This document shows, one piece after another, positions 1 through 64,000 of a stretch of 64,000 bases of DNA. Under the pieces are notes generated by a model. It made no database searches and was not told where the DNA came from. It saw only the letters and a list, made by a program, of their open reading frames with translations. A program made the position numbers and the translations under genes. Every line of letters starts with the position of its first letter. Within the stretch, counting starts at the first letter, position 1. Origin of the DNA: Halopiger xanaduensis SH-6 (GTDB taxonomy: Archaea; Halobacteriota; Halobacteria; Halobacteriales; Natrialbaceae); contig NC_015666.1 of NCBI RefSeq assembly GCF_000217715.1, forward strand, positions 2,120,270 to 2,184,269, given 5' to 3'.

Positions 1-2
1 AC

Positions 3-203
3 ATGCGAATCGTTCTCAATGAATCGACGAAGACGGCTCACAAGCCTGCGCGCAGCGCGCGAAACCAACTGGCGGACTGCGGCGCGCTGCGGCACGTGCC
101 GACGGACCGCGTTCGGGAGACCTCGGAAGAAGAAATCGAGCCGCCGATCGAAGTCGAACTCGAGCGATGTGGCCGGTGTTTCGAGGATTCGGGCGGCTAC
201 TGA
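3..203 (+). CDS. Small conserved haloarchaeal protein, possible zinc binder
   Basis: A 66-residue protein starting at ATG almost at the window edge and ending in TGA. It has one Cys in the middle (in DCGALRHVP) and a C-terminal CGRC pair followed by FEDSGGY. The Cys and His spacing would suit a small metal site, but no named domain is visible. From memory, short haloarchaeal proteins with this C-terminal signature are widespread and of unknown function. The ribosome-binding region and any operon partner lie outside the window. Confidence 0.6.
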   Translation: MRIVLNESTKTAHKPARSARNQLADCGALRHVPTDRVRETSEEEIEPPIEVELERCGRCFEDSGGY

Positions 204-251
204 TACCGAGACTGTGACTGTCCGTCTGGAACCGCGCGAGCGGGCGGCCGA

Positions 252-647
252 TCAGGGACTGTACGCCGGCGACTGGGCTTCGATCGTGTCGGCGACGTTG
301 TCGAGTTGCTCGCCGAGCGTCGCCACGAGGTCGTCGAACGTCGCGATTCCCTCGGGTTTGCCGTCCTCGTCGACGACGGGGAACCGGCGAACGTTGTGCT
401 CCTCGATCGCGCGCGAGATCTCGATCGGCTCCTCGTCGGACCGCAGCGTCGCCGGATCTTCGGTCATCACCCCCTCGACCGAGGTAGACGCCGGGTCGTC
501 GTAGTCGGTGAGCGCGAGCGCGATATCGCGGTCGGTGACGATACCGACGGGCTTCTCGTCGTCCGTGATGACGATCGCACCCACCTGCTCGGACTCGAGT
601 CGCTCCGCGATCGTCTCGAGGTCGGTGTCCGGACTGGCCGTTACCAC
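252..647 (-). CDS. CBS domain pair protein, N-terminally short
   Basis: 131 residues forming two CBS repeats: the first around residues 1-47 (PVGIVTDRDIA), the second around 57-115 (RRFPVVDEDG then EGIATFDDL). Tandem CBS (Bateman) modules usually bind adenosine nucleotides and regulate a partner; stand-alone copies are common in haloarchaea. The only start I see is a GTG at 645-647 that opens directly into VTASPDTDL. Relatives normally carry about ten more residues ahead of this point, including the first helix. No in-frame ATG lies upstream before a stop, so either the protein is genuinely short or a frameshift has removed its start. Confidence 0.75.
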   Translation of the reverse strand: MVTASPDTDLETIAERLESEQVGAIVITDDEKPVGIVTDRDIALALTDYDDPASTSVEGVMTEDPATLRSDEEPIEISRAIEEHNVRRFPVVDEDGKPEGIATFDDLVATLGEQLDNVADTIEAQSPAYSP

Positions 648-741
648 ACCTAGGGACCGAGTTCGCCGACGGACATAGCGGTGAAGACGAGCACGAAGCG
701 GCTCTTCAAGGTGGAGCTTTCGCCTGAAGTCGACTCGAGGA

Positions 742-2109
742 TTACCACTCGGTGAGCGCGTCAGTCCCGTGCAGCCACACCAGAATGACGAAGAAGGTCG
801 CGACGCCGGTCAGCGCGAACGCGCCGCCGACGTAGAACACCGACGCCATTCCGATCTCGTACATGAGCCAACCGCCGAGCAGCGGCGCGACGACGCTGCC
901 CGGTCGCCAGATGAGTTCGCGGATGCCGAAACTCGAGGCGACGCCGCCGTCCTCGGTCCCCTCGTCGGCGAACAGCGCCATGCTCGCGGGTTCGCGGAAG
1001 CTGTCCGCGATTCCCAGCAGGCCGGACAGCGCGACGAGCGGGAGGAACGCCGGAGACACCTCGCCGAACAGCGTCAGTTGTGCCGGTATCGCCTCGAGGG
1101 AGAGGGGGAGCCAGCCGGGCAACACCAGACCGGCGAGAACGTCCGGAACGCCGAGAACGATTGCCGACGGAGCACCGACGGCCGCGCCGATCCCGGGTGC
1201 GAACGGCACGAGCAAGGCGACGAGCCCGTACGCGCCGCCGCCGGCGAAGACGAACAGCGCGCGGCCGTAGCCGTCCGAGAGCCGGCCGGTGAAGGGCTGA
1301 CAGCACATGTTCGTGAACTTCTCCATCGCGACGGTCAGCGAGACCGCGAGCCCGCCGTAGGCCAGCCCGCCGCTGGCGGCGGAAACGCCTGCGAAGATTG
1401 GCACCCAGGTTCGCACGAGCGTCACCGCGAAGGCGTACTGGAACCGGAACGAGGAGAGCGTGAGGATGCGCCGGTTGAGCGCCAGATCCGAGAACGGGAA
1501 CCCGTAGACGCGCGTCTCGTCCGGCTCCAGATACCGCATCGTGCCGATCCAGCCGACGACCATGAGCGCGGCGATGATCGTGAAGATCGGCCCGAATCCG
1601 AAGGCCTCGTACAGGGAACCGGCACTGAGACTGCCGACGATCGACGCCGCGAAGTTGGCCGCGTTCGCCTTCCCGATGTAGTTCGCTCGCGTCCCGACGT
1701 CGGCGATCTGGCCGACCAGCGAGAGCCCCATCAGGCCGGAGCCGGTGACGACGATCCCCTGCAGCGCACGCATGGCGATGAAGGTGGCGCTCGAGTCGAC
1801 GATCGGAAACAGCGCGTAGACGGCTGCGCCGAGTCCGAGGACGACGAGCAGGACGGTTCGCTTGTCGAACCGGTCGCCGGCCCAGGCCAGCGGGACGACG
1901 GCGACCGTCTGTGCGATGGTAAAGCCCGACGTGTAGAGGCCGACGATGAGCCCGGCGCTGATCGTCAGCCCGAGCACCGGCAGCGTCGTGTCAGTCGGCT
2001 CGAGGACGTTGATGTAGTACGGCAACAGCGTGACGAGGGTGATGAAGCCGAACCCTTCCGCGAACCGCGACAGGTAGAGCGACCAGAACTGGAGCCGTGT
2101 CTCGTTCAC
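742..2109 (-). CDS. Major facilitator superfamily transporter
   Basis: 455 residues with about twelve hydrophobic segments. The first loop carries the MFS signature region (WAGDRFDKRTVLL, around residues 78-90), followed by a long central loop and a second six-helix half. GTG start at 2107-2109. It lies about 105 bp downstream of the formate dehydrogenase large subunit and on the same strand, so co-transcription is possible. Substrate cannot be read from sequence; drug or small organic solute efflux is the usual default for this type of MFS protein. Inner-membrane location is certain from the hydrophobic profile. Confidence 0.85.
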   Translation of the reverse strand: MNETRLQFWSLYLSRFAEGFGFITLVTLLPYYINVLEPTDTTLPVLGLTISAGLIVGLYTSGFTIAQTVAVVPLAWAGDRFDKRTVLLVVLGLGAAVYALFPIVDSSATFIAMRALQGIVVTGSGLMGLSLVGQIADVGTRANYIGKANAANFAASIVGSLSAGSLYEAFGFGPIFTIIAALMVVGWIGTMRYLEPDETRVYGFPFSDLALNRRILTLSSFRFQYAFAVTLVRTWVPIFAGVSAASGGLAYGGLAVSLTVAMEKFTNMCCQPFTGRLSDGYGRALFVFAGGGAYGLVALLVPFAPGIGAAVGAPSAIVLGVPDVLAGLVLPGWLPLSLEAIPAQLTLFGEVSPAFLPLVALSGLLGIADSFREPASMALFADEGTEDGGVASSFGIRELIWRPGSVVAPLLGGWLMYEIGMASVFYVGGAFALTGVATFFVILVWLHGTDALTEW

Positions 2110-2215
2110 CGAGGCCGATTTCGCCGGTCGGCAAATAGCTATTTCGGCTCGAGGTGACCGTCAGTCGGCTCCGAACGCCGGACCGCCGGTGGTCGGCGGC
2201 GCGAACGAACGCCGG

Positions 2216-5200
2216 TCAGTCGTCGGCCTGCCGCCCGCCGACGTCTTCGGGGTCGCCGTCCTGCCCCTCGAGTTGACCCGGGGTCGGCGAGACCAGGTTG
2301 GCCGCTTCCTCGGGCGGGACGTCCAGCGGCGTGACGCGGACGCTCGTCACCTTGTACTGCGGGATGTACGACGTCGGGTCGAGCTCGTGTTCGGTGAGTT
2401 CGTTGATCGCGCCCTGCCGGAAGTGCATCGGGATGAAGACGACGCCGGGATCGGACGTGCCCTCGACGTTCGCCTTCACGACGATCTCGCCCTGTCGGGA
2501 CTGGACGCGGACGTACTCGTCGTTCTCGACGCCCAACTGCTCGGCCATCTCGGGGTGGATCGTCACGAAGCTCTCGGGGACGTGGTTCATCAGCGTCCCG
2601 ACGCGGCGCGTCATCGTCCCCGTGTGCCAGTGGTACAGTACCCGCCCAGAGGAGAGGGTCAGCGGGTACTCCTCGTCGGGCATTTTCGGCGGGTTCGCGT
2701 AATCGGCCGGGACGAACCGCGCCTTCCCGTCCTCGAAGTTGAACTCGTCCTCGTAGAGGTAGGGCGTCCCGGGGTCGTCCTCGTCGAAACAGGGCCACTG
2801 GATGCCCTTGGTCTGCTCCTCTAAGCGCTCGTAGGTGACGCCGCCGTAGATCGGCACGAGGGAGTTGATCTCGTCCATCACGTCCGCGGGACCGTCGTAG
2901 TCCCAATCGTAGCCGAATCGCCGCGCGAGTTGATCGAGGATCTTCCGGTCGGCCTTCGCCTCGCCCGGCGGTTCGACCGCGGGCCGGACCCGCTGGATGC
3001 GCCGCTCGGTGTTGGTGAAGGTACCCGACTTCTCGGCGGCGGAGGCGGCCGGCAGCACGACGTCGGCGTACTCGGCCGACTCGGTCAGGAAAATGTCCTG
3101 GACGGCGAGAAAGTCGAGTTCCTCGAGCGCCCGCCGGGCGTTGTCGATGTTGGGCTCCGAGAGAACGGGGTTCTCGCCCATGATGAACGTTCCGTGAAGG
3201 TCACCGTCGGTGATGGCGTGGAACTGCTCTGGGAGCCGGAGGCCGACGTCGTTCGGCGGTCGTTCGCCCCATTCGTCCGCGAACTTCTCGAGCACCTCTT
3301 CGTCCCCGAGATCCTGATAGCCGGGCAGATTGTGCGGCGCCGGGCCCATGTCGCCCCCGCCGCCCTGGACGTTGTTCTGGCCGCGGAACGGCGAGAGGCC
3401 GGCGCGGGGTTTGCCGAGGTTGCCGGTCACCAGCGCGAGGTCGGCGATGGCCAGAACGTTGCGCGTCCCGGTGGTGTGCTGGGTCAGCCCCATCGCCCAG
3501 CCGAAGATGCAGGTGTCCGCGGTAGCGATCGTCTCGGCCGCTTTCGTCAGTTCCTCGGCGGGGACGGCCGTCAGCTCCTCGACCTGCTCGGGCGTGAACG
3601 GCTCGACCTTCTCGACCAGCTCGTCGAAGTGCTTCGTCCGCTCCTCGACGAACGCCTCGTCGTGGAGGTCGTTCTTCACGATGTAGCGGATCATTCCGTT
3701 GATCCAGGCGACGTCCTCGCCGGGCGTCGTCCGGACGTACTGGTCGGCGTGCTCCGCGAGGCCGATCTCGCGCGGGTCGAAGACGATCAGCTCCGCGCCG
3801 TCGCGGACGTTCTGCTTGATCCGCGTCGCGAGGACGGGGTGGGATTCGGTCGTGTTCGAGCCGGTGACGAGGTAGCAGTCGGTCTCGCCGACGTCCTCGT
3901 TGATCCGGTTGGTCATCGCGCCGTAGCCGACGGTCTGTTTCAGCGCGGCCACCGTCGAGGAGTGACAGAGCCGCGCGCAGTTGTCGACGTGGGGCGTCCC
4001 CAGCACCTGGCGGGCGAACTTCTGGCAGAGGAAGTTCTCCTCGTTGGTCGTCTTCGACGAGGAGATCACCGAGAGCGCCTCGCTGCCGTGCTCCTTGCGG
4101 ATTTCGGACAGTCCGTCGTAGACGCGCTCGAGGGCCTCCGTCCAGGACGCCTCGCGGAAGCCGTCGCGGCCGACCGGGCCGTCGCCGGCGTCTTCCCTCC
4201 GAATCAGGGGCGTCTCGAGGCGGTCCTCGGCGTCGACGTAGTCGTAGCCGAACTTCCCCTTCACGCAGGTCGAGAAGTCGTTGGCCGGCGTCGACTCGGG
4301 CTCGGCGGGCCGAACGCCCACGACCTCGCCGTCCTTCCCGTAGAGTTCGAAGCGACAGCCGACGGCGCAGTAGTTGCAGGTGGTCTCCGCCTTCTCGACC
4401 CGCGAGAGGCGCGCGTCGCCGATCGTCGTCGCGACGGCGAACAGGCTCCCGGCCGACATCGACTCGCTGGCGACCCGCTCGGCGACGTGCTCGGCCTCCT
4501 CGAGGGCGCGGTCGCCGGCCCGCCGGACGGTATCGCTCGCGTGGCGCTTGGCGTCGCCGGCTCGAGCCCTCGCGAAGGACATGTAGCGGGCGACGCCCGA
4601 GAGATCCTCGTCTTCGGCCGTGGCGCCCGCGCCGTCGCCCGCGTCGTAGGGCAAGTCGCGGTTCGGCGCCTCCGTCACGTCGGCCGTCTCGGCCTTCGGG
4701 CTCTCTAAGACCTTCCCGATGGAGTTCTCCTGGGTGAAGCCGGGGAGGGGCATCGTCGCGATGTCGGTTAGCCCTTGCTCGACGAGGGCGCCGGTCGGGC
4801 AGACGGTCGCGCAGTGGCCGCAGGAGACGCAGGTGGACTCGTCGAAGGTCTCCTCGCCGTTCTGGAAAGCGATGCGGGTGTCCTGCCCGTGGCCCTCCAT
4901 GCGGAGGACGCCCTCGACCTGCACGTCGTTGCAGGCCTCGACGCAGCGGTTACAGAGAATGCACTTGTTGCGGTCGATCTGGATCGCCGGCGAGGTGTCG
5001 TCCAGCGGCTCGTACTCGTCGCGGTCCTCGAAGACGCCCCAGCGGGGTTCCTCGACGCCCTGCTCGATCGAGGTGTCCTGGAGCTCGCAGCGGCCGTTCT
5101 GGCCGCAGGTCGTACAGCGGAGGTTGTGGTCCGACAGCTGGAGGTCGAGGTTCACCTCGCGGGCCTCCGCGGCGTCGTCTTGATCGGTTCGGACCGAGAG

Positions 5201-5638
5201 GCCGTCCTCGGCCGGGAACGAGCAGGCCGGTACGAGCCCGTGGTCTTCGGTGTGGACGGTACAGGTTCGGCACTCGCCTCGGGGACCGATCGCGTCGGCC
5301 TGCTCCGTATCCCGATCGTAGTAACAGAGCGCGGCGATCTCGTCGGCCGGCTCCGCTTCCTCGACGGCGTCGATGATCGTCGAGCCGGGCGGGACGGTGA
5401 CCGGCGTCCCGTCGATCTCGAGCGTCGTCGGTTCCCCATCTTCGCCGGAACCGTCGGCATTGGCACCGTCAGATCTCACGTCGGGATCGTTCGCCGTCCC
5501 GGTCTCGAACTGCTCGGTCAGCGGCGTACTCGGCCGCGGATCGGCCACGTTCGGCACCGACGGGAGCCGCTCGACCGCCGTCGATCGCCGCTCGGTTTCG
5601 ACGTCGTCGACGTGGCTCGCCGGATCCTCGCTTCTCAT
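2216..5638 (-). CDS. fdhA: Formate dehydrogenase alpha subunit (NuoG-like N-terminus fused to molybdopterin oxidoreductase)
   Basis: 1140 residues from ATG at 5638. Domains in order: a low-complexity leader of about 70 residues; a 2Fe-2S ferredoxin domain (C105, C123, C126, C139); a NuoG-type His-Cys 4Fe-4S site (H171, C175, C178, C184); two 4Fe-4S clusters (C226/229/232/236 and C270/273/276/280); a helical linker (about 320-415); then a bis-MGD oxidoreductase with its own 4Fe-4S site (C421, C424, C428, C458). The active-site motif RLCHSS places Cys558-His559 where formate dehydrogenases have Sec or Cys followed by His. It would oxidise formate to CO2 and pass electrons to the partner encoded just upstream. 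The start overlaps the partner's stop by 4 nt (ATGA), so translation is probably coupled. It has no Tat signal, so it is cytoplasmic. Confidence 0.9.
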   Translation of the reverse strand: MRSEDPASHVDDVETERRSTAVERLPSVPNVADPRPSTPLTEQFETGTANDPDVRSDGANADGSGEDGEPTTLEIDGTPVTVPPGSTIIDAVEEAEPADEIAALCYYDRDTEQADAIGPRGECRTCTVHTEDHGLVPACSFPAEDGLSVRTDQDDAAEAREVNLDLQLSDHNLRCTTCGQNGRCELQDTSIEQGVEEPRWGVFEDRDEYEPLDDTSPAIQIDRNKCILCNRCVEACNDVQVEGVLRMEGHGQDTRIAFQNGEETFDESTCVSCGHCATVCPTGALVEQGLTDIATMPLPGFTQENSIGKVLESPKAETADVTEAPNRDLPYDAGDGAGATAEDEDLSGVARYMSFARARAGDAKRHASDTVRRAGDRALEEAEHVAERVASESMSAGSLFAVATTIGDARLSRVEKAETTCNYCAVGCRFELYGKDGEVVGVRPAEPESTPANDFSTCVKGKFGYDYVDAEDRLETPLIRREDAGDGPVGRDGFREASWTEALERVYDGLSEIRKEHGSEALSVISSSKTTNEENFLCQKFARQVLGTPHVDNCARLCHSSTVAALKQTVGYGAMTNRINEDVGETDCYLVTGSNTTESHPVLATRIKQNVRDGAELIVFDPREIGLAEHADQYVRTTPGEDVAWINGMIRYIVKNDLHDEAFVEERTKHFDELVEKVEPFTPEQVEELTAVPAEELTKAAETIATADTCIFGWAMGLTQHTTGTRNVLAIADLALVTGNLGKPRAGLSPFRGQNNVQGGGGDMGPAPHNLPGYQDLGDEEVLEKFADEWGERPPNDVGLRLPEQFHAITDGDLHGTFIMGENPVLSEPNIDNARRALEELDFLAVQDIFLTESAEYADVVLPAASAAEKSGTFTNTERRIQRVRPAVEPPGEAKADRKILDQLARRFGYDWDYDGPADVMDEINSLVPIYGGVTYERLEEQTKGIQWPCFDEDDPGTPYLYEDEFNFEDGKARFVPADYANPPKMPDEEYPLTLSSGRVLYHWHTGTMTRRVGTLMNHVPESFVTIHPEMAEQLGVENDEYVRVQSRQGEIVVKANVEGTSDPGVVFIPMHFRQGAINELTEHELDPTSYIPQYKVTSVRVTPLDVPPEEAANLVSPTPGQLEGQDGDPEDVGGRQADD

Positions 5639-7296
5639 CGCGTTCGTCCCCCGTCGGTGCTGATCTCGGCGTCGGCACTCGAGCCGGTTCCAGAGTTGGA
5701 GCCGCCGTTCCCGGCCGCACACTCCCCGCTCGGACAGCGCCCCTCGGCGTGGGCGGCGACTTCGCGCTCGAATTCGCGCATCGCCGTGACCGCCGGGCGG
5801 ATCGCCGTCCGACCGAACTGGCAGATGCTCGTCGCGCCCATCACGCGGGTCAACTCGCGGATCTTCGCGTCCCGGTACTCGCCGGCGTAGACGTCTCGCA
5901 GCATCTGTGTGAGTTCTTGAGAGCCCTCGCGGCAGGTGACACACCGGCCGCAGTTTTCCTCCATCGCGAAGTTCGACCGGCGTCCGGCCGCCGCCAGAAC
6001 GCAGGTGTCCTCGTTCAGCAGTTCGACGATTCCTTCCGTTCCGAGACCGGCCCCCTCGAGCGCCGGCGCCGACGGCGAGTGGGCGAGCGACCGCGCGAAG
6101 CCGCCGAACTGGCCGCCGACGCAAGCCATCTTGAACCGCCCCTCGAGGTCGACGGCCTCGCGGACGGCCTCGAGCGTCCCGCCGGTCGGCAGTTCCACGG
6201 TCGCCGTCGCGTCCACGTCGCCGGTGACGGTCACGAGGCGGGTACCGGGATCGGCGTCGTCGGCGTCGAACGCGTGCGGCTCGAGCATCGCCTGACGAAC
6301 CTGCGCTACCGTCCGCGGCGTGTGGACGACGGTCGGTCGCCCGTAGAGGCCGTGTTCGGCCGGCGAGGGCGGCCGGAGACGCGCCTCGAGGCGGTCGTTG
6401 CCCTCCATCGCCTCGAGGGCCATCGTCGGCTCGCTGGCGATGTAGCGGTCGGGGCCGACGACGACCTCCGGCGGTTCCTCCCGCTCGAGGCGTTCGCCGA
6501 GCGTCTCGGCTGCGTTCCGGGCGGCCTCGCGGGCTTGCTCGCGAGCCTGCTCGTCGTTCTCGTTGCAGTAAACCACGACGTCCGCGGCGCCGACGAGTTC
6601 GGCGACCGCGAGCGCGCCGTCGATCACCTCGCCCGCCGCGCCCTCGAGCAGGGTCCGGTCGGTCTCGTTGCGGTCGTCGCTCTCGTTGGCGTTGACGACG
6701 ACGACCGGCTCGCGGTCCTCGCCGCCCTCAGCGGCGGCCTCGCGGGCCAGTTTCCACTCCTCGTGGACCGGCTCGTCGGCGCACCAGTCGCCGCGGCCGC
6801 GACCCAGCAGGCCGATCTCGCGGACGCGAGAGAGGGCTGTCTCGCGCTCATCGCCGGCCAGTTCGGCTGCCGAGTCGTCGCTCACGGGAACCGATGCGGG
6901 CTCGCACCAGCCGCAGCGACCGAGCACGCGGCGGCGTCCGACCGCGAGCGCCCCCTCGTCCGGCGTCGGCAGCGACGACGGCTCGGACTCGTGGTCGACG
7001 ACCGCGACCGCATCGTCCGTCGGGAGGCCGCCCCGCTCGAGCGTTTCGACCAGCGACTCGAGGCGGCCGGTCACCGGCGCCGGGTGAAACGCCGTCCGGC
7101 CGTCGCGGGTGAGGAGAATAAGCGGTTCGTAGCGCTGGAGTCCGGTCGGTCCCGTCTCGAGGACCGTCGCATCACCGTCCTCGGCCGCCGACCGAACCTC
7201 CTCGAGCGCGCGGTGCTTCCGCCGTCGGCTCCGAGAGCCGCCGGCGACGCGGATCACAGGTGTGTCGTCGCCGGTCGGCTCGCTCTGTTCGTCCAT
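5635..7296 (-). CDS. NuoF-like flavin/iron-sulfur subunit of NAD-linked formate dehydrogenase
   Basis: 553 residues from ATG at 7296; a GTG 36 nt upstream is possible but less likely. A degenerate thioredoxin-like N-terminus (about 1-150) is followed by a NuoF core: glycine-rich FMN loop GLLGRGRGDW (162-171), VVNANESDDRN (200-210) in the FMN/NADH-binding strand, RPPSPAEHGLYGRPTVV (308-324), a ubiquitin-like SLBB segment (about 352-385) and the C-terminal 4Fe-4S site C449, C452, C455, C492. In the family this subunit moves electrons between flavin/NAD(H) and the iron-sulfur chain. It overlaps the large subunit by 4 nt, so the pair should form a soluble NAD-dependent formate dehydrogenase. Confidence 0.85.
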   Translation of the reverse strand: MDEQSEPTGDDTPVIRVAGGSRSRRRKHRALEEVRSAAEDGDATVLETGPTGLQRYEPLILLTRDGRTAFHPAPVTGRLESLVETLERGGLPTDDAVAVVDHESEPSSLPTPDEGALAVGRRRVLGRCGWCEPASVPVSDDSAAELAGDERETALSRVREIGLLGRGRGDWCADEPVHEEWKLAREAAAEGGEDREPVVVVNANESDDRNETDRTLLEGAAGEVIDGALAVAELVGAADVVVYCNENDEQAREQAREAARNAAETLGERLEREEPPEVVVGPDRYIASEPTMALEAMEGNDRLEARLRPPSPAEHGLYGRPTVVHTPRTVAQVRQAMLEPHAFDADDADPGTRLVTVTGDVDATATVELPTGGTLEAVREAVDLEGRFKMACVGGQFGGFARSLAHSPSAPALEGAGLGTEGIVELLNEDTCVLAAAGRRSNFAMEENCGRCVTCREGSQELTQMLRDVYAGEYRDAKIRELTRVMGATSICQFGRTAIRPAVTAMREFEREVAAHAEGRCPSGECAAGNGGSNSGTGSSADAEISTDGGRTR

Positions 7297-7422
7297 TGCC
7301 CGCGACTCCGACACCCCTGTCCGAAAAGGCACGGCTTGAAAACTGGGAGAGCGGTTATGCGGCGCGCCGGGTGTGCGTTCGCTGTCTTGCTTCGGCTGTG
7401 CTCGCGGCTAGCGGATCGGTTA

Positions 7423-7635
7423 TTAGAAGGGTGGCTCGAGGCCCGGCTCCTCTCGCCGTCGGAGACCGAGGACGACCGCAACGACAAGCAGCGTGAGGGC
7501 GACAAATCCGGCGACAAGCGTCGGTCCCGATCTGCCGTTGCGGCCGTGAGTGGCCTCGGGCTTCGATCGGACAGCCTCCGACGACGGTCGATCGTCGACC
7601 ATACGGAGCCGTTCGCCGGCGTTCGGGATAGGCAT
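7423..7635 (-). CDS. Small single-pass membrane protein
   Basis: 70 residues if the ATG at 7635 is used, 59 if the ATG at 7602 (MVDDRP) is used. A charged, proline-containing N-terminal half is followed by one hydrophobic helix (about residues 38-58, GPTLVAGFVALTLLVV) and a basic tail RRREEP, predicting N-out/C-in topology. It lies 126 bp upstream of the formate dehydrogenase genes on the same strand. No family recognised. It could be a chance frame, but the clean helix and positive-inside tail favour a real gene. Confidence 0.45.
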   Translation of the reverse strand: MPIPNAGERLRMVDDRPSSEAVRSKPEATHGRNGRSGPTLVAGFVALTLLVVAVVLGLRRREEPGLEPPF

Positions 7636-7699
7636 CAGCCCCTCGTGTGCCGGGCGGTCCCTGGAGACCGAAGCACCGGTCGCTCAGATTCCGAACCAG

Positions 7700-8233
7700 T
7701 TACTGCGTCGCGGCGACGTCGTCGCCGAACTTCTCGCGAACCTTCTCGACCTTCGGCGCCGCGTGCATCGAACAGTACGCGTCGTTGGGGTTCTTTTCGA
7801 AGTAGTCCTGGTGGTACTCCTCGGCCTCGTAGAACTCCTCGACCGGCTCGATTTCGGTCACGATTCCCTCGTAGAGCCCTTCGTTCTCGAGTTCCTCGGC
7901 GAACCGCTCCGCGGTCTCGAGTTGGTCGTCGTCGTGGGCGTAGATCGCCGACCGGTACTGCGAGCCGACGTCGGGGCCCTCGCGGTCCTTCGTGGTCGGG
8001 TCGTGGATCGTAAAGAAGACCTCGAGCAGGTCCTCGTAGGCGACCGCGTCGGGGTCGTACTCGAGTTGGACGACCTCCGCGTGGCCGGTTTCCCCCCGAC
8101 AGACCGCCTCGTAGGTGGGGTTCTCGACGTGGCCGCCGGCGTAGCCGGAGGTCACGGATTCGACGCCCTCGAGTTCCTTGAAGGCCGCTTCGACGCACCA
8201 GAAACAGCCGCCGCCGAACGTTGCTCGTTCCAT
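7700..8233 (-). CDS. msrA: Peptide-methionine (S)-S-oxide reductase
   Basis: 177 residues, the normal MsrA length. The N-terminal GGCFWC motif puts the catalytic Cys at residue 10. Further signatures are YAGGHVENPTYEAVC, GHAEVVQLEYDP and the C-terminal YHQDYFEKNP. It repairs S-methionine sulfoxide in proteins and free methionine; the reaction usually depends on thioredoxin. ATG at 8233. It is single in the window with no msrB beside it. Co-directional with the riboflavin reductase gene 67 bp upstream. Confidence 0.95.
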   Translation of the reverse strand: MERATFGGGCFWCVEAAFKELEGVESVTSGYAGGHVENPTYEAVCRGETGHAEVVQLEYDPDAVAYEDLLEVFFTIHDPTTKDREGPDVGSQYRSAIYAHDDDQLETAERFAEELENEGLYEGIVTEIEPVEEFYEAEEYHQDYFEKNPNDAYCSMHAAPKVEKVREKFGDDVAATQ

Positions 8234-8300
8234 GTTACTCCGTAGGCGTCGCGCGAGGAAAGATGTGACGGGGCGCGGTCGCCGGTCGCCGGCCGCCGGG

Positions 8301-8969
8301 CTAGCGGCCGCCGGCTTGCCACGTCAACAGGACGCCGTCATCGAGTCGCTCGACCGACTCGAGTTCGAGCGTCGGGAAGTCCTCGACGAACCCCTCGCCG
8401 TCGGCCAGCGTGGGGGCGTCGCGGCCGCCGATCACCTTCGGTCCGACGAACACCCGCAACTCGTCGACCAGCCCGTCCTCGAACAGCGAGAAGATGAGTT
8501 CGCCGCCGCCCTCGACCATGAGCCGCTCGAGGCCGGCCTCCTGCAGCGCCGCGAACGCGCGCAGGAGGTCGACGCGGTCGTCGCCGGCGGTGACGAGTTC
8601 CGCGCCACGGTTAGCCAGATCCATTCGCCGGTCGACGGGTGCGGCCTCGCTCACGCAGACGTAGGTCTCGGCCGCGTCGTCGAGGATTTCGGCGTCGACC
8701 GGCGTCCGGGCTTTCGAATCGACAACGACGCGGACGGGATTTGCGGCCTCGCCGTCCTCGACTCGCTGGTCCCGCAGGTCGGCGTCCTTGACGGTCAGGT
8801 GCGGATCGTCCGCGAGGACGGTGCCGGCGCCGACGACGACGGCGTCGCTGTCGGCCCGGAGCCGGTCGACGCGCTCGAAATCGGCCTCGCCGCTGATCGC
8901 GATCTGTTCCCGGCGTCTCGAGGAGAGCTTCCCGTCCGCGCTCGTGGCGGCGTTGACGACGACGTGCAT
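8301..8969 (-). CDS. 2,5-diamino-6-(ribosylamino)-pyrimidinone phosphate reductase (riboflavin/F420 pathway)
   Basis: 222 residues spanning a single RibD C-terminal (dihydrofolate-reductase fold) domain. It opens HVVVNAATSADGKL, then GAGTVLADDPHLTV, a central MVEGGGEL glycine turn and VFVGPKVIGG. Archaeal stand-alone proteins of this shape reduce the ribosyl side chain of the pyrimidine intermediate with NAD(P)H during riboflavin (and hence FMN/FAD/F420) synthesis. The deaminase half found in bacterial RibD is absent, as expected for archaea. ATG at 8969. Confidence 0.88.
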   Translation of the reverse strand: MHVVVNAATSADGKLSSRRREQIAISGEADFERVDRLRADSDAVVVGAGTVLADDPHLTVKDADLRDQRVEDGEAANPVRVVVDSKARTPVDAEILDDAAETYVCVSEAAPVDRRMDLANRGAELVTAGDDRVDLLRAFAALQEAGLERLMVEGGGELIFSLFEDGLVDELRVFVGPKVIGGRDAPTLADGEGFVEDFPTLELESVERLDDGVLLTWQAGGR

Positions 8970-9099
8970 ACCCGTGCTGGGCGGGCCGGCGCAAAGAAAT
9001 CACCGTCCGCCGTCGACGGGTAGACCGACGGCCGCCCGGATCGATTTCCCGTCCTGTGCAGGCGGGGTACCTTCCCGCCGACGCCGCTAGACTCCGCGT

Positions 9100-9873
9100 A
9101 TGACGACCTTTACCGAGGACGATATCGGCAAGCGCGTCGAGAGCGCGACCGGCGAGCGGGTCGGTACCGTCGCGAACGTCGACCGAGAGACGGCCTACGT
9201 CGATCCGACGGCGGACGCAGTCGACTCGATCAAGGCCGTCCTCGACTGGGACGGCGGCGCCGATACCGTCCCGCTCGCGGACGACGCCGTCGGCGACATC
9301 ACCGACGAGGCGGTGCGACTCGAGGCGGAACTGCCGGCTGAGAGCATCGAATCGAACGCGGGCGCGATCGACGACGAGTCCGCACCGGACGCGGACGCCG
9401 ACGAATCCGCGGACAGCGCTTACTCACCCGGCACGTCGGTCGAGTCGTCCGTCACCGAGCCGGCCACCGACCAGAGCGACCCCACGCTGGGGACCGAGCA
9501 CCGCACGACGTCGACCCCCGAGACGGGCGCGGAGCCGGCACCCGACGAGCCGGCCGCGGAGACGGGATCGGACTCCCGAACGCGACCCGACCCCGACGAG
9601 GAGCACCACGCGCCGGAGCAGGCGGAGCCGGCCGACGAAGTCGATCCGATGGGCGAGATGGAGGACAGCGACGCGGTCGATCCCGAGACCGAGGACCCTA
9701 TCGACGAGACCGGCGGCAGCGGCGAACGAGTCGACGCCGACGAGCTCGAGTCAGTCGAGGAAGACGCGGAACGGGACCTCGAGGTCGATCCGACCGAACT
9801 CACCGACGGTGAACCGGAAGCCGAGATTCGCTCGCGGGAGGACGTCGGCGATCGGACGGACGCCGACGAGTAG
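9100..9873 (+). CDS. PRC-barrel-like protein with long acidic tail
   Basis: 257 residues from ATG. The first 75 resemble a PRC-barrel beta domain (DIGKRVESATGERVGTV, then a second strand set around 45-70). The remainder is a disordered, extremely Asp/Glu-rich tail with Pro and Thr and no hydrophobic core. PRC-barrel proteins are adaptors in RNA or photosystem/cell-division assemblies; a haloarchaeal member with this tail has no assigned role that I know of. No signal peptide or membrane segment. Confidence 0.7.
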   Translation: MTTFTEDDIGKRVESATGERVGTVANVDRETAYVDPTADAVDSIKAVLDWDGGADTVPLADDAVGDITDEAVRLEAELPAESIESNAGAIDDESAPDADADESADSAYSPGTSVESSVTEPATDQSDPTLGTEHRTTSTPETGAEPAPDEPAAETGSDSRTRPDPDEEHHAPEQAEPADEVDPMGEMEDSDAVDPETEDPIDETGGSGERVDADELESVEEDAERDLEVDPTELTDGEPEAEIRSREDVGDRTDADE

Positions 9874-9989
9874 CAATAGGGGCGGCTATGCTGTCGAGCC
9901 AAGCGCCACACGGCATTACGAGCGATGCGACGGACCCGGCGTGACTGCGACTCGAGGACGCGGTGACGAGCGGTGATCGACGATAACGG

Positions 9990-10913
9990 TCAGTCGGTGG
10001 GGGTCTCCGTCTCGGCACCGCCGCGATCGCGTTCGCGTTCGATCGTCGTCACGTAAATCCCCCCGAGGACGACGAGTCCGCCGCCGACCGTGATCGCGTC
10101 GGGAATCTCTGCCAGCAGGAGTGCGGCCAGTAGCGCCGAGCCGACCGGCTCGCCCAGCCAGGCGACGCTGACCACGACCGACTCGAGGTGCTTCAGCACC
10201 CAGTTGACGACCGTGTGGCCGAAGACGCCGGGGCCGACGGCCATGCCGAGGAAGAGCAGCCACTCGCGGGCGGGGTAGGCGACGTAGTCGTGGCCCTGCG
10301 CGCCGACGACGAGGAACAGGGTTGCCGCGCAGGCCGCGTAGACGACGGTTACGTAGGGAAACAGCGAGACGCGCTGGCGGATCGACCGCCCGGCGAGGAC
10401 GTAGCCCGCGACGGTGACGGCGCCGAGTAGCGCCAGGGCGTTGCCGAGCGCCGTCGCGTCGGACAGCGGCGCCCGCCCGGCGTCGCCGAACGACATCGCA
10501 GCGGCGCCGACGACGGCGACGGCGATCCCCACCACCGTTTCGCGGCTAATTCGTTCGCCGAGGACGAGCCCGGCGCCGAGCGCGACGAAGATCGGCTGGG
10601 TCTGGACGAGCGTCACGCTCGCGGCGACGCTCGTGTAGTTGAGGCTCTCGAACCAGGCCGCGAAGTGGACGGCGAGCGCCACGCCGGCGACGACGGCGCC
10701 GGCGAGGTCCGATCGCGAGAGCCGCGCGAACTCCCCGCGGTGGCGCAGGAGGGCGACGGGCGCGACGACCGCCGTCGTGAACAGCACCCGGTAGAACGCC
10801 GCGACCGAACTCGGCGCCCCGCTCCAGCGGACGAGGATCGCGCTCGTACTCGCGGCGAAGACGGCGACGGCGAGCGCGGCGTACGGGGTCACCTCGCGGT
10901 CGATTCCGGACAC
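9990..10913 (-). CDS. DMT-superfamily (EamA-type) transporter
   Basis: About 307 residues with ten hydrophobic helices arranged as two EamA repeats (first ends near FVALGAGLVLGER, second near WLGEPVGSALLAALLL). The start is ambiguous: GTG at 10913 gives MSGIDREVTPY, placing the first helix just after the start; a TTG at 10928 would add five residues. Family members export amino acids, nucleosides or other metabolites. The substrate here is unknown. Confidence 0.83.
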   Translation of the reverse strand: MSGIDREVTPYAALAVAVFAASTSAILVRWSGAPSSVAAFYRVLFTTAVVAPVALLRHRGEFARLSRSDLAGAVVAGVALAVHFAAWFESLNYTSVAASVTLVQTQPIFVALGAGLVLGERISRETVVGIAVAVVGAAAMSFGDAGRAPLSDATALGNALALLGAVTVAGYVLAGRSIRQRVSLFPYVTVVYAACAATLFLVVGAQGHDYVAYPAREWLLFLGMAVGPGVFGHTVVNWVLKHLESVVVSVAWLGEPVGSALLAALLLAEIPDAITVGGGLVVLGGIYVTTIERERDRGGAETETPTD

Positions 10914-11001
10914 GGCTCGAGAATGCAATCGGAACGGGAAACGGGTTACGTTACGGGTTTGCGGCGGTCGGGGAAGGTGAGAAAGAGAGAGGCGAGACGG
11001 A

Positions 11002-11634
11002 CTACGGCAGCCGGCTTCCGCGGTAGATCTCGGCGTGCTCTTGGCTGACGTCGTCGAGGGAGATGACGTCTTCTTCCGTCAGGTCCTCCGCCTCCCACGC
11101 CTCGAGGTAGGCGACGGCGTCCTCGCGGTCGGCGAACGGGCGCGGATTGGGGCCCATGGGTTCGTCGGCGGTCGCTTCCGAGTCGGTGACGAGCACGTAG
11201 TGGGCCTCGGTGGCGTCGATCAGGTCGTCGGCCTCGATACCCATCACCCAGCCGGCGGTGACGGGTTCCTCGACCGGCTGGTAGGCGTAGTACGCGAACA
11301 GACAGCCCGGCGTGTCGAAGACGGCGCCCTCGCCGTTCTCGTGTGCGAGCTGGCAGTGCCAGCCCGAATACGAGGCGGGCGTCATCCGACAGACCGGACA
11401 GTGCTGGCCGTCGACGAACGCGATCGGCTCGTCGCCGGGGTGATCGACGAGGCTCTCCCCGTAGCGGTTTGTCGCTCCCTCGCCCACCTCTTCGTCGCTG
11501 CGGTCCCCGGATCCTGTGTCGTCCTCGCTTCCGCCGCCGAGACACCCCGCGGCGGCGATCGCCGTTCCGGTGCCCGCCGCGCCGAGGAGTTGCCGCCGCG
11601 TGATGGGATCGCCCGTGCCCTCGAGTCGAGTCAT
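11002..11634 (-). CDS. NosL-like copper-binding lipoprotein (orphan)
   Basis: 210 residues from ATG at 11634. The N-terminus has a Tat-type lipoprotein signal (RRQLLG, then AAAGC lipobox) and a Gly/Asp-rich linker. The mature domain has the NosL hallmark CPVCRM, a Cys-x2-Cys-x-Met Cu(I) site, followed by a conserved FDTPGCLFAYY and a C-terminal segment on membrane-side binding. NosL delivers copper for nitrous-oxide reductase maturation, but no nosZ, nosD or nosF is near. Exported and lipid-anchored, it may supply copper to another cupro-enzyme. Confidence 0.82.
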   Translation of the reverse strand: MTRLEGTGDPITRRQLLGAAGTGTAIAAAGCLGGGSEDDTGSGDRSDEEVGEGATNRYGESLVDHPGDEPIAFVDGQHCPVCRMTPASYSGWHCQLAHENGEGAVFDTPGCLFAYYAYQPVEEPVTAGWVMGIEADDLIDATEAHYVLVTDSEATADEPMGPNPRPFADREDAVAYLEAWEAEDLTEEDVISLDDVSQEHAEIYRGSRLP

Positions 11635-11754
11635 ACGCACAGTACCGGCTTGGACGGCAAAACGAGCGTGGTTCGGTTCCCGAAAATCGGCTCCGATCGC
11701 TTGCGACGGCCTTGCGACGGTGGCCTCGCGACGGCGGCCTTGCAACGGTGACGG

Positions 11755-12252
11755 CTACTCGAGCAACTCCCGCGTCCGCCGGTGGCGGTCGCGGAACATC
11801 GCTTCGAAGCCGAGCGACGAGAACGGCGTCGCAGCCGCCGCGAGCGGGCCCGACGAATCCAGCGGACCGAGCGGAAGTGCGTACTCGACGTGATCCCGAA
11901 CGATCGTCGCCTCGCCGTCGGCGTAGAACGCGTGCGTGTGCGTCCACTCGTCGAACGGGCCGTCGACCATCTCGTCGCGGAAGTAGGCCGCCCCGTCACC
12001 CCGTTCGCGCTCGGTGATGACCGACGTCCACCGCTGGCGCGGCCCCGCGCCGCAGGGGCGAACCGAGAGCGTCACTTCCGACCCGACCTCGAGGACGTCG
12101 GGGTCGGGATCGCCGTCGGGGCCGACGACGGATTCGACGCGCAACCGCATCCAGTCCGGCGTGAGCGTTTCGAGGCCGGAGACCTGCGAGTGAAAGGACC
12201 AGACGTCCTCGAGCGGCGCGCGGACTCGAGTGCGTCGTTCGTAGGTGGGCAT
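11755..12252 (-). CDS. SRPBCC (START-like) family protein
   Basis: 165 residues from ATG at 12252. The fold is suggested by the opening TRVRAPLEDVWSFHS, the repeated strand GSEVTLSVRPCGAG and the closing long helix MFRDRHRRTRELLE. It belongs to the cyclase/lipid-binding cavity superfamily; similar haloarchaeal proteins are annotated only as SRPBCC. Ligand unknown. It is 120 bp downstream of the NosL gene on the same strand, which may be coincidence. Confidence 0.72.
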   Translation of the reverse strand: MPTYERRTRVRAPLEDVWSFHSQVSGLETLTPDWMRLRVESVVGPDGDPDPDVLEVGSEVTLSVRPCGAGPRQRWTSVITERERGDGAAYFRDEMVDGPFDEWTHTHAFYADGEATIVRDHVEYALPLGPLDSSGPLAAAATPFSSLGFEAMFRDRHRRTRELLE

Positions 12253-12429
12253 GGGCGTCGATACGCCCGCGATCGTGAAAAGCGACCGCGTCGGTAGTGT
12301 GACCCGCTCGAGACGCGGGGGACGGTCCGGAGAGCGGAGCGTCGGTGGAGACCGGGACGGGAGACGGAGCGCCGTCGGAGGAGACGGACGGGTTCGAAGA
12401 CGATGCGGATTCCGGTTGGATCGATCCCG

Positions 12430-13425
12430 TTAGGGCCGCGGTGCAGCCTTCTGCAGCGCCGTCTCGGCGACGTTTCCGCCGTAGTCGGCGCTCCGGGACA
12501 GCGAGTCGAGGATCAGCCCGAGCGATTGGGCCATCACCGGATCCAGATCGCGGAGGATGTCGTCGATTCGGCGGGTGTGTTCGTCGATCGCCGGCACGGC
12601 CTCGAGGGCGTCGTGGCTCTGTGCGGTCGCCTCGTCGCTGTCCTCGGCGAACAGCGCGTCCATCGACGTCTCGAGGATGTCCTCGACGTCGGCGTGCAGT
12701 TCCAGCAGCGGGGTGGCGACTTCCTCCGGAATCTCGTCGAGTTTGAGCGCCAGTTGGCTGATCTTGACGGCGTGGTCCGCGACGCGCTCGAGTTGGCGGG
12801 CGCTCGAGTGGTAGTCGAAGCAGTCCTCCCGGGGGAGGCCGAGTTCCTCAGCGGCACGCGGCGAGCGCAGCGTCGCCCGGAAGATCCGCGAGACGACGAG
12901 GAAGAGCCGATCGACGTCGTCGTCGCGGTCGATGACGTCGTTGGCGATGTCGTCGTCGTTCTCGACCAGGGCGGTGACGGCGTCGGCGAGCATCGAGTTC
13001 GCGATCAGCCGCATGCGCGTAACGGCGTTGACGATCGATAGCTCCGACGAATCGAGGAGGTCCTGGACGACGACGCAGTCGGTCTGTTCCTCGACGACCT
13101 CGACGCCGATGAGCCCCTGAATCGCGCTGCGGATCGCCCGGCGCTGCTCGGTCGTGATCCGGTTCGCCTCGAGGCGGATGACGTCGAAGCCGCTGACGTA
13201 CATCGTCAGCAGGGCGCGGACGAGCTGTTCGTCCTCGAGCGTGGAGACCTCGAGCGTGCCCTCCTGGTGGTCGGCGTCGCTCTTCGGCGTGACGAGGAGC
13301 GTGTCGTCCTCGGAGTAGATTTCGACGATGGTACCGCTGCTGACGTCGTTGTCGGTCGCCCAGTCCTTCGGCAGTGAAACGGTGTACGTCGACCCACCGG
13401 TCACCTGGACCTTGCGTGTCTCCAT
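12430..13425 (-). CDS. Phosphate uptake regulator: SpoVT/AbrB DNA-binding domain fused to PhoU
   Basis: 331 residues from ATG at 13425. Residues 1-45 form an AbrB swapped-hairpin (METRKVQVTGGSTYTVSLPK), which gives DNA binding. From about 105 onward is a PhoU helical bundle with duplicated helices (LERVADHAVKISQLAL) and acidic metal-binding positions. In haloarchaea such proteins act as transcriptional regulators of phosphate genes. It lies 1.3 kb from phoU of the pst operon, separated by an opposite-strand coiled-coil gene. A TATA box 24-31 nt upstream implies a leaderless mRNA. Confidence 0.88.
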   Translation of the reverse strand: METRKVQVTGGSTYTVSLPKDWATDNDVSSGTIVEIYSEDDTLLVTPKSDADHQEGTLEVSTLEDEQLVRALLTMYVSGFDVIRLEANRITTEQRRAIRSAIQGLIGVEVVEEQTDCVVVQDLLDSSELSIVNAVTRMRLIANSMLADAVTALVENDDDIANDVIDRDDDVDRLFLVVSRIFRATLRSPRAAEELGLPREDCFDYHSSARQLERVADHAVKISQLALKLDEIPEEVATPLLELHADVEDILETSMDALFAEDSDEATAQSHDALEAVPAIDEHTRRIDDILRDLDPVMAQSLGLILDSLSRSADYGGNVAETALQKAAPRP

Positions 13426-13447
13426 GTGTCGCGGTTCTAACGGGACG

Positions 13448-13456
13448 AATATAAAT
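13448..13456 (-). promoter_or_regulatory. TATA box of the AbrB-PhoU regulator gene
   Basis: On the minus strand the bases read ATTTATATT, ending 23 nt before the ATG at 13425. That spacing fits an archaeal TATA element with transcription starting at or next to the start codon. The rest of the intergenic region to 13701 is markedly AT-richer than its flanks and contains a perfect ten-base palindrome CCGATATCGG at 13501-13510, a possible operator. An eight-base core GATATCGG recurs upstream of pstS near 20439. Confidence 0.55.
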
Positions 13457-13701
13457 CTACCTGGATCTATAGAGTGGTCGCATACTGCCGCTTCTTGCAC
13501 CCGATATCGGCTATATCCGGAACATTTCTAGACGTATCATCAGATAGCCACACACTGACAAACGTAGATATAGGTATTAGTATATAGGGATCTGTTCCAG
13601 AACTGGGACTAACAAGATTCTCGAACGGCGAGAGCCATGCGTTCCGTTCCGGCTCCGTTCAGACCGAACGAATAACGGATTCTCGGTCGTAACGGTCGGC
13701 C

Positions 13702-14670
13702 ATGGATGAGTACGAACGTGGCGAGCGCCGTGCGGACCTCGACGGGCTATCGCTCGAGGCGGCGGTCGACGCCGTCGCCGACGGGTCGTCGGAGTCCGGA
13801 ACGGTACGCGAGACGCTCGCCGTCGTCGCCGACGACGGCGTCGTCCGCCGGGCGGCGGTCGACGACGCGCTCGCGAACGCGTCGAAGGTGGTCACGACCG
13901 CGGAGACGCGCGCCGAACTGGCGGCGGCGGCGCTGGACGACGCCCGCGACGCCGCCGAACCCGTCGCCGATCTGGACGTCGTCGCAGCGCGCCTCGAGGG
14001 GTTCGCCGCGCGGCTCGAGACCGTCGAGGACCGCGCGGCCGGACTCGGCGATCGACTGCAGTCGATCGTCGACCGCAAGCGCGACGGCGACCTCTACGAG
14101 CTCGCCCGCGAAATTCGGCAGATGACGGCTGCGGCCACCGAAGTGCAGCGCGCCGCCGACGACCTCGCGTTCGACCTGGAGTCGTTCGACGCGTGGCTCG
14201 ACGAGCCCGACCGCCGGGCCGGGGACCTCGCCGACGATATCGACGCGCTCGAACGGTCGTTGGACGAACTCGAGGACGTCGTCGACGGGCTGGGGAGCGA
14301 GGCGTCCGATCTCGAGGACGTCGCGGACGGCGAGACCGATCCGGCAGTCACGTGGGCGCAGGCGGCGATCCAACGCCGCGTCACCGAACTGCTGCTGGCG
14401 GATCTGCGGGCGGAACTGGCGACGCTCCGGGAGTGGGCCGGCCGCGAGGGTGCCGATCCCCCGTCGGACGTCGAACCGCGGCTCGACGAGCTTGCGGCGC
14501 GCCGCGAGAGGCTGGGCGAGCGGCTCGCCGACCGTACCGAACCCCCGTGGCGCGAGCGCTTCGGCGACCGGGTGGCGGCGATCGACGAGGCGCTTGACGA
14601 GTTCGAGCCGCCGGTCGACTGGGTCGCCGTCGAGGCCGTCGTCGAGGAGCACCGACCCGACGGCGGGTAA
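13702..14670 (+). CDS. Halo-transducer-like coiled-coil protein
   Basis: 322 residues from ATG. Almost wholly helical and acidic, with many heptad-like segments (AARLEGFAARLETVEDRA; LAREIRQMTAAATEVQR). No membrane span, signal peptide or MCP signalling hairpin is visible. Haloarchaeal genomes annotate similar proteins as halo transducer proteins, but a receptor role cannot be argued from this sequence. It lies divergently beside the AbrB-PhoU regulator and convergently to phoU, so it sits inside the phosphate locus. Confidence 0.6.
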   Translation: MDEYERGERRADLDGLSLEAAVDAVADGSSESGTVRETLAVVADDGVVRRAAVDDALANASKVVTTAETRAELAAAALDDARDAAEPVADLDVVAARLEGFAARLETVEDRAAGLGDRLQSIVDRKRDGDLYELAREIRQMTAAATEVQRAADDLAFDLESFDAWLDEPDRRAGDLADDIDALERSLDELEDVVDGLGSEASDLEDVADGETDPAVTWAQAAIQRRVTELLLADLRAELATLREWAGREGADPPSDVEPRLDELAARRERLGERLADRTEPPWRERFGDRVAAIDEALDEFEPPVDWVAVEAVVEEHRPDGG

Positions 14671-14777
14671 CGACGTTTCGGTTCACAGGGCGATACCGAG
14701 TCATCTCCTTCTCGAGTCTAGTTCTCGTCGCCGACACTCGTCCGGCCGAAACAGCGCGGCTCGAAGAAGCAGTCCGA

Positions 14778-15455
14778 TCAGTAAAGCAGCGCCGGATCGT
14801 TCTCGACCATGTAGTAGGTCCGCGCGGCGACGTTGACGGCGTGGTCGCCGATCCGTTCCACGTCGCGAATCGTCAGCAGCACCCGCGAGACGTCGTCCAG
14901 TAACCGCTCGACGTCCCAGGCGTCGACCTCGCGGGCGATCAGTTCGCGCACGACCGCTTCGCTGGCGTGCTGACACAGCGCGTCGATTTCGTCGTCGCGC
15001 GCGGCGATCGTCCGACAGGCGTCGGCGTCGTCCGCGACGTAGGCGTCGACGGCCGCCCGAACCTGCTCGCAAACGTCCTCGCCGATGCCGGAGATATCGA
15101 TCTCCGAGAACGCCCCTTCGTCGTCGGCCAGCGCGTACTCGGCGAGGTTCGTCGCCAGGTCGCCGATCCGCTCGAGGTCGGTGAGGATCTTGAACGAGGC
15201 GGCGACGAACCGCAGGTCCGAGGCGACGGGCTGCTGGAGCGCGAGCAGGTCGATGCAGTCGCCCTCGAGGTCGAGGTAGCGGTCGTTGACGACGTCGTCG
15301 CCGTCGATCACCGCCTGGGCCAGGGCCTCGTCGCCGTCCTCGAGCGCCGTCAGCGCCCGCCGGAGCTGGGTCAGGACCGTTTCCGCCATCGACTCGACGT
15401 CGGCCCGCAACCGGTCGAGGGACTCGCGGTAGTCCTCGCGCGCCACGCGTCTCAC
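14778..15455 (-). CDS. phoU: PhoU, phosphate signalling modulator
   Basis: 225 residues, two PhoU helical repeats: [29 protein letters not shown] and [20 protein letters not shown] regions, each with the ExxRxxDxxxN-like metal-binding motif. In the family PhoU links Pst transporter status to regulation of phosphate genes and shuts uptake in high phosphate. Start GTG at 15455 overlaps the pstB stop by 4 nt (GTGA). It is the last gene of the pst operon. Confidence 0.93.
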
Positions 15456-16381
15456 CCGAACTTGCCGCTGATGTAGTCCTCGACGCGCTGGCTTTCGGGG
15501 TTCTCGAAGATCTTATCGGTGTCGTCGTACTCGACGAGTTCGCCGCCGGTCAGGAAGACGGCGGTCTGATCGGAAACCCGCGCGGCCTGTTGCATGTTGT
15601 GGGTGACGACGACGACCGTGTAGTCCTCCGCGAGATCCTCGATGAGATCCTCGATCTTCGAGGTGGCGATCGGGTCCAGCGCGGAGGCCGGCTCGTCCAT
15701 CAGGATGACCTCCGGACCGACCGCCAGACACCGGGCGATACAGAGGCGCTGTTGCTGGCCGCCCGACAGCCCCAGCGCGTTGTCCTCGAGCCGGTCGTTG
15801 ACCTCCTCCCAGAGCGCGGCCCGCTTCAGCGAGCGTTCGACGAGATTCGACTCGCGCTCGGGTTCGGCGCGACCGGTCAGCCGCGCGAGCAGTCCCGTCT
15901 CGATGTCGCCGTGTTTCCGCGGCCCGTAGGAGATGTTCTCCCGAATCGATTTCGGAAACGGATTCGGGTTCTGGAACACCATCCCAACGCGCTTTCGCAA
16001 CTCGACGAGATCGACGCCGTCCTGGTAGATGTCCTCGCCGTCGAGTTCGACCGTTCCGTCGACGCGGGCGCCGCGGATGCGGTCGTTCATCCGATTCAGA
16101 CAGCGCAGGAACGTCGACTTGCCACAGCCGGACGGACCGATCAACGCCGTCACGCTCTGTTCGGGAATCTCCATCGACACGTCCTTCAGTGCGTGATCGT
16201 CGCCGTAGTGGACGTTCAGATTCTCGACGGCGAGTTTCGTCTCGCCGTCGGCGTCGTAGTCGGTCCACTCGGGGCGCGTTTCCTCGACGGTTTCGCCGGC
16301 GGTCGTCGAGACCGTCCGTCCGTCCGTCTGCTCCGTCGAATCGGTCGTCTCGGTCGTTTCTGCAGGGTTCGTTCGGCTCAT
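15452..16381 (-). CDS. pstB: Phosphate ABC transporter ATP-binding protein
   Basis: 309 residues from ATG at 16381. A Thr/Glu-rich N-terminal extension of about 45 residues precedes the ABC core: Walker [10 protein letters not shown] (82-90), [17 protein letters not shown]-loop, signature LSGGQQQR, Walker [14 protein letters not shown] and switch His in [10 protein letters not shown]. Compared with typical PstB (about 260 residues), the extra length is the disordered leader plus an insert after [13 protein letters not shown]. It energises phosphate import through PstA/PstC. It overlaps pstA by ATGA. Confidence 0.96.
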
Positions 16382-17952
16382 TGGTGGAGTTTCGTTCTGA
16401 AGTAGTATCGCGTCGCGATGCCGATCGCGTAGAACGCCAACACGACGAGCAGCAGCGTCAGCGCGAGCCCCCACGCGAACTGCTCGGGGCTCTCGATGTT
16501 GCCGCTGAGCCCCGCCGTGATGAGCGCGTACAGCTGGTAGGGCAGCGCGCTCGTGGACTCGAGCAGCGCGGGGTTGGTGACGAACGGCGGCGAAGCGTGC
16601 AACTGGAAGCCGCCGATGACGTTCGGCGCGGCCTCCTTTCCGGGGAGGACGCCGCCGCCCATCGTCAGCAGGATGGGTGCCGTCTCCCCGGCGATGCGGC
16701 CGACGCCGAGGATGACGCCGGTCGTGATCCCCGGGATCGCCGCGGGCAGGACGACGCTGCGGATCGTCTGCCACTTGGAGACGCCCAGCGCCGCGCTGGC
16801 GTCGCGGTACTCGTCGGGGACGGCCAGGATCGCCTCGCGGCTCGTGATCAGCACCAGCGGCAGCAGCATGAATCCGAGCGTCAGCATCCCCGCGAGCAGC
16901 GACTTCTGGTTGCCGAATCGGGGAATGAGGAAGGCGGCGCCGAACAGGCCGAAGACGATGCTGGGGGTGCTCCAGAGGCCGTTGGTCGCGATCTCGACGA
17001 CGCCCGTGAACCGGCCCTGCTCGGCGTACTCGCTGAGGAAGACCGCGGCGCCGACGCCGGTCGGTACCGCGAACAAGACGGCGCCGACGACCAGCCAGAT
17101 CGTGCCGACGAGCGCGGGGAACACTCCGGCGACGTCGGCGAACAGCGACGCGCCGTTCGTCAGGAAGGGCCACCTGATCAGCGTTCCGCCGCCGACGGAG
17201 AACCCGTTGAACAGTCCGGGGAGTCCCTTGACCGCGACGAAGGCGAGGAGGCCGACCAGCACCGCGAGGATCGAGAGGACGATCAGATAGATCAGGACGT
17301 ACGCGCCGACGTTTCGCCCGCGGGCGCCGAATCCGCCGTAGGCCTTGGCGGCCGCCCAGCCGGTGAGCAGCGAGACGAACATCGCGAGGAACGGGACGGC
17401 GGTGTCGCCGAACAGCGTCGCGTTGTAGTCGACGAGTTCCCACTCCCAGCCGGGGCCGACGACGCCGGTGACGAGCGCCAGTCCGCCGAGGACGGCCAAG
17501 CCCCCCGCCGGCAGCGTCGAGCCGACGTCCTCGCGGGGGAACGCGGTCGCGGCGAACGCGACCGCACCGACGACCCCGCCGACGGTCGTCGAACCCACCG
17601 TGCCGAGGCCGGCGGCGCCGGCGACCAGCGAACCGACCGCGAACCAGACGCCGGTGAAGGCGACCGCGGCGACGAGGCCCGCGCTCGGTTGGGGGCCGGT
17701 GTCGACGGAGCCCAGCCGCGAGGTCAGACCGAAGCCGACGACGCCGAGTCCGAGCACGAGCAGCGCCGCCCCCAGCGCCGTCGACAGCGCGACGCCGGCG
17801 ACGGGGACGGTAACGGTGATCTCGAGGACGTCGAGCAAGGCGACGAGCGCGACGGCGAACGTCAGCCCGGAGAGGCCGACCGCGGCGATGGCGGCACCCT
17901 CGTAACCGCTGCGGCCGTCGCGAACGAGCGCGGTTTCGGTCGCGCGGCTCAT
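16378..17952 (-). CDS. pstA: Phosphate ABC transporter permease PstA, extended form
   Basis: 524 residues from ATG at 17952, nearly twice the common length. The C-terminal half is the permease proper, with PstA signatures and the EAA loop ([20 protein letters not shown]). The N-terminal 220 residues add four to six further hydrophobic helices ([52 protein letters not shown]) with no recognisable domain. Such long N-terminal membrane extensions are known in haloarchaeal PstA. The ATG overlaps the pstC stop as TAATG (1 nt), suggesting translational coupling. Confidence 0.92.
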
Positions 17953-19085
17953 TACTCGACACCCCCGAGGCGTCGGCGCATGCGCGCCTCGATGTACTGC
18001 GAGGCGATGCTGAGACACAGGACGGTCACGAACAGCACGACGCCCGCGGCGAAGAGGGCGCTCTCGAAGACGTTGTTGGCGTGCCCGTAGTTAGCGGCGA
18101 TCAGCGACGTGAGCGTCTCGTAGCCGTAGAAGACGTTAGTTATCGGTTCGGGAATCCGCTGGATGCCGGCCAGCATTACGGTTGCCGCCATGGTCTCGCC
18201 GATCGCTCGACCGACGCCGAGCAGGACGGCCGCCGAGACGCCCGAGAACGCCGCCGGGAGCGTGATCGACGTCATCGACTGCCAGTCGGTGGCGCCGAGC
18301 GCGACCGACCCGTCTTTCATCGAGTCCGGGACGCTCGTCAGGGCGTCCTCGGCGACGGAGACGACCGTCGGCAGCGCCATCAGTCCGACGACCAGCCCGA
18401 CGAACAGGTACGTCGAGCCGCCGTTGAGCGCGAACTCGTCGCTCGCCCACGGGTTGATGATCGTGAACCCGATGAAACCGTAGACGATCGACGGAATGCC
18501 TGCGAGTATCTCGATTCCCGGTTTGACGAGTTCTCGGACGGTCGGCGGGGCGATCTCGGCGATGAAAAGCGCCGCCGCCACGCCCAGCGGGGCCGCCACC
18601 AGCGTCGCGATTGTCGTTACCATCACCGTCCCGTGGATCATCGGCAGCAGCGAGTAGCGAACGGGCTCGGAAGTGGGGCTCCACCGCGTCTGGGTGAACA
18701 TTCCCAGTCCGGGTACGGAGACGCCGAAGACGGTCGCGCTCTCGTACCGGAACGCGGGAATCGCCTCGAGGAAGATGAAGACGACGATCAGCCCCAGCGT
18801 GACGAGCGTCACCGTCGTCATGGCGAAGGTGATCGCCCGGGCGGTGAGCGCCTGGTATCGTATCCAGCCGTAGCCGGTCGACGCGAGAAACGCGGCGAAC
18901 GGGACGGCCGCCCACGGCGACGCCAACAGGAATCCGGCGAACGCGGCCAGAAGCGCCCCCATCGAGAGGCCGACGACCGCCAGCGCCTCCGGTTCCGTCT
19001 CGGCGACGAACTCTCGAGTCCGGCCGACCCGCCGCTCGACTCGCTCTCCCCAACTGCCGACCTCCGTATCAGTAACTGAACTCAT
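17952..19085 (-). CDS. pstC: Phosphate ABC transporter permease PstC
   Basis: 377 residues from ATG at 19085. After an N-terminal cytoplasmic stretch come paired helices ([33 protein letters not shown]), then the permease core with the EAA loop [20 protein letters not shown]. Together with PstA it forms the phosphate channel. It is the second gene of the operon, 68 bp after pstS, and overlaps pstA by one base. Confidence 0.95.
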
Positions 19086-19153
19086 AGTCTCTTTGCAGAA
19101 CTCATGATCTCTGTCAATCGAACCGCGAAGTCGGTGTCCGCACGGCCGGCCGT

Positions 19154-20341
19154 CTACACCTGATCGGGGAGTTTGTCCCGCTCGGCTTCCAGGTCGGACG
19201 TCGGCAGCGTGATGTAGTTCTCGTCCTCGACGAACACCTGCTGGCCGAATTCGGTCAGGAACATGTTGAGGAACGCGGCCTCGCGCATGTCCGTTCCCTC
19301 CGGCGTGTCGTCGGTGATCGTCGTGTACATGTGGAGGTCGCGGTTCAGCGGATACTCGGCGTCGTAAATGGTGTTCTCGGCGTCGGGATCCGGCTCGTAG
19401 ACGGTGCCGTCGAAGTCGATGGCGACCGCCTGAATGCCCGATCCCGCGAACGCCAGCGCCATGTAGCCGATCGCGTTGTCGTTGTCCTGGAGGACCTGCT
19501 GGACCTGCTGGTTCTGGCCGAGGCGGGTGTCGACGTCCATCTCCGCGTCGGCGTCGCCGAGCATGTTCAGTCGGAAGGTGGTGTCGGTTCCCGAACCCTC
19601 GGCGCGGCCGACCACGTAGATTTCCTGGTCGGGACCGCCGACCTCGCTCCAGTTGGCGATGTCCCCCTGGTAGATCCCGCGGATCTCCTCGCCGGTGAGC
19701 TGCTCGACGCCGGCGTCGTAGACCTCCTGGCTGACGAAGACCGGCTGGCCGTCGCGGCCGACGACGTGGTCGACGTAGTTCTCGTCGCGCTCCTCCTCGC
19801 TGATATCGAGCTCCGCCGTGATCGGCCCCGAGGAGTTACCGATGTCGACGAGCCCGTCGCGGACGGCCTCACAACCGGTTCCGGAGTGGCTCAGCGCGAC
19901 CTGCGTGCTGAACGGCGGGTTCGACCGCTCGCCGGTTTCCTCGAAGCCGTACAGGCCCGCGAAGTAGTCGGCGATGTTCTTGTCGGTCTCGATCTGGTCC
20001 CAGCCGGGAACCGACGACTCGTCGTTGGAACCCCAGTATTCGCCGTCGGACGGCGGCGCGTTGGAGTTCCAGTAGGAACTCCCCGTGTTCGAGATGGGGT
20101 ACACCGTCGAGGACCCCTCGGCGCTCAGCGTGCTCGGGTTCGACGATCCCCCGTCGCCGTTGCCATTGCCGTTGCCGTCGCCGTTCCCGTTTCCATTGCC
20201 GTTTCCGTTACCGCTTTCATTTCCGTTCCCGCCGCCGCTACTGCTACACCCAGCGAGTCCAGCCGCCCCCACGGTAGCAGATGCCAGTAGGTATTTTCGA
20301 CGTGATACGCCGCCAGCCTGGCGCTCCGAATCGTTTGACAT
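19154..20341 (-). CDS. pstS: Phosphate-binding lipoprotein PstS
   Basis: 395 residues from ATG at 20341 (a GTG directly before it is not needed). Tat lipoprotein signal SRRKYLLAS with lipobox Cys32. A striking Asn/Gly/Asp repeat linker (about residues 38-67) tethers the binding domain. Phosphate loops match PstS: SAEGSSTVYP (73-82), SHSGTGCEAVRDG (151-163), NSSGPI (169-174), GRAEGSGTDTT (245-255). It captures phosphate outside the cell for PstCAB. The first gene of the operon, with its own TATA box and an upstream inverted repeat. Confidence 0.96.
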   Translation of the reverse strand: MSNDSERQAGGVSRRKYLLASATVGAAGLAGCSSSGGGNGNESGNGNGNGNGNGDGNGNGNGDGGSSNPSTLSAEGSSTVYPISNTGSSYWNSNAPPSDGEYWGSNDESSVPGWDQIETDKNIADYFAGLYGFEETGERSNPPFSTQVALSHSGTGCEAVRDGLVDIGNSSGPITAELDISEEERDENYVDHVVGRDGQPVFVSQEVYDAGVEQLTGEEIRGIYQGDIANWSEVGGPDQEIYVVGRAEGSGTDTTFRLNMLGDADAEMDVDTRLGQNQQVQQVLQDNDNAIGYMALAFAGSGIQAVAIDFDGTVYEPDPDAENTIYDAEYPLNRDLHMYTTITDDTPEGTDMREAAFLNMFLTEFGQQVFVEDENYITLPTSDLEAERDKLPDQV

Positions 20342-20374
20342 CACCTGAGTTGAGACATGACGTCATTAAACGGG

Positions 20375-20382
20375 TTTATAAT
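20375..20382 (-). promoter_or_regulatory. TATA box of the pst operon
   Basis: On the minus strand the bases read ATTATAAA, with the centre 38 nt before the pstS ATG. Transcription would begin roughly ten bases before the start codon, giving a very short leader, common in haloarchaea. Confidence 0.6.
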
Positions 20383-20414
20383 AGCAGTATGATCGAATAC
20401 TGATTCCCCTGTGA

Positions 20415-20435
20415 TAACAGTGCGAGAGACTGTAA
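20415..20435 (-). promoter_or_regulatory. Inverted repeat upstream of pstS, candidate phosphate-response operator
   Basis: The arms TAACAGT (20415-20421) and ACTGTAA (20429-20435) are inverted with one mismatch, separated by seven bases. It lies about 33 bp upstream of the TATA box, the position from which an archaeal activator would work. The AbrB-PhoU protein in this window is an obvious candidate binder. This is inference from position and symmetry only. Confidence 0.4.
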
Positions 20436-20532
20436 CAGGATATCGGTACGTTCTGATATGTATCAATATGTAGTTCCCCTTCTCGAGAATCGGACCGGCG
20501 ACTCTCCAGGCGGCCGGGATCGGGGTTGGATT

Positions 20533-20550
20533 GGGTTGGGTTGGGTCGGG
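20533..20550 (+). other. G-quadruplex motif: four GGG tracts with two-base loops
   Basis: Four GGG runs at 20533, 20538, 20543 and 20548, with loops TT, TT and TC, preceded by a further GGGG at 20522. Two-base loops favour a stable parallel quadruplex. It sits in the gap between the metallophosphoesterase 3' end and the pst promoter. The surrounding gap (20342-20636) holds the pst promoter elements and no gene. Confidence 0.6.
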
Positions 20551-20636
20551 TCCGAGGCCAGAACGGATAAGGATGGCGATAGAGGCGAACCGCGAACGAG
20601 CCGAACGGACTGGCTCCCGACTTTCCGCTGCGTGAC

Positions 20637-21620
20637 TCAGCCGGCCAGCGCAGCGTCGTCCAGCTGCGTCGGCTCGTAGAGCAGCGGCAGGCTCGCCAGC
20701 GTGTTCTCGGTGATCCCGAGCACCGCCCGCCAGAACGGCGGTCCGTCGGCGGCCAGGTCGTACGCCTCCGCCCGGCCCGTCTCGGTCGCGTGCGAGACCA
20801 ACCAGACGTTCGTCCCCGTCTCGTCGATCTCGAGGAGGCAGTACGCCTGCGGGAACGACGCGATCGCCGGCGCGATGAGCTGGCACAGCCCGTTTCGTCT
20901 GACCAACGACGGCAGGTGGTGGTGGCCGGTGACGACCAGCGAGACCCCGTGGCGCTCGAGGAGCGATCGAACGCGACCGCGATCGCGCATCGTGAACGCG
21001 CGCCAGGGATCCGCGTGACAGAGCGGGTCGGTTACGACCGGCAGCGGGTTGTGGTGGCAGGTGACGATCGGGACCGATGCGTCCGCGAGCCGGTCGTCGA
21101 GCCACTCCAGCTGAGCCGACGAGAGGCGCCCGCGGTGCGTTTCGGCGTACGGCCCGTCCGGGCCGGCTGCGCTGTTGAGCACGAGGAGGTCGATCCCGCC
21201 GACCTCGCGGTGGAACGGGAACGACGTCGCTCCGTACCGCTTCCCAAAGGCCGTCGCCGACGGACACCGGTGGTCGTCGTCGCACTTCTGGAGGTCGTGG
21301 TTCCCCGGCGTCGCGATGAACGGCCGCTCAAGTTCCTCGAGCAGGGCGTCGACGCGGTCGTAGTTCCAGGGCTCGCCGTCCTTCGTGAGGTCGCCGGGGA
21401 AGAGCACGAGGTCGACCGCGCGCTCGTTGACGTCGTCGATGACGGCCCGGAGCCGCTGTTCGGTCCGGTGGAAGACGCGGTAGGTCCCCTGCGACCGGGT
21501 TGCGATATGGGGGTCGCCGACCACCGCGAGCGTCGTCGCCCGCTCGGATCGAGGCTCCTCGAGCCGGCCGAGGAGCACTCGGTCGCCGACGTCGGCGAGG
21601 CCGTACTCGTCGCCCGTCAT
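20637..21620 (-). CDS. Calcineurin-like metallophosphoesterase
   Basis: 327 residues from ATG at 21620. The dimetal motifs are in order: VVGDPH (34-39), FPGDLT, TPGNHD, VTCHHN and VTGHHH. This is the class III nucleotide phosphodiesterase/CpdA arrangement. It could hydrolyse cyclic nucleotides, nucleotides or other phosphodiesters; substrate not determinable. No signal peptide, so cytoplasmic. It lies upstream of the pst operon on the same strand, which fits a phosphate-scavenging theme, but it is separated from pstS by nearly 300 bp and has its own stop. Confidence 0.85.
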   Translation of the reverse strand: MTGDEYGLADVGDRVLLGRLEEPRSERATTLAVVGDPHIATRSQGTYRVFHRTEQRLRAVIDDVNERAVDLVLFPGDLTKDGEPWNYDRVDALLEELERPFIATPGNHDLQKCDDDHRCPSATAFGKRYGATSFPFHREVGGIDLLVLNSAAGPDGPYAETHRGRLSSAQLEWLDDRLADASVPIVTCHHNPLPVVTDPLCHADPWRAFTMRDRGRVRSLLERHGVSLVVTGHHHLPSLVRRNGLCQLIAPAIASFPQAYCLLEIDETGTNVWLVSHATETGRAEAYDLAADGPPFWRAVLGITENTLASLPLLYEPTQLDDAALAG

Positions 21621-21925
21621 CGTCCCGCGCCCCGATCGGTCGACGGTCGATCGGCGACGGGGTTAGAACCGCGCCGTCGGTTCGCGCGCCGAAACGCACA
21701 GGGGGATCGTCGATACATACCGCGGTTCACGACCCCGTTTAAAAATAATATTTATATGAGAGGTACGTGGCCGGCCGTACTCGAGCACGGGTGTCGAACC
21801 GACTACGAACCGAAACAGAGGGGCACGGAGTTCGATCGAGCCGTACGTAGCAGTACGTGCGGGGCTTGGCGATTCGTAGCGCTCCTAGCAACTGACTTGT
21901 GGCGAGTCGTCGTGGCCCCAATCGA
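21621..21925. other. Intergenic region with AT-rich promoter-like tract
   Basis: No gene seen. A run of about 20 A/T bases at 21738-21757, unusual in this GC-rich DNA, includes possible TATA boxes in either direction for the divergent metallophosphoesterase and zinc-finger genes. A small inverted repeat ACGTA/TACGT with a four-base spacer lies at 21845-21858. Confidence 0.5.
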
Positions 21926-22204
21926 ATGGCTCCCGACTCCGTCTCCGCCCCGGTCCGAACTCCCGACACGACCGCCGACCGAGAGGACGCGCCCGACGAC
22001 GGCCCGCGCGACGCCCGGTCCGCCCCCGTCGCACGGCGCGAGTCGCTCGAGCGGACGCACGCCTGCCCGCTGTGTGGCTACACCGACGACACCAGAGACA
22101 GCGTGTTCACGCACCTCCAGCTCAGCCACCGGAAACGAGCGATCAGCAGCGCCCTCCTCGAGGCCCACGCGAGCGCCGGCGCCGGTGCTTCCGGCCACGA
22201 GTAA
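21926..22204 (+). CDS. Small C2H2 zinc-finger protein
   Basis: 92 residues from ATG at 21926 (a GTG 27 nt upstream is in frame). One classical finger near the middle: CPLCGY, then 12 residues between the second Cys and HLQLSH, giving Cys-x2-Cys-x12-His-x4-His. The flanks are disordered. Single-finger proteins of this size are abundant in haloarchaea and are presumed small regulators or interaction modules. No operon partner. Confidence 0.7.
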   Translation: MAPDSVSAPVRTPDTTADREDAPDDGPRDARSAPVARRESLERTHACPLCGYTDDTRDSVFTHLQLSHRKRAISSALLEAHASAGAGASGHE

Positions 22205-22275
22205 CGACTGCAACTGGAATCCCCGGTGACGCGACGATAGTCCGCCGTCCGGCGACTGCGTCCCCACCCGACCCG

Positions 22276-23283
22276 CTACGATTCTGACCCACCGAACGGA
22301 TGTGCCGTCGATTCGCGCTCGAGCAACTGTTCGAGCGACCGATCCACGGCAGCCGTCCCGCGTTCGATACCAGCCCCGAGATCGGCGATCGCGGCGAGAA
22401 TCGGATACGTGTGCTCGCAGTCCCCGTAGAAGTAGTCCTCGAGTGTCCCGGCGTTGCCGAGCACGTACTCCTGGCGCCGCCGCTGCAGCGCGGTCTGGCG
22501 CTCGGTCGCGAGGTCGTCGCACCGCTCGCGAAGGCTTTCCAGGCGATCCCGCGTCAGCCGGAGCGCGTTGAACTCCAGTTGCGCCAGCGGCTGCTCGAGC
22601 AGCGACTGCAGGTCCTCACAGACGTCGGTCAGTTCGCGATCGGCGTCGTCGACGGCCTCCCGTTCGGTCTCGACGCGCTCGCGGAGTTGGGCCCGATTCT
22701 CGACGACCTGTTCCGCCGCGGTCACGAGCGACCGCTGCAACCGCGGGTGCAGCTGCGCGTGCTGCTCGAGCGCCGCCGCCTGCTCCTCGCTGAACTCCTC
22801 GGCGATGCTCTCGAGCCAGGTGTCGTCGTACAGGTCGTCGTAGTGGGGAACGCTCATCACCGTCTCGACGTACGCGTCCCGGACCTGCGAGAGTCCCTCG
22901 GACGGTCGACTGTGCAGCGTGGTGCCCGTCGTTCCGGTTCCGACGCCGCCGGCACCGGCGGCTCCGGTGCCGATTCCAGCGCCGAGCCCTGTACCAGCGG
23001 TGGGAGCGGTTGCTCGGGGCGCCGCCGTCTCGAGCGCTGCGACGCGTCGCTGGAACCGCTCGAACGCGCGTTGCTCGACGGTCAGTTGTCGATCCTCCCG
23101 CTCGAGGACCTCGCGCGCCGTCGCGAGCGGCTCGCGTATCTCAGGGGCGGCCGGCGCCTCGAGCGTCCCGGGCGACTCGGCGGATCCGCGATCACGGTCG
23201 CGATCCCGATCCCGATCGGGATTGCGGTCGCAGTCGGTGGTCGGTGTCGGGGACACGGTATGCGGTGCTCGCGGGCTAACCAC
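22276..23283 (-). CDS. Haloarchaeal coiled-coil protein, DUF7260-like
   Basis: 335 residues with GTG start at 23283; a second GTG at 23256 is also possible. An N-terminal disordered part includes an Arg-Asp dipeptide run (RDRDRDRDRD), then a helical region, a Gly/Thr-rich linker (about residues 95-120) and a helical body containing VRDAYVETVMSVPHYDDLYDD and long Glu/Arg coiled coils. The ending DYFYGDCEHTYPILAAIADL is characteristic. It resembles the haloarchaeal DUF7260 family, from memory. Function unknown; no membrane span. Confidence 0.65.
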   Translation of the reverse strand: MVSPRAPHTVSPTPTTDCDRNPDRDRDRDRDRGSAESPGTLEAPAAPEIREPLATAREVLEREDRQLTVEQRAFERFQRRVAALETAAPRATAPTAGTGLGAGIGTGAAGAGGVGTGTTGTTLHSRPSEGLSQVRDAYVETVMSVPHYDDLYDDTWLESIAEEFSEEQAAALEQHAQLHPRLQRSLVTAAEQVVENRAQLRERVETEREAVDDADRELTDVCEDLQSLLEQPLAQLEFNALRLTRDRLESLRERCDDLATERQTALQRRRQEYVLGNAGTLEDYFYGDCEHTYPILAAIADLGAGIERGTAAVDRSLEQLLERESTAHPFGGSES

Positions 23284-23562
23284 CGTAAAGCCATCTAGTA
23301 GGATTCGTGTCGGCTACGTTCGGGACCGTAGCCGACTGTAGAACCACGAACGCGAGCTACGTACGGTCGGCCGCCTGAACTGGTCGACCGCGCCCTCCCA
23401 GATCCGGCGACTAGAGGCGCGTGTCGGGCGCGCGTCGACTCACAGCCCGTACGGACGCGACGACAGTGAGCAGTAGCTCTCAATACCACAATTAGCAGCG
23501 GCTTTGTAGGCTTCTGGTGTGGGTTGATCTACGGCGTCTTCGACGTCGACGTTTCGAAAGCC

Positions 23563-23796
23563 ATGACGGACTCAACGAGCGAATACGATTCCGACAGCGT
23601 CCGACAGCGACTGCAGACGGCGGCCCGGTACCCGCCTCGATCGCAGTCGATCGACCTCGAGTCCATCGTCGTCCGGTACGAGGACCGCACCGATCGGTGT
23701 ACGATCACGCCCCGGGAGTGTCCCGATTCGGAGCGGCTCACGACCTGGCTCTCGGCGGACATCGACGCGTTCGTCGAACTCGAACAGCTGCGCTAG
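23563..23796 (+). CDS. Small haloarchaeal protein, DUF7511-like
   Basis: 77 residues from ATG at 23563; an in-frame TTG 39 nt upstream is less likely. The conserved core is YEDRTDRCTITPRECPDSE followed by LTTWLSADIDAFVELEQLR. This pattern matches a short haloarchaeal family of unknown function. Cys pair C-x6-C. No neighbours in an operon. Confidence 0.65.
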   Translation: MTDSTSEYDSDSVRQRLQTAARYPPRSQSIDLESIVVRYEDRTDRCTITPRECPDSERLTTWLSADIDAFVELEQLR

Positions 23797-23889
23797 TCGA
23801 CTCTCGTCGCGATCAAGTGGCTGTACGGCTGCGAGGAGGCTCCGGACTGCGAGACGAACGCGAGCGGTCGGCGTCGAAATCCCGGTCGG

Positions 23890-24318
23890 TTACTTCAATC
23901 GCTCCTGCAAGAACGACGGATGCGCGGCGGTCACGCCCTCGATCTCCATGAGGTCCTCGGAGATGATCTCGCCCAGCGAGTCGCCGTCTTCGGCGCGCAC
24001 CTCGGCCATCAGCATGTGGTCGCCGCTGGAACTGTACAGCGCTTCGATCTGGTCTAGGTCCTTCAGCGCCTTCGTCGCCTCGACGTAGCGTTCGCTCGAG
24101 ACGTCGATCCCGACCATCGCGATGGTCTTGCTCGAGAGCTTCTTCGGGTCGATGTCGGCGGAGTAGCCGACGATGACGCCCTCCTCTTCGAGTTGGTTGA
24201 TGTACTTGCGGACCGTCGGCTTCGACACCCCCGCCCGCTCGGCAATGTCGGCGTACGAGGCCTGTGCATCCTCTTCGAGAACCTCGAGGATGCGATCTTC
24301 CGTAGCCTGGGTACTCAT
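23890..24318 (-). CDS. Lrp/AsnC-family transcriptional regulator
   Basis: 142 residues from ATG at 24318. N-terminal winged helix with DIAERAGVSKPTVRKYINQL recognition helix (about 23-42), followed by the RAM ligand-binding domain (KTIAMVGIDVSSERY, SGDHMLMAEVRA). It ends AAHPSFLQERLK. Probably a feast/famine-type regulator that is sensitive to amino acids or another metabolite. Lrp proteins often autoregulate. Confidence 0.92.
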   Translation of the reverse strand: MSTQATEDRILEVLEEDAQASYADIAERAGVSKPTVRKYINQLEEEGVIVGYSADIDPKKLSSKTIAMVGIDVSSERYVEATKALKDLDQIEALYSSSGDHMLMAEVRAEDGDSLGEIISEDLMEIEGVTAAHPSFLQERLK

Positions 24319-24341
24319 GTTAGTGTCTTTTGCTCCGGCGG

Positions 24342-24350
24342 AAAAATATC
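24342..24350 (-). promoter_or_regulatory. TATA box of the Lrp-family gene
   Basis: Minus strand reads GATATTTTTC within 24341-24350, 24-32 nt before the ATG at 24318, so the transcript is likely near-leaderless. A GTATAC palindrome at 24355-24360, flanked by CTTTT on one side and GAAAA on the other, lies next to it and could be an autoregulatory site. Confidence 0.45.
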
Positions 24351-24482
24351 TTTTGTATACGAAAACGTCGGATCGGCTATCGGAAGCTGACTCGAGATCG
24401 GCGATAAACGGCCTCGATACGACGGCTGGCCGCGTAATCGCCGGACTTATTCGCCCGCTGCTCGCAGGTCGGCACGTTCCGA

Positions 24483-24806
24483 ATGGTCGATCCGAGTTAC
24501 GTCAGTGGCGCCGTCTGGTTCGTCTGCGGGTTCGCGATCCTCTATCTCGGCTACCTGATCGGGATCCGCGGCCGGGCCGAGTTGCACGCGGACTACGACG
24601 AGTCGAGCGGCGTCGATCCGGCCTACGTCTCGCGGTGGGTCGGCGCGACGGCGCTGCTGATGGGGACGTTGGTCGTCCTCTACGCGATTCGCGAGGTCCG
24701 CTACGGCTTTCAGCCCGCCGCGCTCGGCGGCCTCCTCGTCGCGCTGCTGGTGTTGAGTTACGTCACGAAGCTTATCGCGCGCGGGGTCGGCTCTCGCCAG
24801 TCGTAG
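24483..24806 (+). CDS. Small three-helix membrane protein
   Basis: 107 residues from ATG. Hydrophobic helices at about 7-27 (GAVWFVCGFAILYLGYLIG), 50-70 (VGATALLMGTLVVLYAI) and 78-98 (AALGGLLVALLVLSYV). Charged loops lie between. It lacks any recognisable domain; similar tiny membrane proteins in haloarchaea are uncharacterised. Divergent from the Lrp gene with about 165 bp between starts. Confidence 0.6.
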   Translation: MVDPSYVSGAVWFVCGFAILYLGYLIGIRGRAELHADYDESSGVDPAYVSRWVGATALLMGTLVVLYAIREVRYGFQPAALGGLLVALLVLSYVTKLIARGVGSRQS

Positions 24807-24907
24807 AGTCGTAGCGCAGAACCCGAGCGCTCGCTCGAGTCCGCCGGTCGCTCGAGGCGCGGCCCCTCCCGCATCGGTTTAGCGCCGCGGTTCGATCGAA
24901 ACCGAGT

Positions 24908-26017
24908 TCATTCCCGATCGTCGGCTATCGTATCCGCAGCCGCATCTGTAGCCGTCTCCGTATTTGCGTCCGCATCCTCGTCGATCGTCGCGCCACCGGA
25001 ATCGTCGCCCTCGAGGTCCGATGTGACGTCCGAGGCGGGCGTGGAGCGGGAGTCGGAGCCGGGTCCGAAGAGATCGGTTCTGGCACACTCGCTGCAGTAA
25101 TAATTGTGCTCCATCGCGTGGGTCCGGACGGGCAATCCCGCGACGACCGTCTCGTCCCGGCGACGGCGAACGAGACCGCCGTCGAACGGCTCGTTGCAGA
25201 CGACGCAGCGTTCGCCGTCGGCTTCGCTGGCTTCGTCGGGCCCGACGACTCGGTGATCCACGGTTCGCTTCCGTCCGAAATCGGTGATCCCGTGGCGGCG
25301 TTTGAACCGTCGCCTGAACGCCGGGGCGACGTAGAGTCCGACGGCGGCGAATGCGAGCCCGATGAGGCCGGAAACGATCGCGCCGTTGAGAAGCGCTACG
25401 AGCGACAACACGGCGCCGACGAACAGGAACGTCGCCGTCATCACGTACGCCGACCCCGTCGATATCCGTTCGGAGGCAGCCGTCGACGAATCGCGTCCCC
25501 GACCCGGACCGTTCGCGGGCGGCGTGTACCGATCGTCGACGGAGAGGTGGCGCTGCTCGGCGCGCTCCGAGTAGTGGTACCAGCCGTACAGGAGATTCCC
25601 GACGCCGCCCGTGGTAAGCAGTAGGACGACGTGGACGGGGATCGACCCGATATCCCGATCGACGAGGACGACGCGGTCTCCGTAATCGTGCTGGAGCTCC
25701 CACCCCGCGTCGAGGTGTCGCTGAATGCGTCGCTCGAACGCTCGGCGTGCCTGTCGCTGCCGGCTCGAGTCCGATCGCGGTCTCGACTGCCGAGATGGAC
25801 GTGTCGCGTCACTTTCGACGCCCTTCCGTGGCGTCCCGCAGTTCGAGCAGAACTCGTCGTCGCGCTCGAAGGCTTCCCCGCACGACGAACAGTACGCTGG
25901 TTCCACCGTCCCCAGTTCCACCCCACAGTGGAGACAGAAGTTCGCGTCGGGCGGCACGGTCGCTCCGCAGTCGGGACACGGGGGCCGACTCGATGCCGAC
26001 GAGTTTCCGGGGGACAC
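24908..26017 (-). CDS. Zinc-ribbon membrane protein
   Basis: 369 residues, GTG start at 26017. Two zinc ribbons at the N-terminus: C14/C17/C28/C31 and C43/C46/C57/C60. A helical basic segment precedes two or three membrane helices (VHVVLLLTTGGVGNLLYGWY; SAYVMTATFLFVGAVLSLVALL; IVSGLIGLAFAAVGLYV). A further Cys cluster lies in the C-terminal cytoplasmic part (CVVC, later CSEC). The tail is acidic and Thr-rich. A membrane-anchored metal-binding protein; function unknown. Confidence 0.65.
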   Translation of the reverse strand: MSPGNSSASSRPPCPDCGATVPPDANFCLHCGVELGTVEPAYCSSCGEAFERDDEFCSNCGTPRKGVESDATRPSRQSRPRSDSSRQRQARRAFERRIQRHLDAGWELQHDYGDRVVLVDRDIGSIPVHVVLLLTTGGVGNLLYGWYHYSERAEQRHLSVDDRYTPPANGPGRGRDSSTAASERISTGSAYVMTATFLFVGAVLSLVALLNGAIVSGLIGLAFAAVGLYVAPAFRRRFKRRHGITDFGRKRTVDHRVVGPDEASEADGERCVVCNEPFDGGLVRRRRDETVVAGLPVRTHAMEHNYYCSECARTDLFGPGSDSRSTPASDVTSDLEGDDSGGATIDEDADANTETATDAAADTIADDRE

Positions 26018-26186
26018 GCCGAAACGTTCACTCCGCTATCATTTAGTAGTATACGGTTCGCCGAGTGGTGCGACTCGAGCAGTTCCCGGAGAGACGAGTT
26101 CGCGCGTGCCGACTCGGGCGGTTACGGCGAGAAAAAACGTCACGCAGCGGCCTCGAGTCTCGGAAGAGACCGGCGCCGTCGCGGCG

Positions 26187-27122
26187 TTACTTGTGACGGT
26201 CGAGCAGGTCGTAGCTGCGCTCCCACTCGGCGTCGTCGTCGAAGTACCGCTCGGCCAGCGGCTCGTCGGGCATCTCGCCGACGGCCTGCTTCTCCTGGGT
26301 GTAGGACGGGCGGTCCTCGTCGACGTAGTAGCGACCGGTCAGGACGGTCCCCTCGTTTAAGACGTCCTCGGTCTCGCGCATCATCTCGGCGGCTTCCTGC
26401 CGATCGTGGATGTCGTGCTCGTAGTCGTCCGACTCCTGGATGTCGATGTAGGGGACGTACTGTCGGGCGTCCTTGTTCCAGGTCGGACACTGGGTCAGGA
26501 AGTCGACGTGGGCGAAGCCGTCGTGTTCGATGGCCTCCTTGATGATCTCCTTGGCCTGGTTCGGGTTGACCGCGGCGGTGCGGGCGATGTAGCTCGCGCC
26601 GGCGGTCAGCGACTGCGAGAGCGGCCGGATCGGCGTCTTCGCGCTGCCCGAGGGCTGGGTCTTGGACTTGTGGCCCTTCGGGCTCGTCGGCGACGTCTGG
26701 CCCTTCGTCAGCCCGAAGATCTCGTTGTTGAACACGATGTAGGTCATATCGTGGTTCTCGCGGGCCGTGTGGATGAAGTGGTTCCCGCCGATCCCGTAGC
26801 CGTCGCCGTCGCCGCCGGCGGCGATGACCTCGAGGTCGGGGTTGGCCAGCTTCGCGGCGCGAGCCACGGGCAGCGAGCGGCCGTGGATCGTGTGGAAGCC
26901 GTAGGTGTCCAGGTAGCTGTTCAGCTTGCCCGAACAGCCGATCCCGGTGACGGTCAGCACTTCCTCGGGCGTCTTGCCGGCTTCCGGCAGCGCCTGCTTC
27001 AGCGACTTCAGGACGCCGAAGTCGCCACAGCCAGGACACCAGGTCGGCTGCGGTTCGACACCGGGGGTAAACTCGTCCCGGTCGATCTCTCGCTCCTCAC
27101 CGATTGCGTTGAATGCACTCAT
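26187..27122 (-). CDS. korB: 2-oxoacid:ferredoxin oxidoreductase beta subunit
   Basis: 311 residues from ATG at 27122. Thiamine pyrophosphate motif GGDGDGYGIGGNHF and NNEIFGLTKGQTSPT; Cys residues C29 and C32 (WCPGCGD), C63 (GIGCSGK) and one in TQCPTWN near 210 supply the iron-sulfur cluster. With the alpha subunit it decarboxylates a 2-oxoacid, most likely 2-oxoglutarate, to the acyl-CoA and reduces ferredoxin. It follows korA with only two bases between, so they form an operon. Confidence 0.92.
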   Translation of the reverse strand: MSAFNAIGEEREIDRDEFTPGVEPQPTWCPGCGDFGVLKSLKQALPEAGKTPEEVLTVTGIGCSGKLNSYLDTYGFHTIHGRSLPVARAAKLANPDLEVIAAGGDGDGYGIGGNHFIHTARENHDMTYIVFNNEIFGLTKGQTSPTSPKGHKSKTQPSGSAKTPIRPLSQSLTAGASYIARTAAVNPNQAKEIIKEAIEHDGFAHVDFLTQCPTWNKDARQYVPYIDIQESDDYEHDIHDRQEAAEMMRETEDVLNEGTVLTGRYYVDEDRPSYTQEKQAVGEMPDEPLAERYFDDDAEWERSYDLLDRHK

Positions 27123-27124
27123 TG

Positions 27125-29026
27125 TTAGTCACCTGCAGCAGGTTCGATTCGTACCTGTGCGGTCGGTTCGCGGTCCTCCTCGGCGATGTTGACCTCGTAG
27201 CCCTCGACGATCTCGGCGGGCTCGAAGGGGTTGCCGTTGTACTTGAGCAGGCTGGTGAGCTTCTCGCCGAAGCGACCGAGCTCCTTCTGGAGGAGCCCGC
27301 GGAACTGCGCGGTCGCGTTCATCTCGACGACCATCGCCTCGTCGACGCTCTCGAGGAACTCCGTGACTTCCTGCTCGGGGAACGGCATCATGTCGGAGAC
27401 GCTCAGGCCCTTGACGGAGTAGCCGTTGTCGTTCAGTCGTTCGACGGCCTCCTCGACGGCACCCTGGGAGGAGCCCCAGGTGATGATGCCGTAGTCGGCG
27501 TCCTCGTCGCCGAAGTAGGTCTGGGTGGACTCGCGTTCCTCGTCTAACTCCTCGCGGATCGCCTCGAGCTTCTCGAGGCGCCGATCCATCTGGTAGACGC
27601 GGTTGTCCGGGTCCTCGCTGATGTGACCGACCGGGCTGTGCTCGTTACCGGTCGCGAGGTAGCGTCCGCCCTTCTGGCCGGGCAGCGAGCGCGGTGCGAC
27701 GCCGTCCTCGGCGTCCTCGTAGTTGAAGCGCTTGAACTTCCCGGAGTTATCGTGTGCGGCTTCCTTCAGCTCTTCCTCGGTCAGCGTCGAGCCCAGATCC
27801 GGCGAGGGTTCGCGGTCGAAGAACTCGACGTCGACGTTGGTGTTCTCGCCGGAGAGCTTCTGGTCGTAGATGAGCATGACCGGGATCTGGTAGTCCCACG
27901 CGATGTCGAACGCCAATCGGGTCTGCTCGTAGGCTTCCTCGATGTTCCCGGGCGCGAAGACGACGCGCTGGGAGTCGCCCTGACTCGTGTACAGGACGTG
28001 CTCTAAGTCGCCCTGCTCGGGCTTGGTCGGCATCCCGGTCGAGGGACCGGCGCGCATGGCCTCGACCAGCACCAGCGGCGTCTCGGTCATCTCGGCGAGA
28101 CCGAGCGGTTCGCTCATCAGAGCGAATCCGCCGCCGGAGGAACCGGACATGGCCTTGACGCCGGCGTGACTCGCACCGACGGCGAGCGCGGCCGCGGCGA
28201 TCTCGTCCTCGACCTGTTCGGAGATGCCGCCCATGTCGGGGAAGTTCTGGCTGAGGATGGTGAACACGTCCGTCCACGGCGTCATCGGGTAGCCGGCGAT
28301 GAATCGACAGCCGGCGTCGATGGCGCCGTAGGCGATCGCGTTCGAACCCGAGAGCAGCGCCTGCTCGGACTCGTGTTCGCCTTCCGGAATGCGCAGGTCG
28401 TGCTCGAACTCGAGGTCCTGCCCCATCTCGTAGGCTTCGTGGAGGATCTCGAGGTTGGACTCGAGGATGTCGCCGCCCATGGCGTCCTCCATCAGGTCCT
28501 CGATGTGCTCGAGGTCCATCTCGAGCAGCGCGGCGGTGATCCCGACGCCGGCGGTGTTGCGCATGACCTCGCGGCCGTGCTCCTTGGCGAGCCCGCGGAG
28601 GTCGATCGGGTAGACGTGCCAGCCGTTCTCCTCGGCGCGCTCCTCGAGGTTGAGTTCTTCGACGTCTTCCTCGCTGACGAGGCCTTCGTCGTAGACGATG
28701 ACCCCGCCCTCGCGGAGATCGTCGAGATTCTCCGAGAGGGGCTTGAGCTCCTCGTTGCCGTAGTAGGCTTCCTCCTGCGGGTTCCGGGCGAACGAGTCGC
28801 CCAGCGCGAGCAGGAAGTTGTAGCCGTCCCCTCGTGACTGTACTTCTCGGTCTGCGGCCCGGATTTCGACGTAAGTGTGGCCGCCGCGGATCCGCGACGG
28901 ATAGTGACGGTGCGTAAATACGTCGAGCCCCGAGCGCATCAGCGCCTTCGCGAAGTTCTGGCTCGTCGAGTCGATCCCGTCGCCGGAACCGCCTGCGATT
29001 CGCCAGATGAGTTCGTCGTCGCTCAT
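27125..29026 (-). CDS. korA: 2-oxoacid:ferredoxin oxidoreductase alpha subunit (gamma-alpha fusion)
   Basis: 633 residues from ATG at 29026. The N-terminal part (about 1-190) is the gamma-type domain (RIAGGSGDGIDSTSQNFAKAL; RIRGGHTYVEIR). From about 225 the alpha domain starts (LLSGSNAIAYGAIDAGC; YPMTPWTDVF). Later SSGGGFALMSEPLG and the C-terminal transketolase-like segment follow. In halophiles these replace the 2-oxoacid dehydrogenase complexes in central carbon metabolism. First gene of the korAB pair. Confidence 0.93.
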   Translation of the reverse strand: MSDDELIWRIAGGSGDGIDSTSQNFAKALMRSGLDVFTHRHYPSRIRGGHTYVEIRAADREVQSRGDGYNFLLALGDSFARNPQEEAYYGNEELKPLSENLDDLREGGVIVYDEGLVSEEDVEELNLEERAEENGWHVYPIDLRGLAKEHGREVMRNTAGVGITAALLEMDLEHIEDLMEDAMGGDILESNLEILHEAYEMGQDLEFEHDLRIPEGEHESEQALLSGSNAIAYGAIDAGCRFIAGYPMTPWTDVFTILSQNFPDMGGISEQVEDEIAAAALAVGASHAGVKAMSGSSGGGFALMSEPLGLAEMTETPLVLVEAMRAGPSTGMPTKPEQGDLEHVLYTSQGDSQRVVFAPGNIEEAYEQTRLAFDIAWDYQIPVMLIYDQKLSGENTNVDVEFFDREPSPDLGSTLTEEELKEAAHDNSGKFKRFNYEDAEDGVAPRSLPGQKGGRYLATGNEHSPVGHISEDPDNRVYQMDRRLEKLEAIREELDEERESTQTYFGDEDADYGIITWGSSQGAVEEAVERLNDNGYSVKGLSVSDMMPFPEQEVTEFLESVDEAMVVEMNATAQFRGLLQKELGRFGEKLTSLLKYNGNPFEPAEIVEGYEVNIAEEDREPTAQVRIEPAAGD

Positions 29027-29145
29027 AGGTAAATCAGTGGCCGGTGGGCCAACCGTACCCAGATTTTGCCGGAGCGAACCTAAAGCCTTTGCTATAGATT
29101 ACCAAGGATCTTTCGTGAAGGATTGACAGTAGTGTAAAATAACGC

Positions 29146-29159
29146 CATGATCGATCATG
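29146..29159. promoter_or_regulatory. Perfect 14-bp palindrome in the korA/OsmC-fusion intergenic region
   Basis: CATGATCGATCATG is perfectly self-complementary. It lies in the 295-bp gap (29027-29321) between divergent korA and the lipoyl-like/OsmC gene, 120 bp from the korA start and 163 bp from the other start. The surroundings are AT-rich. A repressor or activator site shared by the divergent genes is plausible, not shown. Confidence 0.45.
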
Positions 29160-29321
29160 TTCTTCCCGCTGAAACGGGGATGATACGCCAAACGTTCGGT
29201 CCGACGGCGACGCCGATCGGATCGAGTCCGGGCGGGTTTTCGCACGAGCGGGTGCCGGACGAATCGCGCGACGCACGATCTGTCGGGACGTCTTTTACGC
29301 GCGGGCGGCGATAATCCACAT

Positions 29322-30074
29322 ATGGGTTTTCTCGTTCGAATCCCGCCGCTCGAGCCGACGACCAGCGACGAACCGACGTGGGGGACCGTCCGCGAGTGGC
29401 ACGTCGATGAGGGCGACTCGATTGCGGCGGGCGACCCCGTTGCCGAGGTCGAGTTCGAGACGGCGGTCATCTCGGTCGACGCCGCTGGAGACGGCGTCCT
29501 CCGACGGCGGCTCTCGGCTACCGGTTCGACGGCACCGCCGGGGACCCCGATCGGCATCGTCGCACCGGCAGGTCGGGACATCGCCGATCTCGAGGCTGCG
29601 GCCGCGTCCGACCTCGGCGGTCCGAGCGCGGACTCGGCGTTCGGTACGCGCGACGGCACGGCGATGCCCGGCCGCACCGTGACGGCGTCGACGCCGGACG
29701 GGTGGTGCGGCCGGATTCGGGCCGGGTCCTTCGCGTGGCCTTACGACGAACCGGAATCCTCCGGGGGTACGGAAACCGGACCGACGCCCGTCGACGTCTT
29801 CCTCGGCGGGCTCGCAGCCTGTCTCTCGCTGAGCGTCCGGTATCAGGCCGAGAAGCGCGACGCGGGGATCGGTGAAATCTCGGTCACGGCCGACGGGGAG
29901 CCGGAGCGGGGCTCGGTCGAGCAACTCGACGTAACCGTCCGCCTCGAGGCCGACGCGGACGAGATCGACGACGACACCCTCGAGCGGCTCGTCGAACTCG
30001 CCGAACGCGGGTGTCACGTCTCGGAGTTGCTTCGAGATGACCTCGCGTTCGACCTGTCCTGGGAGCGGCTGTAG
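29322..30074 (+). CDS. Lipoyl-like domain fused to OsmC-family peroxiredoxin
   Basis: 250 residues from ATG. Residues about 5-80 match a biotin/lipoyl-attachment fold (WHVDEGDSIAAGDPVAEVEF, GDGVL). The lysine that carries lipoate is replaced: the canonical TDKA is FETA, with Thr47. Residues about 115-250 are an OsmC/Ohr domain with two conserved cysteines, C167 (LAACLSLSV) and C231 (RGCHVSE). OsmC proteins reduce organic hydroperoxides with a dithiol, often lipoyl-linked, electron donor. A tethered but unmodifiable lipoyl fold next to such an enzyme suggests a docking role. No signal peptide. Divergent from korAB. Confidence 0.75.
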   Translation: MGFLVRIPPLEPTTSDEPTWGTVREWHVDEGDSIAAGDPVAEVEFETAVISVDAAGDGVLRRRLSATGSTAPPGTPIGIVAPAGRDIADLEAAAASDLGGPSADSAFGTRDGTAMPGRTVTASTPDGWCGRIRAGSFAWPYDEPESSGGTETGPTPVDVFLGGLAACLSLSVRYQAEKRDAGIGEISVTADGEPERGSVEQLDVTVRLEADADEIDDDTLERLVELAERGCHVSELLRDDLAFDLSWERL

Positions 30075-30098
30075 CCGACGCTGGTCCTGCCGTCCTCC

Positions 30099-30881
30099 TC
30101 AGTCGCGCTCGAGCGACGGCGGTGTGGCCGGCTCGAGTCCCTCGCGCGCGAAGAAATTTTCGAGGAACTCGACACGGTCACCGATCTCGTCCGGCTCGTG
30201 GGAGTCGGTGCCGACCGTAACGGCGACACTGTGCTCGCGCAGAATCTCGAGGAACTCCTCGCCCGGATGGACGATCTCCGCGTCGGTCAGCGCGCGGCCG
30301 GCGTTGATCTCAGGAATCGTCCGCGAGTCGGCGAACGCGCGGGCGACGCGGCGGTAGTGGTCGGTCGTCGCCCGCTCCCGAAGGGGGCGCGTGCGTTCGA
30401 TCAGATCGACGTGGGCGGCGATGTCGAACAGTTCCGACTCGATCAGCGAGACGAGCCGATCGAAGTACTCGTCGACGACGGCGTCGCGCGCTTCCGCCGA
30501 GAGATCGGTGAACTGCGACGAGACCTGCACGTTCTTCCCGTCGACCTCGTGGACGCTGCCGATCGCGTAGTCGAAACCCGCCTCCGCGAGGAACCTGTCG
30601 ATCGCGTCCTCGTCGCGGGGGTCGTAGTCCATCTCGACCGCGTCGTAGATCTCGATCGACCGCCGCTCGCGCAGGCGCTCGATCGCTTCGCGACGTCGTT
30701 CGTAGGTAAGATCGAGGTTGAACCCGTAGAGCCCGCGCATCCGCTCCAGCCGGTCCCGCGGCGCGACGTTGCAGTGGTCGGCGAGGCCGACGCCCTCGAG
30801 GCCGGCGGCTTCGGCGGCGCGGACCATCCCGCCGAGGAAGTCCCCGTCGGAGTAGTTCGAGTGGATGTGAAAATCCCGCAT
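30099..30881 (-). CDS. PHP-domain phosphoesterase
   Basis: 260 residues from ATG at 30881. Metal-binding motifs of the PHP superfamily: DFHIHSNYSDG (3-13), GLADHCN, AIGSVHEVDG, AAHVDLIER and VGTDSH. Relatives include histidinol-phosphatase HisK and the RNase-AM type. It lies convergent to the OsmC fusion gene and 94 bp upstream of aroC's end. Biochemical substrate not certain; histidinol phosphatase is the conventional guess. Confidence 0.82.
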   Translation of the reverse strand: MRDFHIHSNYSDGDFLGGMVRAAEAAGLEGVGLADHCNVAPRDRLERMRGLYGFNLDLTYERRREAIERLRERRSIEIYDAVEMDYDPRDEDAIDRFLAEAGFDYAIGSVHEVDGKNVQVSSQFTDLSAEARDAVVDEYFDRLVSLIESELFDIAAHVDLIERTRPLRERATTDHYRRVARAFADSRTIPEINAGRALTDAEIVHPGEEFLEILREHSVAVTVGTDSHEPDEIGDRVEFLENFFAREGLEPATPPSLERD

Positions 30882-30975
30882 ACCGGAGCAACGGCGCCGG
30901 ACGGGTTAGTAGTTCGGCCGGAGTCCGTCGACCGGAGGACGTCTGCGCTCGAGAAGCGACAGCCGCAGACGCGGA

Positions 30976-32127
30976 TTACTCGTTGCGCGGGTTGCTCGGG
31001 TGGTAGTCCGTATCGTACTCGCCGGGCTGGTCGTCGACGCGGTCGGGGTTGATCCGACCGGACAGCAGCATGAAGTCCACGAGCGTCAGCGCGAGCATCG
31101 CCTCGACGACCGGCACGCCGCGGGGCGGCAGCACCGGGTCGTGGCGGCCGATGACCTGCTCCTCCTTGAGTTCGCCGGTCTCCCAGTCGGCCGTCTGCTG
31201 GGGCTTGGGGATCGAGGTCGGCGCGTGCAGCGTCACCTCGCCGTAGATCGGCTCGCCGCTCGAGATCCCACCTTGAATACCGCCGTGGTCGTTCTCGACC
31301 GGCGTCGGGTTCCCCTCCGAATCGAACTCCCAGTCGTCGTTGCGCTCCTTGCCGGTCCACTCGCGGGCCTCGCGACCGAGGCCGAACTCGAAGGCCGTCG
31401 TGGCCGGCACCGCCATCATCGCCTGCCCGAGTCGCGCGGACAGCGAGTCGAACCGCGGCGCGCCGAGGCCGACGGGAACGCCACGGGCCTCGAAGTAGAT
31501 CGAGCCGCCGATGGAGTCACCTTCTTCCTGGTACTCCTCGATCAGGTCCTGCATCTTCTCGGCGGTTTCGGGATCGGCACAGCGGACGTCGTTCTCTTCC
31601 GAGTGTTCCTTGAGCTGCTCGAAGCTGACCTCGGGCGCCTCGACGTCGCCGATCTGGTTGACGTGGGCCTTGAGTTCGACGCCCTCGCGTTCGAGCAGCT
31701 TCTTCGCGATCGCACCGGCTGCGACCCAGTTGACGGTTTCGCGGGCCGACGAGCGGCCGCCGCCGCCCCAGTTTCGCGTACCGAACTTGGCGGAGTAGGT
31801 GAAGTCGCCGTGGCTGGGACGGGGCGCGGTGATGAAGGGTTCGTACTTCTCGGAGCGGGCGTCCTTGTTCTGGATAACCAGCCCGATCGGCGTGCCGGTC
31901 GTGTAGCCGTCCTGGATGCCAGACTTGATCGAGACGTCGTCGGGTTCGCCGCGGCTGGTGGTGATCATCGACTGGCCCGGCTTTCGGCGGTCGAGATCCG
32001 CCTGAATGTCCTCCTCGGAGAGCTCGAGGCCGGCGGGGCAGCCCGAGACGGTACAGCCCATTGCCTCCCCGTGGCTCTCGCCGAACGTGGTCACCTGAAA
32101 GAGGCGACCGAACGAGTTGCCGTTCAT
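30976..32127 (-). CDS. aroC: Chorismate synthase
   Basis: 383 residues from ATG at 32127. Signature near the start (FGRLFQVTTFGESHGEAMG, residues 5-23), then RRKPGQS, SARETVNWVAAGAIAKK and DPVLPPRGVPVVEAM at the C-terminus. It converts 5-enolpyruvylshikimate-3-phosphate to chorismate with reduced FMN. Last common step to aromatic amino acids. aroA is encoded 2.2 kb downstream on the same strand but not in the same operon. Confidence 0.96.
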   Translation of the reverse strand: MNGNSFGRLFQVTTFGESHGEAMGCTVSGCPAGLELSEEDIQADLDRRKPGQSMITTSRGEPDDVSIKSGIQDGYTTGTPIGLVIQNKDARSEKYEPFITAPRPSHGDFTYSAKFGTRNWGGGGRSSARETVNWVAAGAIAKKLLEREGVELKAHVNQIGDVEAPEVSFEQLKEHSEENDVRCADPETAEKMQDLIEEYQEEGDSIGGSIYFEARGVPVGLGAPRFDSLSARLGQAMMAVPATTAFEFGLGREAREWTGKERNDDWEFDSEGNPTPVENDHGGIQGGISSGEPIYGEVTLHAPTSIPKPQQTADWETGELKEEQVIGRHDPVLPPRGVPVVEAMLALTLVDFMLLSGRINPDRVDDQPGEYDTDYHPSNPRNE

Positions 32128-32246
32128 TACCCTTCCGTGGGAGGGCCTGGCATTTAGGTTTTGCAATCTCCCTTCCCGTTCCGGGCGCGGTTCGCGGCCG
32201 CGAGACGCGGCGGAATCGTTAACTCCCCTCGCTGCGGGCACCGCGT

Positions 32247-32657
32247 ATGGACGAGGAGTGCCCGTTCTGTCGACTTATCGAGGGCGAGAAGGACGCTCAC
32301 GTCGTCTACGAGGACGCGCGGACGATCGCGTTTCTCGACGAGAACCCGGCCTGCGTCGGCCACACGCTCGTCGTGCCGACGGCGCACCGACCGGATTTGC
32401 TCGTCGCCGACGCGGAGACCAACGCCGCCGTCTTCGAGACCGTCCGCACGGTCTCGACCGCGATGGAAGCGACGCTCGAGCCCGACGGGTTCAGCGTCTT
32501 CTACTCGACGGGGCCGATCGTCGGGCAGGTCGAACACGCGCACGTCCACCTCCTGCCGCGGTACGAGGACGACGACATCTCGCTCAGCTTGCGTCGAACC
32601 GCCCTCGAGGACGAGACGGCGCGGGAACTGACGGATCGAATCCGCGAGGAACTGTAG
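32247..32657 (+). CDS. HIT-family nucleotide-binding hydrolase
   Basis: 136 residues from ATG. N-terminal CPFCRLI pair and C-terminal histidine triad HAHVHLLPR (H-x-H-x-H-x-x) with catalytic middle His; ENPACVGHTLVVPT is the central strand. Members hydrolyse dinucleoside polyphosphates or AMP-linked substrates. Divergent from aroC (119 bp between starts) and convergent to the AlkP-fold gene that ends six bases later. Confidence 0.9.
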   Translation: MDEECPFCRLIEGEKDAHVVYEDARTIAFLDENPACVGHTLVVPTAHRPDLLVADAETNAAVFETVRTVSTAMEATLEPDGFSVFYSTGPIVGQVEHAHVHLLPRYEDDDISLSLRRTALEDETARELTDRIREEL

Positions 32658-32662
32658 GTTCT

Positions 32663-33907
32663 TCACGCCGAGGCCTGCAACGCCGACAGCCGACACGCCG
32701 CCAGCGGCACCAGCATCTCGGCGGGGTTGAGGCCGCCGTGCATCCCGACTAACTCGAGTTCTTCGGGTTCGTAGTCGCCGCCGTACCAGACGCCCAGCTC
32801 GCGGTGGGAAACGACGAGGTCGCCCAGCCGCCGCCCGAACGTCGTCGACGGCTCGCAGTCGCCGAACAGTCTCTTCTCGAGGACGGTCTCGCGGCGGACG
32901 ACGCGGGCGTCGAGCCGTCCTCGGAGTGCGTCCCGCACGCGCTCGACGGTTCCCTCTCGCAGATGCAGGTGAACGTTGCGCGGACTCCCCGCGTAGCGGA
33001 TCGGATCGCCGTCCGGGCCGCGCTCGAGGCTCTCCTCGAGGACGTCGAACTCGGTCAGGTCGACGTTCCGGTCGGGATCGGTGTCGACGTGGCCGTGGTC
33101 GGCCGTGACGAGCACCAGCGTCTCCTCGGCGGTGTCCCGATCGACGGTCGCGAGCGCATCCTCGAGTTGGGCGCACGCTTGCGCGAGCGCCTCCCGATAC
33201 TGCTCGGCCGTCGTCCCGTGCTGGTGGGCCGCGACGTCCACGTGCGGGACGTACGCGAAGGTGTACGACGGCGACGCGGGAGCATCGAGCGCACCCTCGA
33301 GCGTCGACCCGAGATCCTCGAGGGACTCGTACTCGTGGTTCGTCGCGTACGCCTCGTGTTCCGGGTAGCCCGTGACGTAGTGAACGTCGACGTCGCGCTC
33401 GAGGTCCACGACCCACGGCTCGGCGTCGGCGACGTCCCCGGGCTCGAGTCCCGCGGGCGGATTTCCGTCCTTGTCGACGAACGGCAGCGCCAGAAACGAG
33501 GTGCCGACGGTCGGCTCGTAGACGTTCCAGCCGATGACCCCGTGCTCGGCGGGGAGGGCGCCGGTGTGGTAGGTCGTCATCGCCGCCGCGGTCTCGGAGG
33601 GGTAGACGGACGTCAGCGGCGTGACGGTGCCCCGCTCCGTGAGGCGCTTGAGCAGCGGGACGTCGTCGCGCTCACTTTTCCAGCGGTTCAGCCCGAGGCC
33701 GTCGATCAGGACGACCAGCACGTTTTCGACGTCCGTCTCGACGCCCGCCAGCGCCTCGTCGGGGAGCGTCCGTCCCGTCTCCGCCCCCAAGATCGATGCG
33801 ACCGTGTGCGGCACGTTCGCGAAGCAAAACGAGTCGTACGCCGGAAAGAGGTACCCGTCGTCCTCGGACCGGTCGCGGAGCTGGTCCTCGAGGTCGCTCC
33901 GGAGCAT
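32663..33907 (-). CDS. Alkaline-phosphatase superfamily nucleotide pyrophosphatase/phosphodiesterase
   Basis: 414 residues from ATG at 33907; a GTG at 33922 is possible. AlkP motifs: VLVVLIDGLG (metal Asp), TSVYPSETAAAMTTYHTG (nucleophile Thr/Ser), AEHGVIGWNVYEP, HVDVAAHQHG and VTADHGHVDTD. It is shorter than classic NPP enzymes and lacks a signal peptide, so it likely acts in the cytoplasm. Substrate unknown. Confidence 0.8.
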   Translation of the reverse strand: MLRSDLEDQLRDRSEDDGYLFPAYDSFCFANVPHTVASILGAETGRTLPDEALAGVETDVENVLVVLIDGLGLNRWKSERDDVPLLKRLTERGTVTPLTSVYPSETAAAMTTYHTGALPAEHGVIGWNVYEPTVGTSFLALPFVDKDGNPPAGLEPGDVADAEPWVVDLERDVDVHYVTGYPEHEAYATNHEYESLEDLGSTLEGALDAPASPSYTFAYVPHVDVAAHQHGTTAEQYREALAQACAQLEDALATVDRDTAEETLVLVTADHGHVDTDPDRNVDLTEFDVLEESLERGPDGDPIRYAGSPRNVHLHLREGTVERVRDALRGRLDARVVRRETVLEKRLFGDCEPSTTFGRRLGDLVVSHRELGVWYGGDYEPEELELVGMHGGLNPAEMLVPLAACRLSALQASA

Positions 33908-34019
33908 GGGCGTCGTTTGCACGGTGTCGTTCCTAAATGGTCGGCTGTATTGCTATCATACCACTCGAGCAGACAATCTTCCCACGGTCAAGTGCGAGTC
34001 TCATTGCTCTGGTATGTTG

Positions 34020-34026
34020 TATATAA
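34020..34026 (+). promoter_or_regulatory. TATA box for the AT-islet membrane protein
   Basis: TATATAA 51 nt before the ATG at 34077, followed by a perfect ten-base palindrome TTCTGCAGAA at 34031-34040 that could serve as an operator. A second TATA-like run lies at about 34066-34071. Confidence 0.4.
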
Positions 34027-34076
34027 GAAATTCTGCAGAACATTCATATTTGAGAATGTAAAATGGTATAATGTAA

Positions 34077-34316
34077 ATGTCTGGACCATGGAAACCCATA
34101 GCTGCATTGGGAGATATTCTAACGATATTAGCAGTTGCACCCTTTATTCTGGGAATGGGCTGGCTCTTGATAACTACAGATGTTGGAACAGCAAGTCCTG
34201 AAATGGTTGAGCAAGCTGTGCGCTTGGGAGTTGGTGCTATGATGGCACTAGTTCCACTCTCGGCTGGCGGAGTTTTCTTATTCGCCTTCTTCGAATTTGC
34301 AGAAGCTCAAGCATAG
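34077..34316 (+). CDS. Small membrane protein in AT-rich islet
   Basis: 79 residues from ATG with two hydrophobic helices (about 12-33, ILTILAVAPFILGMGWLLI, and 48-72, LGVGAMMALVPLSAGGVFLFAFF), ending FAEAQA. Base use differs plainly from its neighbours: codons such as ATA, TTA and ACA, rare elsewhere here, are common, and the flanking 33930-34340 is much richer in A and T. No family recognised. Probably horizontally acquired. It ends just before aroA's 3' end. Confidence 0.5.
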   Translation: MSGPWKPIAALGDILTILAVAPFILGMGWLLITTDVGTASPEMVEQAVRLGVGAMMALVPLSAGGVFLFAFFEFAEAQA

Positions 34317-34340
34317 TCCTATTTTGAGAGAGCGTCCTTG

Positions 34341-35633
34341 CTACTCATTCTTCTCGAGGTCCGCACCCAGTCCGGCGAGCACGTCGAAGAAGCCGGGGAA
34401 GGAGACGTCGACGTGGTCGGCGCCTCGCACCGTCGTCTCGCCGTCGGCGACGAGGCCGGCGAGCGCGAGCGCCATGATGATCCGGTGGTCGCCCCGCCCC
34501 TCGACGGTCGCGCCCTCGAGGGTCGATTCGCCGCCGTGGACGGTCAGCGAATCCTGCTCCTCGGTCGTTTCGACGCCCAGCTTGCCGAGTTCCTCGGCCA
34601 TCGCGCTCACGCGGTCGGTCTCCTTGTAGCGGACGTGTTCGGCGTTCGTGATCCGGGTGTCGCCCTCGGCGACCGCGCCCAGCGTCGCGATGGTCGGCAG
34701 CAGGTCCGGCGTGTCCTCGACGGAGACCTCGATCCCCTCGAGCGAGCCCGTTTCGACGTCGATCGTCCCCGCATCTTGATCCCACTCGACGTCGGCGCCC
34801 ATCCGGTCGACGATGTCGACGATGGCCGTGTCGCCCTGCGCGCTCGGGTTGGCGCCCTCGATGCGGACGCCGTCCTCGCTCGCGATGGCGCCCGCGGCCA
34901 GCGGGTAGGAGATCGACGAAAAGTCGCCGGGAACGGCGTACTCGCCGTCCGTGGGACGGTAGGACTGGCCGCCCTCGACGGCGAATCCTCGGTCGGTCTT
35001 CTCGGCGTCGACCCCGTAGGCCTCGAGCAACTCGAGGGTGATGTCGACGTACGGCGCGGACTTGAGTTCCGTCTCGAGATCGATTTCGATGCCTTCCTCC
35101 GTTACCGCGCCGGCCATCAGCAGCGCCGTGATGTACTGCGAGGAGACGTCGCCCGGAATGGAGACCTCGCCGCCCGAAATCGGGCCGGTGACGACCAGCG
35201 GCGCCTGCCCGTTGCCGCGGGTGCTCTCGGCCTCGCCGCCGAGGTCCGCGATGGCCTCGAGCAGCGGCCCCTGGGGCCGCGAGCGCAGCGACTCGTCGCC
35301 GGTCAGCACCGTCGTGCCGTCGGCGAGCGCGGCCGCGGCGGTCACGAGCCGCATCGTCGTCCCGCTGTTGTCGCAGTCGATGACGTCCGCCGGCACCTCA
35401 GGGCGACCGTCGAAGCCCTCGATTGCGAGGGTTCCGTCGTCCCGCCGATCGACGTCGCCCCCGAATAGTTCCACCGCGCGTGCCGTCGCCCGCGTGTCGG
35501 CGCTCCAGAGGGCGTCCCGGACGGTCGCGCCGTCGGCGTAGCCCGCGGCCAGAATCGCCCGGTGCGTGTAGCTTTTCGAGGGCGGTGCCCGCGCGGTCCC
35601 CCGGAGGCTCGAGGGGGAAATAGTGACGTTCAT
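34341..35633 (-). CDS. aroA: 3-phosphoshikimate 1-carboxyvinyltransferase (EPSP synthase)
   Basis: 430 residues from ATG at 35633. Signatures: [18 protein letters not shown] at 17-34, [27 protein letters not shown], and the C-terminal [19 protein letters not shown]. It transfers enolpyruvate from PEP to shikimate-3-phosphate. Two-domain inside-out barrel of expected length. Product feeds AroC, also in this window. An in-frame extension upstream crosses noncoding DNA and is not part of the protein. Confidence 0.96.
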
Positions 35634-35759
35634 GATGGGGGTGTCGACCGGCCACCCTATACCGATACCGATCCGAGCGAGCCGAACGAGGAGCGATCCG
35701 ACGGGCGTCCCTGTCGTCTCCGGACCCAGCTTTATCCGCGACATCGTGGTCGTGCGCCC

Positions 35760-37076
35760 ATGCGGCTCGTGGAAATCCTCGTCCCCGAAGAAAAGCGGGA
35801 CGTCGTCGAGGAGACGCTCGAGGACGAGGGCCTCGACTTCACCCTCATTCAGGAGGAAAGTCGCGAGGAGCCCTCGGTCGTCATCACGTTTCCGTTGCCG
35901 GCTCCCGCGGTCGAATCCGTCCTCGATAAGCTTCGGGAGACGGGGATCGGAGAGGACTCCTACACCGTGGTCGTCGAGGCGGAAACCGTCGTCTCCGAGG
36001 GGTACGACGAACTCGAGAAGCGCTACGCCCAGACCACCGCGCGGATCTCCCGCGAGGAGATGCAGTCGCGAGCGAAGGATCTCACCCCGGAGCTGAGCAC
36101 GTACGTCGTCATGATGGTGTTGAGCATGTTCGTCGCGACGGCCGGCCTGCTGCTCGATTCGCCGGCGGTCGTCGTCGGGTCGATGGTCATCGCGCCGCTG
36201 ATCGGGCCCGCACTTGGGGCGAGCGTCGGGACGGTCATCAACGACCGGGCGCTGTTTCGGCGCGCGCTCAAACAGCAGGCGATCGGGCTCGGCGTCGGTG
36301 TCGTCACCGCCACGGCCTTCGCGTTCGTGATACGGACGGCCGGGCTCGTCTCGCCGATGATCGATATCTTCGCGGTCTCGCAGATCGAGAGCCGATTGAC
36401 CCCCGATCTGCTCTCGCTCGTCATCGCGGTCGGCGCCGGCGTGGCGGGCGCGTGGACGCTCACCGCGGGGACTTCGGTCGCCCTCGTCGGCGTCATGATG
36501 GCCGTCGCGGTCGTGCCGCCGCTGGGGGTCGTCGGCATCGGTATCGCGTGGGGGCTCCCGGCGGTCGCCGTCGCCGCCGGCGTGCTCGTCCTCGTGAACA
36601 TGCTCACGATCAACATCACCAGCCTCGCCGTCCTCTGGTACAAGGGCTACCGACCGGACACCTGGTTCCAGCAGGACGAAGCCCGCGTCACCACGCAAAA
36701 GCGCGCCGTCGTCTTCGCTGCTACGATCCTCGTCCTCTCGGCGTTTCTCGGCGTCGTCACGTACGACACCTACCGAACCGGCACGTACGAGGAGGAGATC
36801 AACGAGGACGTGGTCGACGTCCTCGAGTCGCCCGAGTACGACGACCTAGCGCTCATCGACGTCACGGTCGAGTACGACGACCCGGTGCCGATCCGCCAAC
36901 CGGAGCGGATCGTCGTTCGGGTCTCGCATCCGGTCGGTACCGATCCGCCGCGGATCAGCGACGACATTCGATCCCGGGAGAGCGTCGTCGCCGAGTCGGC
37001 GATCCGGTTGCCGACGGGGCCGCTCATCGACGCCCACCGCGCCGAGGTGGTCGTCTACTACGTCGGGCGAGGCTAG
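35760..37076 (+). CDS. DUF389 (TIGR00341-type) membrane protein
   Basis: 438 residues from ATG at 35760. An N-terminal cytoplasmic domain (1-95, [20 protein letters not shown]) is followed by six or more membrane helices containing the DUF389 core ([60 protein letters not shown]). The last 90 residues form an extra soluble domain. Function of the family is unknown; a transport or stress role has been suggested. Divergent from aroA. Confidence 0.85.
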
Positions 37077-37132
37077 CCGTGCCGGAGCCGCTGTCGAGGG
37101 ATTCGGCTCCGCTTCGAGTCACCGAACGCCGC

Positions 37133-38323
37133 TCACGAACAGCCGATCGAGGACGCGATCTCGCGCAGCGGCTCCGGTTCGTCGATCGCGGGACTCGCGA
37201 CCCGGTAGCTCAGTCCCGTTCCGTCCTCGCACGTCCAGAAGATCGTTTCGAGCCGGCCGTCCTGGTAGTAGGCCGTCGTCGGAACCCCGTCGACCTCGAT
37301 CTCCTCGAGGGCGCTCGAGTCGGGATCGAACCGCTGGACGTCCTGGACGGCGACGAACAGTTCGCGGCCGTTCACGCCGGGGTCGGTGTACCACAGCGTC
37401 GCGGTCGTGCCGAACTTCGCGGACCGCTCGACGACGGTGATCCGGTCGAGGACGAAGGGCTCGGGAACCTCGGGGTCGGGCAGGTCGTAGGGGACGGCGT
37501 CCGCGGCCGCCTCGAGCGAGTCGAAGACGCCCTCCGGTTCGGTCCCCTCCCGCACGACCTCGGCGTCGGCCGGCGGCTCGTACGTGAAGGTTCCCGCGGA
37601 CAGCCCCTCGTCGATCGACAGGTCCGCGTAGGTGACGGCCGTCCGGTGGAGGAGTTCGTCGTCGCCGTCCCGAACCACGTTTCGCTCGCCGACCGGGTAG
37701 CGGTACTCGTCGTCGATCAGGACGGTCCGAGTGATCGTCAACTCCTCGAGGTCGGTCGAGGGACCGAGCGGGATCGCGTACACCGAGTCGCCGACGACGA
37801 GTTCGATCGCCGGCCCCGTCTCCTCCGGCGGCGGGCGCGCCTCGACGGCGTGGGCTTCGCGGCCCTCGACGGTCTCGGTGCCGGCGTACTCGAGGCGGTA
37901 CGAGTCGCGGAGGTTCTCGAGGACGAGCCGGGTCCGGTCGGCGTCGGTCTTGTTGGGGTGGAACTGCTTTTCGACGACGTTCCGCTCGGGGTCGTACTCC
38001 CAGGTGACCGTCCGGTTCGTGACCGCGACCGCGCCCGCCGGCTCCTGCGGATCGGTCGAGTCGACGACCTCGATGCGCTTCGCGGCCGGCGGGCGCGAGA
38101 AGACGCGCTCGGTCCGTTCGGCGGAGCGCGCCGCCGTCTCGAATCGCACCCGGCGGGTCGCCGCGAGGTCGGTCAGCCCGGCGCGGGTTTCGATGGCCGC
38201 CTGCAGGAGCGCGTCGCTCGAGGGGTCGTCAGCGTCAGCGTCTTCATCGGCGTCGCTACTGGGAACGCTGACGCACCCCGCAAGCGCGGCCACGCCCGCC
38301 GTCAGGAGCCGTCGACGTCGCAT
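37133..38323 (-). CDS. Tat lipoprotein, LolA-like
   Basis: 396 residues from ATG at 38323. Signal MRRRRLLTAGVAALAGC: Tat arginines and lipobox Cys17. After an acidic linker comes a long beta-rich domain with features of the LolA/LppX half-barrel: KQFHPNKTDADRTRL, REAHAVEARP and a repeat of this unit in the C-terminal half (GTTATLWYTDPGVNGREL; FWTCEDGTGLSYRV). Two similar halves suggest an internal duplication. Probably a lipid-anchored surface protein. Function not known. Confidence 0.7.
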   Translation of the reverse strand: MRRRRLLTAGVAALAGCVSVPSSDADEDADADDPSSDALLQAAIETRAGLTDLAATRRVRFETAARSAERTERVFSRPPAAKRIEVVDSTDPQEPAGAVAVTNRTVTWEYDPERNVVEKQFHPNKTDADRTRLVLENLRDSYRLEYAGTETVEGREAHAVEARPPPEETGPAIELVVGDSVYAIPLGPSTDLEELTITRTVLIDDEYRYPVGERNVVRDGDDELLHRTAVTYADLSIDEGLSAGTFTYEPPADAEVVREGTEPEGVFDSLEAAADAVPYDLPDPEVPEPFVLDRITVVERSAKFGTTATLWYTDPGVNGRELFVAVQDVQRFDPDSSALEEIEVDGVPTTAYYQDGRLETIFWTCEDGTGLSYRVASPAIDEPEPLREIASSIGCS

Positions 38324-38455
38324 ACACGATCGATTGAATCGTAAATTGATAAGTCTGTATGTCCGTTTAGTAGCGTGTAACAGCCCGGACATCTTAGGTC
38401 GGGTCCGGCTTCCGCGATCCGCGACATTATGTGCCCGCCGGCCGCACGGACGCGT

Positions 38456-39643
38456 ATGAACGTCGATCCCGATCTGTCCCCGCTCCGCGAGGCCGTCGCG
38501 TCGGCCGGCGCGGACGGCTACCTCATCGACGACGATGCAACGGACTCCGATCAGCGGTACGTCTCCGGCTTCACGGCGCCGGACCCCTACCAGACGCTCG
38601 TCACCGACGACGGCGTCCACCTGCTCGTCTCCGGCCTCGAGTACGGCCGCGCGACCGCCGAAAGCGGCGCCGATACCGTCACGCGTCGCTCAGCCTACGA
38701 CTACCGCGAGCTCGTCGCGGAACACGGCCCGCACGGCGCGAAGATCCGCATGCTCGAGGCGTTCCTCGCGGACCGCGGCGTCGAGACGGTCGCCGTCCCC
38801 CGGAACTTCCCGACTGGAACCGCGGACGGACTGCGCGACCGCGGCGTCGCGGTGACGGTCGAATCCGAGGGCGTCGTCGAGGAGATCCGCGCGACCAAGA
38901 CCGACTGGGAGATCGACCAGATCCGGCGAACCCAGCGGGCCAACGAGGCCGCGATGGCCCGCGCCGAGGAGCTGATCGCGACCGCCGACATCGAGGACGG
39001 CACGCTCGTCCGCGACGGCGAACCGCTCACCAGCGAGTTCGTCGCGGAGGAGATCGAAGTCACGCTCCTGCGCCACGGCTGCAGCCTCGACGAGACGATC
39101 GTCGCCTGCGGCGCCGACGCCGCGGACCCCCACGACCGCGGGAGCGGGCCGCTCGAGGCGGACGAACTCATCGTGATTGACATCTTCCCCAAGGACAAGG
39201 AGACGGGCTACTTCGGCGACATGACCCGCACGTTCGCCCGCGGCGAGCCCGGCGAGGAGGCCCGCCGGCGATACGACGTGACGAAGGAAGCGTTCGAGGC
39301 CGCCCTCGAGGCGATCGAACCCGGCGCGACGGGCGCGGACGTCCACGACGCGGCCTGCGACGTGATCGAGGCGGCCGGCTACGAGACGCTTCGCAGCGAC
39401 CCGAGCACCGAGACGGGCTTCATCCACAGCACCGGGCACGGCGTCGGCCTGGATATCCACGAACAGCCGAGCGTCTCGCCTTCGGGTGGGAAACTCGAGC
39501 CGGGCCACATCATCACGATCGAGCCGGGAATCTACGATCCCGACGTCGGCGGCGTCCGCATCGAGGATCTAGTCGTCGTCACCGAGGACGGCTACGAGAA
39601 CCTGACCGACTACCGCGTGGGCCTCGAGCCGGTCGTCGAGTAA
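38456..39643 (+). CDS. M24B-family Xaa-Pro aminopeptidase/prolidase
   Basis: 395 residues from ATG at 38456. N-terminal creatinase-like domain (1-140), then the pita-bread catalytic domain with metal ligands visible as VIDIFPKD, YFGDMTRTF, STGHGVGLDIHE, TIEPGIY and GGVRIEDL. It removes N-terminal residues before proline or cleaves Xaa-Pro dipeptides. Cytoplasmic. It converges with the HtrA gene (17 bp between stops). Confidence 0.9.
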   Translation: MNVDPDLSPLREAVASAGADGYLIDDDATDSDQRYVSGFTAPDPYQTLVTDDGVHLLVSGLEYGRATAESGADTVTRRSAYDYRELVAEHGPHGAKIRMLEAFLADRGVETVAVPRNFPTGTADGLRDRGVAVTVESEGVVEEIRATKTDWEIDQIRRTQRANEAAMARAEELIATADIEDGTLVRDGEPLTSEFVAEEIEVTLLRHGCSLDETIVACGADAADPHDRGSGPLEADELIVIDIFPKDKETGYFGDMTRTFARGEPGEEARRRYDVTKEAFEAALEAIEPGATGADVHDAACDVIEAAGYETLRSDPSTETGFIHSTGHGVGLDIHEQPSVSPSGGKLEPGHIITIEPGIYDPDVGGVRIEDLVVVTEDGYENLTDYRVGLEPVVE

Positions 39644-39659
39644 CGGAACGTCGCCCTCC

Positions 39660-40760
39660 TCAGACCTGTGGCCGCGGCCGCGCGCCCAGCGTCAGGTCGA
39701 CCGACTGCTCCTGCCCGTCGCGGACGACCGTCACCGAAATCGTCTCGTCCGGACTCGTCTCGAGCGCCAGGTAACTCGAGAGATCCTCGAGCGACGCGAT
39801 TTCGGCGTCGTTCAGCGCGACGATGACGTCCCCGCCGGTCGGCACCCGCGTGCCGTCGATGATCGCGGTGCCGGTGCTCGGCTGGAGGACGCCGTCGGAC
39901 GGGCCGCCGGAGCGGACGCCTTCGACGATCACGCCGCGGGGGTTCTCGAGTCCGTTGGCCTCGGCGATGGCCGGCGTCACGGTCGCGAGCGAGACGCCCA
40001 TGTACGCGTGGTCGTACTCGCCGGTCTCGACGAGCGAGGGGACGACCCGCTGTGCGAGCGCCGCCGAGATGCCGAAGGCGATGTTGTCGCCGCCGCCGGA
40101 GTTGATGACGGCGATCACCTCGCCGTCAAGCGAGACGATCGGGCCGCCGCTGTTGCCGGGGTTCGCCGCGGCGTCGGTCTGGACCGCGTCGGGAATGTCG
40201 TACCCTAGCGAACTCGGCAGCGACCGGTTGACGCCGCTGACGACGCCGGTCGTGAGCGTGCCGTCGAGCCCGTAGGGGTTGCCGATGACCAACACCTCAT
40301 CGCCGACGACCGGGTCGCCGTCGATAAAGGGCAGCGGGGTCGCGTACTCCGGCCTGTCGTCGACCCGGACCGCCGCGAGGTCGCTGTAGACGTCCGTGCC
40401 GACGACGGTTCCGGTTCGCCACTCGCCCTGCCGGAACCGGACGTCCAGTTCGGTCGCGTTCCCGACGACGTGGGCGTTCGTCACGAGGTGGGACTCGTCG
40501 TAGACGAACCCCGTTCCCTGTCCGGCCGTCGTCTCCATCTGGGCGACCGAGTCGACGGTCTCCTCGTAGACGGCAGCGTAGTCGCCGTTCGCGGGCGGAT
40601 CGCGCTGCTCGGCGTCGTCTGACTGCCCGGTCGTCGACTGGCTCGTTTCGTCGGTTGCCCCGTCGTCGGCGCCGGGGGTCGTACAGCCGGCGATCGCACC
40701 CGTCGCCGCGACGCCGAGCGTCTGCAGTACGCGTCGGCGGGAGAGTCGATTTCGAGGCAT
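39660..40760 (-). CDS. HtrA/DegP-like S1C serine protease, Tat lipoprotein
   Basis: 366 residues from ATG at 40760. Tat signal with SRRRVLQTLG and lipobox Cys26, a Thr/Asp/Gln linker, then a trypsin-like domain with the catalytic triad H97 (TNAHVV), D127 (YSDLAAV) and S204 (GNSGGP). C-terminal PDZ-like domain from about 255 (YMGVSLATVTPAI, GGDVIVALNDAEI). Extracytoplasmic, lipid-anchored protein quality control. Confidence 0.93.
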   Translation of the reverse strand: MPRNRLSRRRVLQTLGVAATGAIAGCTTPGADDGATDETSQSTTGQSDDAEQRDPPANGDYAAVYEETVDSVAQMETTAGQGTGFVYDESHLVTNAHVVGNATELDVRFRQGEWRTGTVVGTDVYSDLAAVRVDDRPEYATPLPFIDGDPVVGDEVLVIGNPYGLDGTLTTGVVSGVNRSLPSSLGYDIPDAVQTDAAANPGNSGGPIVSLDGEVIAVINSGGGDNIAFGISAALAQRVVPSLVETGEYDHAYMGVSLATVTPAIAEANGLENPRGVIVEGVRSGGPSDGVLQPSTGTAIIDGTRVPTGGDVIVALNDAEIASLEDLSSYLALETSPDETISVTVVRDGQEQSVDLTLGARPRPQV

Positions 40761-40866
40761 CCGGTCGACAATACGTTCCGTTAGTTCCTTTCTTTTTCCG
40801 GATTTTCCCGACTCGAGCGGAACGTTGACCCGAATTCGACCCGGGTGGCGACGGCGCTACTGCGAC

Positions 40867-41934
40867 TCACTCGAGCGCGATCCGCTCGCCGACCTCGAGG
40901 CCGCTTCGGAGCGCGGCGTGGAGTCGTCCTTCGCCGGCGACCCAGTCGCCGATGCAGTACAGCCCCTCGGCCTCCGCGCTCCGGAGCGGGCCGGTCTGAG
41001 CGCCGGCCTCGGGCAGCGCGTAGCGCCAGCCCTGGTGATCGGTCCAGTCGGGGTCGGCCAGCCGGTCGTCCCCGAGCAGGGCCGCGGCGATCCGGGCGAG
41101 TTCCTCGCAGTTCTCCGCGGGCGGGTCGTCGTAGTGTTCGACCGACCACTCGTGGTTGGCCTGGACGATCAGCAGCGACTCGCCGCCGGGGACGTGGTCC
41201 GGCTTGCACTCCTCGCGGGCGATCCAACCCACTTCGTGCGCTTTGTCCGTGTTGACCAGCGCGTAGTAGGGCCGCTCGAGTTCGAACGGGTAGTGGAGCG
41301 CGGCGGTCCAGATCGTCCGGTAGGGGACGTCGTCGATAGCGTCGACGAGCGTCTCGCGGAGTCCGTCGTCGGCGTCCCACTCGGCCGACCGCAGGAGGTC
41401 GGCGGTCTGGGGCGCCGGCGGATTCAGCAGGAGGGCGTCGAAGGGACCCCACTCGTCGCCGTCGTCGTCCTCGAGGCGCCAGCCCGCCGATTCCCCGCCG
41501 TTCACAGCTCCGCCAGCATCCCGAACCAGCCGTTCGACGCGCGTCTCGCGGTGGACGTCGACGTCCGTCCGCGCGAACAGTCGCTTCGCGATCTGGGTCA
41601 GGCCTGCGCGGTAGGTCCACTTGTGCTCGTCGGCGTCGCGCCCCTCCGAGACGTCGCCGCCGCGGTCGAACGTCCAGATCGGCTCGGTGATATCGACTAA
41701 CCCGTCCGTCTCGAGGGTCTCCGTCAGCAGGTCGGTGACGCGCTCGTCGTCGTCCTTGACGTAGTTCGCGCCGTAGTCGTAGACGACGCCGTCTCGGCGT
41801 CTCGTCGCCGCGCGGCCGCAGACGCCGCCGGACTTCTCGAGCACCGTCACCGTCGCGTCGGGCAGGGTCTCCTCGAGGGCGTACGCCGCGGCCGCAGCGG
41901 CCGCGCCGGCGCCGACAATACCGATTCGGGTCAT
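40867..41934 (-). CDS. FAD-dependent amine oxidase/renalase-like protein
   Basis: 355 residues from ATG at 41934. Dinucleotide-binding GIVGAGAAAAAAAYAL (4-19) with ARG in GVCGRAATRRRDG, then YDYGANYVKDDDERV, and the C-terminal FAD motif LYCIGDWVAGEGRLHAALRS (residues 320-340). This order matches renalase-type NAD(P)/FAD oxidases. Physiological substrate not known. Confidence 0.82.
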   Translation of the reverse strand: MTRIGIVGAGAAAAAAAYALEETLPDATVTVLEKSGGVCGRAATRRRDGVVYDYGANYVKDDDERVTDLLTETLETDGLVDITEPIWTFDRGGDVSEGRDADEHKWTYRAGLTQIAKRLFARTDVDVHRETRVERLVRDAGGAVNGGESAGWRLEDDDGDEWGPFDALLLNPPAPQTADLLRSAEWDADDGLRETLVDAIDDVPYRTIWTAALHYPFELERPYYALVNTDKAHEVGWIAREECKPDHVPGGESLLIVQANHEWSVEHYDDPPAENCEELARIAAALLGDDRLADPDWTDHQGWRYALPEAGAQTGPLRSAEAEGLYCIGDWVAGEGRLHAALRSGLEVGERIALE

Positions 41935-42046
41935 GTGGAACACTCGGACCCGACGCGGGAAGTATCTCAGCACAGGTCGGGAGCGTTGCCGCCACTTCGG
42001 ACGGGCGGATTCGGCCTCGGCCAGCCGGCAGACTGGCCACTTACAG

Positions 42047-42436
42047 TTACTCCTCGAGGTCGCCGTCGAGACACTGGTCGAGACAGCACTCGACGAGCGA
42101 CGGCGGATCGCGAAACACGAGCTGTTCGGACCGTTCGTCGTACTCGAGGACGTCCGCCTCCTCCAGCATCGGCAGATGGACGTGGTACAGCTCGATCTCG
42201 ACGCCCTCGAGGGTCTCGTCTCGGACGGCGCTCGGCGACCGATCGCAGTCCCACGCCGCCACCTGGCGGGCCGTCTCGGTGAGCGACGCCTGGTGCTCGT
42301 TACGTAGATAGTAGAGCACGTACCGCCGACGGACATCGGCGAGTGCGGCGAGGAGTTCGTCGATCCGCGCCTGCCGATCGCCGTCGGGCGACGGACTGCA
42401 GTCGGGACCGTCTCGCCCGTCGCCGTCGTCGGTCAT
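42047..42436 (-). CDS. Winged-helix regulator, DUF7344-like
   Basis: 129 residues from ATG at 42436. After an acidic leader, the helix-turn-helix region ELLAALADVRRRYVLYYLRNE is followed by the recognition segment and a wing (EGVEIELYHVHLPMLEEADVLEYDERS). This order is the haloarchaeal DUF7344 type. A four-Cys tail (CCLDQC) could bind metal. DNA target unknown. Confidence 0.75.
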   Translation of the reverse strand: MTDDGDGRDGPDCSPSPDGDRQARIDELLAALADVRRRYVLYYLRNEHQASLTETARQVAAWDCDRSPSAVRDETLEGVEIELYHVHLPMLEEADVLEYDERSEQLVFRDPPSLVECCLDQCLDGDLEE

Positions 42437-42813
42437 TCGTCCACCGCGGGCTCGAGAGACGGTTCCGAGGCCGCCGCTCGGTGTGCGGGGCGGTCCGTCG
42501 CCGCCGATACCGCGCATTCGGCGAGGAACGCCGCGAGCGATCTGACGGATCGACGGTACCGACGGCTCTGAACTGCAACTGAATCGGCCGATCGGTCGCC
42601 GCTACTCCCGATGCGATGACGGATCGCCTGCGAATGAGGTGCCGACATATCGCACGGTACTCCGATCCCGGGTATAGGTGTTGTTTTGCAGCAAAGAGAT
42701 GGGTTGTGGATCGCGGAACCAGCACCGTCGACGGCTGCGGAAATCGAAACGATCGACGACGAACGTCCGAAAATAACTGAACGGTGCCGTATGGTATAAC
42801 GACGGTTCACGGC
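42437..42813. other. Intergenic region without recognisable gene
   Basis: No gene seen. It has a short TTTGCAGCAAA inverted repeat near 42686 and a TATAGG-like run at about 42673. Otherwise only ordinary sequence between the DUF7344-like gene and an Lrp-family gene. Confidence 0.5.
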
Positions 42814-43302
42814 TCAACTGTCCCCCTCGCGGCGAGCCGACTCGAGCGCGGTTTCGAAGATCGACGGGGACCGCATCCTCCGTTTCGTGATCTCCGTCCG
42901 CTCGATCTCGACGTCTAACTCGTGGATCGCCTGCGTGATCTCCGAGAGGTGGCAGGTGTCCCGCGCGAGGACTTTGATGTGGATGTTCTCCCGCCCGCCG
43001 AGCAACTCCTGAACCTCGAGGACCCCCTCGACCTCGAGGAGCGACTCGACGGCCTCGTGTCGCCGCGTCGGGGCTGCGGTCACGACGAACGTGGTCAACA
43101 GCGGAATATCGAGCCGCGTATAATCGACCTGGGGCCAGTAGCCGGTGAGGACGCCGGTCTCCTCGAGCCGTTCGATTCGGTTCCGGACGGTACTGGGCGA
43201 GACGTCGAGTCGCTCGGCCATCTCGATCGCGGTCGTGTTTCTGGCATCGTCCTGCAGGAGAAAGAGGATCCCCCGGTCGACGTCGTCGAGGTCGCTCGAC
43301 AT
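42814..43302 (-). CDS. Lrp/AsnC-family transcriptional regulator
   Basis: 162 residues from ATG at 43302. Winged helix with RLDVSPSTVRNRIERLEE (about 32-49) and a RAM-type ligand domain (LLTTFVVTAAPTRRHEAV, GGRENIHIKVLA). The C-terminal tail TEITKRRMRSPSIFETALES is longer than in the other Lrp protein of this window, and the two are only distantly alike. Confidence 0.9.
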   Translation of the reverse strand: MSSDLDDVDRGILFLLQDDARNTTAIEMAERLDVSPSTVRNRIERLEETGVLTGYWPQVDYTRLDIPLLTTFVVTAAPTRRHEAVESLLEVEGVLEVQELLGGRENIHIKVLARDTCHLSEITQAIHELDVEIERTEITKRRMRSPSIFETALESARREGDS

Positions 43303-43495
43303 ACGTACTCATCACTCGGGATACGCACATGTAGCTACGGAAAGCCTATCATAATTGGAGACTGACTCCAGATCTTATTATCGTCGACCGCATACAGTAA
43401 GCAGGTATTTCGTAATCGGAATCCGATCGGCGAGTAGCCGAGCGGCAAGCGAGCACCGGCGTCCAGAACCGCCCGCAGCAGCGGTCGACGAGCGC

Positions 43496-44227
43496 CTACA
43501 GTTCGCGCGCCATCATCACCTCGTCGACCAGTTCCTCGTCGATCGCGTAGTGATTCCGGCGGATCGCTTCGGTGTCCCAGCCGCGGTCGGTCAGGAACTC
43601 GAGCGCGCGGTCGTTGGTGACGGGAACGCTGTTGTACACCTTCCGGTAGCCGTTGGCGTCAGCCCACTCGATACCGCGCTCGAGCAGTTTGCTGCCGATG
43701 CCGCGCCCGCGGTAGGCCTCGCGAACGCCGACGGTCTGCTCGGCGGTCCCCCGCCGGCGCTCGACTTGCGGGAGCTCGAGGTGGGTCCAGCCGACGACGT
43801 CGCCCTCGACCGTCGCGACGAAGAACACCCGCGAACGGACGGCGTTGTGCCTGGTGACGGCGTTCTCGTACAGGAGTTCTTCGGCGACCGTCTCCGCGAC
43901 GACGTAGGTCTCCGTGTCCGTCACGTCCCGGATGGTCTCGATGAGGCCGTCGAAATCGTCGTGGCGCCCCGGCCGGATCGCGAACGCGAGGTCGTCGCTC
44001 TCGTACGTCTCGACCGCGCCGAACTCGAATCCGATCTGCAGCGTCCCGCCGTCCTCCTCGAGGTAGCCGTCCGCCTTCAACTCCTCGAGGCGCGATCCGA
44101 ACTCGTCGGACGACAGCGAGACGTACTCCCGGAGCTTGTGGCGCTCGACGGTGCCGTGGCGTTCGACGTACTCGTAGAGTCGCCGGCTGGCGTCGGACGA
44201 AAATGTCGGTCGTTCGGTCGATCCCAT
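43496..44227 (-). CDS. HTH-GNAT N-acetyltransferase fusion
   Basis: 243 residues from ATG at 44227. The first 70 residues look like a winged-helix (LYEYVERHGTVERHKLREYV; ELKADGYLEEDGG). From about 80 is a GNAT fold with acetyl-CoA loop YRGRGIGSKLLERG and NDRALEFLTDRGW. N-terminal HTH plus GNAT is a recurring haloarchaeal design. Acceptor substrate not known. Confidence 0.75.
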   Translation of the reverse strand: MGSTERPTFSSDASRRLYEYVERHGTVERHKLREYVSLSSDEFGSRLEELKADGYLEEDGGTLQIGFEFGAVETYESDDLAFAIRPGRHDDFDGLIETIRDVTDTETYVVAETVAEELLYENAVTRHNAVRSRVFFVATVEGDVVGWTHLELPQVERRRGTAEQTVGVREAYRGRGIGSKLLERGIEWADANGYRKVYNSVPVTNDRALEFLTDRGWDTEAIRRNHYAIDEELVDEVMMAREL

Positions 44228-44376
44228 ACCCCCAGTACGCGGACGGTGGTCTTATGGTTTGGTGGCTGCTAACACCTCACATCTTCGTAGTCGAATTCGA
44301 ACCGGACGGTACCTCGCGTGACGGGCGAGGAAATCGATCGAACGCCTTTTGCGACCCCGGGCGGTAGCACCGGGCG

Positions 44377-45207
44377 ATGGACGTACTGATCGTCGGCGCG
44401 GGATCGATGGGCACCTGGTTCGGACGCGCGGTCGAGGCCGCCGTCGCGTTCGCCGACGTCGATCCCGACGCCGCAGCGGCGGCCGCCGACGCCGTCGAGG
44501 GGGCCGAGGTCGCCCCGCTCGCGCCCGACGGCTCGGACGCGAGAGACGACTACGATGTCGTCTGTCTCGCCGTGCCGATGGCCCACGTCACCGACGCGAT
44601 CGCGACCCACGCGAGCCGCGCCGAGCGGGCCGTCGTCGACGTCTCGGGCGTGATGGAACCCGCGCTCGAGGTGATGGCCGAGCACGCGCCCGACCTCGAG
44701 CGGGCGAGCCTGCACCCGCTGTTCGCCCCCGAACGCGCGCCGGGTTCGATCGCCGTCGTCCGCGACGCGGGCGGGCCGACGATCGACGCGTTGCTCGCCG
44801 GCCTCGAGGCGCGCGGAAACGAACTCATCGAGACGACGGCGAGCGAGCACGACGAGGCCATGGAGACGGTGCAGGCGGCGACCCACGCCGCGGTGTTGTC
44901 GTTCGCGCTCGCGGCGGAGCCCGTTCCGGAGGGGTTCGAGACGCCGATCTACGAGGGGTTGGCGACGCTGGCCGAACAGATGACCGAGGGGACGCCGCGG
45001 GTCTACGCCGACATTCAGACCGCTTTCGACGGCGCCGATGCAGTTTCGGAGGCCGCCGAATCGATCGCCGCCGCCGATGCCGACGAGTTCGAATCCCTCT
45101 ATCGGGAGGCAGCGGCGACGTGGCAGGCGCGGGATCGAGACCGACGCGACGGCGACGCGGACGCGCAGACGAGAGAGACCAGCGACAACGGCGGTGATTC
45201 CACGTGA
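44377..45207 (+). CDS. tyrA: Prephenate dehydrogenase
   Basis: 276 residues from ATG. Rossmann GAGSMGTWF (7-15) and CLAVPMAHVTDAI, followed by the prephenate-binding ASLHPLFAPERAPGS and a helical dimerisation domain. It converts prephenate to 4-hydroxyphenylpyruvate with NAD(P) in tyrosine synthesis. Stop overlaps the start of the methyltransferase gene by 4 nt. Confidence 0.9.
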   Translation: MDVLIVGAGSMGTWFGRAVEAAVAFADVDPDAAAAAADAVEGAEVAPLAPDGSDARDDYDVVCLAVPMAHVTDAIATHASRAERAVVDVSGVMEPALEVMAEHAPDLERASLHPLFAPERAPGSIAVVRDAGGPTIDALLAGLEARGNELIETTASEHDEAMETVQAATHAAVLSFALAAEPVPEGFETPIYEGLATLAEQMTEGTPRVYADIQTAFDGADAVSEAAESIAAADADEFESLYREAAATWQARDRDRRDGDADAQTRETSDNGGDST

Positions 45208-46787
45208 GCGACCAACGGGAGGCGATCCGATCGAACGCGAAGTACCTGCGCAACGTCCGGCCCATCGATCCCGACGAGATCTGCGAGTACGTCTCGGGGA
45301 ATCCGCATCCGGCGGTCGTCCGCCAGCACCTCCGCGAAGATGCAGTGGCTCTCGGGCTGATCGAGCGCGACGACGGCACCTTCGTTCCCGTCGAGGACGA
45401 GCCCGTTCCCCCCGGCCGCGGACCGGTTCGGGAGTTCCCCGCCGACTACGAGACGGCGCTCGAGGACCTGCTCGTCGAGCGCTACGGCGTCAACTGGCAC
45501 GAGGACGGGGCCGGGGACCTCCTGCGGTCGACGATCCGCCGGTTCAAATCGCGCTACCTCGAGGGGCGCCACGTCGAGTACGACGAGGACGTCGCGGCGG
45601 GATACGCGATCTACCACCTGCCGGCCTACTACGCCGCCGTCCAGTACGCGCTAAACGATCTGGCCGAGCGCGGCCTGCTCGGCCGCGATTTTCGGGTGCT
45701 GGACATCGGCGCCGGCGTCGGCGGCCCCGCGCTGGGCCTGTGCGACTACCTGCCCGACGACGCGCTGCTCGAGTACCACGCGATCGAACCCAGCGCAGCC
45801 GCAGACGTGCTCGAGGACCTGCTCGCGGAGACGGGCCGAAACGTGCACACGACGATCCACCGGACGACGGTCGAGGAATTCGATCCGGAAACGGTGGCCG
45901 GTGACGACGGCTTCGACCCCACCGCTCCCGACGACGGCTTCGACCTCGTGCTCGCCTGCAACGTCCTGAGCGAACTGGGGGACCCCGAAGCGGTGCTTCG
46001 GAACGCCCTCGAGTGGCTCGCCCCCGACGGCGCCGCGCTCGCGATGGCGCCCGCGGACAAGAACACGAGCGTCCAACTGCGCGAGGTGGAACGGGCGCTC
46101 GAGGACGAGCGACTGGTGGATCGAGCGGTCTTCGAGGGGCTCGAGGACGGCGACTCCGGGGACGGGAGCGGCGCGAACGACGCCGCCGACCGCGTCCGCA
46201 ACCGCCGCGGCACCGTCACCGTCTACGGGCCCGCCGTCCGCCTCTGGCCCGACGAGCGTCCCGCCGATCGCGGCTGGTCGTTCGACGTTCGGCCGGACCT
46301 CGAGGTGCCGTCCTTTCAGCGCAAACTCGACGAGGCGGCGCCCGAGCACGACGACGAGCACGCCCCCGGCGAGTTCGTCAACGTCGACGTCCAGTTTTCT
46401 TATTCCCTGCTGCGGCTGGACGGCCGGCGGCGGATCGACGTCGCCCTCGAGACCAGCGACTGGGCGAAGATGGCCGAGATGGAACGCCACGTCACCAACC
46501 GCATCGACCTCGTCGCGGCCAAACTGAGCCGCTCGCTGAGCGACAACGCCGACGGCAACGGGCGCCACAGCGGCCGCTCGAATCCTCTCTTCAAGATCAG
46601 CGACGGCAGCGAACAGATCGACCACTACGCCGTCCTCACGAAGGAAACCGCGCTCAACCGGCCGCTGCTCGAGGCCGACTACGGCGACGTGCTGTCGTTC
46701 GAGTCGATCCTCGCGCTCTGGAACGACGACGAGGAAGCCTACAACTTGGTCGTCGACGAGGAGACCGTCGTCGACCGAATCACCTAG
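45204..46787 (+). CDS. Rsm22-like small-subunit rRNA methyltransferase
   Basis: 527 residues with GTG start overlapping tyrA by GTGA. An N-terminal helical region is followed by a Rossmann methyltransferase domain (LDIGAGVGGPALGL; YHAIEPSAAA; LVLACNVLSEL) and a long C-terminal domain. Rsm22 proteins methylate small-subunit rRNA in organelles; haloarchaeal relatives are annotated likewise. The current stop, TAG at 46785-46787, is completed by the first two bases of the inserted element, while the original TGA remains at 48240-48242. Confidence 0.82.
   Translation: MSDQREAIRSNAKYLRNVRPIDPDEICEYVSGNPHPAVVRQHLREDAVALGLIERDDGTFVPVEDEPVPPGRGPVREFPADYETALEDLLVERYGVNWHEDGAGDLLRSTIRRFKSRYLEGRHVEYDEDVAAGYAIYHLPAYYAAVQYALNDLAERGLLGRDFRVLDIGAGVGGPALGLCDYLPDDALLEYHAIEPSAAADVLEDLLAETGRNVHTTIHRTTVEEFDPETVAGDDGFDPTAPDDGFDLVLACNVLSELGDPEAVLRNALEWLAPDGAALAMAPADKNTSVQLREVERALEDERLVDRAVFEGLEDGDSGDGSGANDAADRVRNRRGTVTVYGPAVRLWPDERPADRGWSFDVRPDLEVPSFQRKLDEAAPEHDDEHAPGEFVNVDVQFSYSLLRLDGRRRIDVALETSDWAKMAEMERHVTNRIDLVAAKLSRSLSDNADGNGRHSGRSNPLFKISDGSEQIDHYAVLTKETALNRPLLEADYGDVLSFESILALWNDDEEAYNLVVDEETVVDRIT
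46778..46785. repeat. Left 8-bp target duplication
   Basis: AATCACCT directly abuts the left inverted repeat and matches the right copy AATTACCT (48233-48240) at seven of eight bases. The difference (C/T) is synonymous in the interrupted gene. Confidence 0.65.
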
Positions 46788-46815
46788 CTCTGTTGAAACC
46801 CTTAGCCGATGACAG
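46786..46815 (+). repeat. Left terminal inverted repeat of cassette
   Basis: Begins AGCTCTGTTGAAACCCTTAG and ends GATGACAG. The inverse of 48203-48232 at 25 of 30 positions. Confidence 0.75.
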
Positions 46816-46965
46816 ATGGTACGTGCTGAATACAGGCGCGTATTTTGTACCGAGTTCACGAATCGGGCGGTAGCAACACCACCGAAGTTATCGATTTTGG
46901 GGCAAAGCGGAAGGATTATAGAATCCGATTTACCACCAACGTCCGACAGCTCACCTACTGAGGTG

Positions 46966-46972
46966 TATATAG
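46966..46972 (+). promoter_or_regulatory. TATA box of the cassette PstS-like gene
   Basis: TATATAG 45 nt ahead of the ATG at 47017, inside the element. This implies the passenger carries its own promoter. Confidence 0.45.
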
Positions 46973-47016
46973 AGTTCTGAGTAACGTTTACACTCACTGC
47001 GTGATAGCGTGACTTG

Positions 47017-48063
47017 ATGGGTCCCTCCTCATTTCCCGTCGCTTCTCGCCGGGAGACACTTGCTGCCAGTACCGTCCTCCTCGGGTCGCTCGCCGGTTGC
47101 ACATCCATTTTCGACGATAGTTCATCGTCAACGCCTGATGCCCCTTCGTCCGAGGGGACGGCGGCGACAGATAGGCGAAACGAAACGACCACCCCGTCGC
47201 TGCATGTCCAGTCGGGGTCGGAACTGCACCGCGTGTTGCACGAAGCGGCTATCGCGTGGAATCTAAATCCGAAACTGTCGGATAGAAGTTGGGTAGCAGA
47301 ACTCGACACCGACTCTGACGGCCGATTGGCTGACTATTTCTGCCGACGGGAAGGACTGAATCCCACCGGGAAGCGGTCGAATCCACCGGTCCAGATCGTC
47401 ATCTCTCATTCTGATCCTCCATCCGTGGTCCAAGACCTCGCCGCCGAACGAGTTGATCTCGGCGATACTCGGTACGAGACGGCCGGGTCCATCAGCGAAT
47501 CGCTCACGATTGGAGACCGGTTCGTCGAGCATCAGGTTGCGACCGCCGGAAGTGCATTTATTGTTAGCCCCTCGATCATTGACGAAGGAGTGACCTCGCT
47601 GCGGGCGGCTGAAGTGCGGGACATCTACGCGGGCGAGATAACGAACTGGCAGGCCGTCGGCGGTCCGGACAGAGAAATCAGGGTCATTGCTGGTCCCGAT
47701 GCCAGTCCGCCGCGTTGGCTCATAGACACGTTTTTCGACGGCGTTCCCGAGACGGGCGTCGACGTACGCTTCGGCAAAGAGGCTACACGGATCAACAAGA
47801 TAGAATCCCGGGACGATGCCCTCGGTGAAATCCCCGTCGGGTTCGCCGTCTCCGATGCTCCCGTCCTGAACCTCAGTGTTGATGGCACACGTTACAGCGT
47901 GAGCGAGACGGGATATCCGTCGACGGTCAACCTCGCGTGTTATACGTGGGGAGAGCCGGACTCGCGAGAGCGTGCATTCATTTCGTACCTCCAGTCACCC
48001 GCCGGTCAGCGGTACGTCGACAGGAACAGGGACTTTCTCCCACTCGATTGGGAAGCCGACTGA
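47017..48063 (+). CDS. PstS-like substrate-binding lipoprotein, cassette passenger
   Basis: 348 residues from ATG at 47017 (a TTG directly upstream is also in frame). Tat lipoprotein signal: ASRRETLAAS, lipobox Cys28. The mature part aligns with PstS of this window: ADYF-x5-G-x3-TG-x-RSNPP, then NWQAVGGPDREI against NWSEVGGPDQEI. The phosphate-contact loops are changed: GSST becomes GSEL, SHSGTGCEAV becomes SHSDPPSVVQ, and EGSGTDTT becomes PDASPPRW. It probably no longer binds phosphate tightly and has no permease or ATPase beside it. Possibly a sensor, decoy or binder of another anion. Confidence 0.78.
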   Translation: MGPSSFPVASRRETLAASTVLLGSLAGCTSIFDDSSSSTPDAPSSEGTAATDRRNETTTPSLHVQSGSELHRVLHEAAIAWNLNPKLSDRSWVAELDTDSDGRLADYFCRREGLNPTGKRSNPPVQIVISHSDPPSVVQDLAAERVDLGDTRYETAGSISESLTIGDRFVEHQVATAGSAFIVSPSIIDEGVTSLRAAEVRDIYAGEITNWQAVGGPDREIRVIAGPDASPPRWLIDTFFDGVPETGVDVRFGKEATRINKIESRDDALGEIPVGFAVSDAPVLNLSVDGTRYSVSETGYPSTVNLACYTWGEPDSRERAFISYLQSPAGQRYVDRNRDFLPLDWEAD

Positions 48064-48202
48064 TTGCATATCGGAATGGAGACGCCATCTCCACTATCGT
48101 AACGTGCGGTATCCCTAGCAGAAAAAACAGCGTCATAAGCGTAGTTTCCCAGATTGCCAACTTACCGAACTTATCCTCTGTATTCGGCACGGCTTCTAGA
48201 AC

Positions 48203-48232
48203 CTGTCACCGACTAAGGGTTTCAACAAGGCC
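48203..48232 (-). repeat. Right terminal inverted repeat of cassette
   Basis: Reads on the minus strand GGCCTTGTTGAAACCCTTAG and ends GGTGACAG. Partner of 46786-46815. Confidence 0.75.
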
Positions 48233-48240
48233 AATTACCT
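48233..48240. repeat. Right 8-bp target duplication
   Basis: AATTACCT followed by GA. Joined to the left flank it regenerates ATY-ACC-TGA, the pre-insertion end of the methyltransferase gene. Confidence 0.65.
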
Positions 48241-48569
48241 GACGTCTGCTCCCGTTTTCTCGAGGTCTGCTCCGCGAAATCGTAGATACTCGATACGAAC
48301 ACTACGAAAGCCCCCTGCCGGCATCCGGTCGATGGGCTCGCTACGTGCTCGCTACGCTCGCGTGCTTATTCCGGAAGACTCCCTTCGGTCGTCTTCCGAC
48401 GTTCGCCTCACTTCGTTCGGCTCTCCGTCGCTCGTCTTCCCGGACGCCGGCAGCCCCTTTCATGGTGGTGTCGATCGATTCGAAAGGAACGCCGATCCGT
48501 ATCGATCAGACGTGGGTTCGTACCACACAAAACGGTGGGCTTTTCGCGCCGGCCTCCGACCCACCCGGT
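48241..48569. other. Noncoding region with inverted repeats
   Basis: No gene supported. It holds an outer inverted repeat CTGCCGGCATCCGG (48315-48328) with CCGGACGCCGGCAG (48440-48453), matching at 13 of 14 positions, and inside it CGGAAGAC (48372-48379) with GTCTTCCG (48391-48398). This may fold as a long structured RNA or be an old repeat. surE begins at the far end. Confidence 0.5.
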
Positions 48570-49394
48570 ATGAGCGACGCCCTCGAGATCCTGCTGACCA
48601 ACGACGACGGGATCCACAGCACCGGGATCCGGGCGCTGTACGACGCCCTCTCGGAACGCGGCAACGTGACCGTCGTCGCTCCCGCGACCGACCAGAGCGC
48701 CTGCGGGCGCTCGATGTCTCACGAGGTCGACGTCGAGACGCACGAGTTGGGTTACGCGCTCCACGGGACCCCCTCGGACTGCGTCGTCGCCGGCCTGGCC
48801 GAACTCGGCCCTGACCCCGACATCGTCGTCGCGGGCTGTAACAAGGGCGCCAACCTCGGCGAGTACGTGCTGGGCCGCTCGGGAACGATCAGCGCCGCCG
48901 TCGAGGCCGCCTTCTTCGACGTGCCCGCGATCGCGACCTCGATGTACGTCCCCGCCCCCGGCGACGGCGCCTCGCTCGAGGCGGTCGACCTCGAGCCGGC
49001 AGACTACGCCGAAGCGACCCGCATCACGTCCTTCCTCGTGGAACACGCCCTCGAGACCGACGTCTTCGAGCACGCGGCGTATCTCAACGTCAACGTTCCG
49101 GTCGCGGACTCTGAAGGCGAGCCCGCGCCGGTCGAGATCACCCGGCCCTCCCAGCGCTACGAGATGGACGCCGAGCGCGACGGCGAGCGCGTCCACCTCC
49201 ACGACCGCGTCTGGGAGTCGATGGATCCCGAGGAAATCCCAGACCCCGAGGGTACCGACCGCCGCGCCGTCGCCGAGGGCCGAATCAGCGTCTCGCCGCT
49301 GACCGCGCCTCACTCGACGAACCACCACGAGACGCTCGAGGACCTCGCGGACCGCTACGCCGAGTCGGTCGGCGTCCCGGAGCACGTCCAGTAA
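48570..49394 (+). CDS. surE: 5'/3'-nucleotidase SurE
   Basis: 274 residues from ATG at 48570. Signature EILLTNDDGIHSTGI (6-20), where the NDD triple supplies metal ligands, then ATDQSACGRSMS, and GCNKGANLGEYVLGRSGTISAA. SurE hydrolyses nucleoside monophosphates. Cytoplasmic. A longer frame upstream runs into noncoding repeats and is not used. Confidence 0.95.
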   Translation: MSDALEILLTNDDGIHSTGIRALYDALSERGNVTVVAPATDQSACGRSMSHEVDVETHELGYALHGTPSDCVVAGLAELGPDPDIVVAGCNKGANLGEYVLGRSGTISAAVEAAFFDVPAIATSMYVPAPGDGASLEAVDLEPADYAEATRITSFLVEHALETDVFEHAAYLNVNVPVADSEGEPAPVEITRPSQRYEMDAERDGERVHLHDRVWESMDPEEIPDPEGTDRRAVAEGRISVSPLTAPHSTNHHETLEDLADRYAESVGVPEHVQ

Positions 49395-49472
49395 GCGCCG
49401 CTCGCGGCCGGCGACGCTACGTCGTTCGCTGCAACCCCGAGGGATATGTACGCCGACGGTGAACAGTCACGC

Positions 49473-49703
49473 ATGTCGACGGTCGAGATCGAATACTGCG
49501 TTCCGTGTGGGTTCTTGTCACGAGCGGAAGACGTCCAGCACGCCCTGCTGTCGACGTTCGGCGAGCAACTCGATGCGGTCACGCTCGCGACGGGCGCCAA
49601 CGGCGTCTTCGTCGTCCGCGTCGACGATACTGTCATCTTCGATAAGAGTGAGGACGAGTACGACGTCGACGAAATCGTCAGACGGGTCCGGGATCGGCTG
49701 TGA
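49473..49703 (+). CDS. SelW/SelT/Rdx-type thioredoxin-like protein
   Basis: 76 residues from ATG at 49473. Starts VEIEYCVPCGFLSRAEDVQ, with the redox pair CVPC as in cysteine variants of SelW (where animals have CxxU), and ends VDEIVRRVRDRL. A small redox protein. The 27 nt upstream ATG is in frame but less likely. Confidence 0.8.
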   Translation: MSTVEIEYCVPCGFLSRAEDVQHALLSTFGEQLDAVTLATGANGVFVVRVDDTVIFDKSEDEYDVDEIVRRVRDRL

Positions 49704-49750
49704 CCGTCGGCGTTGCTGCCGGTATCTATCGGGCAATCGAGGAGATAGCG

Positions 49751-49769
49751 ACCTTGCAGTTTGCAAGGT
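49751..49769. promoter_or_regulatory. Perfect 8-bp inverted repeat between SelW-like and HTH genes
   Basis: Arms ACCTTGCA and TGCAAGGT separated by three bases. It could be a hairpin terminator for the SelW-like gene or an operator of the HTH gene that starts 144 bp away, whose TATA-like AAATATAA lies at about 49838-49845. Confidence 0.4.
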
Positions 49770-49912
49770 AATCGACCTTCGCAACGGGGCCTGACACCTC
49801 GAGATGTGGACGGGGCGTCACCACCTGCCGGCAGCAGAAATATAACCGAGAAGACAGAAGATCAATGTAACTGCGTGTTCAGGCTCCTGTACGGGCAATC
49901 GAGGGTAGACAC

Positions 49913-50308
49913 ATGGTACTGAGTACACTCCGGGCTCGCCTCTCGTCGCTCTGGTCGACCGAATCGACCGACGAGACACCGAACGAGTCCACGACGACGG
50001 ACGAGGCATCGACCGACGAATCAACCGCGGACGAAACGCTGAGTTACGCCGAAGAAATCGAGTACGGCGTCGACGAGCGCGACCTCCAGGACGAGGACAA
50101 GATTCTCCGGTTGCTCGTCAAGCGCGGCGGGCGCGTCGATCAATCGACCGTGCGCGAGGAAACCGGCTGGTCCGAGGACCGGCTCGCCGACGTCATCGAC
50201 CGCATGGAGGACGACAACCAGATCAGCGCGATCACGGTCGGGCGAAAGCGCGTCATCTGTCGGCGGGGCTTCGAACCGAAGGGCTACCGCTCGCATCTCA
50301 ACGAATAG
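49913..50308 (+). CDS. Helix-turn-helix (MarR-like) DNA-binding protein
   Basis: 131 residues from ATG. An N-terminal Thr/Glu/Ser-rich region (to about 45) is followed by a winged helix: LQDEDKILRLLVKRGGRVDQSTVREETGWSE region with second helix, then DDNQISAITVGRKRVICRRGF wing. The family is found beside membrane or stress genes in haloarchaea. Target unknown. Confidence 0.7.
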   Translation: MVLSTLRARLSSLWSTESTDETPNESTTTDEASTDESTADETLSYAEEIEYGVDERDLQDEDKILRLLVKRGGRVDQSTVREETGWSEDRLADVIDRMEDDNQISAITVGRKRVICRRGFEPKGYRSHLNE

Positions 50309-50694
50309 GCTGCTTTCCGGAACCGGTACCGACCGCGGGCGACGCGTTCGATCGGGCACCCATCGCTCGCGTGCTCGTCTCCCCTTTTTCCGTCCGTTTC
50401 TGTCGTTCTCGAACAGTGGTACTCGTCAGCAATTCCCGGTGGCATCTCGCTCGAGTTCGGTCGGTGCGTCGGTTCGCGCTGTCGGGTAGCCGATCAGCTA
50501 CACGCCCGTCTCGAGCATCGCTACTCGAGCGCTGGCGGCACCTCGCTGACGCGTTGCGACCCGTTTCCGTCGTGCGAACGACAGTCGCCGCCGTCGAGAG
50601 GTCACCCGGGCTGAACTCGTCACAGCCGCTGCACGCGACTACGGCGGCATGTTCAGGCCGAATCGGTATCAGTTGTCCGCCCGATTAAACGGAT
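50309..50694. other. Intergenic region without recognisable gene
   Basis: 386 bp with stop codons spread in all frames and no clear repeat. The last 60 bp, with GATTAAACGGATATG, probably carry the promoter of the DUF1328 gene. Nothing else seen. Confidence 0.5.
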
Positions 50695-50841
50695 ATGTTA
50701 GAACTCGCACTCCTGTTCTTCGTGATCGCGATCATCGCCGGCGCACTCGGTGCAGGCGGCGTCGCCGGCTTCTCGATGGCCATCGCGAAGTGGCTCGTGA
50801 TACTGTTCCTCGTACTGGCCGTCGTTTCGCTGCTGCTCTGA
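50695..50841 (+). CDS. DUF1328-type 48-residue membrane protein
   Basis: 48 residues from [23 protein letters not shown], then [20 protein letters not shown] and a tail rich in Leu/Val/Ser ending in a TGA. Two helices joined by a Gly-rich turn, the classic UPF0391/DUF1328 form, and normal in length. Role unknown; in many microbes it is stress-linked. Confidence 0.75.
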
Positions 50842-50921
50842 GCGCACGTCCCGATCGGCGTCGTGTCTCGAGCCCCTCGCAAGCACAGCGGCTATCCCCG
50901 CCAATCCAGTGTCACTACGAC

Positions 50922-51296
50922 ATGACCGACGAGCCACTCGAGACGGACCGGTCGCCGCTTGGCCGGCGCCGGACGCTCCGGCTGTTCGGGCTGGCGACGG
51001 CCGGCTCGATGACTGCGCTCGCGGGCTGTTCCGAGGAGGACGAAAACGAGCCCGAAAGCACCGGCGTCGAGGAAACGCCGGAGGAACCTGCCCAGCCGGA
51101 AGGCGAAGAGCCGGAAGACGATCCGACGACGGAAAACTCGTCCGGCGAGAACGAGTCCGAGAGCGAGGCGTCGACGGAACGAAACGATACGGAAGACGAA
51201 AACGAAAGCAGCATCGTGGAAAACGGCACGGACGCGGCAACGGACAACGAAACGACCGCCCAAGAAAACGAGACGGAGGAGGAGAACGAGAGTTGA
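50922..51296 (+). CDS. Acidic Tat lipoprotein
   Basis: 124 residues from ATG at 50922. Signal RRRTLRLFGLATAGSMTALA with lipobox Cys36 region AGCSEE. The mature part is almost wholly Glu, Asp, Asn, Thr and Ser and probably disordered. No enzymatic motif. Anchored to the outer face of the membrane; function unknown. Confidence 0.65.
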   Translation: MTDEPLETDRSPLGRRRTLRLFGLATAGSMTALAGCSEEDENEPESTGVEETPEEPAQPEGEEPEDDPTTENSSGENESESEASTERNDTEDENESSIVENGTDAATDNETTAQENETEEENES

Positions 51297-51427
51297 CGCA
51301 CTCGCGCCGTCCGACGGCGGTCGCTCTCCGACGTGTGGCGTGCGGACATCGAACACGGGAAAGGGAAGGGGGTATTGCGCGCGGCTCGCGCCCCCAGTGG
51401 ACGGATCGCTCAGCGGTGACTCCGCTT

Positions 51428-51471
51428 CGACCTGCCCTCGACAGGGTCGGGAACGAACCGAGGGCAGGTCG
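51428..51471. other. Long perfect hairpin in an otherwise gene-free gap
   Basis: CGACCTGCCCTCG (51428-51440) and its exact reverse complement (51459-51471) flank an 18-base loop, a 13-bp stem. It lies in the 341-bp gap 51297-51637 between converging genes, where no other gene is seen. A terminator, small RNA or repeat remnant are possible. Confidence 0.5.
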
Positions 51472-51637
51472 TCCGTACCTGTGCCGTCGATCCGCGTAGC
51501 CCTTTGCCTGATCTGTTCAGGGGTACTTTGTGGGGGCTCGAGTCAGTTCATTGACAGCGACTATCACTCGCGATATCGACCGAATAACTGTCTGAACGGT
51601 TCACTGAGTCGAAACGCGCTCGAGTCACTGTCATTGA

Positions 51638-51937
51638 TTAGATAGCCGAACTATCGGGGTCGAAGCGATAGACTGCGTCCCCCGTGCCGACGAAGAGAGA
51701 TCCGTCGGTACGGTGGCCGATAATTTCCGTCTTGAAGGACTTCGACCACGTTTTTTCGCCGTGGCTGGCGACCTGCACGAATCGGGGCTCGGTGTGGGCG
51801 TGCACCCAGTGGCCGCGCTGCTCGCCCGCTGACTCGAGGGCGCTCGCGTCGACGACTGCCAGCGACTCGAGACAGCCGCTAGCCGCGCCGAGAGTCCCGA
51901 CTGCGGTCGCGTAGGTGAGAAACGACCGTCGATTCAT
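51638..51937 (-). CDS. Small Tat lipoprotein
   Basis: 99 residues from ATG at 51937. MNRRSFLTYATAVGTLGAAS, then GC lipobox (Cys22). The mature part HWVHAHTEPRFVQVASHGEK ends with a repeat-like FVGTGDAVYRFDP, reminiscent of a beta-propeller blade. It may be a truncated larger protein. No partner in the region. Confidence 0.55.
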   Translation of the reverse strand: MNRRSFLTYATAVGTLGAASGCLESLAVVDASALESAGEQRGHWVHAHTEPRFVQVASHGEKTWSKSFKTEIIGHRTDGSLFVGTGDAVYRFDPDSSAI

Positions 51938-52089
51938 ACGATATATTCGTGGAATGAACAGTTCGGGTAAATAGGTTCCGCCGGTCGACGGCTTAAGTTG
52001 GTGGTTGCTCGAGGTGCAGGGTAGATTGAGGCCACGTCACGACGAAGACCGTGCGGTGTAGAACCCTGATTACGACGGAGAAATTCGAG

Positions 52090-52161
52090 TGGACTCGCCG
52101 GGATTTGAACCCGGGGCCTCTCCCATGCCAAGGGAGTGATCTACCTCTGATCTACGAGCCC
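52090..52161 (-). tRNA. tRNA-Ala (GGC anticodon)
   Basis: 72 nt. The cloverleaf folds cleanly: acceptor GGGCTCG with CGAGTCC, D-stem GATC/GATC, anticodon stem CTCCC/GGGAG with loop TTGGCAT (anticodon GGC), T-stem CCGGG/CCCGG with TTCAAAT loop. The acceptor contains the G3-U70 wobble, the alanine identity element, and A73. CCA is not encoded and no intron is seen. Confidence 0.95.
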
Positions 52162-52190
52162 TCGTTCGCACTCCATAGTATTTCGGACGG

Positions 52191-52199
52191 ATAGATAAA
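52191..52199 (-). promoter_or_regulatory. TATA box of the tRNA-Ala gene
   Basis: Minus strand reads TTTATCTAT, 30-38 nt ahead of the mature 5' end at 52161. Confidence 0.45.
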
Positions 52200-52260
52200 C
52201 CCCTCGAAATTCTCGAGGCCGTGGAGTCAATCACTGGCACGGCCCGCTGCGCGCGCTGAC

Positions 52261-52442
52261 CTAGAAACGCTTTAGTCCATCCCGGCGAAAGCCCCGGTGG
52301 GAAGCGCACGGCCGCAAATCTGACTGCGTCACCGACTGCTATTCGAGGTGACTTGGGATTGCGGAAGTGCACCGGCAGTCGCCCGACCACATCGGCGACT
52401 GTCGCGTCATCGTGCGGTCAGTGCGGTTCCTATCCTCGAACA
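52261..52442 (+). promoter_or_regulatory. Structured leader or small RNA ahead of rpsO
   Basis: The region contains a possible promoter (GAAACGCTTTAG at 52264-52275), then a GGC-GAAA-GCC GNRA hairpin at 52284-52293, GTCACC/GGTGAC arms at about 52328-52351, and a strong ten-pair hairpin GGCAGTCGCC (52374-52383) with GGCGACTGTC (52394-52403). Three nested or adjacent helices in a 180-nt stretch upstream of a ribosomal protein gene point to a regulatory leader or separate RNA. S15 is known in bacteria for translational autoregulation, but nothing shows that here. Confidence 0.4.
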
Positions 52443-52913
52443 ATGGCACGAATGCACACCCGCCGTCGCGGCTCGTCCGGTTCGGACAAGCCGGCGGCAG
52501 ACGAACCTCCGGAGTGGAGCGACGTCGACGCGGACGACATCGAAGACCGCGTCGTCGAACTGGCAGAGCAGGGCTACGATCCCAGTCAGATCGGGATGAA
52601 GCTGCGTGACGAAGGCGTCACCGGCACGCCCATCCCCGACGTCAAGCTGGCGACCGGGAAGAAGATCACCGAAATCCTCGAGGAGAACGACGCCACGTCG
52701 GACATTCCTGAGGACCTGTACAACCTGATGGAGCGCGCCGTGCGCCTGCGCGAACACGTCCAGCAGAACCCGCAGGACTACCAGAACAAGCGCGCCCTGC
52801 AGAACACGGAATCGAAGGTCCGCCGCCTCGTCGACTACTACCGCGGCGACGAACTCGAGCCGGACTTTACGTACACCTACGACGTCGCGAAGGACCTCCT
52901 CGACGAGGAGTAA
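52443..52913 (+). CDS. rpsO: 30S ribosomal protein S15 (uS15)
   Basis: 156 residues from ATG. The archaeal/eukaryotic-type S15 includes an N-terminal extension MARMHTRRRGSSGSDKP, PPEWSDVDADDI, GYDPSQIGMKLRDEGVTG and the C-terminal rRNA-binding helices (NKRALQNTESKVRRLVDYY). First gene of a four-gene operon. Confidence 0.96.
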   Translation: MARMHTRRRGSSGSDKPAADEPPEWSDVDADDIEDRVVELAEQGYDPSQIGMKLRDEGVTGTPIPDVKLATGKKITEILEENDATSDIPEDLYNLMERAVRLREHVQQNPQDYQNKRALQNTESKVRRLVDYYRGDELEPDFTYTYDVAKDLLDEE

Positions 52914-52929
52914 TAGTAATCGATAGTCA

Positions 52930-54135
52930 ATGTCCGCAGACGGTCGTTCCGCAGACGCAGACGCCCGCGCCGGTCTCGAGAGCGCGAGCTTCGTTCGGCT
53001 CGTCGCGCGAGCCGATGGCGATGCACTCGCTGCGAGCGGCCTCGTCGCGCAGGCGTTGACCGACCGCGGAACGCCGTTCCAGATCACCGTCGGCCGGACG
53101 ATCGCAGACCGAACCGCACGCGCGGAGGTAGCGGCCGGCGACGAGCGAGATCTGACGCTCGTCATCGGCGCCGCCGATATCGACGCCGACGCGGACGCGA
53201 CCGCCACGGTAACTCGACTCGACGCGGACGATCGACCCGCGACGCTCGCGGCCGTCGACCACGTCCGCGAACTCGGCTCGACGCCCGATCTCGTGCTCGC
53301 GCTGGCCGGCCTCGCGGCCGCCGGTCTCGAGCCGGGAGCGGGCGAGAGCGAGTGGGTCCTCGAGACGGCCCAGGAGCGCGGTCTGGTCGAACGCCGACCG
53401 GGGCTTGCGGTGCCGACGGCCGATCCCGCCGACGGTGTCGCCTACTCGACGCGACTCTGCGGGCCGTGGTCCGGCGACGCCGACGCGCTCGCAGACGCGG
53501 TCGATCTCGACCGGCCAGCGCAACTCGAGACCGACGACCACCGCGCGATCGCTTCGCTGGTCGCCCTCGAGGCGGTCAGCGCCGACGCGGCCGAAGACGT
53601 CGCCGCGGCGTCGATCCAGCGCGCGATCCGGCCGTACGAAACCCCGGATGGCCCCTTCGAGACGATCGGCGGCTACGCCGACGTCCTCGAGGCGACAGCC
53701 CGCACGGAACCGGGAACGAGTGGCGCGCTCGCGATGGGTCACGACGTCCGCGAGCCGGCCCTCTCGGCCTGGCGCGAGTACGGCCGCCGCGCACACCGCG
53801 CGCTCGAGGGCGCTTCGACCGGCCGCTACGACGGCCTGTTCGTCGTCGGCATCGGCGACGGCCCCGTCGAAGGAGTCGCACAAATCGCCGCGGCCTACCG
53901 ATCGCCCGAGCCGACCGTGCTCGCGATCGGCGACGGCGAGGCGGCGCTGGCGACCCGCAGCGACGAGTCGCTCGGCCCGGCGGTCGAAGGCGTCGCTCGA
54001 GACCTCGCGTGCGAGACCGCATACGACGTCGGACGGCGGCGCGGCTATCTGCGGTACGACGCCGACCCGAACGGAGACGCGAACGCGGACGTCGACGAGT
54101 CGACGATCATCGCGACAGTGAGGGAGCTACTATGA
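52930..54135 (+). CDS. RecJ-like protein, likely catalytically degenerate
   Basis: 401 residues from ATG. Position (between rpsO and pcc1) and general fold are those of haloarchaeal RecJ-like proteins. A weak motif-I region ARADGDALAASGLVAQAL is present, but the DHH triad of active RecJ/GAN nucleases is not; LDADDRP lies where I expect it. It may be a structural, Cdc45-like partner and not a nuclease. It overlaps pcc1 by 4 nt (ATGA). Confidence 0.65.
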   Translation: MSADGRSADADARAGLESASFVRLVARADGDALAASGLVAQALTDRGTPFQITVGRTIADRTARAEVAAGDERDLTLVIGAADIDADADATATVTRLDADDRPATLAAVDHVRELGSTPDLVLALAGLAAAGLEPGAGESEWVLETAQERGLVERRPGLAVPTADPADGVAYSTRLCGPWSGDADALADAVDLDRPAQLETDDHRAIASLVALEAVSADAAEDVAAASIQRAIRPYETPDGPFETIGGYADVLEATARTEPGTSGALAMGHDVREPALSAWREYGRRAHRALEGASTGRYDGLFVVGIGDGPVEGVAQIAAAYRSPEPTVLAIGDGEAALATRSDESLGPAVEGVARDLACETAYDVGRRRGYLRYDADPNGDANADVDESTIIATVRELL

Positions 54136-54434
54136 GTCGGAAAGCGACGATCCGGACGGCCCACGAGGACCCCGAACTCGTCGCGCGGGCGCTGCGCCCG
54201 GACAACACCGACGAGATGGCGACGACGGTCGACGAGGAGTCCGGCGACGTCGTCACGCGGATCGAACGCGAGACGACCGGCGGACTGCACTCGAACGTCG
54301 ACGACTACGTGGTCAACCTCGAGGTCGCGACGGCGGTCGTCGACGCGGCGGAACGCACAGCACGCGCAACCGACGGACGCGGGACAGCGTCCGAACCAGA
54401 ACACAACCACACAGATACCAATACCAATGAGTGA
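54132..54434 (+). CDS. pcc1: KEOPS complex subunit Pcc1
   Basis: 100 residues from ATG. Pcc1 fold RKATIRTAHEDPELVARALRP and GGLHSNVDDYVVNLEVATAV match archaeal Pcc1. KEOPS makes the t6A modification of tRNAs reading ANN codons. It overlaps both neighbours: ATGA with the RecJ-like gene, 8 nt with rps3ae, so translation is tightly coupled. Confidence 0.85.
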   Translation: MSRKATIRTAHEDPELVARALRPDNTDEMATTVDEESGDVVTRIERETTGGLHSNVDDYVVNLEVATAVVDAAERTARATDGRGTASEPEHNHTDTNTNE

Positions 54435-55068
54435 ACGCTCAGTTTCACGCGCGAAACAGGAGAAGCGGTGGTACACCGTGCTCGCGCCGGAGCAGTTCGA
54501 CCGGCAGGAGCTCGGCGAAACCCCCGCTGACGAACCGGAAAAGGTCTACGACCGAACCATCGAAACGACGCTCGGCGAACTCAACAACAACGCCAGCGAG
54601 AACAACACCAAGCTGACCTTCAAGATCAACGACGTCGGCAGCGACTCGGCGTACACGGAGTTCAAGGAGCACTCCCTGACCCGTGACTACCTGCGCTCGC
54701 TCGTCCGCCGCGGCGCCTCGAAGATCGAGGCCTACGTCACCGTCCTCACGACGGACGACTACCGCGTGCAGGTCCAGCCCGTCGCCTTCACGACCAAGAA
54801 GGCCGACGCGAGCCAGGAGAAGGCCATCCGCGAGCAGATGGTCGAGATGGTCGAAGAGGCCGCCGCCGAGCGGACCTTCGAGGAGCTCATCAGCAGCATC
54901 GTCGAGGGACGGCTCTCCTCGGGCATCTACGGCGAGGCCAAGACGATCTACCCGCTGCGGCGCGTCGAGATCCAGAAGACGACCCTCGAGGCCCACCCCG
55001 AGGAAGTCGCCGAAGAGGAAGCGACCGCGGTCGACGTCGACGAGGAAGACGTCGCCACCGGCGACTAA
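54427..55068 (+). CDS. rps3ae: 30S ribosomal protein S3Ae (eS1)
   Basis: 213 residues from ATG at 54427. Conserved opening RAKQEKRWYTVLAPEQFDR, then IETTLGELNNNASENNTKL and ASKIEAYVTVLTTDDYRVQV, as in archaeal/eukaryotic eS1. Acidic C-terminal tail. Last gene of the operon. Confidence 0.95.
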   Translation: MSERSVSRAKQEKRWYTVLAPEQFDRQELGETPADEPEKVYDRTIETTLGELNNNASENNTKLTFKINDVGSDSAYTEFKEHSLTRDYLRSLVRRGASKIEAYVTVLTTDDYRVQVQPVAFTTKKADASQEKAIREQMVEMVEEAAAERTFEELISSIVEGRLSSGIYGEAKTIYPLRRVEIQKTTLEAHPEEVAEEEATAVDVDEEDVATGD

Positions 55069-55186
55069 CGTAACGGAACGCAACGACGACTTCGTTTTTT
55101 GCGGGCCGCGAATCGAATAGCAGACAGTACCGCCTCTGTGTACTGCGTCCGCACTCTCCTATCTCCGTGACCGCTCCGCTCGAGCG

Positions 55187-55648
55187 CTACAGCGACCGTC
55201 GCAGACAGGTTGCCGTCGATGGACAGAGGTCGGCGAACTCGTTTGTCCGACGAATCGCCGGCGGTGCGTCCGCTCGGTCGATCCGTTCGTAGCCGCGATC
55301 CGCGAAGAATTCGGCCGCAGTTGTCGTCAGCACGTACAGCGTCTCGATACCGTCCGCGCGCCCCCTCGTCTCGAGCGCCTCGCAGATCGCCGTCCCGTAA
55401 CCGTCCGATCGAACGTCGGATTCGACGACGAGCGACCGAAGGAGAGCGTCGCTGCCGCACCGCTCGAGGCCGCCGATTCCGACCCGTTCGTCGCCGTCGG
55501 AGGCGATGTAGAACGCCTCCGGCTTCTCGCGGACGTCATCGTTCGGGAGGTCGTTGGCCTCGAGCAGTGATTCGATGGACGCGATGTCGCGTTCGCGGTC
55601 CCGCTCCCGCTCGCCGACCGACCGGAGCGTGATCGACGCGCTTCCCAT
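55187..55648 (-). CDS. GNAT acetyltransferase, ArsN2-like
   Basis: 153 residues from ATG at 55648. Features of the ArsN2 type: IESLLEANDLPNDDVREKPE, acetyl-CoA loop RSDGYGTAICEAL, YVLTTTAAEFFADRGYERI and the tail NEFADLCPSTATCLRRSL. ArsN2 proteins are normally found next to arsenic genes, but none is here. Acceptor unknown. Confidence 0.75.
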   Translation of the reverse strand: MGSASITLRSVGERERDRERDIASIESLLEANDLPNDDVREKPEAFYIASDGDERVGIGGLERCGSDALLRSLVVESDVRSDGYGTAICEALETRGRADGIETLYVLTTTAAEFFADRGYERIDRADAPPAIRRTNEFADLCPSTATCLRRSL

Positions 55649-55692
55649 GCGAGACTGCAACGACGACGAGATATTAGTCGCTGGCGGTCATC

Positions 55693-57042
55693 TCATCCGA
55701 GATCGATCGGATCGACCTTCAGGAACTCCCGCGCGACGACCGTCGCGTACGACCCCTTCGGCAGCGCGAACGACAGCGAGAGCGGGTCGGTCTCGAGCGT
55801 CAGATCCGTCCGTACCAGCATTGCGCGCCGGGTCCCGCTCGAGTAGAACTCGCCGGGCAGGTCGAAATCGTCGGGCTCGAGGTCCAGATCGTCGAGCACG
55901 TCGCGCTCGATCTCGCCTTGCTCGCCGTCGGCGAGGTCGGTCTCGGTGCCGACCAGCGGCGCCGTGACGAACGCGCGGCCGCGTTCGCAGTGGCGGGTCA
56001 CCGAGCCGACGCGGCGCTCGTCGACCCGCTGGAGCCGGTCGGTGTCGGGGAGGACGAGCCCCTCCGGCGCGTCGGTGTCGGCGAAACAGGCGACGTCACC
56101 CTCGACGGGCCGATCGAACGGCAGCCCGCGCTCGAGGCGCTCGGAGAGCATCAGGTTGAACGCGTACGACTGGGCAGCGTGGACGAACAGCCGCTGGAGG
56201 TTCGACGGCAGGCGCTCGAGTGCGGCCCGGAACTCCTCGGGGCCGGGCTCGCCGTCGCACTCGGCGAGTTCGTGGAGCATCGAGCGCTCGTAGCGCAGGC
56301 GGTTGGGGAATCGCTCGAGGGCCTCTTGCCAGTCGCGGGTTTCCTCGACGAACGTCCTGGCTTCCTGGGTCCCCTCGGGTTCCGCGTCGGTCGGACGGCC
56401 GAGGTAGGCCATGACCGCACCCTCCCAGTCGTCGCGGACGATCTCGAGGCCGACCTCGTGGGTGATCGGGCGCCGGCTGCCGAACCGCTGCTGGCCGAAG
56501 AAGTTGGGGACGCCGACGGAGACGGCTTGCCCGTTCGAGCCGTCGAAGCCGCCGAACTCCCGCAGTTCGTCCGTGATAGCCGCGGCGTTGTCGGGCCGAT
56601 CGGGATCGCTCACGACGAGTTCGAACTCGTTGCCCGCGAGGTCGCCGAACTCGAGCGAGCGGCCCGCCCGGCCGAGCACCTCGATATCGGCGCCGTTGAC
56701 GTCGGGCAAGTCCTCGGGGTCGGCGCCGTAGACCGAGAACAGCTGGGTCGTCACGGCGTACTTGTCCTTCGTGCCGGCCCAGTTGACCCGTTCGCGGGAG
56801 ACGCCCAGGGCGTCGGAGAGCCGCGTCGCGAAGTCGTTCGTGTCCCAGCCCCGCAGCGTCGCGCGGACGACGAGGTGGGGGTAGGCGTCGGTGTCCGCGT
56901 CGACGGGTTCGGTGTCGAACCGCTCGAGTTCGCGGACCCGGAACTGGTCGTCGTCGTCGCGCAGGTGGCCGCCGACGCCGTCGGCGTCGCTGACGTAGTA
57001 TTCCATGCCGACGGCCTGCTCTGTGGGGTGGGCTGGACGCAT
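55693..57042 (-). CDS. truD: tRNA pseudouridine(13) synthase TruD
   Basis: 449 residues from ATG at 57042. Opening [18 protein letters not shown] and catalytic [14 protein letters not shown] (87-100) with active Asp93; [14 protein letters not shown] further on and an inserted TRUD domain. TruD converts U13 of tRNA to pseudouridine. An in-frame extension upstream crosses an intergenic region and is not needed. Confidence 0.94.
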
Positions 57043-57189
57043 CGCTTGGCGGCGATTCGGCCGCCGACGGTAAATCGGTTCGTTCTCGCGACCGGCGAGG
57101 AACCGGTGCTCGAGCCCGACGGTGGTGTCGGCGACGCAACCTGCGCTTGCACACCCGTCGCTCAAATTCGTCGCCGCGAACGCTTACGT

Positions 57190-57390
57190 ATGAGCGACGT
57201 CCCATCCCGTTCGCTGGACGACGATTCGCCGCCGCGCATCGACGACCCGGAACAGCTGTGCGACGCGATCGTCGAACTGATCGACGCGCTCGAGGACGGC
57301 GACCTCCTCGGCGAGGAGCAGGCGGACGAACTCCGGTCGAACGTCTACAGTTCGGTCGAACTGGTCGACCTCCCCGAAGAAGAGGAGTAG
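57190..57390 (+). CDS. Small acidic haloarchaeal protein
   Basis: 66 residues from ATG at 57190. All-helical, acidic, with IDDPEQLCDAIVELIDALED and ending VDLPEEEE. Divergent from truD (148 bp between starts) and convergent to pth2. Related small proteins are common near pth2 in haloarchaea, from memory. Function unknown. Confidence 0.6.
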   Translation: MSDVPSRSLDDDSPPRIDDPEQLCDAIVELIDALEDGDLLGEEQADELRSNVYSSVELVDLPEEEE

Positions 57391-57404
57391 CGACGCGCGG
57401 CCGC

Positions 57405-57743
57405 TCAGAACAGCGAGAGATCGCCCGTCACGCGGTCGACTCGATCGTCCGCGGCGGGCCCGACGGCAAGCGCCGTAACGGTGCCCGGCTCGAGTTGCGT
57501 GTGACCGGCGTCCCGGACGAGCGCGTTCGGGATGCCGTCGCTGTCGGCGATTTCGGCGAGTTCGTGGAGCTGCCGTTCGCTCTCGCCCTTCAGGACGACC
57601 TTCTTCTGCCCGCCGTCCTTCCACTGGCGTCGGAGCTGGCTGTCGGCCTTCTCGTAGGCCGACAGCGACGCGTGGGCGACCTGCGCGGCGAGTTTGCCCT
57701 GGCCCATGCCGATGTCGGTGCGAGCGACGATGGCCTGTTTCAT
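57405..57743 (-). CDS. pth2: Peptidyl-tRNA hydrolase, archaeal type
   Basis: 112 residues from ATG at 57743. [26 protein letters not shown] opening region, [34 protein letters not shown]. The PTH2 type used by archaea and eukaryotes; it recycles tRNA from stalled peptidyl-tRNA. Confidence 0.96.
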
Positions 57744-57845
57744 AGCCGACCCGACGACGGGAGCGCCTTTATCACTGGCTATCCGTCTCTGCCGCGCCCG
57801 TCGCGCCGGTCGCAGCCGTCCACTCCCCGCTCCGCCGCGCGCCGC

Positions 57846-58661
57846 TCAGTGGACGAGCGCGTCCTCGAGCCGGAGGTCCCGTTCCGTCCGTTCGGCCTCC
57901 GGACCCGCCTCGACCAGCGTCGGCTTCTCGGCGGGGGCCGAGAACCGATCGGGATCGGGCTCGACGCGCTCGGTCATCGTCGTGAAGACGGAGCCGCGTC
58001 GGCCGCCCGCCATGACGATCCCGCCGTACTTGCGCTCCGCGAACTCGGTCTCGTCCGGGTCGGGAAACTCCTCACGGATCAGGGCCGCGCCGTCACGGAC
58101 GCTCGAGGCCGCTCGCCGCTGGGAGTACTGGCTCTCCTCGTAGTAGGTCTCGGCGTACTCGTCGGCCAGTTCCTCGGCGGCGTGCTCCGGCGACTCGTAG
58201 TGGACCGAGTTCGGCGTCGTGTAGTCGTCGGCGAAGCGCACGTTCACCGTGAAGCTGTCCGGATAGCGCAAGATCAGCGGGACGTACAGTAGCTCCGTCA
58301 CGGTCGCGGACTGCTGGATGCGCCAGAGCCCCTCGACGAAGTACGCGGCGATCTCGGCGATCCGGTCGTCGCGCTCGTCGCGGTAGTACGCTCTCGCGAC
58401 GTCCTCGTAGTCCTCGCCGGCGATCTCCCGGAGTTGCCGCTCGATGATCCGGGTCGCGTGCTCGAAGCTCGTCTCGAAAGCGGCCGACAGCGGCACGTCG
58501 GGGTCGGCGAGCAGCGACGCTCGCATCTCCTCGGCTTCCGCGAGGATCGTCGCGTTCTCGTGGAAGGCGCGCTCGGCGTCCGCGTCGGGAAGCGGTATCC
58601 TGACCGCGCGCTGGTGCAGCACGCGCGCATCGCCGCAGAAGCGTTCTTGCTCCCCGGTCAT
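57846..58661 (-). CDS. Uncharacterised conserved protein
   Basis: 271 residues from ATG at 58661. Mostly helical in the first half (TRIIERQLREIAGEDYEDVAR), with a central segment YVPLILRYPDSFTVNVRFADDY and C-terminal ERKYGGIVMAGGRRG. No signal, membrane span or catalytic motif recognised. It sits between pth2 and dcd. No function assigned. Confidence 0.6.
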   Translation of the reverse strand: MTGEQERFCGDARVLHQRAVRIPLPDADAERAFHENATILAEAEEMRASLLADPDVPLSAAFETSFEHATRIIERQLREIAGEDYEDVARAYYRDERDDRIAEIAAYFVEGLWRIQQSATVTELLYVPLILRYPDSFTVNVRFADDYTTPNSVHYESPEHAAEELADEYAETYYEESQYSQRRAASSVRDGAALIREEFPDPDETEFAERKYGGIVMAGGRRGSVFTTMTERVEPDPDRFSAPAEKPTLVEAGPEAERTERDLRLEDALVH

Positions 58662-58802
58662 GCGGCGACGTACGCTCCGAGGGCTAATAATCGATGAGGG
58701 CGATTCAGGCTTCGGAAACTGGCCGCAAACGTACAACGATCCGACGCGTTCGCCCGCGTCGGATCGGGTCATTTAGGGCCCCGTGGCTCGCTCCTACTCG
58801 AT

Positions 58803-59414
58803 ATGATCCTCTCCGACGCGGACATCCTCGAGCGACTCGAGGCCGGCGACCTCGTCGTCGAGCCCCTCGACGAGCCCGAGTTGCAGATTCAACCCGCGAG
58901 CATCGACCTCCGACTCGGCCGCGAGTTCCTCGAGTTCCAGCGGACGAACATCCCCTGCATCCACCCCAACTCCGAGCAGGAAGTCGACGAGTACGTCACC
59001 GAGACGGTCGTCGACGAGGGCGACGACTTCATCCTCCACCCCGGCGACTTCGTGCTCGGCACGACCCACGAGCGCGTCGAGATCCCGCCGGACCTGATCG
59101 CCCACGTGGAGGGCCGTTCCTCGCTGGGCCGGCTCGCCGTCGTCGTCCACGCCACTGCCGGCCTCTGCGACCCCGGCTACCGCGGACAGATCACGCTCGA
59201 GCTCTCCAATCTCGGCACGGCACCGGTCGCGCTCACGCCGGGGATGCGGATCTCGCAGCTCACCTTCACCGAACTCAAGACGGAGGCCGAACGACCCTAC
59301 GGCAGCGAACGCGGCTCGAAGTACCAGGATCAGGACGGCCCGCAGGCTTCGCGAATCCAGAGCGACCACGAGTTCGGCGGCGACCAACTCGAGCGGGAGC
59401 GCGAGGACGACTGA
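58803..59414 (+). CDS. dcd: dCTP deaminase
   Basis: 203 residues from ATG. Motifs [48 protein letters not shown] and [11 protein letters not shown]. It deaminates dCTP to dUTP (archaeal forms may also cleave to dUMP). The region after [18 protein letters not shown] is the typical C-terminal lid. Confidence 0.95.
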
Positions 59415-59492
59415 GGTCTCGTTTAGGAGAAATCAGCAGCAATCACAGCGATCTTCACTGCGACTTTTCTCGGTCGACTCGAGCTGACCCGG

Positions 59493-59870
59493 TTACGACG
59501 GTGCGGCCGCCGAACGGCCGGTGTAGCGCCAGACGCCGACCGCGATCAGGACGCCGACGAGGAGGCCGACGCCCAGCGAACTCACCGTCCCGATGGGCTC
59601 GAGGGCGGCGCCGCCGACGATGCCGCCGACGAAGCCGATCCCGAACCCGATTACGGTGCCACCGATTCGCTGCCGTCCGTCGGGGACGTCGTCGACGAAC
59701 CCGACCGAGACCCCGATCGTTACGACGGCACCGGCGACGGTCCCGGTGAGCAGGCCGAGAAAGACCGAGAACTCGATCCAGTGTGCGGTGATCGCGGTCA
59801 CGCCGATGCCGACGCCGAAGAAGGTCGCGATCCCCGCGACGAGCGCGAGCACGCCAGTTTTGAGGGACAT
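59493..59870 (-). CDS. Glycine-rich four-helix membrane protein
   Basis: 125 residues from ATG at 59870. Helices at about 6-26, 32-56, 71-91 and 95-113, with Gly-Val-Gly runs and a short charged loop DDVPDGRQR. Similar small membrane proteins in haloarchaea have no known role. It lies 78 bp after dcd's end and on the other strand. Confidence 0.6.
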   Translation of the reverse strand: MSLKTGVLALVAGIATFFGVGIGVTAITAHWIEFSVFLGLLTGTVAGAVVTIGVSVGFVDDVPDGRQRIGGTVIGFGIGFVGGIVGGAALEPIGTVSSLGVGLLVGVLIAVGVWRYTGRSAAAPS

Positions 59871-60044
59871 TACCGACTGCTTCCGTCCGCAGGGACAAGT
59901 ATGTGCAGTGTCTCGAGTCGCCGCAGGCGGCGGAACGCGTCCTCGAGCTGCCAGTGCCAAGATGCGTGAAAGTCGCCTCCAATCGCCACTGTCGGACCGC
60001 CGGGACAAATGAGTTATCCGACGCGCGCCCGTAGGCCCGCGCAA

Positions 60045-60944
60045 ATGCAATTCGTCGAAGAGATCGTCGTGGACGAGTTCCTGCCGACCGTCCGGTCCCT
60101 GCTGGCCGGCGAACTTCGGGAGCAGGGGCTCACCCAGAGCGAAGTCGCGGAGGTGCTCGGGATCAGCCAGAGCGCCGTCTCGAAGTACGCCCACGGCGAC
60201 GTGACGACCAACGATCGCATCGCCGCGGACGAGCGCGTCCAGACCCTCGTCGAAGACCTCGCCGAAGGGCTCGCCGCCGGCGACGTCACCCCCGTGCAGG
60301 CGCTCATCGAGATCGAGGTACTGATCCGCGAACTCGAGTCCGGCGGCGACCTGCTCGCGCAACTCCACGAGGACGCCGTGCCCGAACTCGCCGAGCACGG
60401 CACCGGCTTCCGGGTTCACGACCCCGAGAGCGACCTCCGGACCAGCGAACGCGTCCTCTCCTCGCTTCGCCGGGGCCTGCGCATCCTCGAGAACGCGAGC
60501 GGATTCTCGACGCTGATCCCGGCGGTGGGCTCGAACCTGGTCGCTTGCACCCCCGACGCGAACGACGTCGACGACGTGGCCGGCGTCCCCGGCCGAATCT
60601 TCGACGTGAAGGGCCGGACGACCGTCCCGGCGGAACCCGAGTTCGGCGTCTCCGAGCACGTCGCGACGGTGCTGCTGGCGGCGCGCCGACACGGCGCCGA
60701 CGCCGCGGCGGCGATCAACATCCGGTACGACGAGGACCTGCTCGCCGCCCTCCGGGAAGCGGACCACGTCGCCGCCGAGTTCGACGAGTCCGACGACATC
60801 GCCTCGAGCATCGGCGCGGCGATCGAGGACGAGCCCGAGGCGTCGGTGCTCTACCAGACCGGCGGGATGGGGATCGAGCCGCTGATCTACGTGCTGGGAC
60901 CGGACGCGGAGTCGGTCGCGGATACGGTCCGGGCGCTGCTCTGA
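60045..60944 (+). CDS. HTH-ThiN transcriptional regulator (ThiR-like)
   Basis: 299 residues from ATG at 60045 (an ATG 36 nt upstream, MSYPTR, is also in frame). N-terminal HTH LTQSEVAEVLGISQSAVSKYA (about residues 30-50), a helical linker, then a ThiN domain from about 135 with GFSTLIPAVGSNLVACTPDA and PGRIFDVKGRTTVPAEPEFG. In archaea this fusion is the thiamine regulator ThiR, while a stand-alone or ThiD-linked ThiN acts in thiamine phosphate synthesis. Regulatory reading is better supported by the HTH. Confidence 0.8.
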   Translation: MQFVEEIVVDEFLPTVRSLLAGELREQGLTQSEVAEVLGISQSAVSKYAHGDVTTNDRIAADERVQTLVEDLAEGLAAGDVTPVQALIEIEVLIRELESGGDLLAQLHEDAVPELAEHGTGFRVHDPESDLRTSERVLSSLRRGLRILENASGFSTLIPAVGSNLVACTPDANDVDDVAGVPGRIFDVKGRTTVPAEPEFGVSEHVATVLLAARRHGADAAAAINIRYDEDLLAALREADHVAAEFDESDDIASSIGAAIEDEPEASVLYQTGGMGIEPLIYVLGPDAESVADTVRALL

Positions 60945-60960
60945 TCGAGACGGGATCGGC

Positions 60961-61755
60961 ATGCAGGACCCGACGCGCGGCGCCGCGGATGCGGACGCAA
61001 ACTCGAACTCGAGCGCGGGCTCGGAAACCGCCCGGGAGTTCTACGGCCGCTGGGTGCGCCTCTACGACCTGATCGCGCGCCGAACGCCCGGCATCCCCAC
61101 ACTCCGGCGGCGAGCGGCCGCCGCCTGCCGCCTCGAGCCCGGCGACACCGTCGTCGAGATGGGCTGCGGGACGGGCGCGAACCTCCCCTACCTGCGCGAG
61201 CGAGTCGGGCCCGAAGGGACCGTCGTCGGCCTCGATTTTACCGGTCCCGTGCTCGATCGCGCCCGCAAGTTGACGGTCGAGTACGACAACGTCCACGTGG
61301 TTCGGGGCGACGCGACGCGGCCGCCGTTCGCCGGCGATACCGATGCTGACACAGCCGCCGGCGCTGGCGCCGACGCGCTCGAGGACGCCGGAATAGATAG
61401 CAGTGACATCGACGCCCTGCTCGCAACCTTCGTCGTCGGCATGCTCGAGAATCCTGCGGGCGCGGTCGACGACTGGTGCGACCTCGTTGGCCCCGGCGGG
61501 CACGTCGTGCTCGCGAACGCCGCGCGCAGCGACGCGTGGTACGCGCCGCCGGTCAACGCCGTCTTCCGGGCGATCGTCGTCCTCTCGACGCCGCCGACGA
61601 TGAAGCTGCGCTACGAGAACGATCCGCACCTACGGCTCGACGAGAAGATCGACGCCGCCCACGCGCGGCTCCGCGAGCGATCGGCGGCCGTCGCCGACGA
61701 GACGCACGTCTTCGGGGTCGTGCGACTCACCGGCGGTCGATTGCCGGAGTCCTAG
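60961..61755 (+). CDS. Class I SAM-dependent methyltransferase
   Basis: 264 residues from ATG, 16 bp after the HTH-ThiN gene. SAM motif I VVEMGCGTGANLPYL and VVGLDFTGPVLDRAR; other motifs follow (RGDATRPPFAG; LVGPGGHVVLANA). A short Asp/Ala/Gly insertion lies in the middle. Substrate unknown; UbiE/small-molecule type likely. Confidence 0.82.
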   Translation: MQDPTRGAADADANSNSSAGSETAREFYGRWVRLYDLIARRTPGIPTLRRRAAAACRLEPGDTVVEMGCGTGANLPYLRERVGPEGTVVGLDFTGPVLDRARKLTVEYDNVHVVRGDATRPPFAGDTDADTAAGAGADALEDAGIDSSDIDALLATFVVGMLENPAGAVDDWCDLVGPGGHVVLANAARSDAWYAPPVNAVFRAIVVLSTPPTMKLRYENDPHLRLDEKIDAAHARLRERSAAVADETHVFGVVRLTGGRLPES

Positions 61756-61776
61756 CGATCTCCGCGGCGCGGCCGA

Positions 61777-62184
61777 TCAGTCCTCGAGTTCTGGCCCCTC
61801 GTGTTCGACGATTCGTTCCCGAATATCGGACGGGATCGGCCCCGGCCGCTTGGTCTCCGGGTCCACGAAGACGACCGTCGATTCGCCGGTCGCGACCGAG
61901 TTGCCGTCGACCCGGAGATCGTAGGCCATCGTCGCGCTCGAGTTCCCGAGTTCGGTGATTTCGACGGCGACGGTCGGATCGTCCTCGATCGTCAGCGGCC
62001 GTCCGAAGTCGATCTCGAGGTGGGCGATGACGAAGTTCAGGTTCTCGAGGTCGACGTCGAAGACCTCGTCGACGTAGGCGACGCGGGCCTCCTCGAAGTA
62101 ACTCGCGTAGACCGCGTTGTTGACGTGGTTCATCGTATCGAGGTCGCGGTACCGCACGTCGACGTCGACGGTGATCGGCTCCAT
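61777..62184 (-). CDS. Acyl-CoA thioesterase, 4HBT hot-dog fold
   Basis: 135 residues from ATG at 62184. Active-site region VRYRDLDTMNHVNNAVY with its Asp and Asn, followed by YFEEARVAYVDEV. A short single hot-dog domain similar to YbgC/4-hydroxybenzoyl-CoA thioesterases. Exact acyl-CoA is unknown. Confidence 0.85.
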   Translation of the reverse strand: MEPITVDVDVRYRDLDTMNHVNNAVYASYFEEARVAYVDEVFDVDLENLNFVIAHLEIDFGRPLTIEDDPTVAVEITELGNSSATMAYDLRVDGNSVATGESTVVFVDPETKRPGPIPSDIRERIVEHEGPELED

Positions 62185-62309
62185 TTGTAACCCATCGAAC
62201 GTGATTGCGGTAGAAGTGGACTGGGTTTCCGGCAGGGACGGCGCGGCGTTGCGACGGGAGCGGCGGCGCGTTCCCGTTCGAGAAAACCCGAACCAGTGCG
62301 GCCGTTCGG

Positions 62310-63113
62310 TCAGCCGGCGAAATCGGCCAGTTCCTCGTTGATTTTCTCGGTTTCGTCGGTGACGAGACCGTGACCGCTGTTCTCGAAGCGAATCAGTTCG
62401 GCGTTCTCGATCCCATCCTCGAGCACCTCGCCGGTGATTTCGATCGGAGTGACCTCGTCGTGGGTGCCGTGATAGATTTTCGTCGGGACGGTGATGTCGT
62501 CCATATCCGGTCGGAGATCGGCGTCGCGCCAGGTTTCGGCGGAAGCGATCGTCGCGTGGCCGGCCGCTTCCATTCCGAGGCTCCAGATCCAGTGCAGCAG
62601 CTCGTCGCTCTGGTCGGTGTGAAACAGCATCGCGGCGAACTCGGCGTTCATCTTCGCGCGGTCGGTCCGTGCGCCCTCGATCAGCGGGTTCACGTCCGAT
62701 TCCGCGAGTCCGTCGGGGAAGTCCGGCTTCTCGGTGATGACCGGACTCGCGGGGGCCAGCAACGCGAGCCTGTCGACGTGAGCCTCGTCGTGTCGGCTCA
62801 TGTACCGCGTTGCGGTCCCGCCGCCCATCGAGAACCCCGCTAACGTCGCGCCGTGGATGTCCAGTTCGTCGAGCACTGCGCGCACATCGTCGGCGAAGCG
62901 GTCGTAGCTGTAGTCGCCGTACGGCTTGTCCGACTCGCCGTAGCCGCGGAGATCGATCCCGATGCAGCGGAACCCCTCCTCGAGGAGGTCGGTGAACTGG
63001 TACTCGAACATCCGGTGGTTGAGCGGCCAGCCGTGCAAGAAGACGATGGGGTCGCCCTCCCCGAGGTCGCGCACGAATACGTCGACGCCGTCGTCAGCCG
63101 TGATATAAGCCAT
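62310..63113 (-). CDS. Alpha/beta hydrolase (chloroperoxidase-like)
   Basis: 267 residues from ATG at 63113. Oxyanion motif FLHGWPLNHRM, IDLRGYGESDKP, nucleophile Ser95 in AGFSMGGG, acid in YHGTHDEVTP and His in NSGHGLV. The family includes non-haem haloperoxidases/esterases; the substrate is unknown. Confidence 0.85.
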   Translation of the reverse strand: MAYITADDGVDVFVRDLGEGDPIVFLHGWPLNHRMFEYQFTDLLEEGFRCIGIDLRGYGESDKPYGDYSYDRFADDVRAVLDELDIHGATLAGFSMGGGTATRYMSRHDEAHVDRLALLAPASPVITEKPDFPDGLAESDVNPLIEGARTDRAKMNAEFAAMLFHTDQSDELLHWIWSLGMEAAGHATIASAETWRDADLRPDMDDITVPTKIYHGTHDEVTPIEITGEVLEDGIENAELIRFENSGHGLVTDETEKINEELADFAG

Positions 63114-63212
63114 ACACCAACTGACACTTCGGCTACTGGCATCAAGGGGTACCTTTCATACTCCGAGCCGGCTTCCTCCTTCGAACAGGTACGAGCCCGC
63201 TGTCTAATGCCG

Positions 63213-64000
63213 TCAGTCCTCGTCTCCGTACAGTCGTGCGTGCTCGGCGCAGAACGCCGGCTCGCGCAGTTGGGCGTCGATTAGTTCCTCGTGGTAGTGG
63301 GCGTTGTAGAGTCGACACCCCTCCCGACCGCAGAATCCCTCGCCCGTCTCGAGGACGTGGTACGCCTGCAAGACGTAGCCCTTCAGCGCATCGGTAGTCC
63401 GCGGATCGTTCTCGATCAAAAAGTCGCCCTCGACCCGGTTCTCGAGGACCTCCCGCGGCGGCGTATCGCCCGACAGCAGGGCGTGGCGCTGCTTCTCTTT
63501 GTAGTACTCCTCGGGCTTTGCAGGCGCCTCGTAGAGCCCGGAAACCGACACCAGCGCCGGCTGGCCGAGGACGGTTACGCGCTTGTGCCAGCGGCCGTCG
63601 TGGTCGCCCCACGTGCCGATCGCCCGGTCGAGGACCGCGACGTGGAGCGTCTCGAGGTCGCGCTCCTCGTCCGGCAGCGCCGCATTGAGCGCTCGCTGGA
63701 CCTGCACGCCGTCGTAGAGCACGCCGCCCTCGCGTTCGGGGTGCTCGAGCGCGCGCTCTTCGTAGCGGATCGTCCCGAGCATCGTATTGCCGGTCTCGCG
63801 CTCGTGGGGCGATTTGACGCGCGCCTGGGCGAACCGTTCGGCGAGGTCCTCCGTTCGGTGCACGTCGAGGAAGCGACCGCGAACCGTCACCGTCGCGTCG
63901 ATGCGCGACTCGAGCCAGTCGGCGATCGCGTCGACGTCGGCGACGGGTTCGGTATCGTCGCCGTCGCCGTTGCCGTCGTCATCGTCCGCCCCTCGTGTGG
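63213..64000 (-). CDS. Conserved haloarchaeal protein (truncated at window edge)
   Basis: At least 262 residues. The frame runs to the right edge with no in-frame stop; an internal GTG at 63890 is not the true start, since the preceding residues DAIADWLESRIDATVTVRGR are clearly coding. Contains SPHERETGNTMLGTIRYEER, TWGDHDGRWHKRVTVLGQPA, an Asp/Arg-rich centre and a C-terminal Cys cluster (FCGREGC, later FCAEHA) that may bind zinc. I believe this is a DUF-class haloarchaeal protein of unknown role. Its N-terminus is missing here. Confidence 0.6.
   Translation of the reverse strand, partial: TRGADDDDGNGDGDDTEPVADVDAIADWLESRIDATVTVRGRFLDVHRTEDLAERFAQARVKSPHERETGNTMLGTIRYEERALEHPEREGGVLYDGVQVQRALNAALPDEERDLETLHVAVLDRAIGTWGDHDGRWHKRVTVLGQPALVSVSGLYEAPAKPEEYYKEKQRHALLSGDTPPREVLENRVEGDFLIENDPRTTDALKGYVLQAYHVLETGEGFCGREGCRLYNAHYHEELIDAQLREPAFCAEHARLYGDED

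Follow-up and report, generated by a model that had tools for sequence, protein, structure and literature searches.

How a lone lipoprotein gene, enclosed by inverted repeats and accompanied by no transposase, came to sit on the very stop codon of a chromosomal methyltransferase gene of Halopiger xanaduensis SH-6, and what might have carried it there, are the questions raised by positions 46786-48232 (1447 bp) of the window, as the whole 64-kb stretch of DNA that was analysed is called below.

The element and the site that it occupies

The features of the locus are the following (window coordinates and strand).
45204-46787, plus strand: host methyltransferase gene, product ending in ...VVDRIT, its stop codon being the insertion point
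46778-46785: left copy of the target duplication, AATCACCT
46786-46815, plus strand: left terminal inverted repeat, the short-spacing (S) end, AGCTCTGTTGAAACCCTTAGCCGATGACAG
46823-46850, plus strand: subterminal motif GTGCTGAATACAG (13/13, offset 37, S spacing) with the B-type dyad GTGCTGAATACAGGCGCGTATTTTGTAC (B score 12/16)
46966-46971, plus strand: TATATA, read from the sequence as a candidate TATA box of the passenger
47017-48063, plus strand: passenger of 348 aa (counted from the ATG), a Tat-type lipoprotein (RRETLAASTVLLGSLAGC) that has the PstS/PBP_like_2 fold and degenerate ligand motifs
48162-48190, minus strand: subterminal motif GTGCCGAATACAG (12/13, offset 42, L spacing) with the A-type dyad GTGCCGAATACAGAGGATAAGTTCGGTAA (A score 12/16)
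48203-48232, minus strand: right terminal inverted repeat, 30 bp, the long-spacing (L) end, GGCCTTGTTGAAACCCTTAGTCGGTGACAG
48233-48240: right copy of the target duplication, AATTACCT, the same as the single copy at the empty site within the genus
48570-49394, plus strand: SurE-like gene (LLTNDDG motif, synteny), next downstream whether the site is filled or empty

A sequence-only reading of the window had proposed a cassette with exactly these outer limits, 30-bp imperfect inverted repeats and an 8-bp duplication, and all of this holds: homology to the other ends of the family described below begins precisely at 46786 and 48232, positions 46791-46815 (TGTTGAAACCCTTAGCCGATGACAG) are 92% complementary over 25 bp to the inverted partner at 48203-48227, and the two copies of the 8-bp duplication match at 7/8 positions. 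When the 64-kb window was searched for inverted 25-mers with at least 22 matches lying no more than 3 kb apart, the cassette ends were the sole pair. No transposase is encoded between them, the only open frame being that of the passenger (348/349 aa), and the interior is present in one copy in its own genome. A MITE (under ~600 bp, non-coding, with many near-identical copies) was considered and rejected, as the cassette measures 1447 bp, carries a 348-aa gene and has a single-copy interior.

Before the insertion, the methyltransferase gene ended in TGA; its stop is now a TAG, to which the duplication gives its last base and the cassette its first two, and since the cassette thus supplies part of the stop codon, the methyltransferase protein is unchanged. 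An empty site, which had been suggested as worth seeking, was found in a congeneric genome, where the methyltransferase protein is 91% identical, the gene ends in ...VVDRIT with TGA in CGAATTACCTGAGG, and the site reads ...CGAATTACCTGAGGTC, in which the 8-mer is present only once, with ends absent up to a distance of 1.5 kb. Syntenic conservation elsewhere, named in advance as evidence against a mobile cassette, is not seen, the element being absent from the methyltransferase site in 29/29 other genomes examined; the SurE motif lies within ~530 bp downstream in 28 of these 29 element-free genomes, and was not found in the examined stretch of the remaining one. The 8-bp duplication, together with its single copy at the empty site, is the signature of transposition, and the imperfect match of the duplication (7/8) and of the right subterminal motif (12/13) implies that the insertion is not brand new. 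Inverted repeats, a duplication of constant length with a corresponding empty site, one or few passengers in place of a transposase, and ends in common with transposase-bearing insertion sequences are what characterizes mobile insertion cassettes, all of which is found here; it is near certain that the element is a transposed, transposase-less mobile insertion cassette, as the sequence-only reading had it.

The passenger has a Tat signal with a lipobox and a PBP fold (PF12849, PBP_like_2, 39.4 bits vs. a gathering score of 27), its best structure match being PstS1 (4exl, E 1.4e-10), and it scores 53.9 bits against TIGR02136, below the cut-off of 206.6. The GSSTV motif, the GDAS/GNSS loop and SGT(D/R)T, which 18/19 homologues and the window's other PstS-like gene have kept, are replaced in the passenger by SGSEL, GDTRY and DASPPRW; its closest relative (37%) is likewise degenerate. 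As the ligand motifs are replaced, the passenger is probably not a phosphate-binding protein, and, by its sequence, it is a degenerate PstS-fold Tat lipoprotein; the earlier designation as PstS-like therefore stands for the lipoprotein nature and the fold, but not for phosphate binding. The passenger turned up in no second cassette, and 19 homologous loci have no ends nearby. The second PstS-like lipoprotein of the window (19154-20344, minus strand) has intact ligand motifs and is 30% identical to the passenger. The TATATA situated ~45 bp ahead of the ATG may be the passenger's promoter, which would make the cassette self-contained.

Two kinds of end and a multitude of passengers

The ends are anything but private to this locus. 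Among 125 Natrialbaceae genomes, blastn with the element gave matches in 71, nearly all of them to its ends, and an exact end pattern permitting 10-28 bp between terminus and motif gave 98 matches in 43 genomes, while the reversed pattern gave 0 matches in the Natrialbaceae genomes. The matched length was 45 or 50 for all but one of the 98 ends (the exception being 49), i.e., the spacing is either 20 bp (S) or 25 bp (L). Class-wide, ends were found in 98/391 genomes and 38/86 genera, again with lengths nearly always of 45 or 50 (few of 49 or 51); viral contigs gave no match to the end pattern. The conceivable outcome that no other copies of the ends exist can thus be set aside, and the searched haloarchaeal genomes hold both copies with a transposase and copies with other passengers.

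Pairing of inverted termini and checking of their duplications yielded 41 distinct elements with 7-8/8 duplications, whereas 0/2248 offset-comparison controls reached 7/8 (none above 6); in other same-family end pairs, the duplication is 8/8 in 26 cases. Thirty of the 41 elements are transposase-less, many with perfect duplications, and in these 30 no transposase remnant was detectable by tblastn. Wherever both ends could be read (30/30 elements), one was S and the other L, and all 28 classifiable elements had one A (CAGAGGATGAGTTCAGCACG) and one B (CAGGGCGCGAATGTNGCACG) inner dyad, the counts being 17 for S with A and 12 for S with B, and the main gene pointing in either direction. Such free assortment of S/L and A/B could be explained as the expected outcome of interior inversion via recombination between the ends; inversions by recombination between terminal repeats are documented for ISWpi1 of the IS5 family (PMC3004938), there in an autonomous Wolbachia insertion sequence, whereas for the haloarchaeal cassettes they are read from the end combinations only. 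The elements are poorer in GC than their flanks (51.0% vs. 59.5%; lower in 37/41, p = 1.5e-10).

Interiors range from 0.3 to 2.1 kb and are almost all different: in an all-against-all comparison of the main frames, only the transposases were interrelated, plus one weak pair of lipoproteins (29%). Passengers identified include a TATA-binding protein, a RibD-like reductase, a GNAT, a GYD protein, a PDDEXK_4 nuclease-like protein, a DNA methylase, a CAAX protease, an HNH nuclease, an SRPBCC-like protein, a BAT regulator, a saccharopine-dehydrogenase-like protein, a SnoaL protein with a pyridoxamine-oxidase-like one, a tyrosyl-tRNA synthetase (408 bits) and, by inspection, Tat lipoproteins in the window cassette, L006, L100, L124, L139 and L154; transposase-bearing relatives carry an amine oxidase or an alpha/beta hydrolase with an HTH_10 regulator. 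In H. xanaduensis itself, two further complete cassettes carry a 140-aa lipoprotein and a 579-aa DNA methylase, respectively.

Several individual loci deserve mention in their own right. In L028 (1501-2834), the cassette carries a TATA-binding protein in complete form (PF00352, 191 bits), which makes a general transcription factor mobile; in L111 (940-3040; own genome, C3:3624239-3626339), it carries a 579-aa N6/N4 DNA methylase whose C-terminal part resembles a restriction endonuclease. In L124 (3652-3858), an internal B-type dyad lies between two passengers, as if two cassettes had fused. Three solo ends of the own genome (L007 1639, L008 1719 and G000:C3:3162697) have no partner with a matching duplication and are candidate decayed copies or one-ended remnants.

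One site in Natrialba shows what may happen to a passenger after the insertion. Two species (G044 and G046) share an insertion site and its 8-bp duplication, and the ends and flanks of their elements are 96-98% identical, and yet the interiors (L023 1501-2387 vs. L144 2975-4644) are wholly different, encoding a 170-aa secreted protein in one case and a tyrosyl-tRNA synthetase plus an HTH protein in the other. In a third species (G045), the flanks overlap by exactly 8 bp, which makes it a clean empty site, and a fourth (G043) is likewise without the element there. The simplest reading of these sequences would be one insertion whose interior was then replaced, the alternative being two independent insertions, at one and the same base, of elements with near-identical ends.

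The transposase and the competing explanations

It had been suggested beforehand that an IS6-family helper drives the cassette, and this has its logic: IS6-family elements likewise duplicate 8 bp of their target, and TGTTG occurs in their ends, as in those of IS26. Haloarchaea also carry IS6 elements (PMC7986276). A profile search, however, found no IS6-type (PF13610) transposase in the own genome, while control genomes gave matches, and the transposases found with these ends are all IS5 and none IS6, which makes us regard an IS6-family driver as highly improbable.

What does match are IS5-family elements with the same 16-bp ends and with 8-bp duplications (NF033579, 210-219 bits vs. a cut-off of 140). 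Two IS5 clades, A and B, have the 16-bp termini of the cassettes, the first 16 bp of cassette and IS5 ends being 82-91% identical on average. Clade B comprises insertion sequences of ~1.1-1.7 kb with perfect 8-bp duplications; clade A transposases, 89-93% mutually identical, reside in elements of 1.9-3.9 kb in which one end is of the transposase-side kind and the other of the cassette's right-hand type, with duplications of 7 or 8/8, and clade B is hybrid in the same manner in L108 and L120. Altogether, nine elements have a transposase-side end and an L-type end across a 7-8/8 duplication (the L motif being poorly kept in L096), and such hybrids point to the cassette end being acted on by this group's transposases. 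That clade A/B IS5 transposases would move the cassette is well supported by the ends, the duplications and the hybrids taken together. The own genome encodes one IS5-family transposase of this matching kind, in an intact 273-aa frame (218.7 bits, cut-off 140); the ends of this IS5 copy diverge from those of the cassette past the first 16 bp, and no target duplication was found around it. Nor was any fully autonomous element found in which S and L ends flank a clade A/B transposase, the hybrids having one transposase-side and one L end, and equating the S end with the transposase-side end of clade B proved unsupported past the first 16 bp.

A third IS5 clade, C, lies inside three elements (L092, L174 and L182), its own copies being ~934 or 979 bp long with ends of their own and 8-bp duplications, e.g., CGCGCCCT, CAGAGGGT and CACAGCGC (loci L232, L234, L236, L239, L241, L251, L254 and L258), and often situated within the CTGAATACAGAG dyad motif of cassette ends (8/13 listed contexts, by eye). 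Given its own ends, own duplications and frequent insertion in the cassette dyad, it was rejected as the cognate helper, and, by these contexts, is a putative target-specific insertion sequence inserting into, and riding on, cassettes.

Very probably, the element is a mobile insertion cassette, a non-autonomous transposon that belongs to the IS5-family insertion sequences of haloarchaea and is mobilized in trans. Its single passenger gene lies between two unlike ends, and in each of these the motif GTGCTGAATACAG and a dyad come at a set distance inward of the 16-bp terminus (GGCYYTGTTGAAAYCC). The transposase, of the IS5 family and acting in trans, would recognize an S end with its 20-bp spacing together with an L end with its 25-bp spacing, and would move the whole piece to a new site, making the 8-bp duplication, in this case at the methyltransferase stop codon with the protein left unaltered. 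Different members of the family carry unrelated passengers in either orientation, and an insertion might keep its place while its passenger is exchanged, for which homologous recombination between the common ends would be the simplest route. We infer mobilization in trans, the recombination step and the expression of the passenger.

Two further explanations dispense with present mobility or with transposition altogether. The cassette might be a decayed, once autonomous and now immobile IS5 transporter insertion sequence, whose transposase was lost or overwritten by the passenger, for which the existence of relatives that have passengers beside a transposase would speak, as would the 7/8 duplication and the 12/13 right subterminal motif of an insertion that is not brand new; we nevertheless find it quite improbable in view of the congeneric genome without the insertion and of 30 transposase-less elements with a common two-end anatomy, many perfect duplications and no transposase remnant found by tblastn. 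Least credible of all would be a host-selected gene with merely incidental ends, acquired from another strain by homologous recombination: the 8-bp duplication and the single-copy empty site refute original arrival by recombination, even though the passenger is a full-length Tat lipoprotein and the interior replacement at the Natrialba site suggests that recombination does act on such loci.

Beyond mobilization in trans by IS5-family transposases, a broader proposition can be made, albeit one that we consider possible rather than probable: the IS5 ends might be the basis of a class-wide haloarchaeal system of gene shuttling, the archaeal equivalent of integron cassettes, in which single host genes would be captured between S and L, moved in trans under the two-end spacing rule and swapped in place by recombination, the insertion serving as a reusable socket. 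Haloarchaea are known for heavy horizontal exchange, and if it is true that the ends capture and swap host genes, they would provide a concrete route of single-gene transfer in these organisms; the S/L spacing rule is directly testable.

Relation to known mobile elements

In the literature as far as it was covered (in part, ISfinder lying outside it), no published account was found of haloarchaeal cassettes that form a family with two spacing classes and with passengers unrelated to one another. Mobile insertion cassettes are usually reported singly, in bacteria, and here there are ~30 transposase-less copies with almost entirely unrelated passengers spread over the haloarchaea, with apparent exchange at one site; while the mobile insertion cassette itself is known, diverse, IS5-driven and passenger-exchanging ones in haloarchaea appear to be new.

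The closest precedents are MIC231 of Bacillus cereus and others, in which IS-type repeats and a duplication surround a passenger without a transposase and which depend on a related insertion sequence (PMC3129680, PMC6542083). The likeness extends to the inverted repeats, the target duplication and the transposase-free passenger, but the MIC231 type has IS231/IS4 ends, whereas the window family has IS5-family ends, is haloarchaeal, and differs further in its 30 copies with nearly all different passengers, its two end types at a fixed 20/25-bp spacing and its in-place passenger replacement. Haloarchaeal MITEs (HqIRS32/ISH2 of Haloquadratum and others) are transposase-free and moved in trans as well, with HqIRS32/ISH2 having a non-transposase ORF (PMC3119063), but they are ~520 bp or less, mostly non-coding and copies of one sequence, in contrast to cassette interiors of 0.3-2.1 kb that are almost all different. 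Transporter insertion sequences are resembled by the transposase-bearing relatives (L089-L096, L108 and L120), which carry passengers besides the transposase, yet the window element has no transposase and the bearing relatives have an L end on one side only. The likeness to integron gene cassettes is a functional one, both being mostly one-gene mobile units with very diverse passengers, while the terminal inverted repeats and target duplications of the window family point to a DDE transposase.
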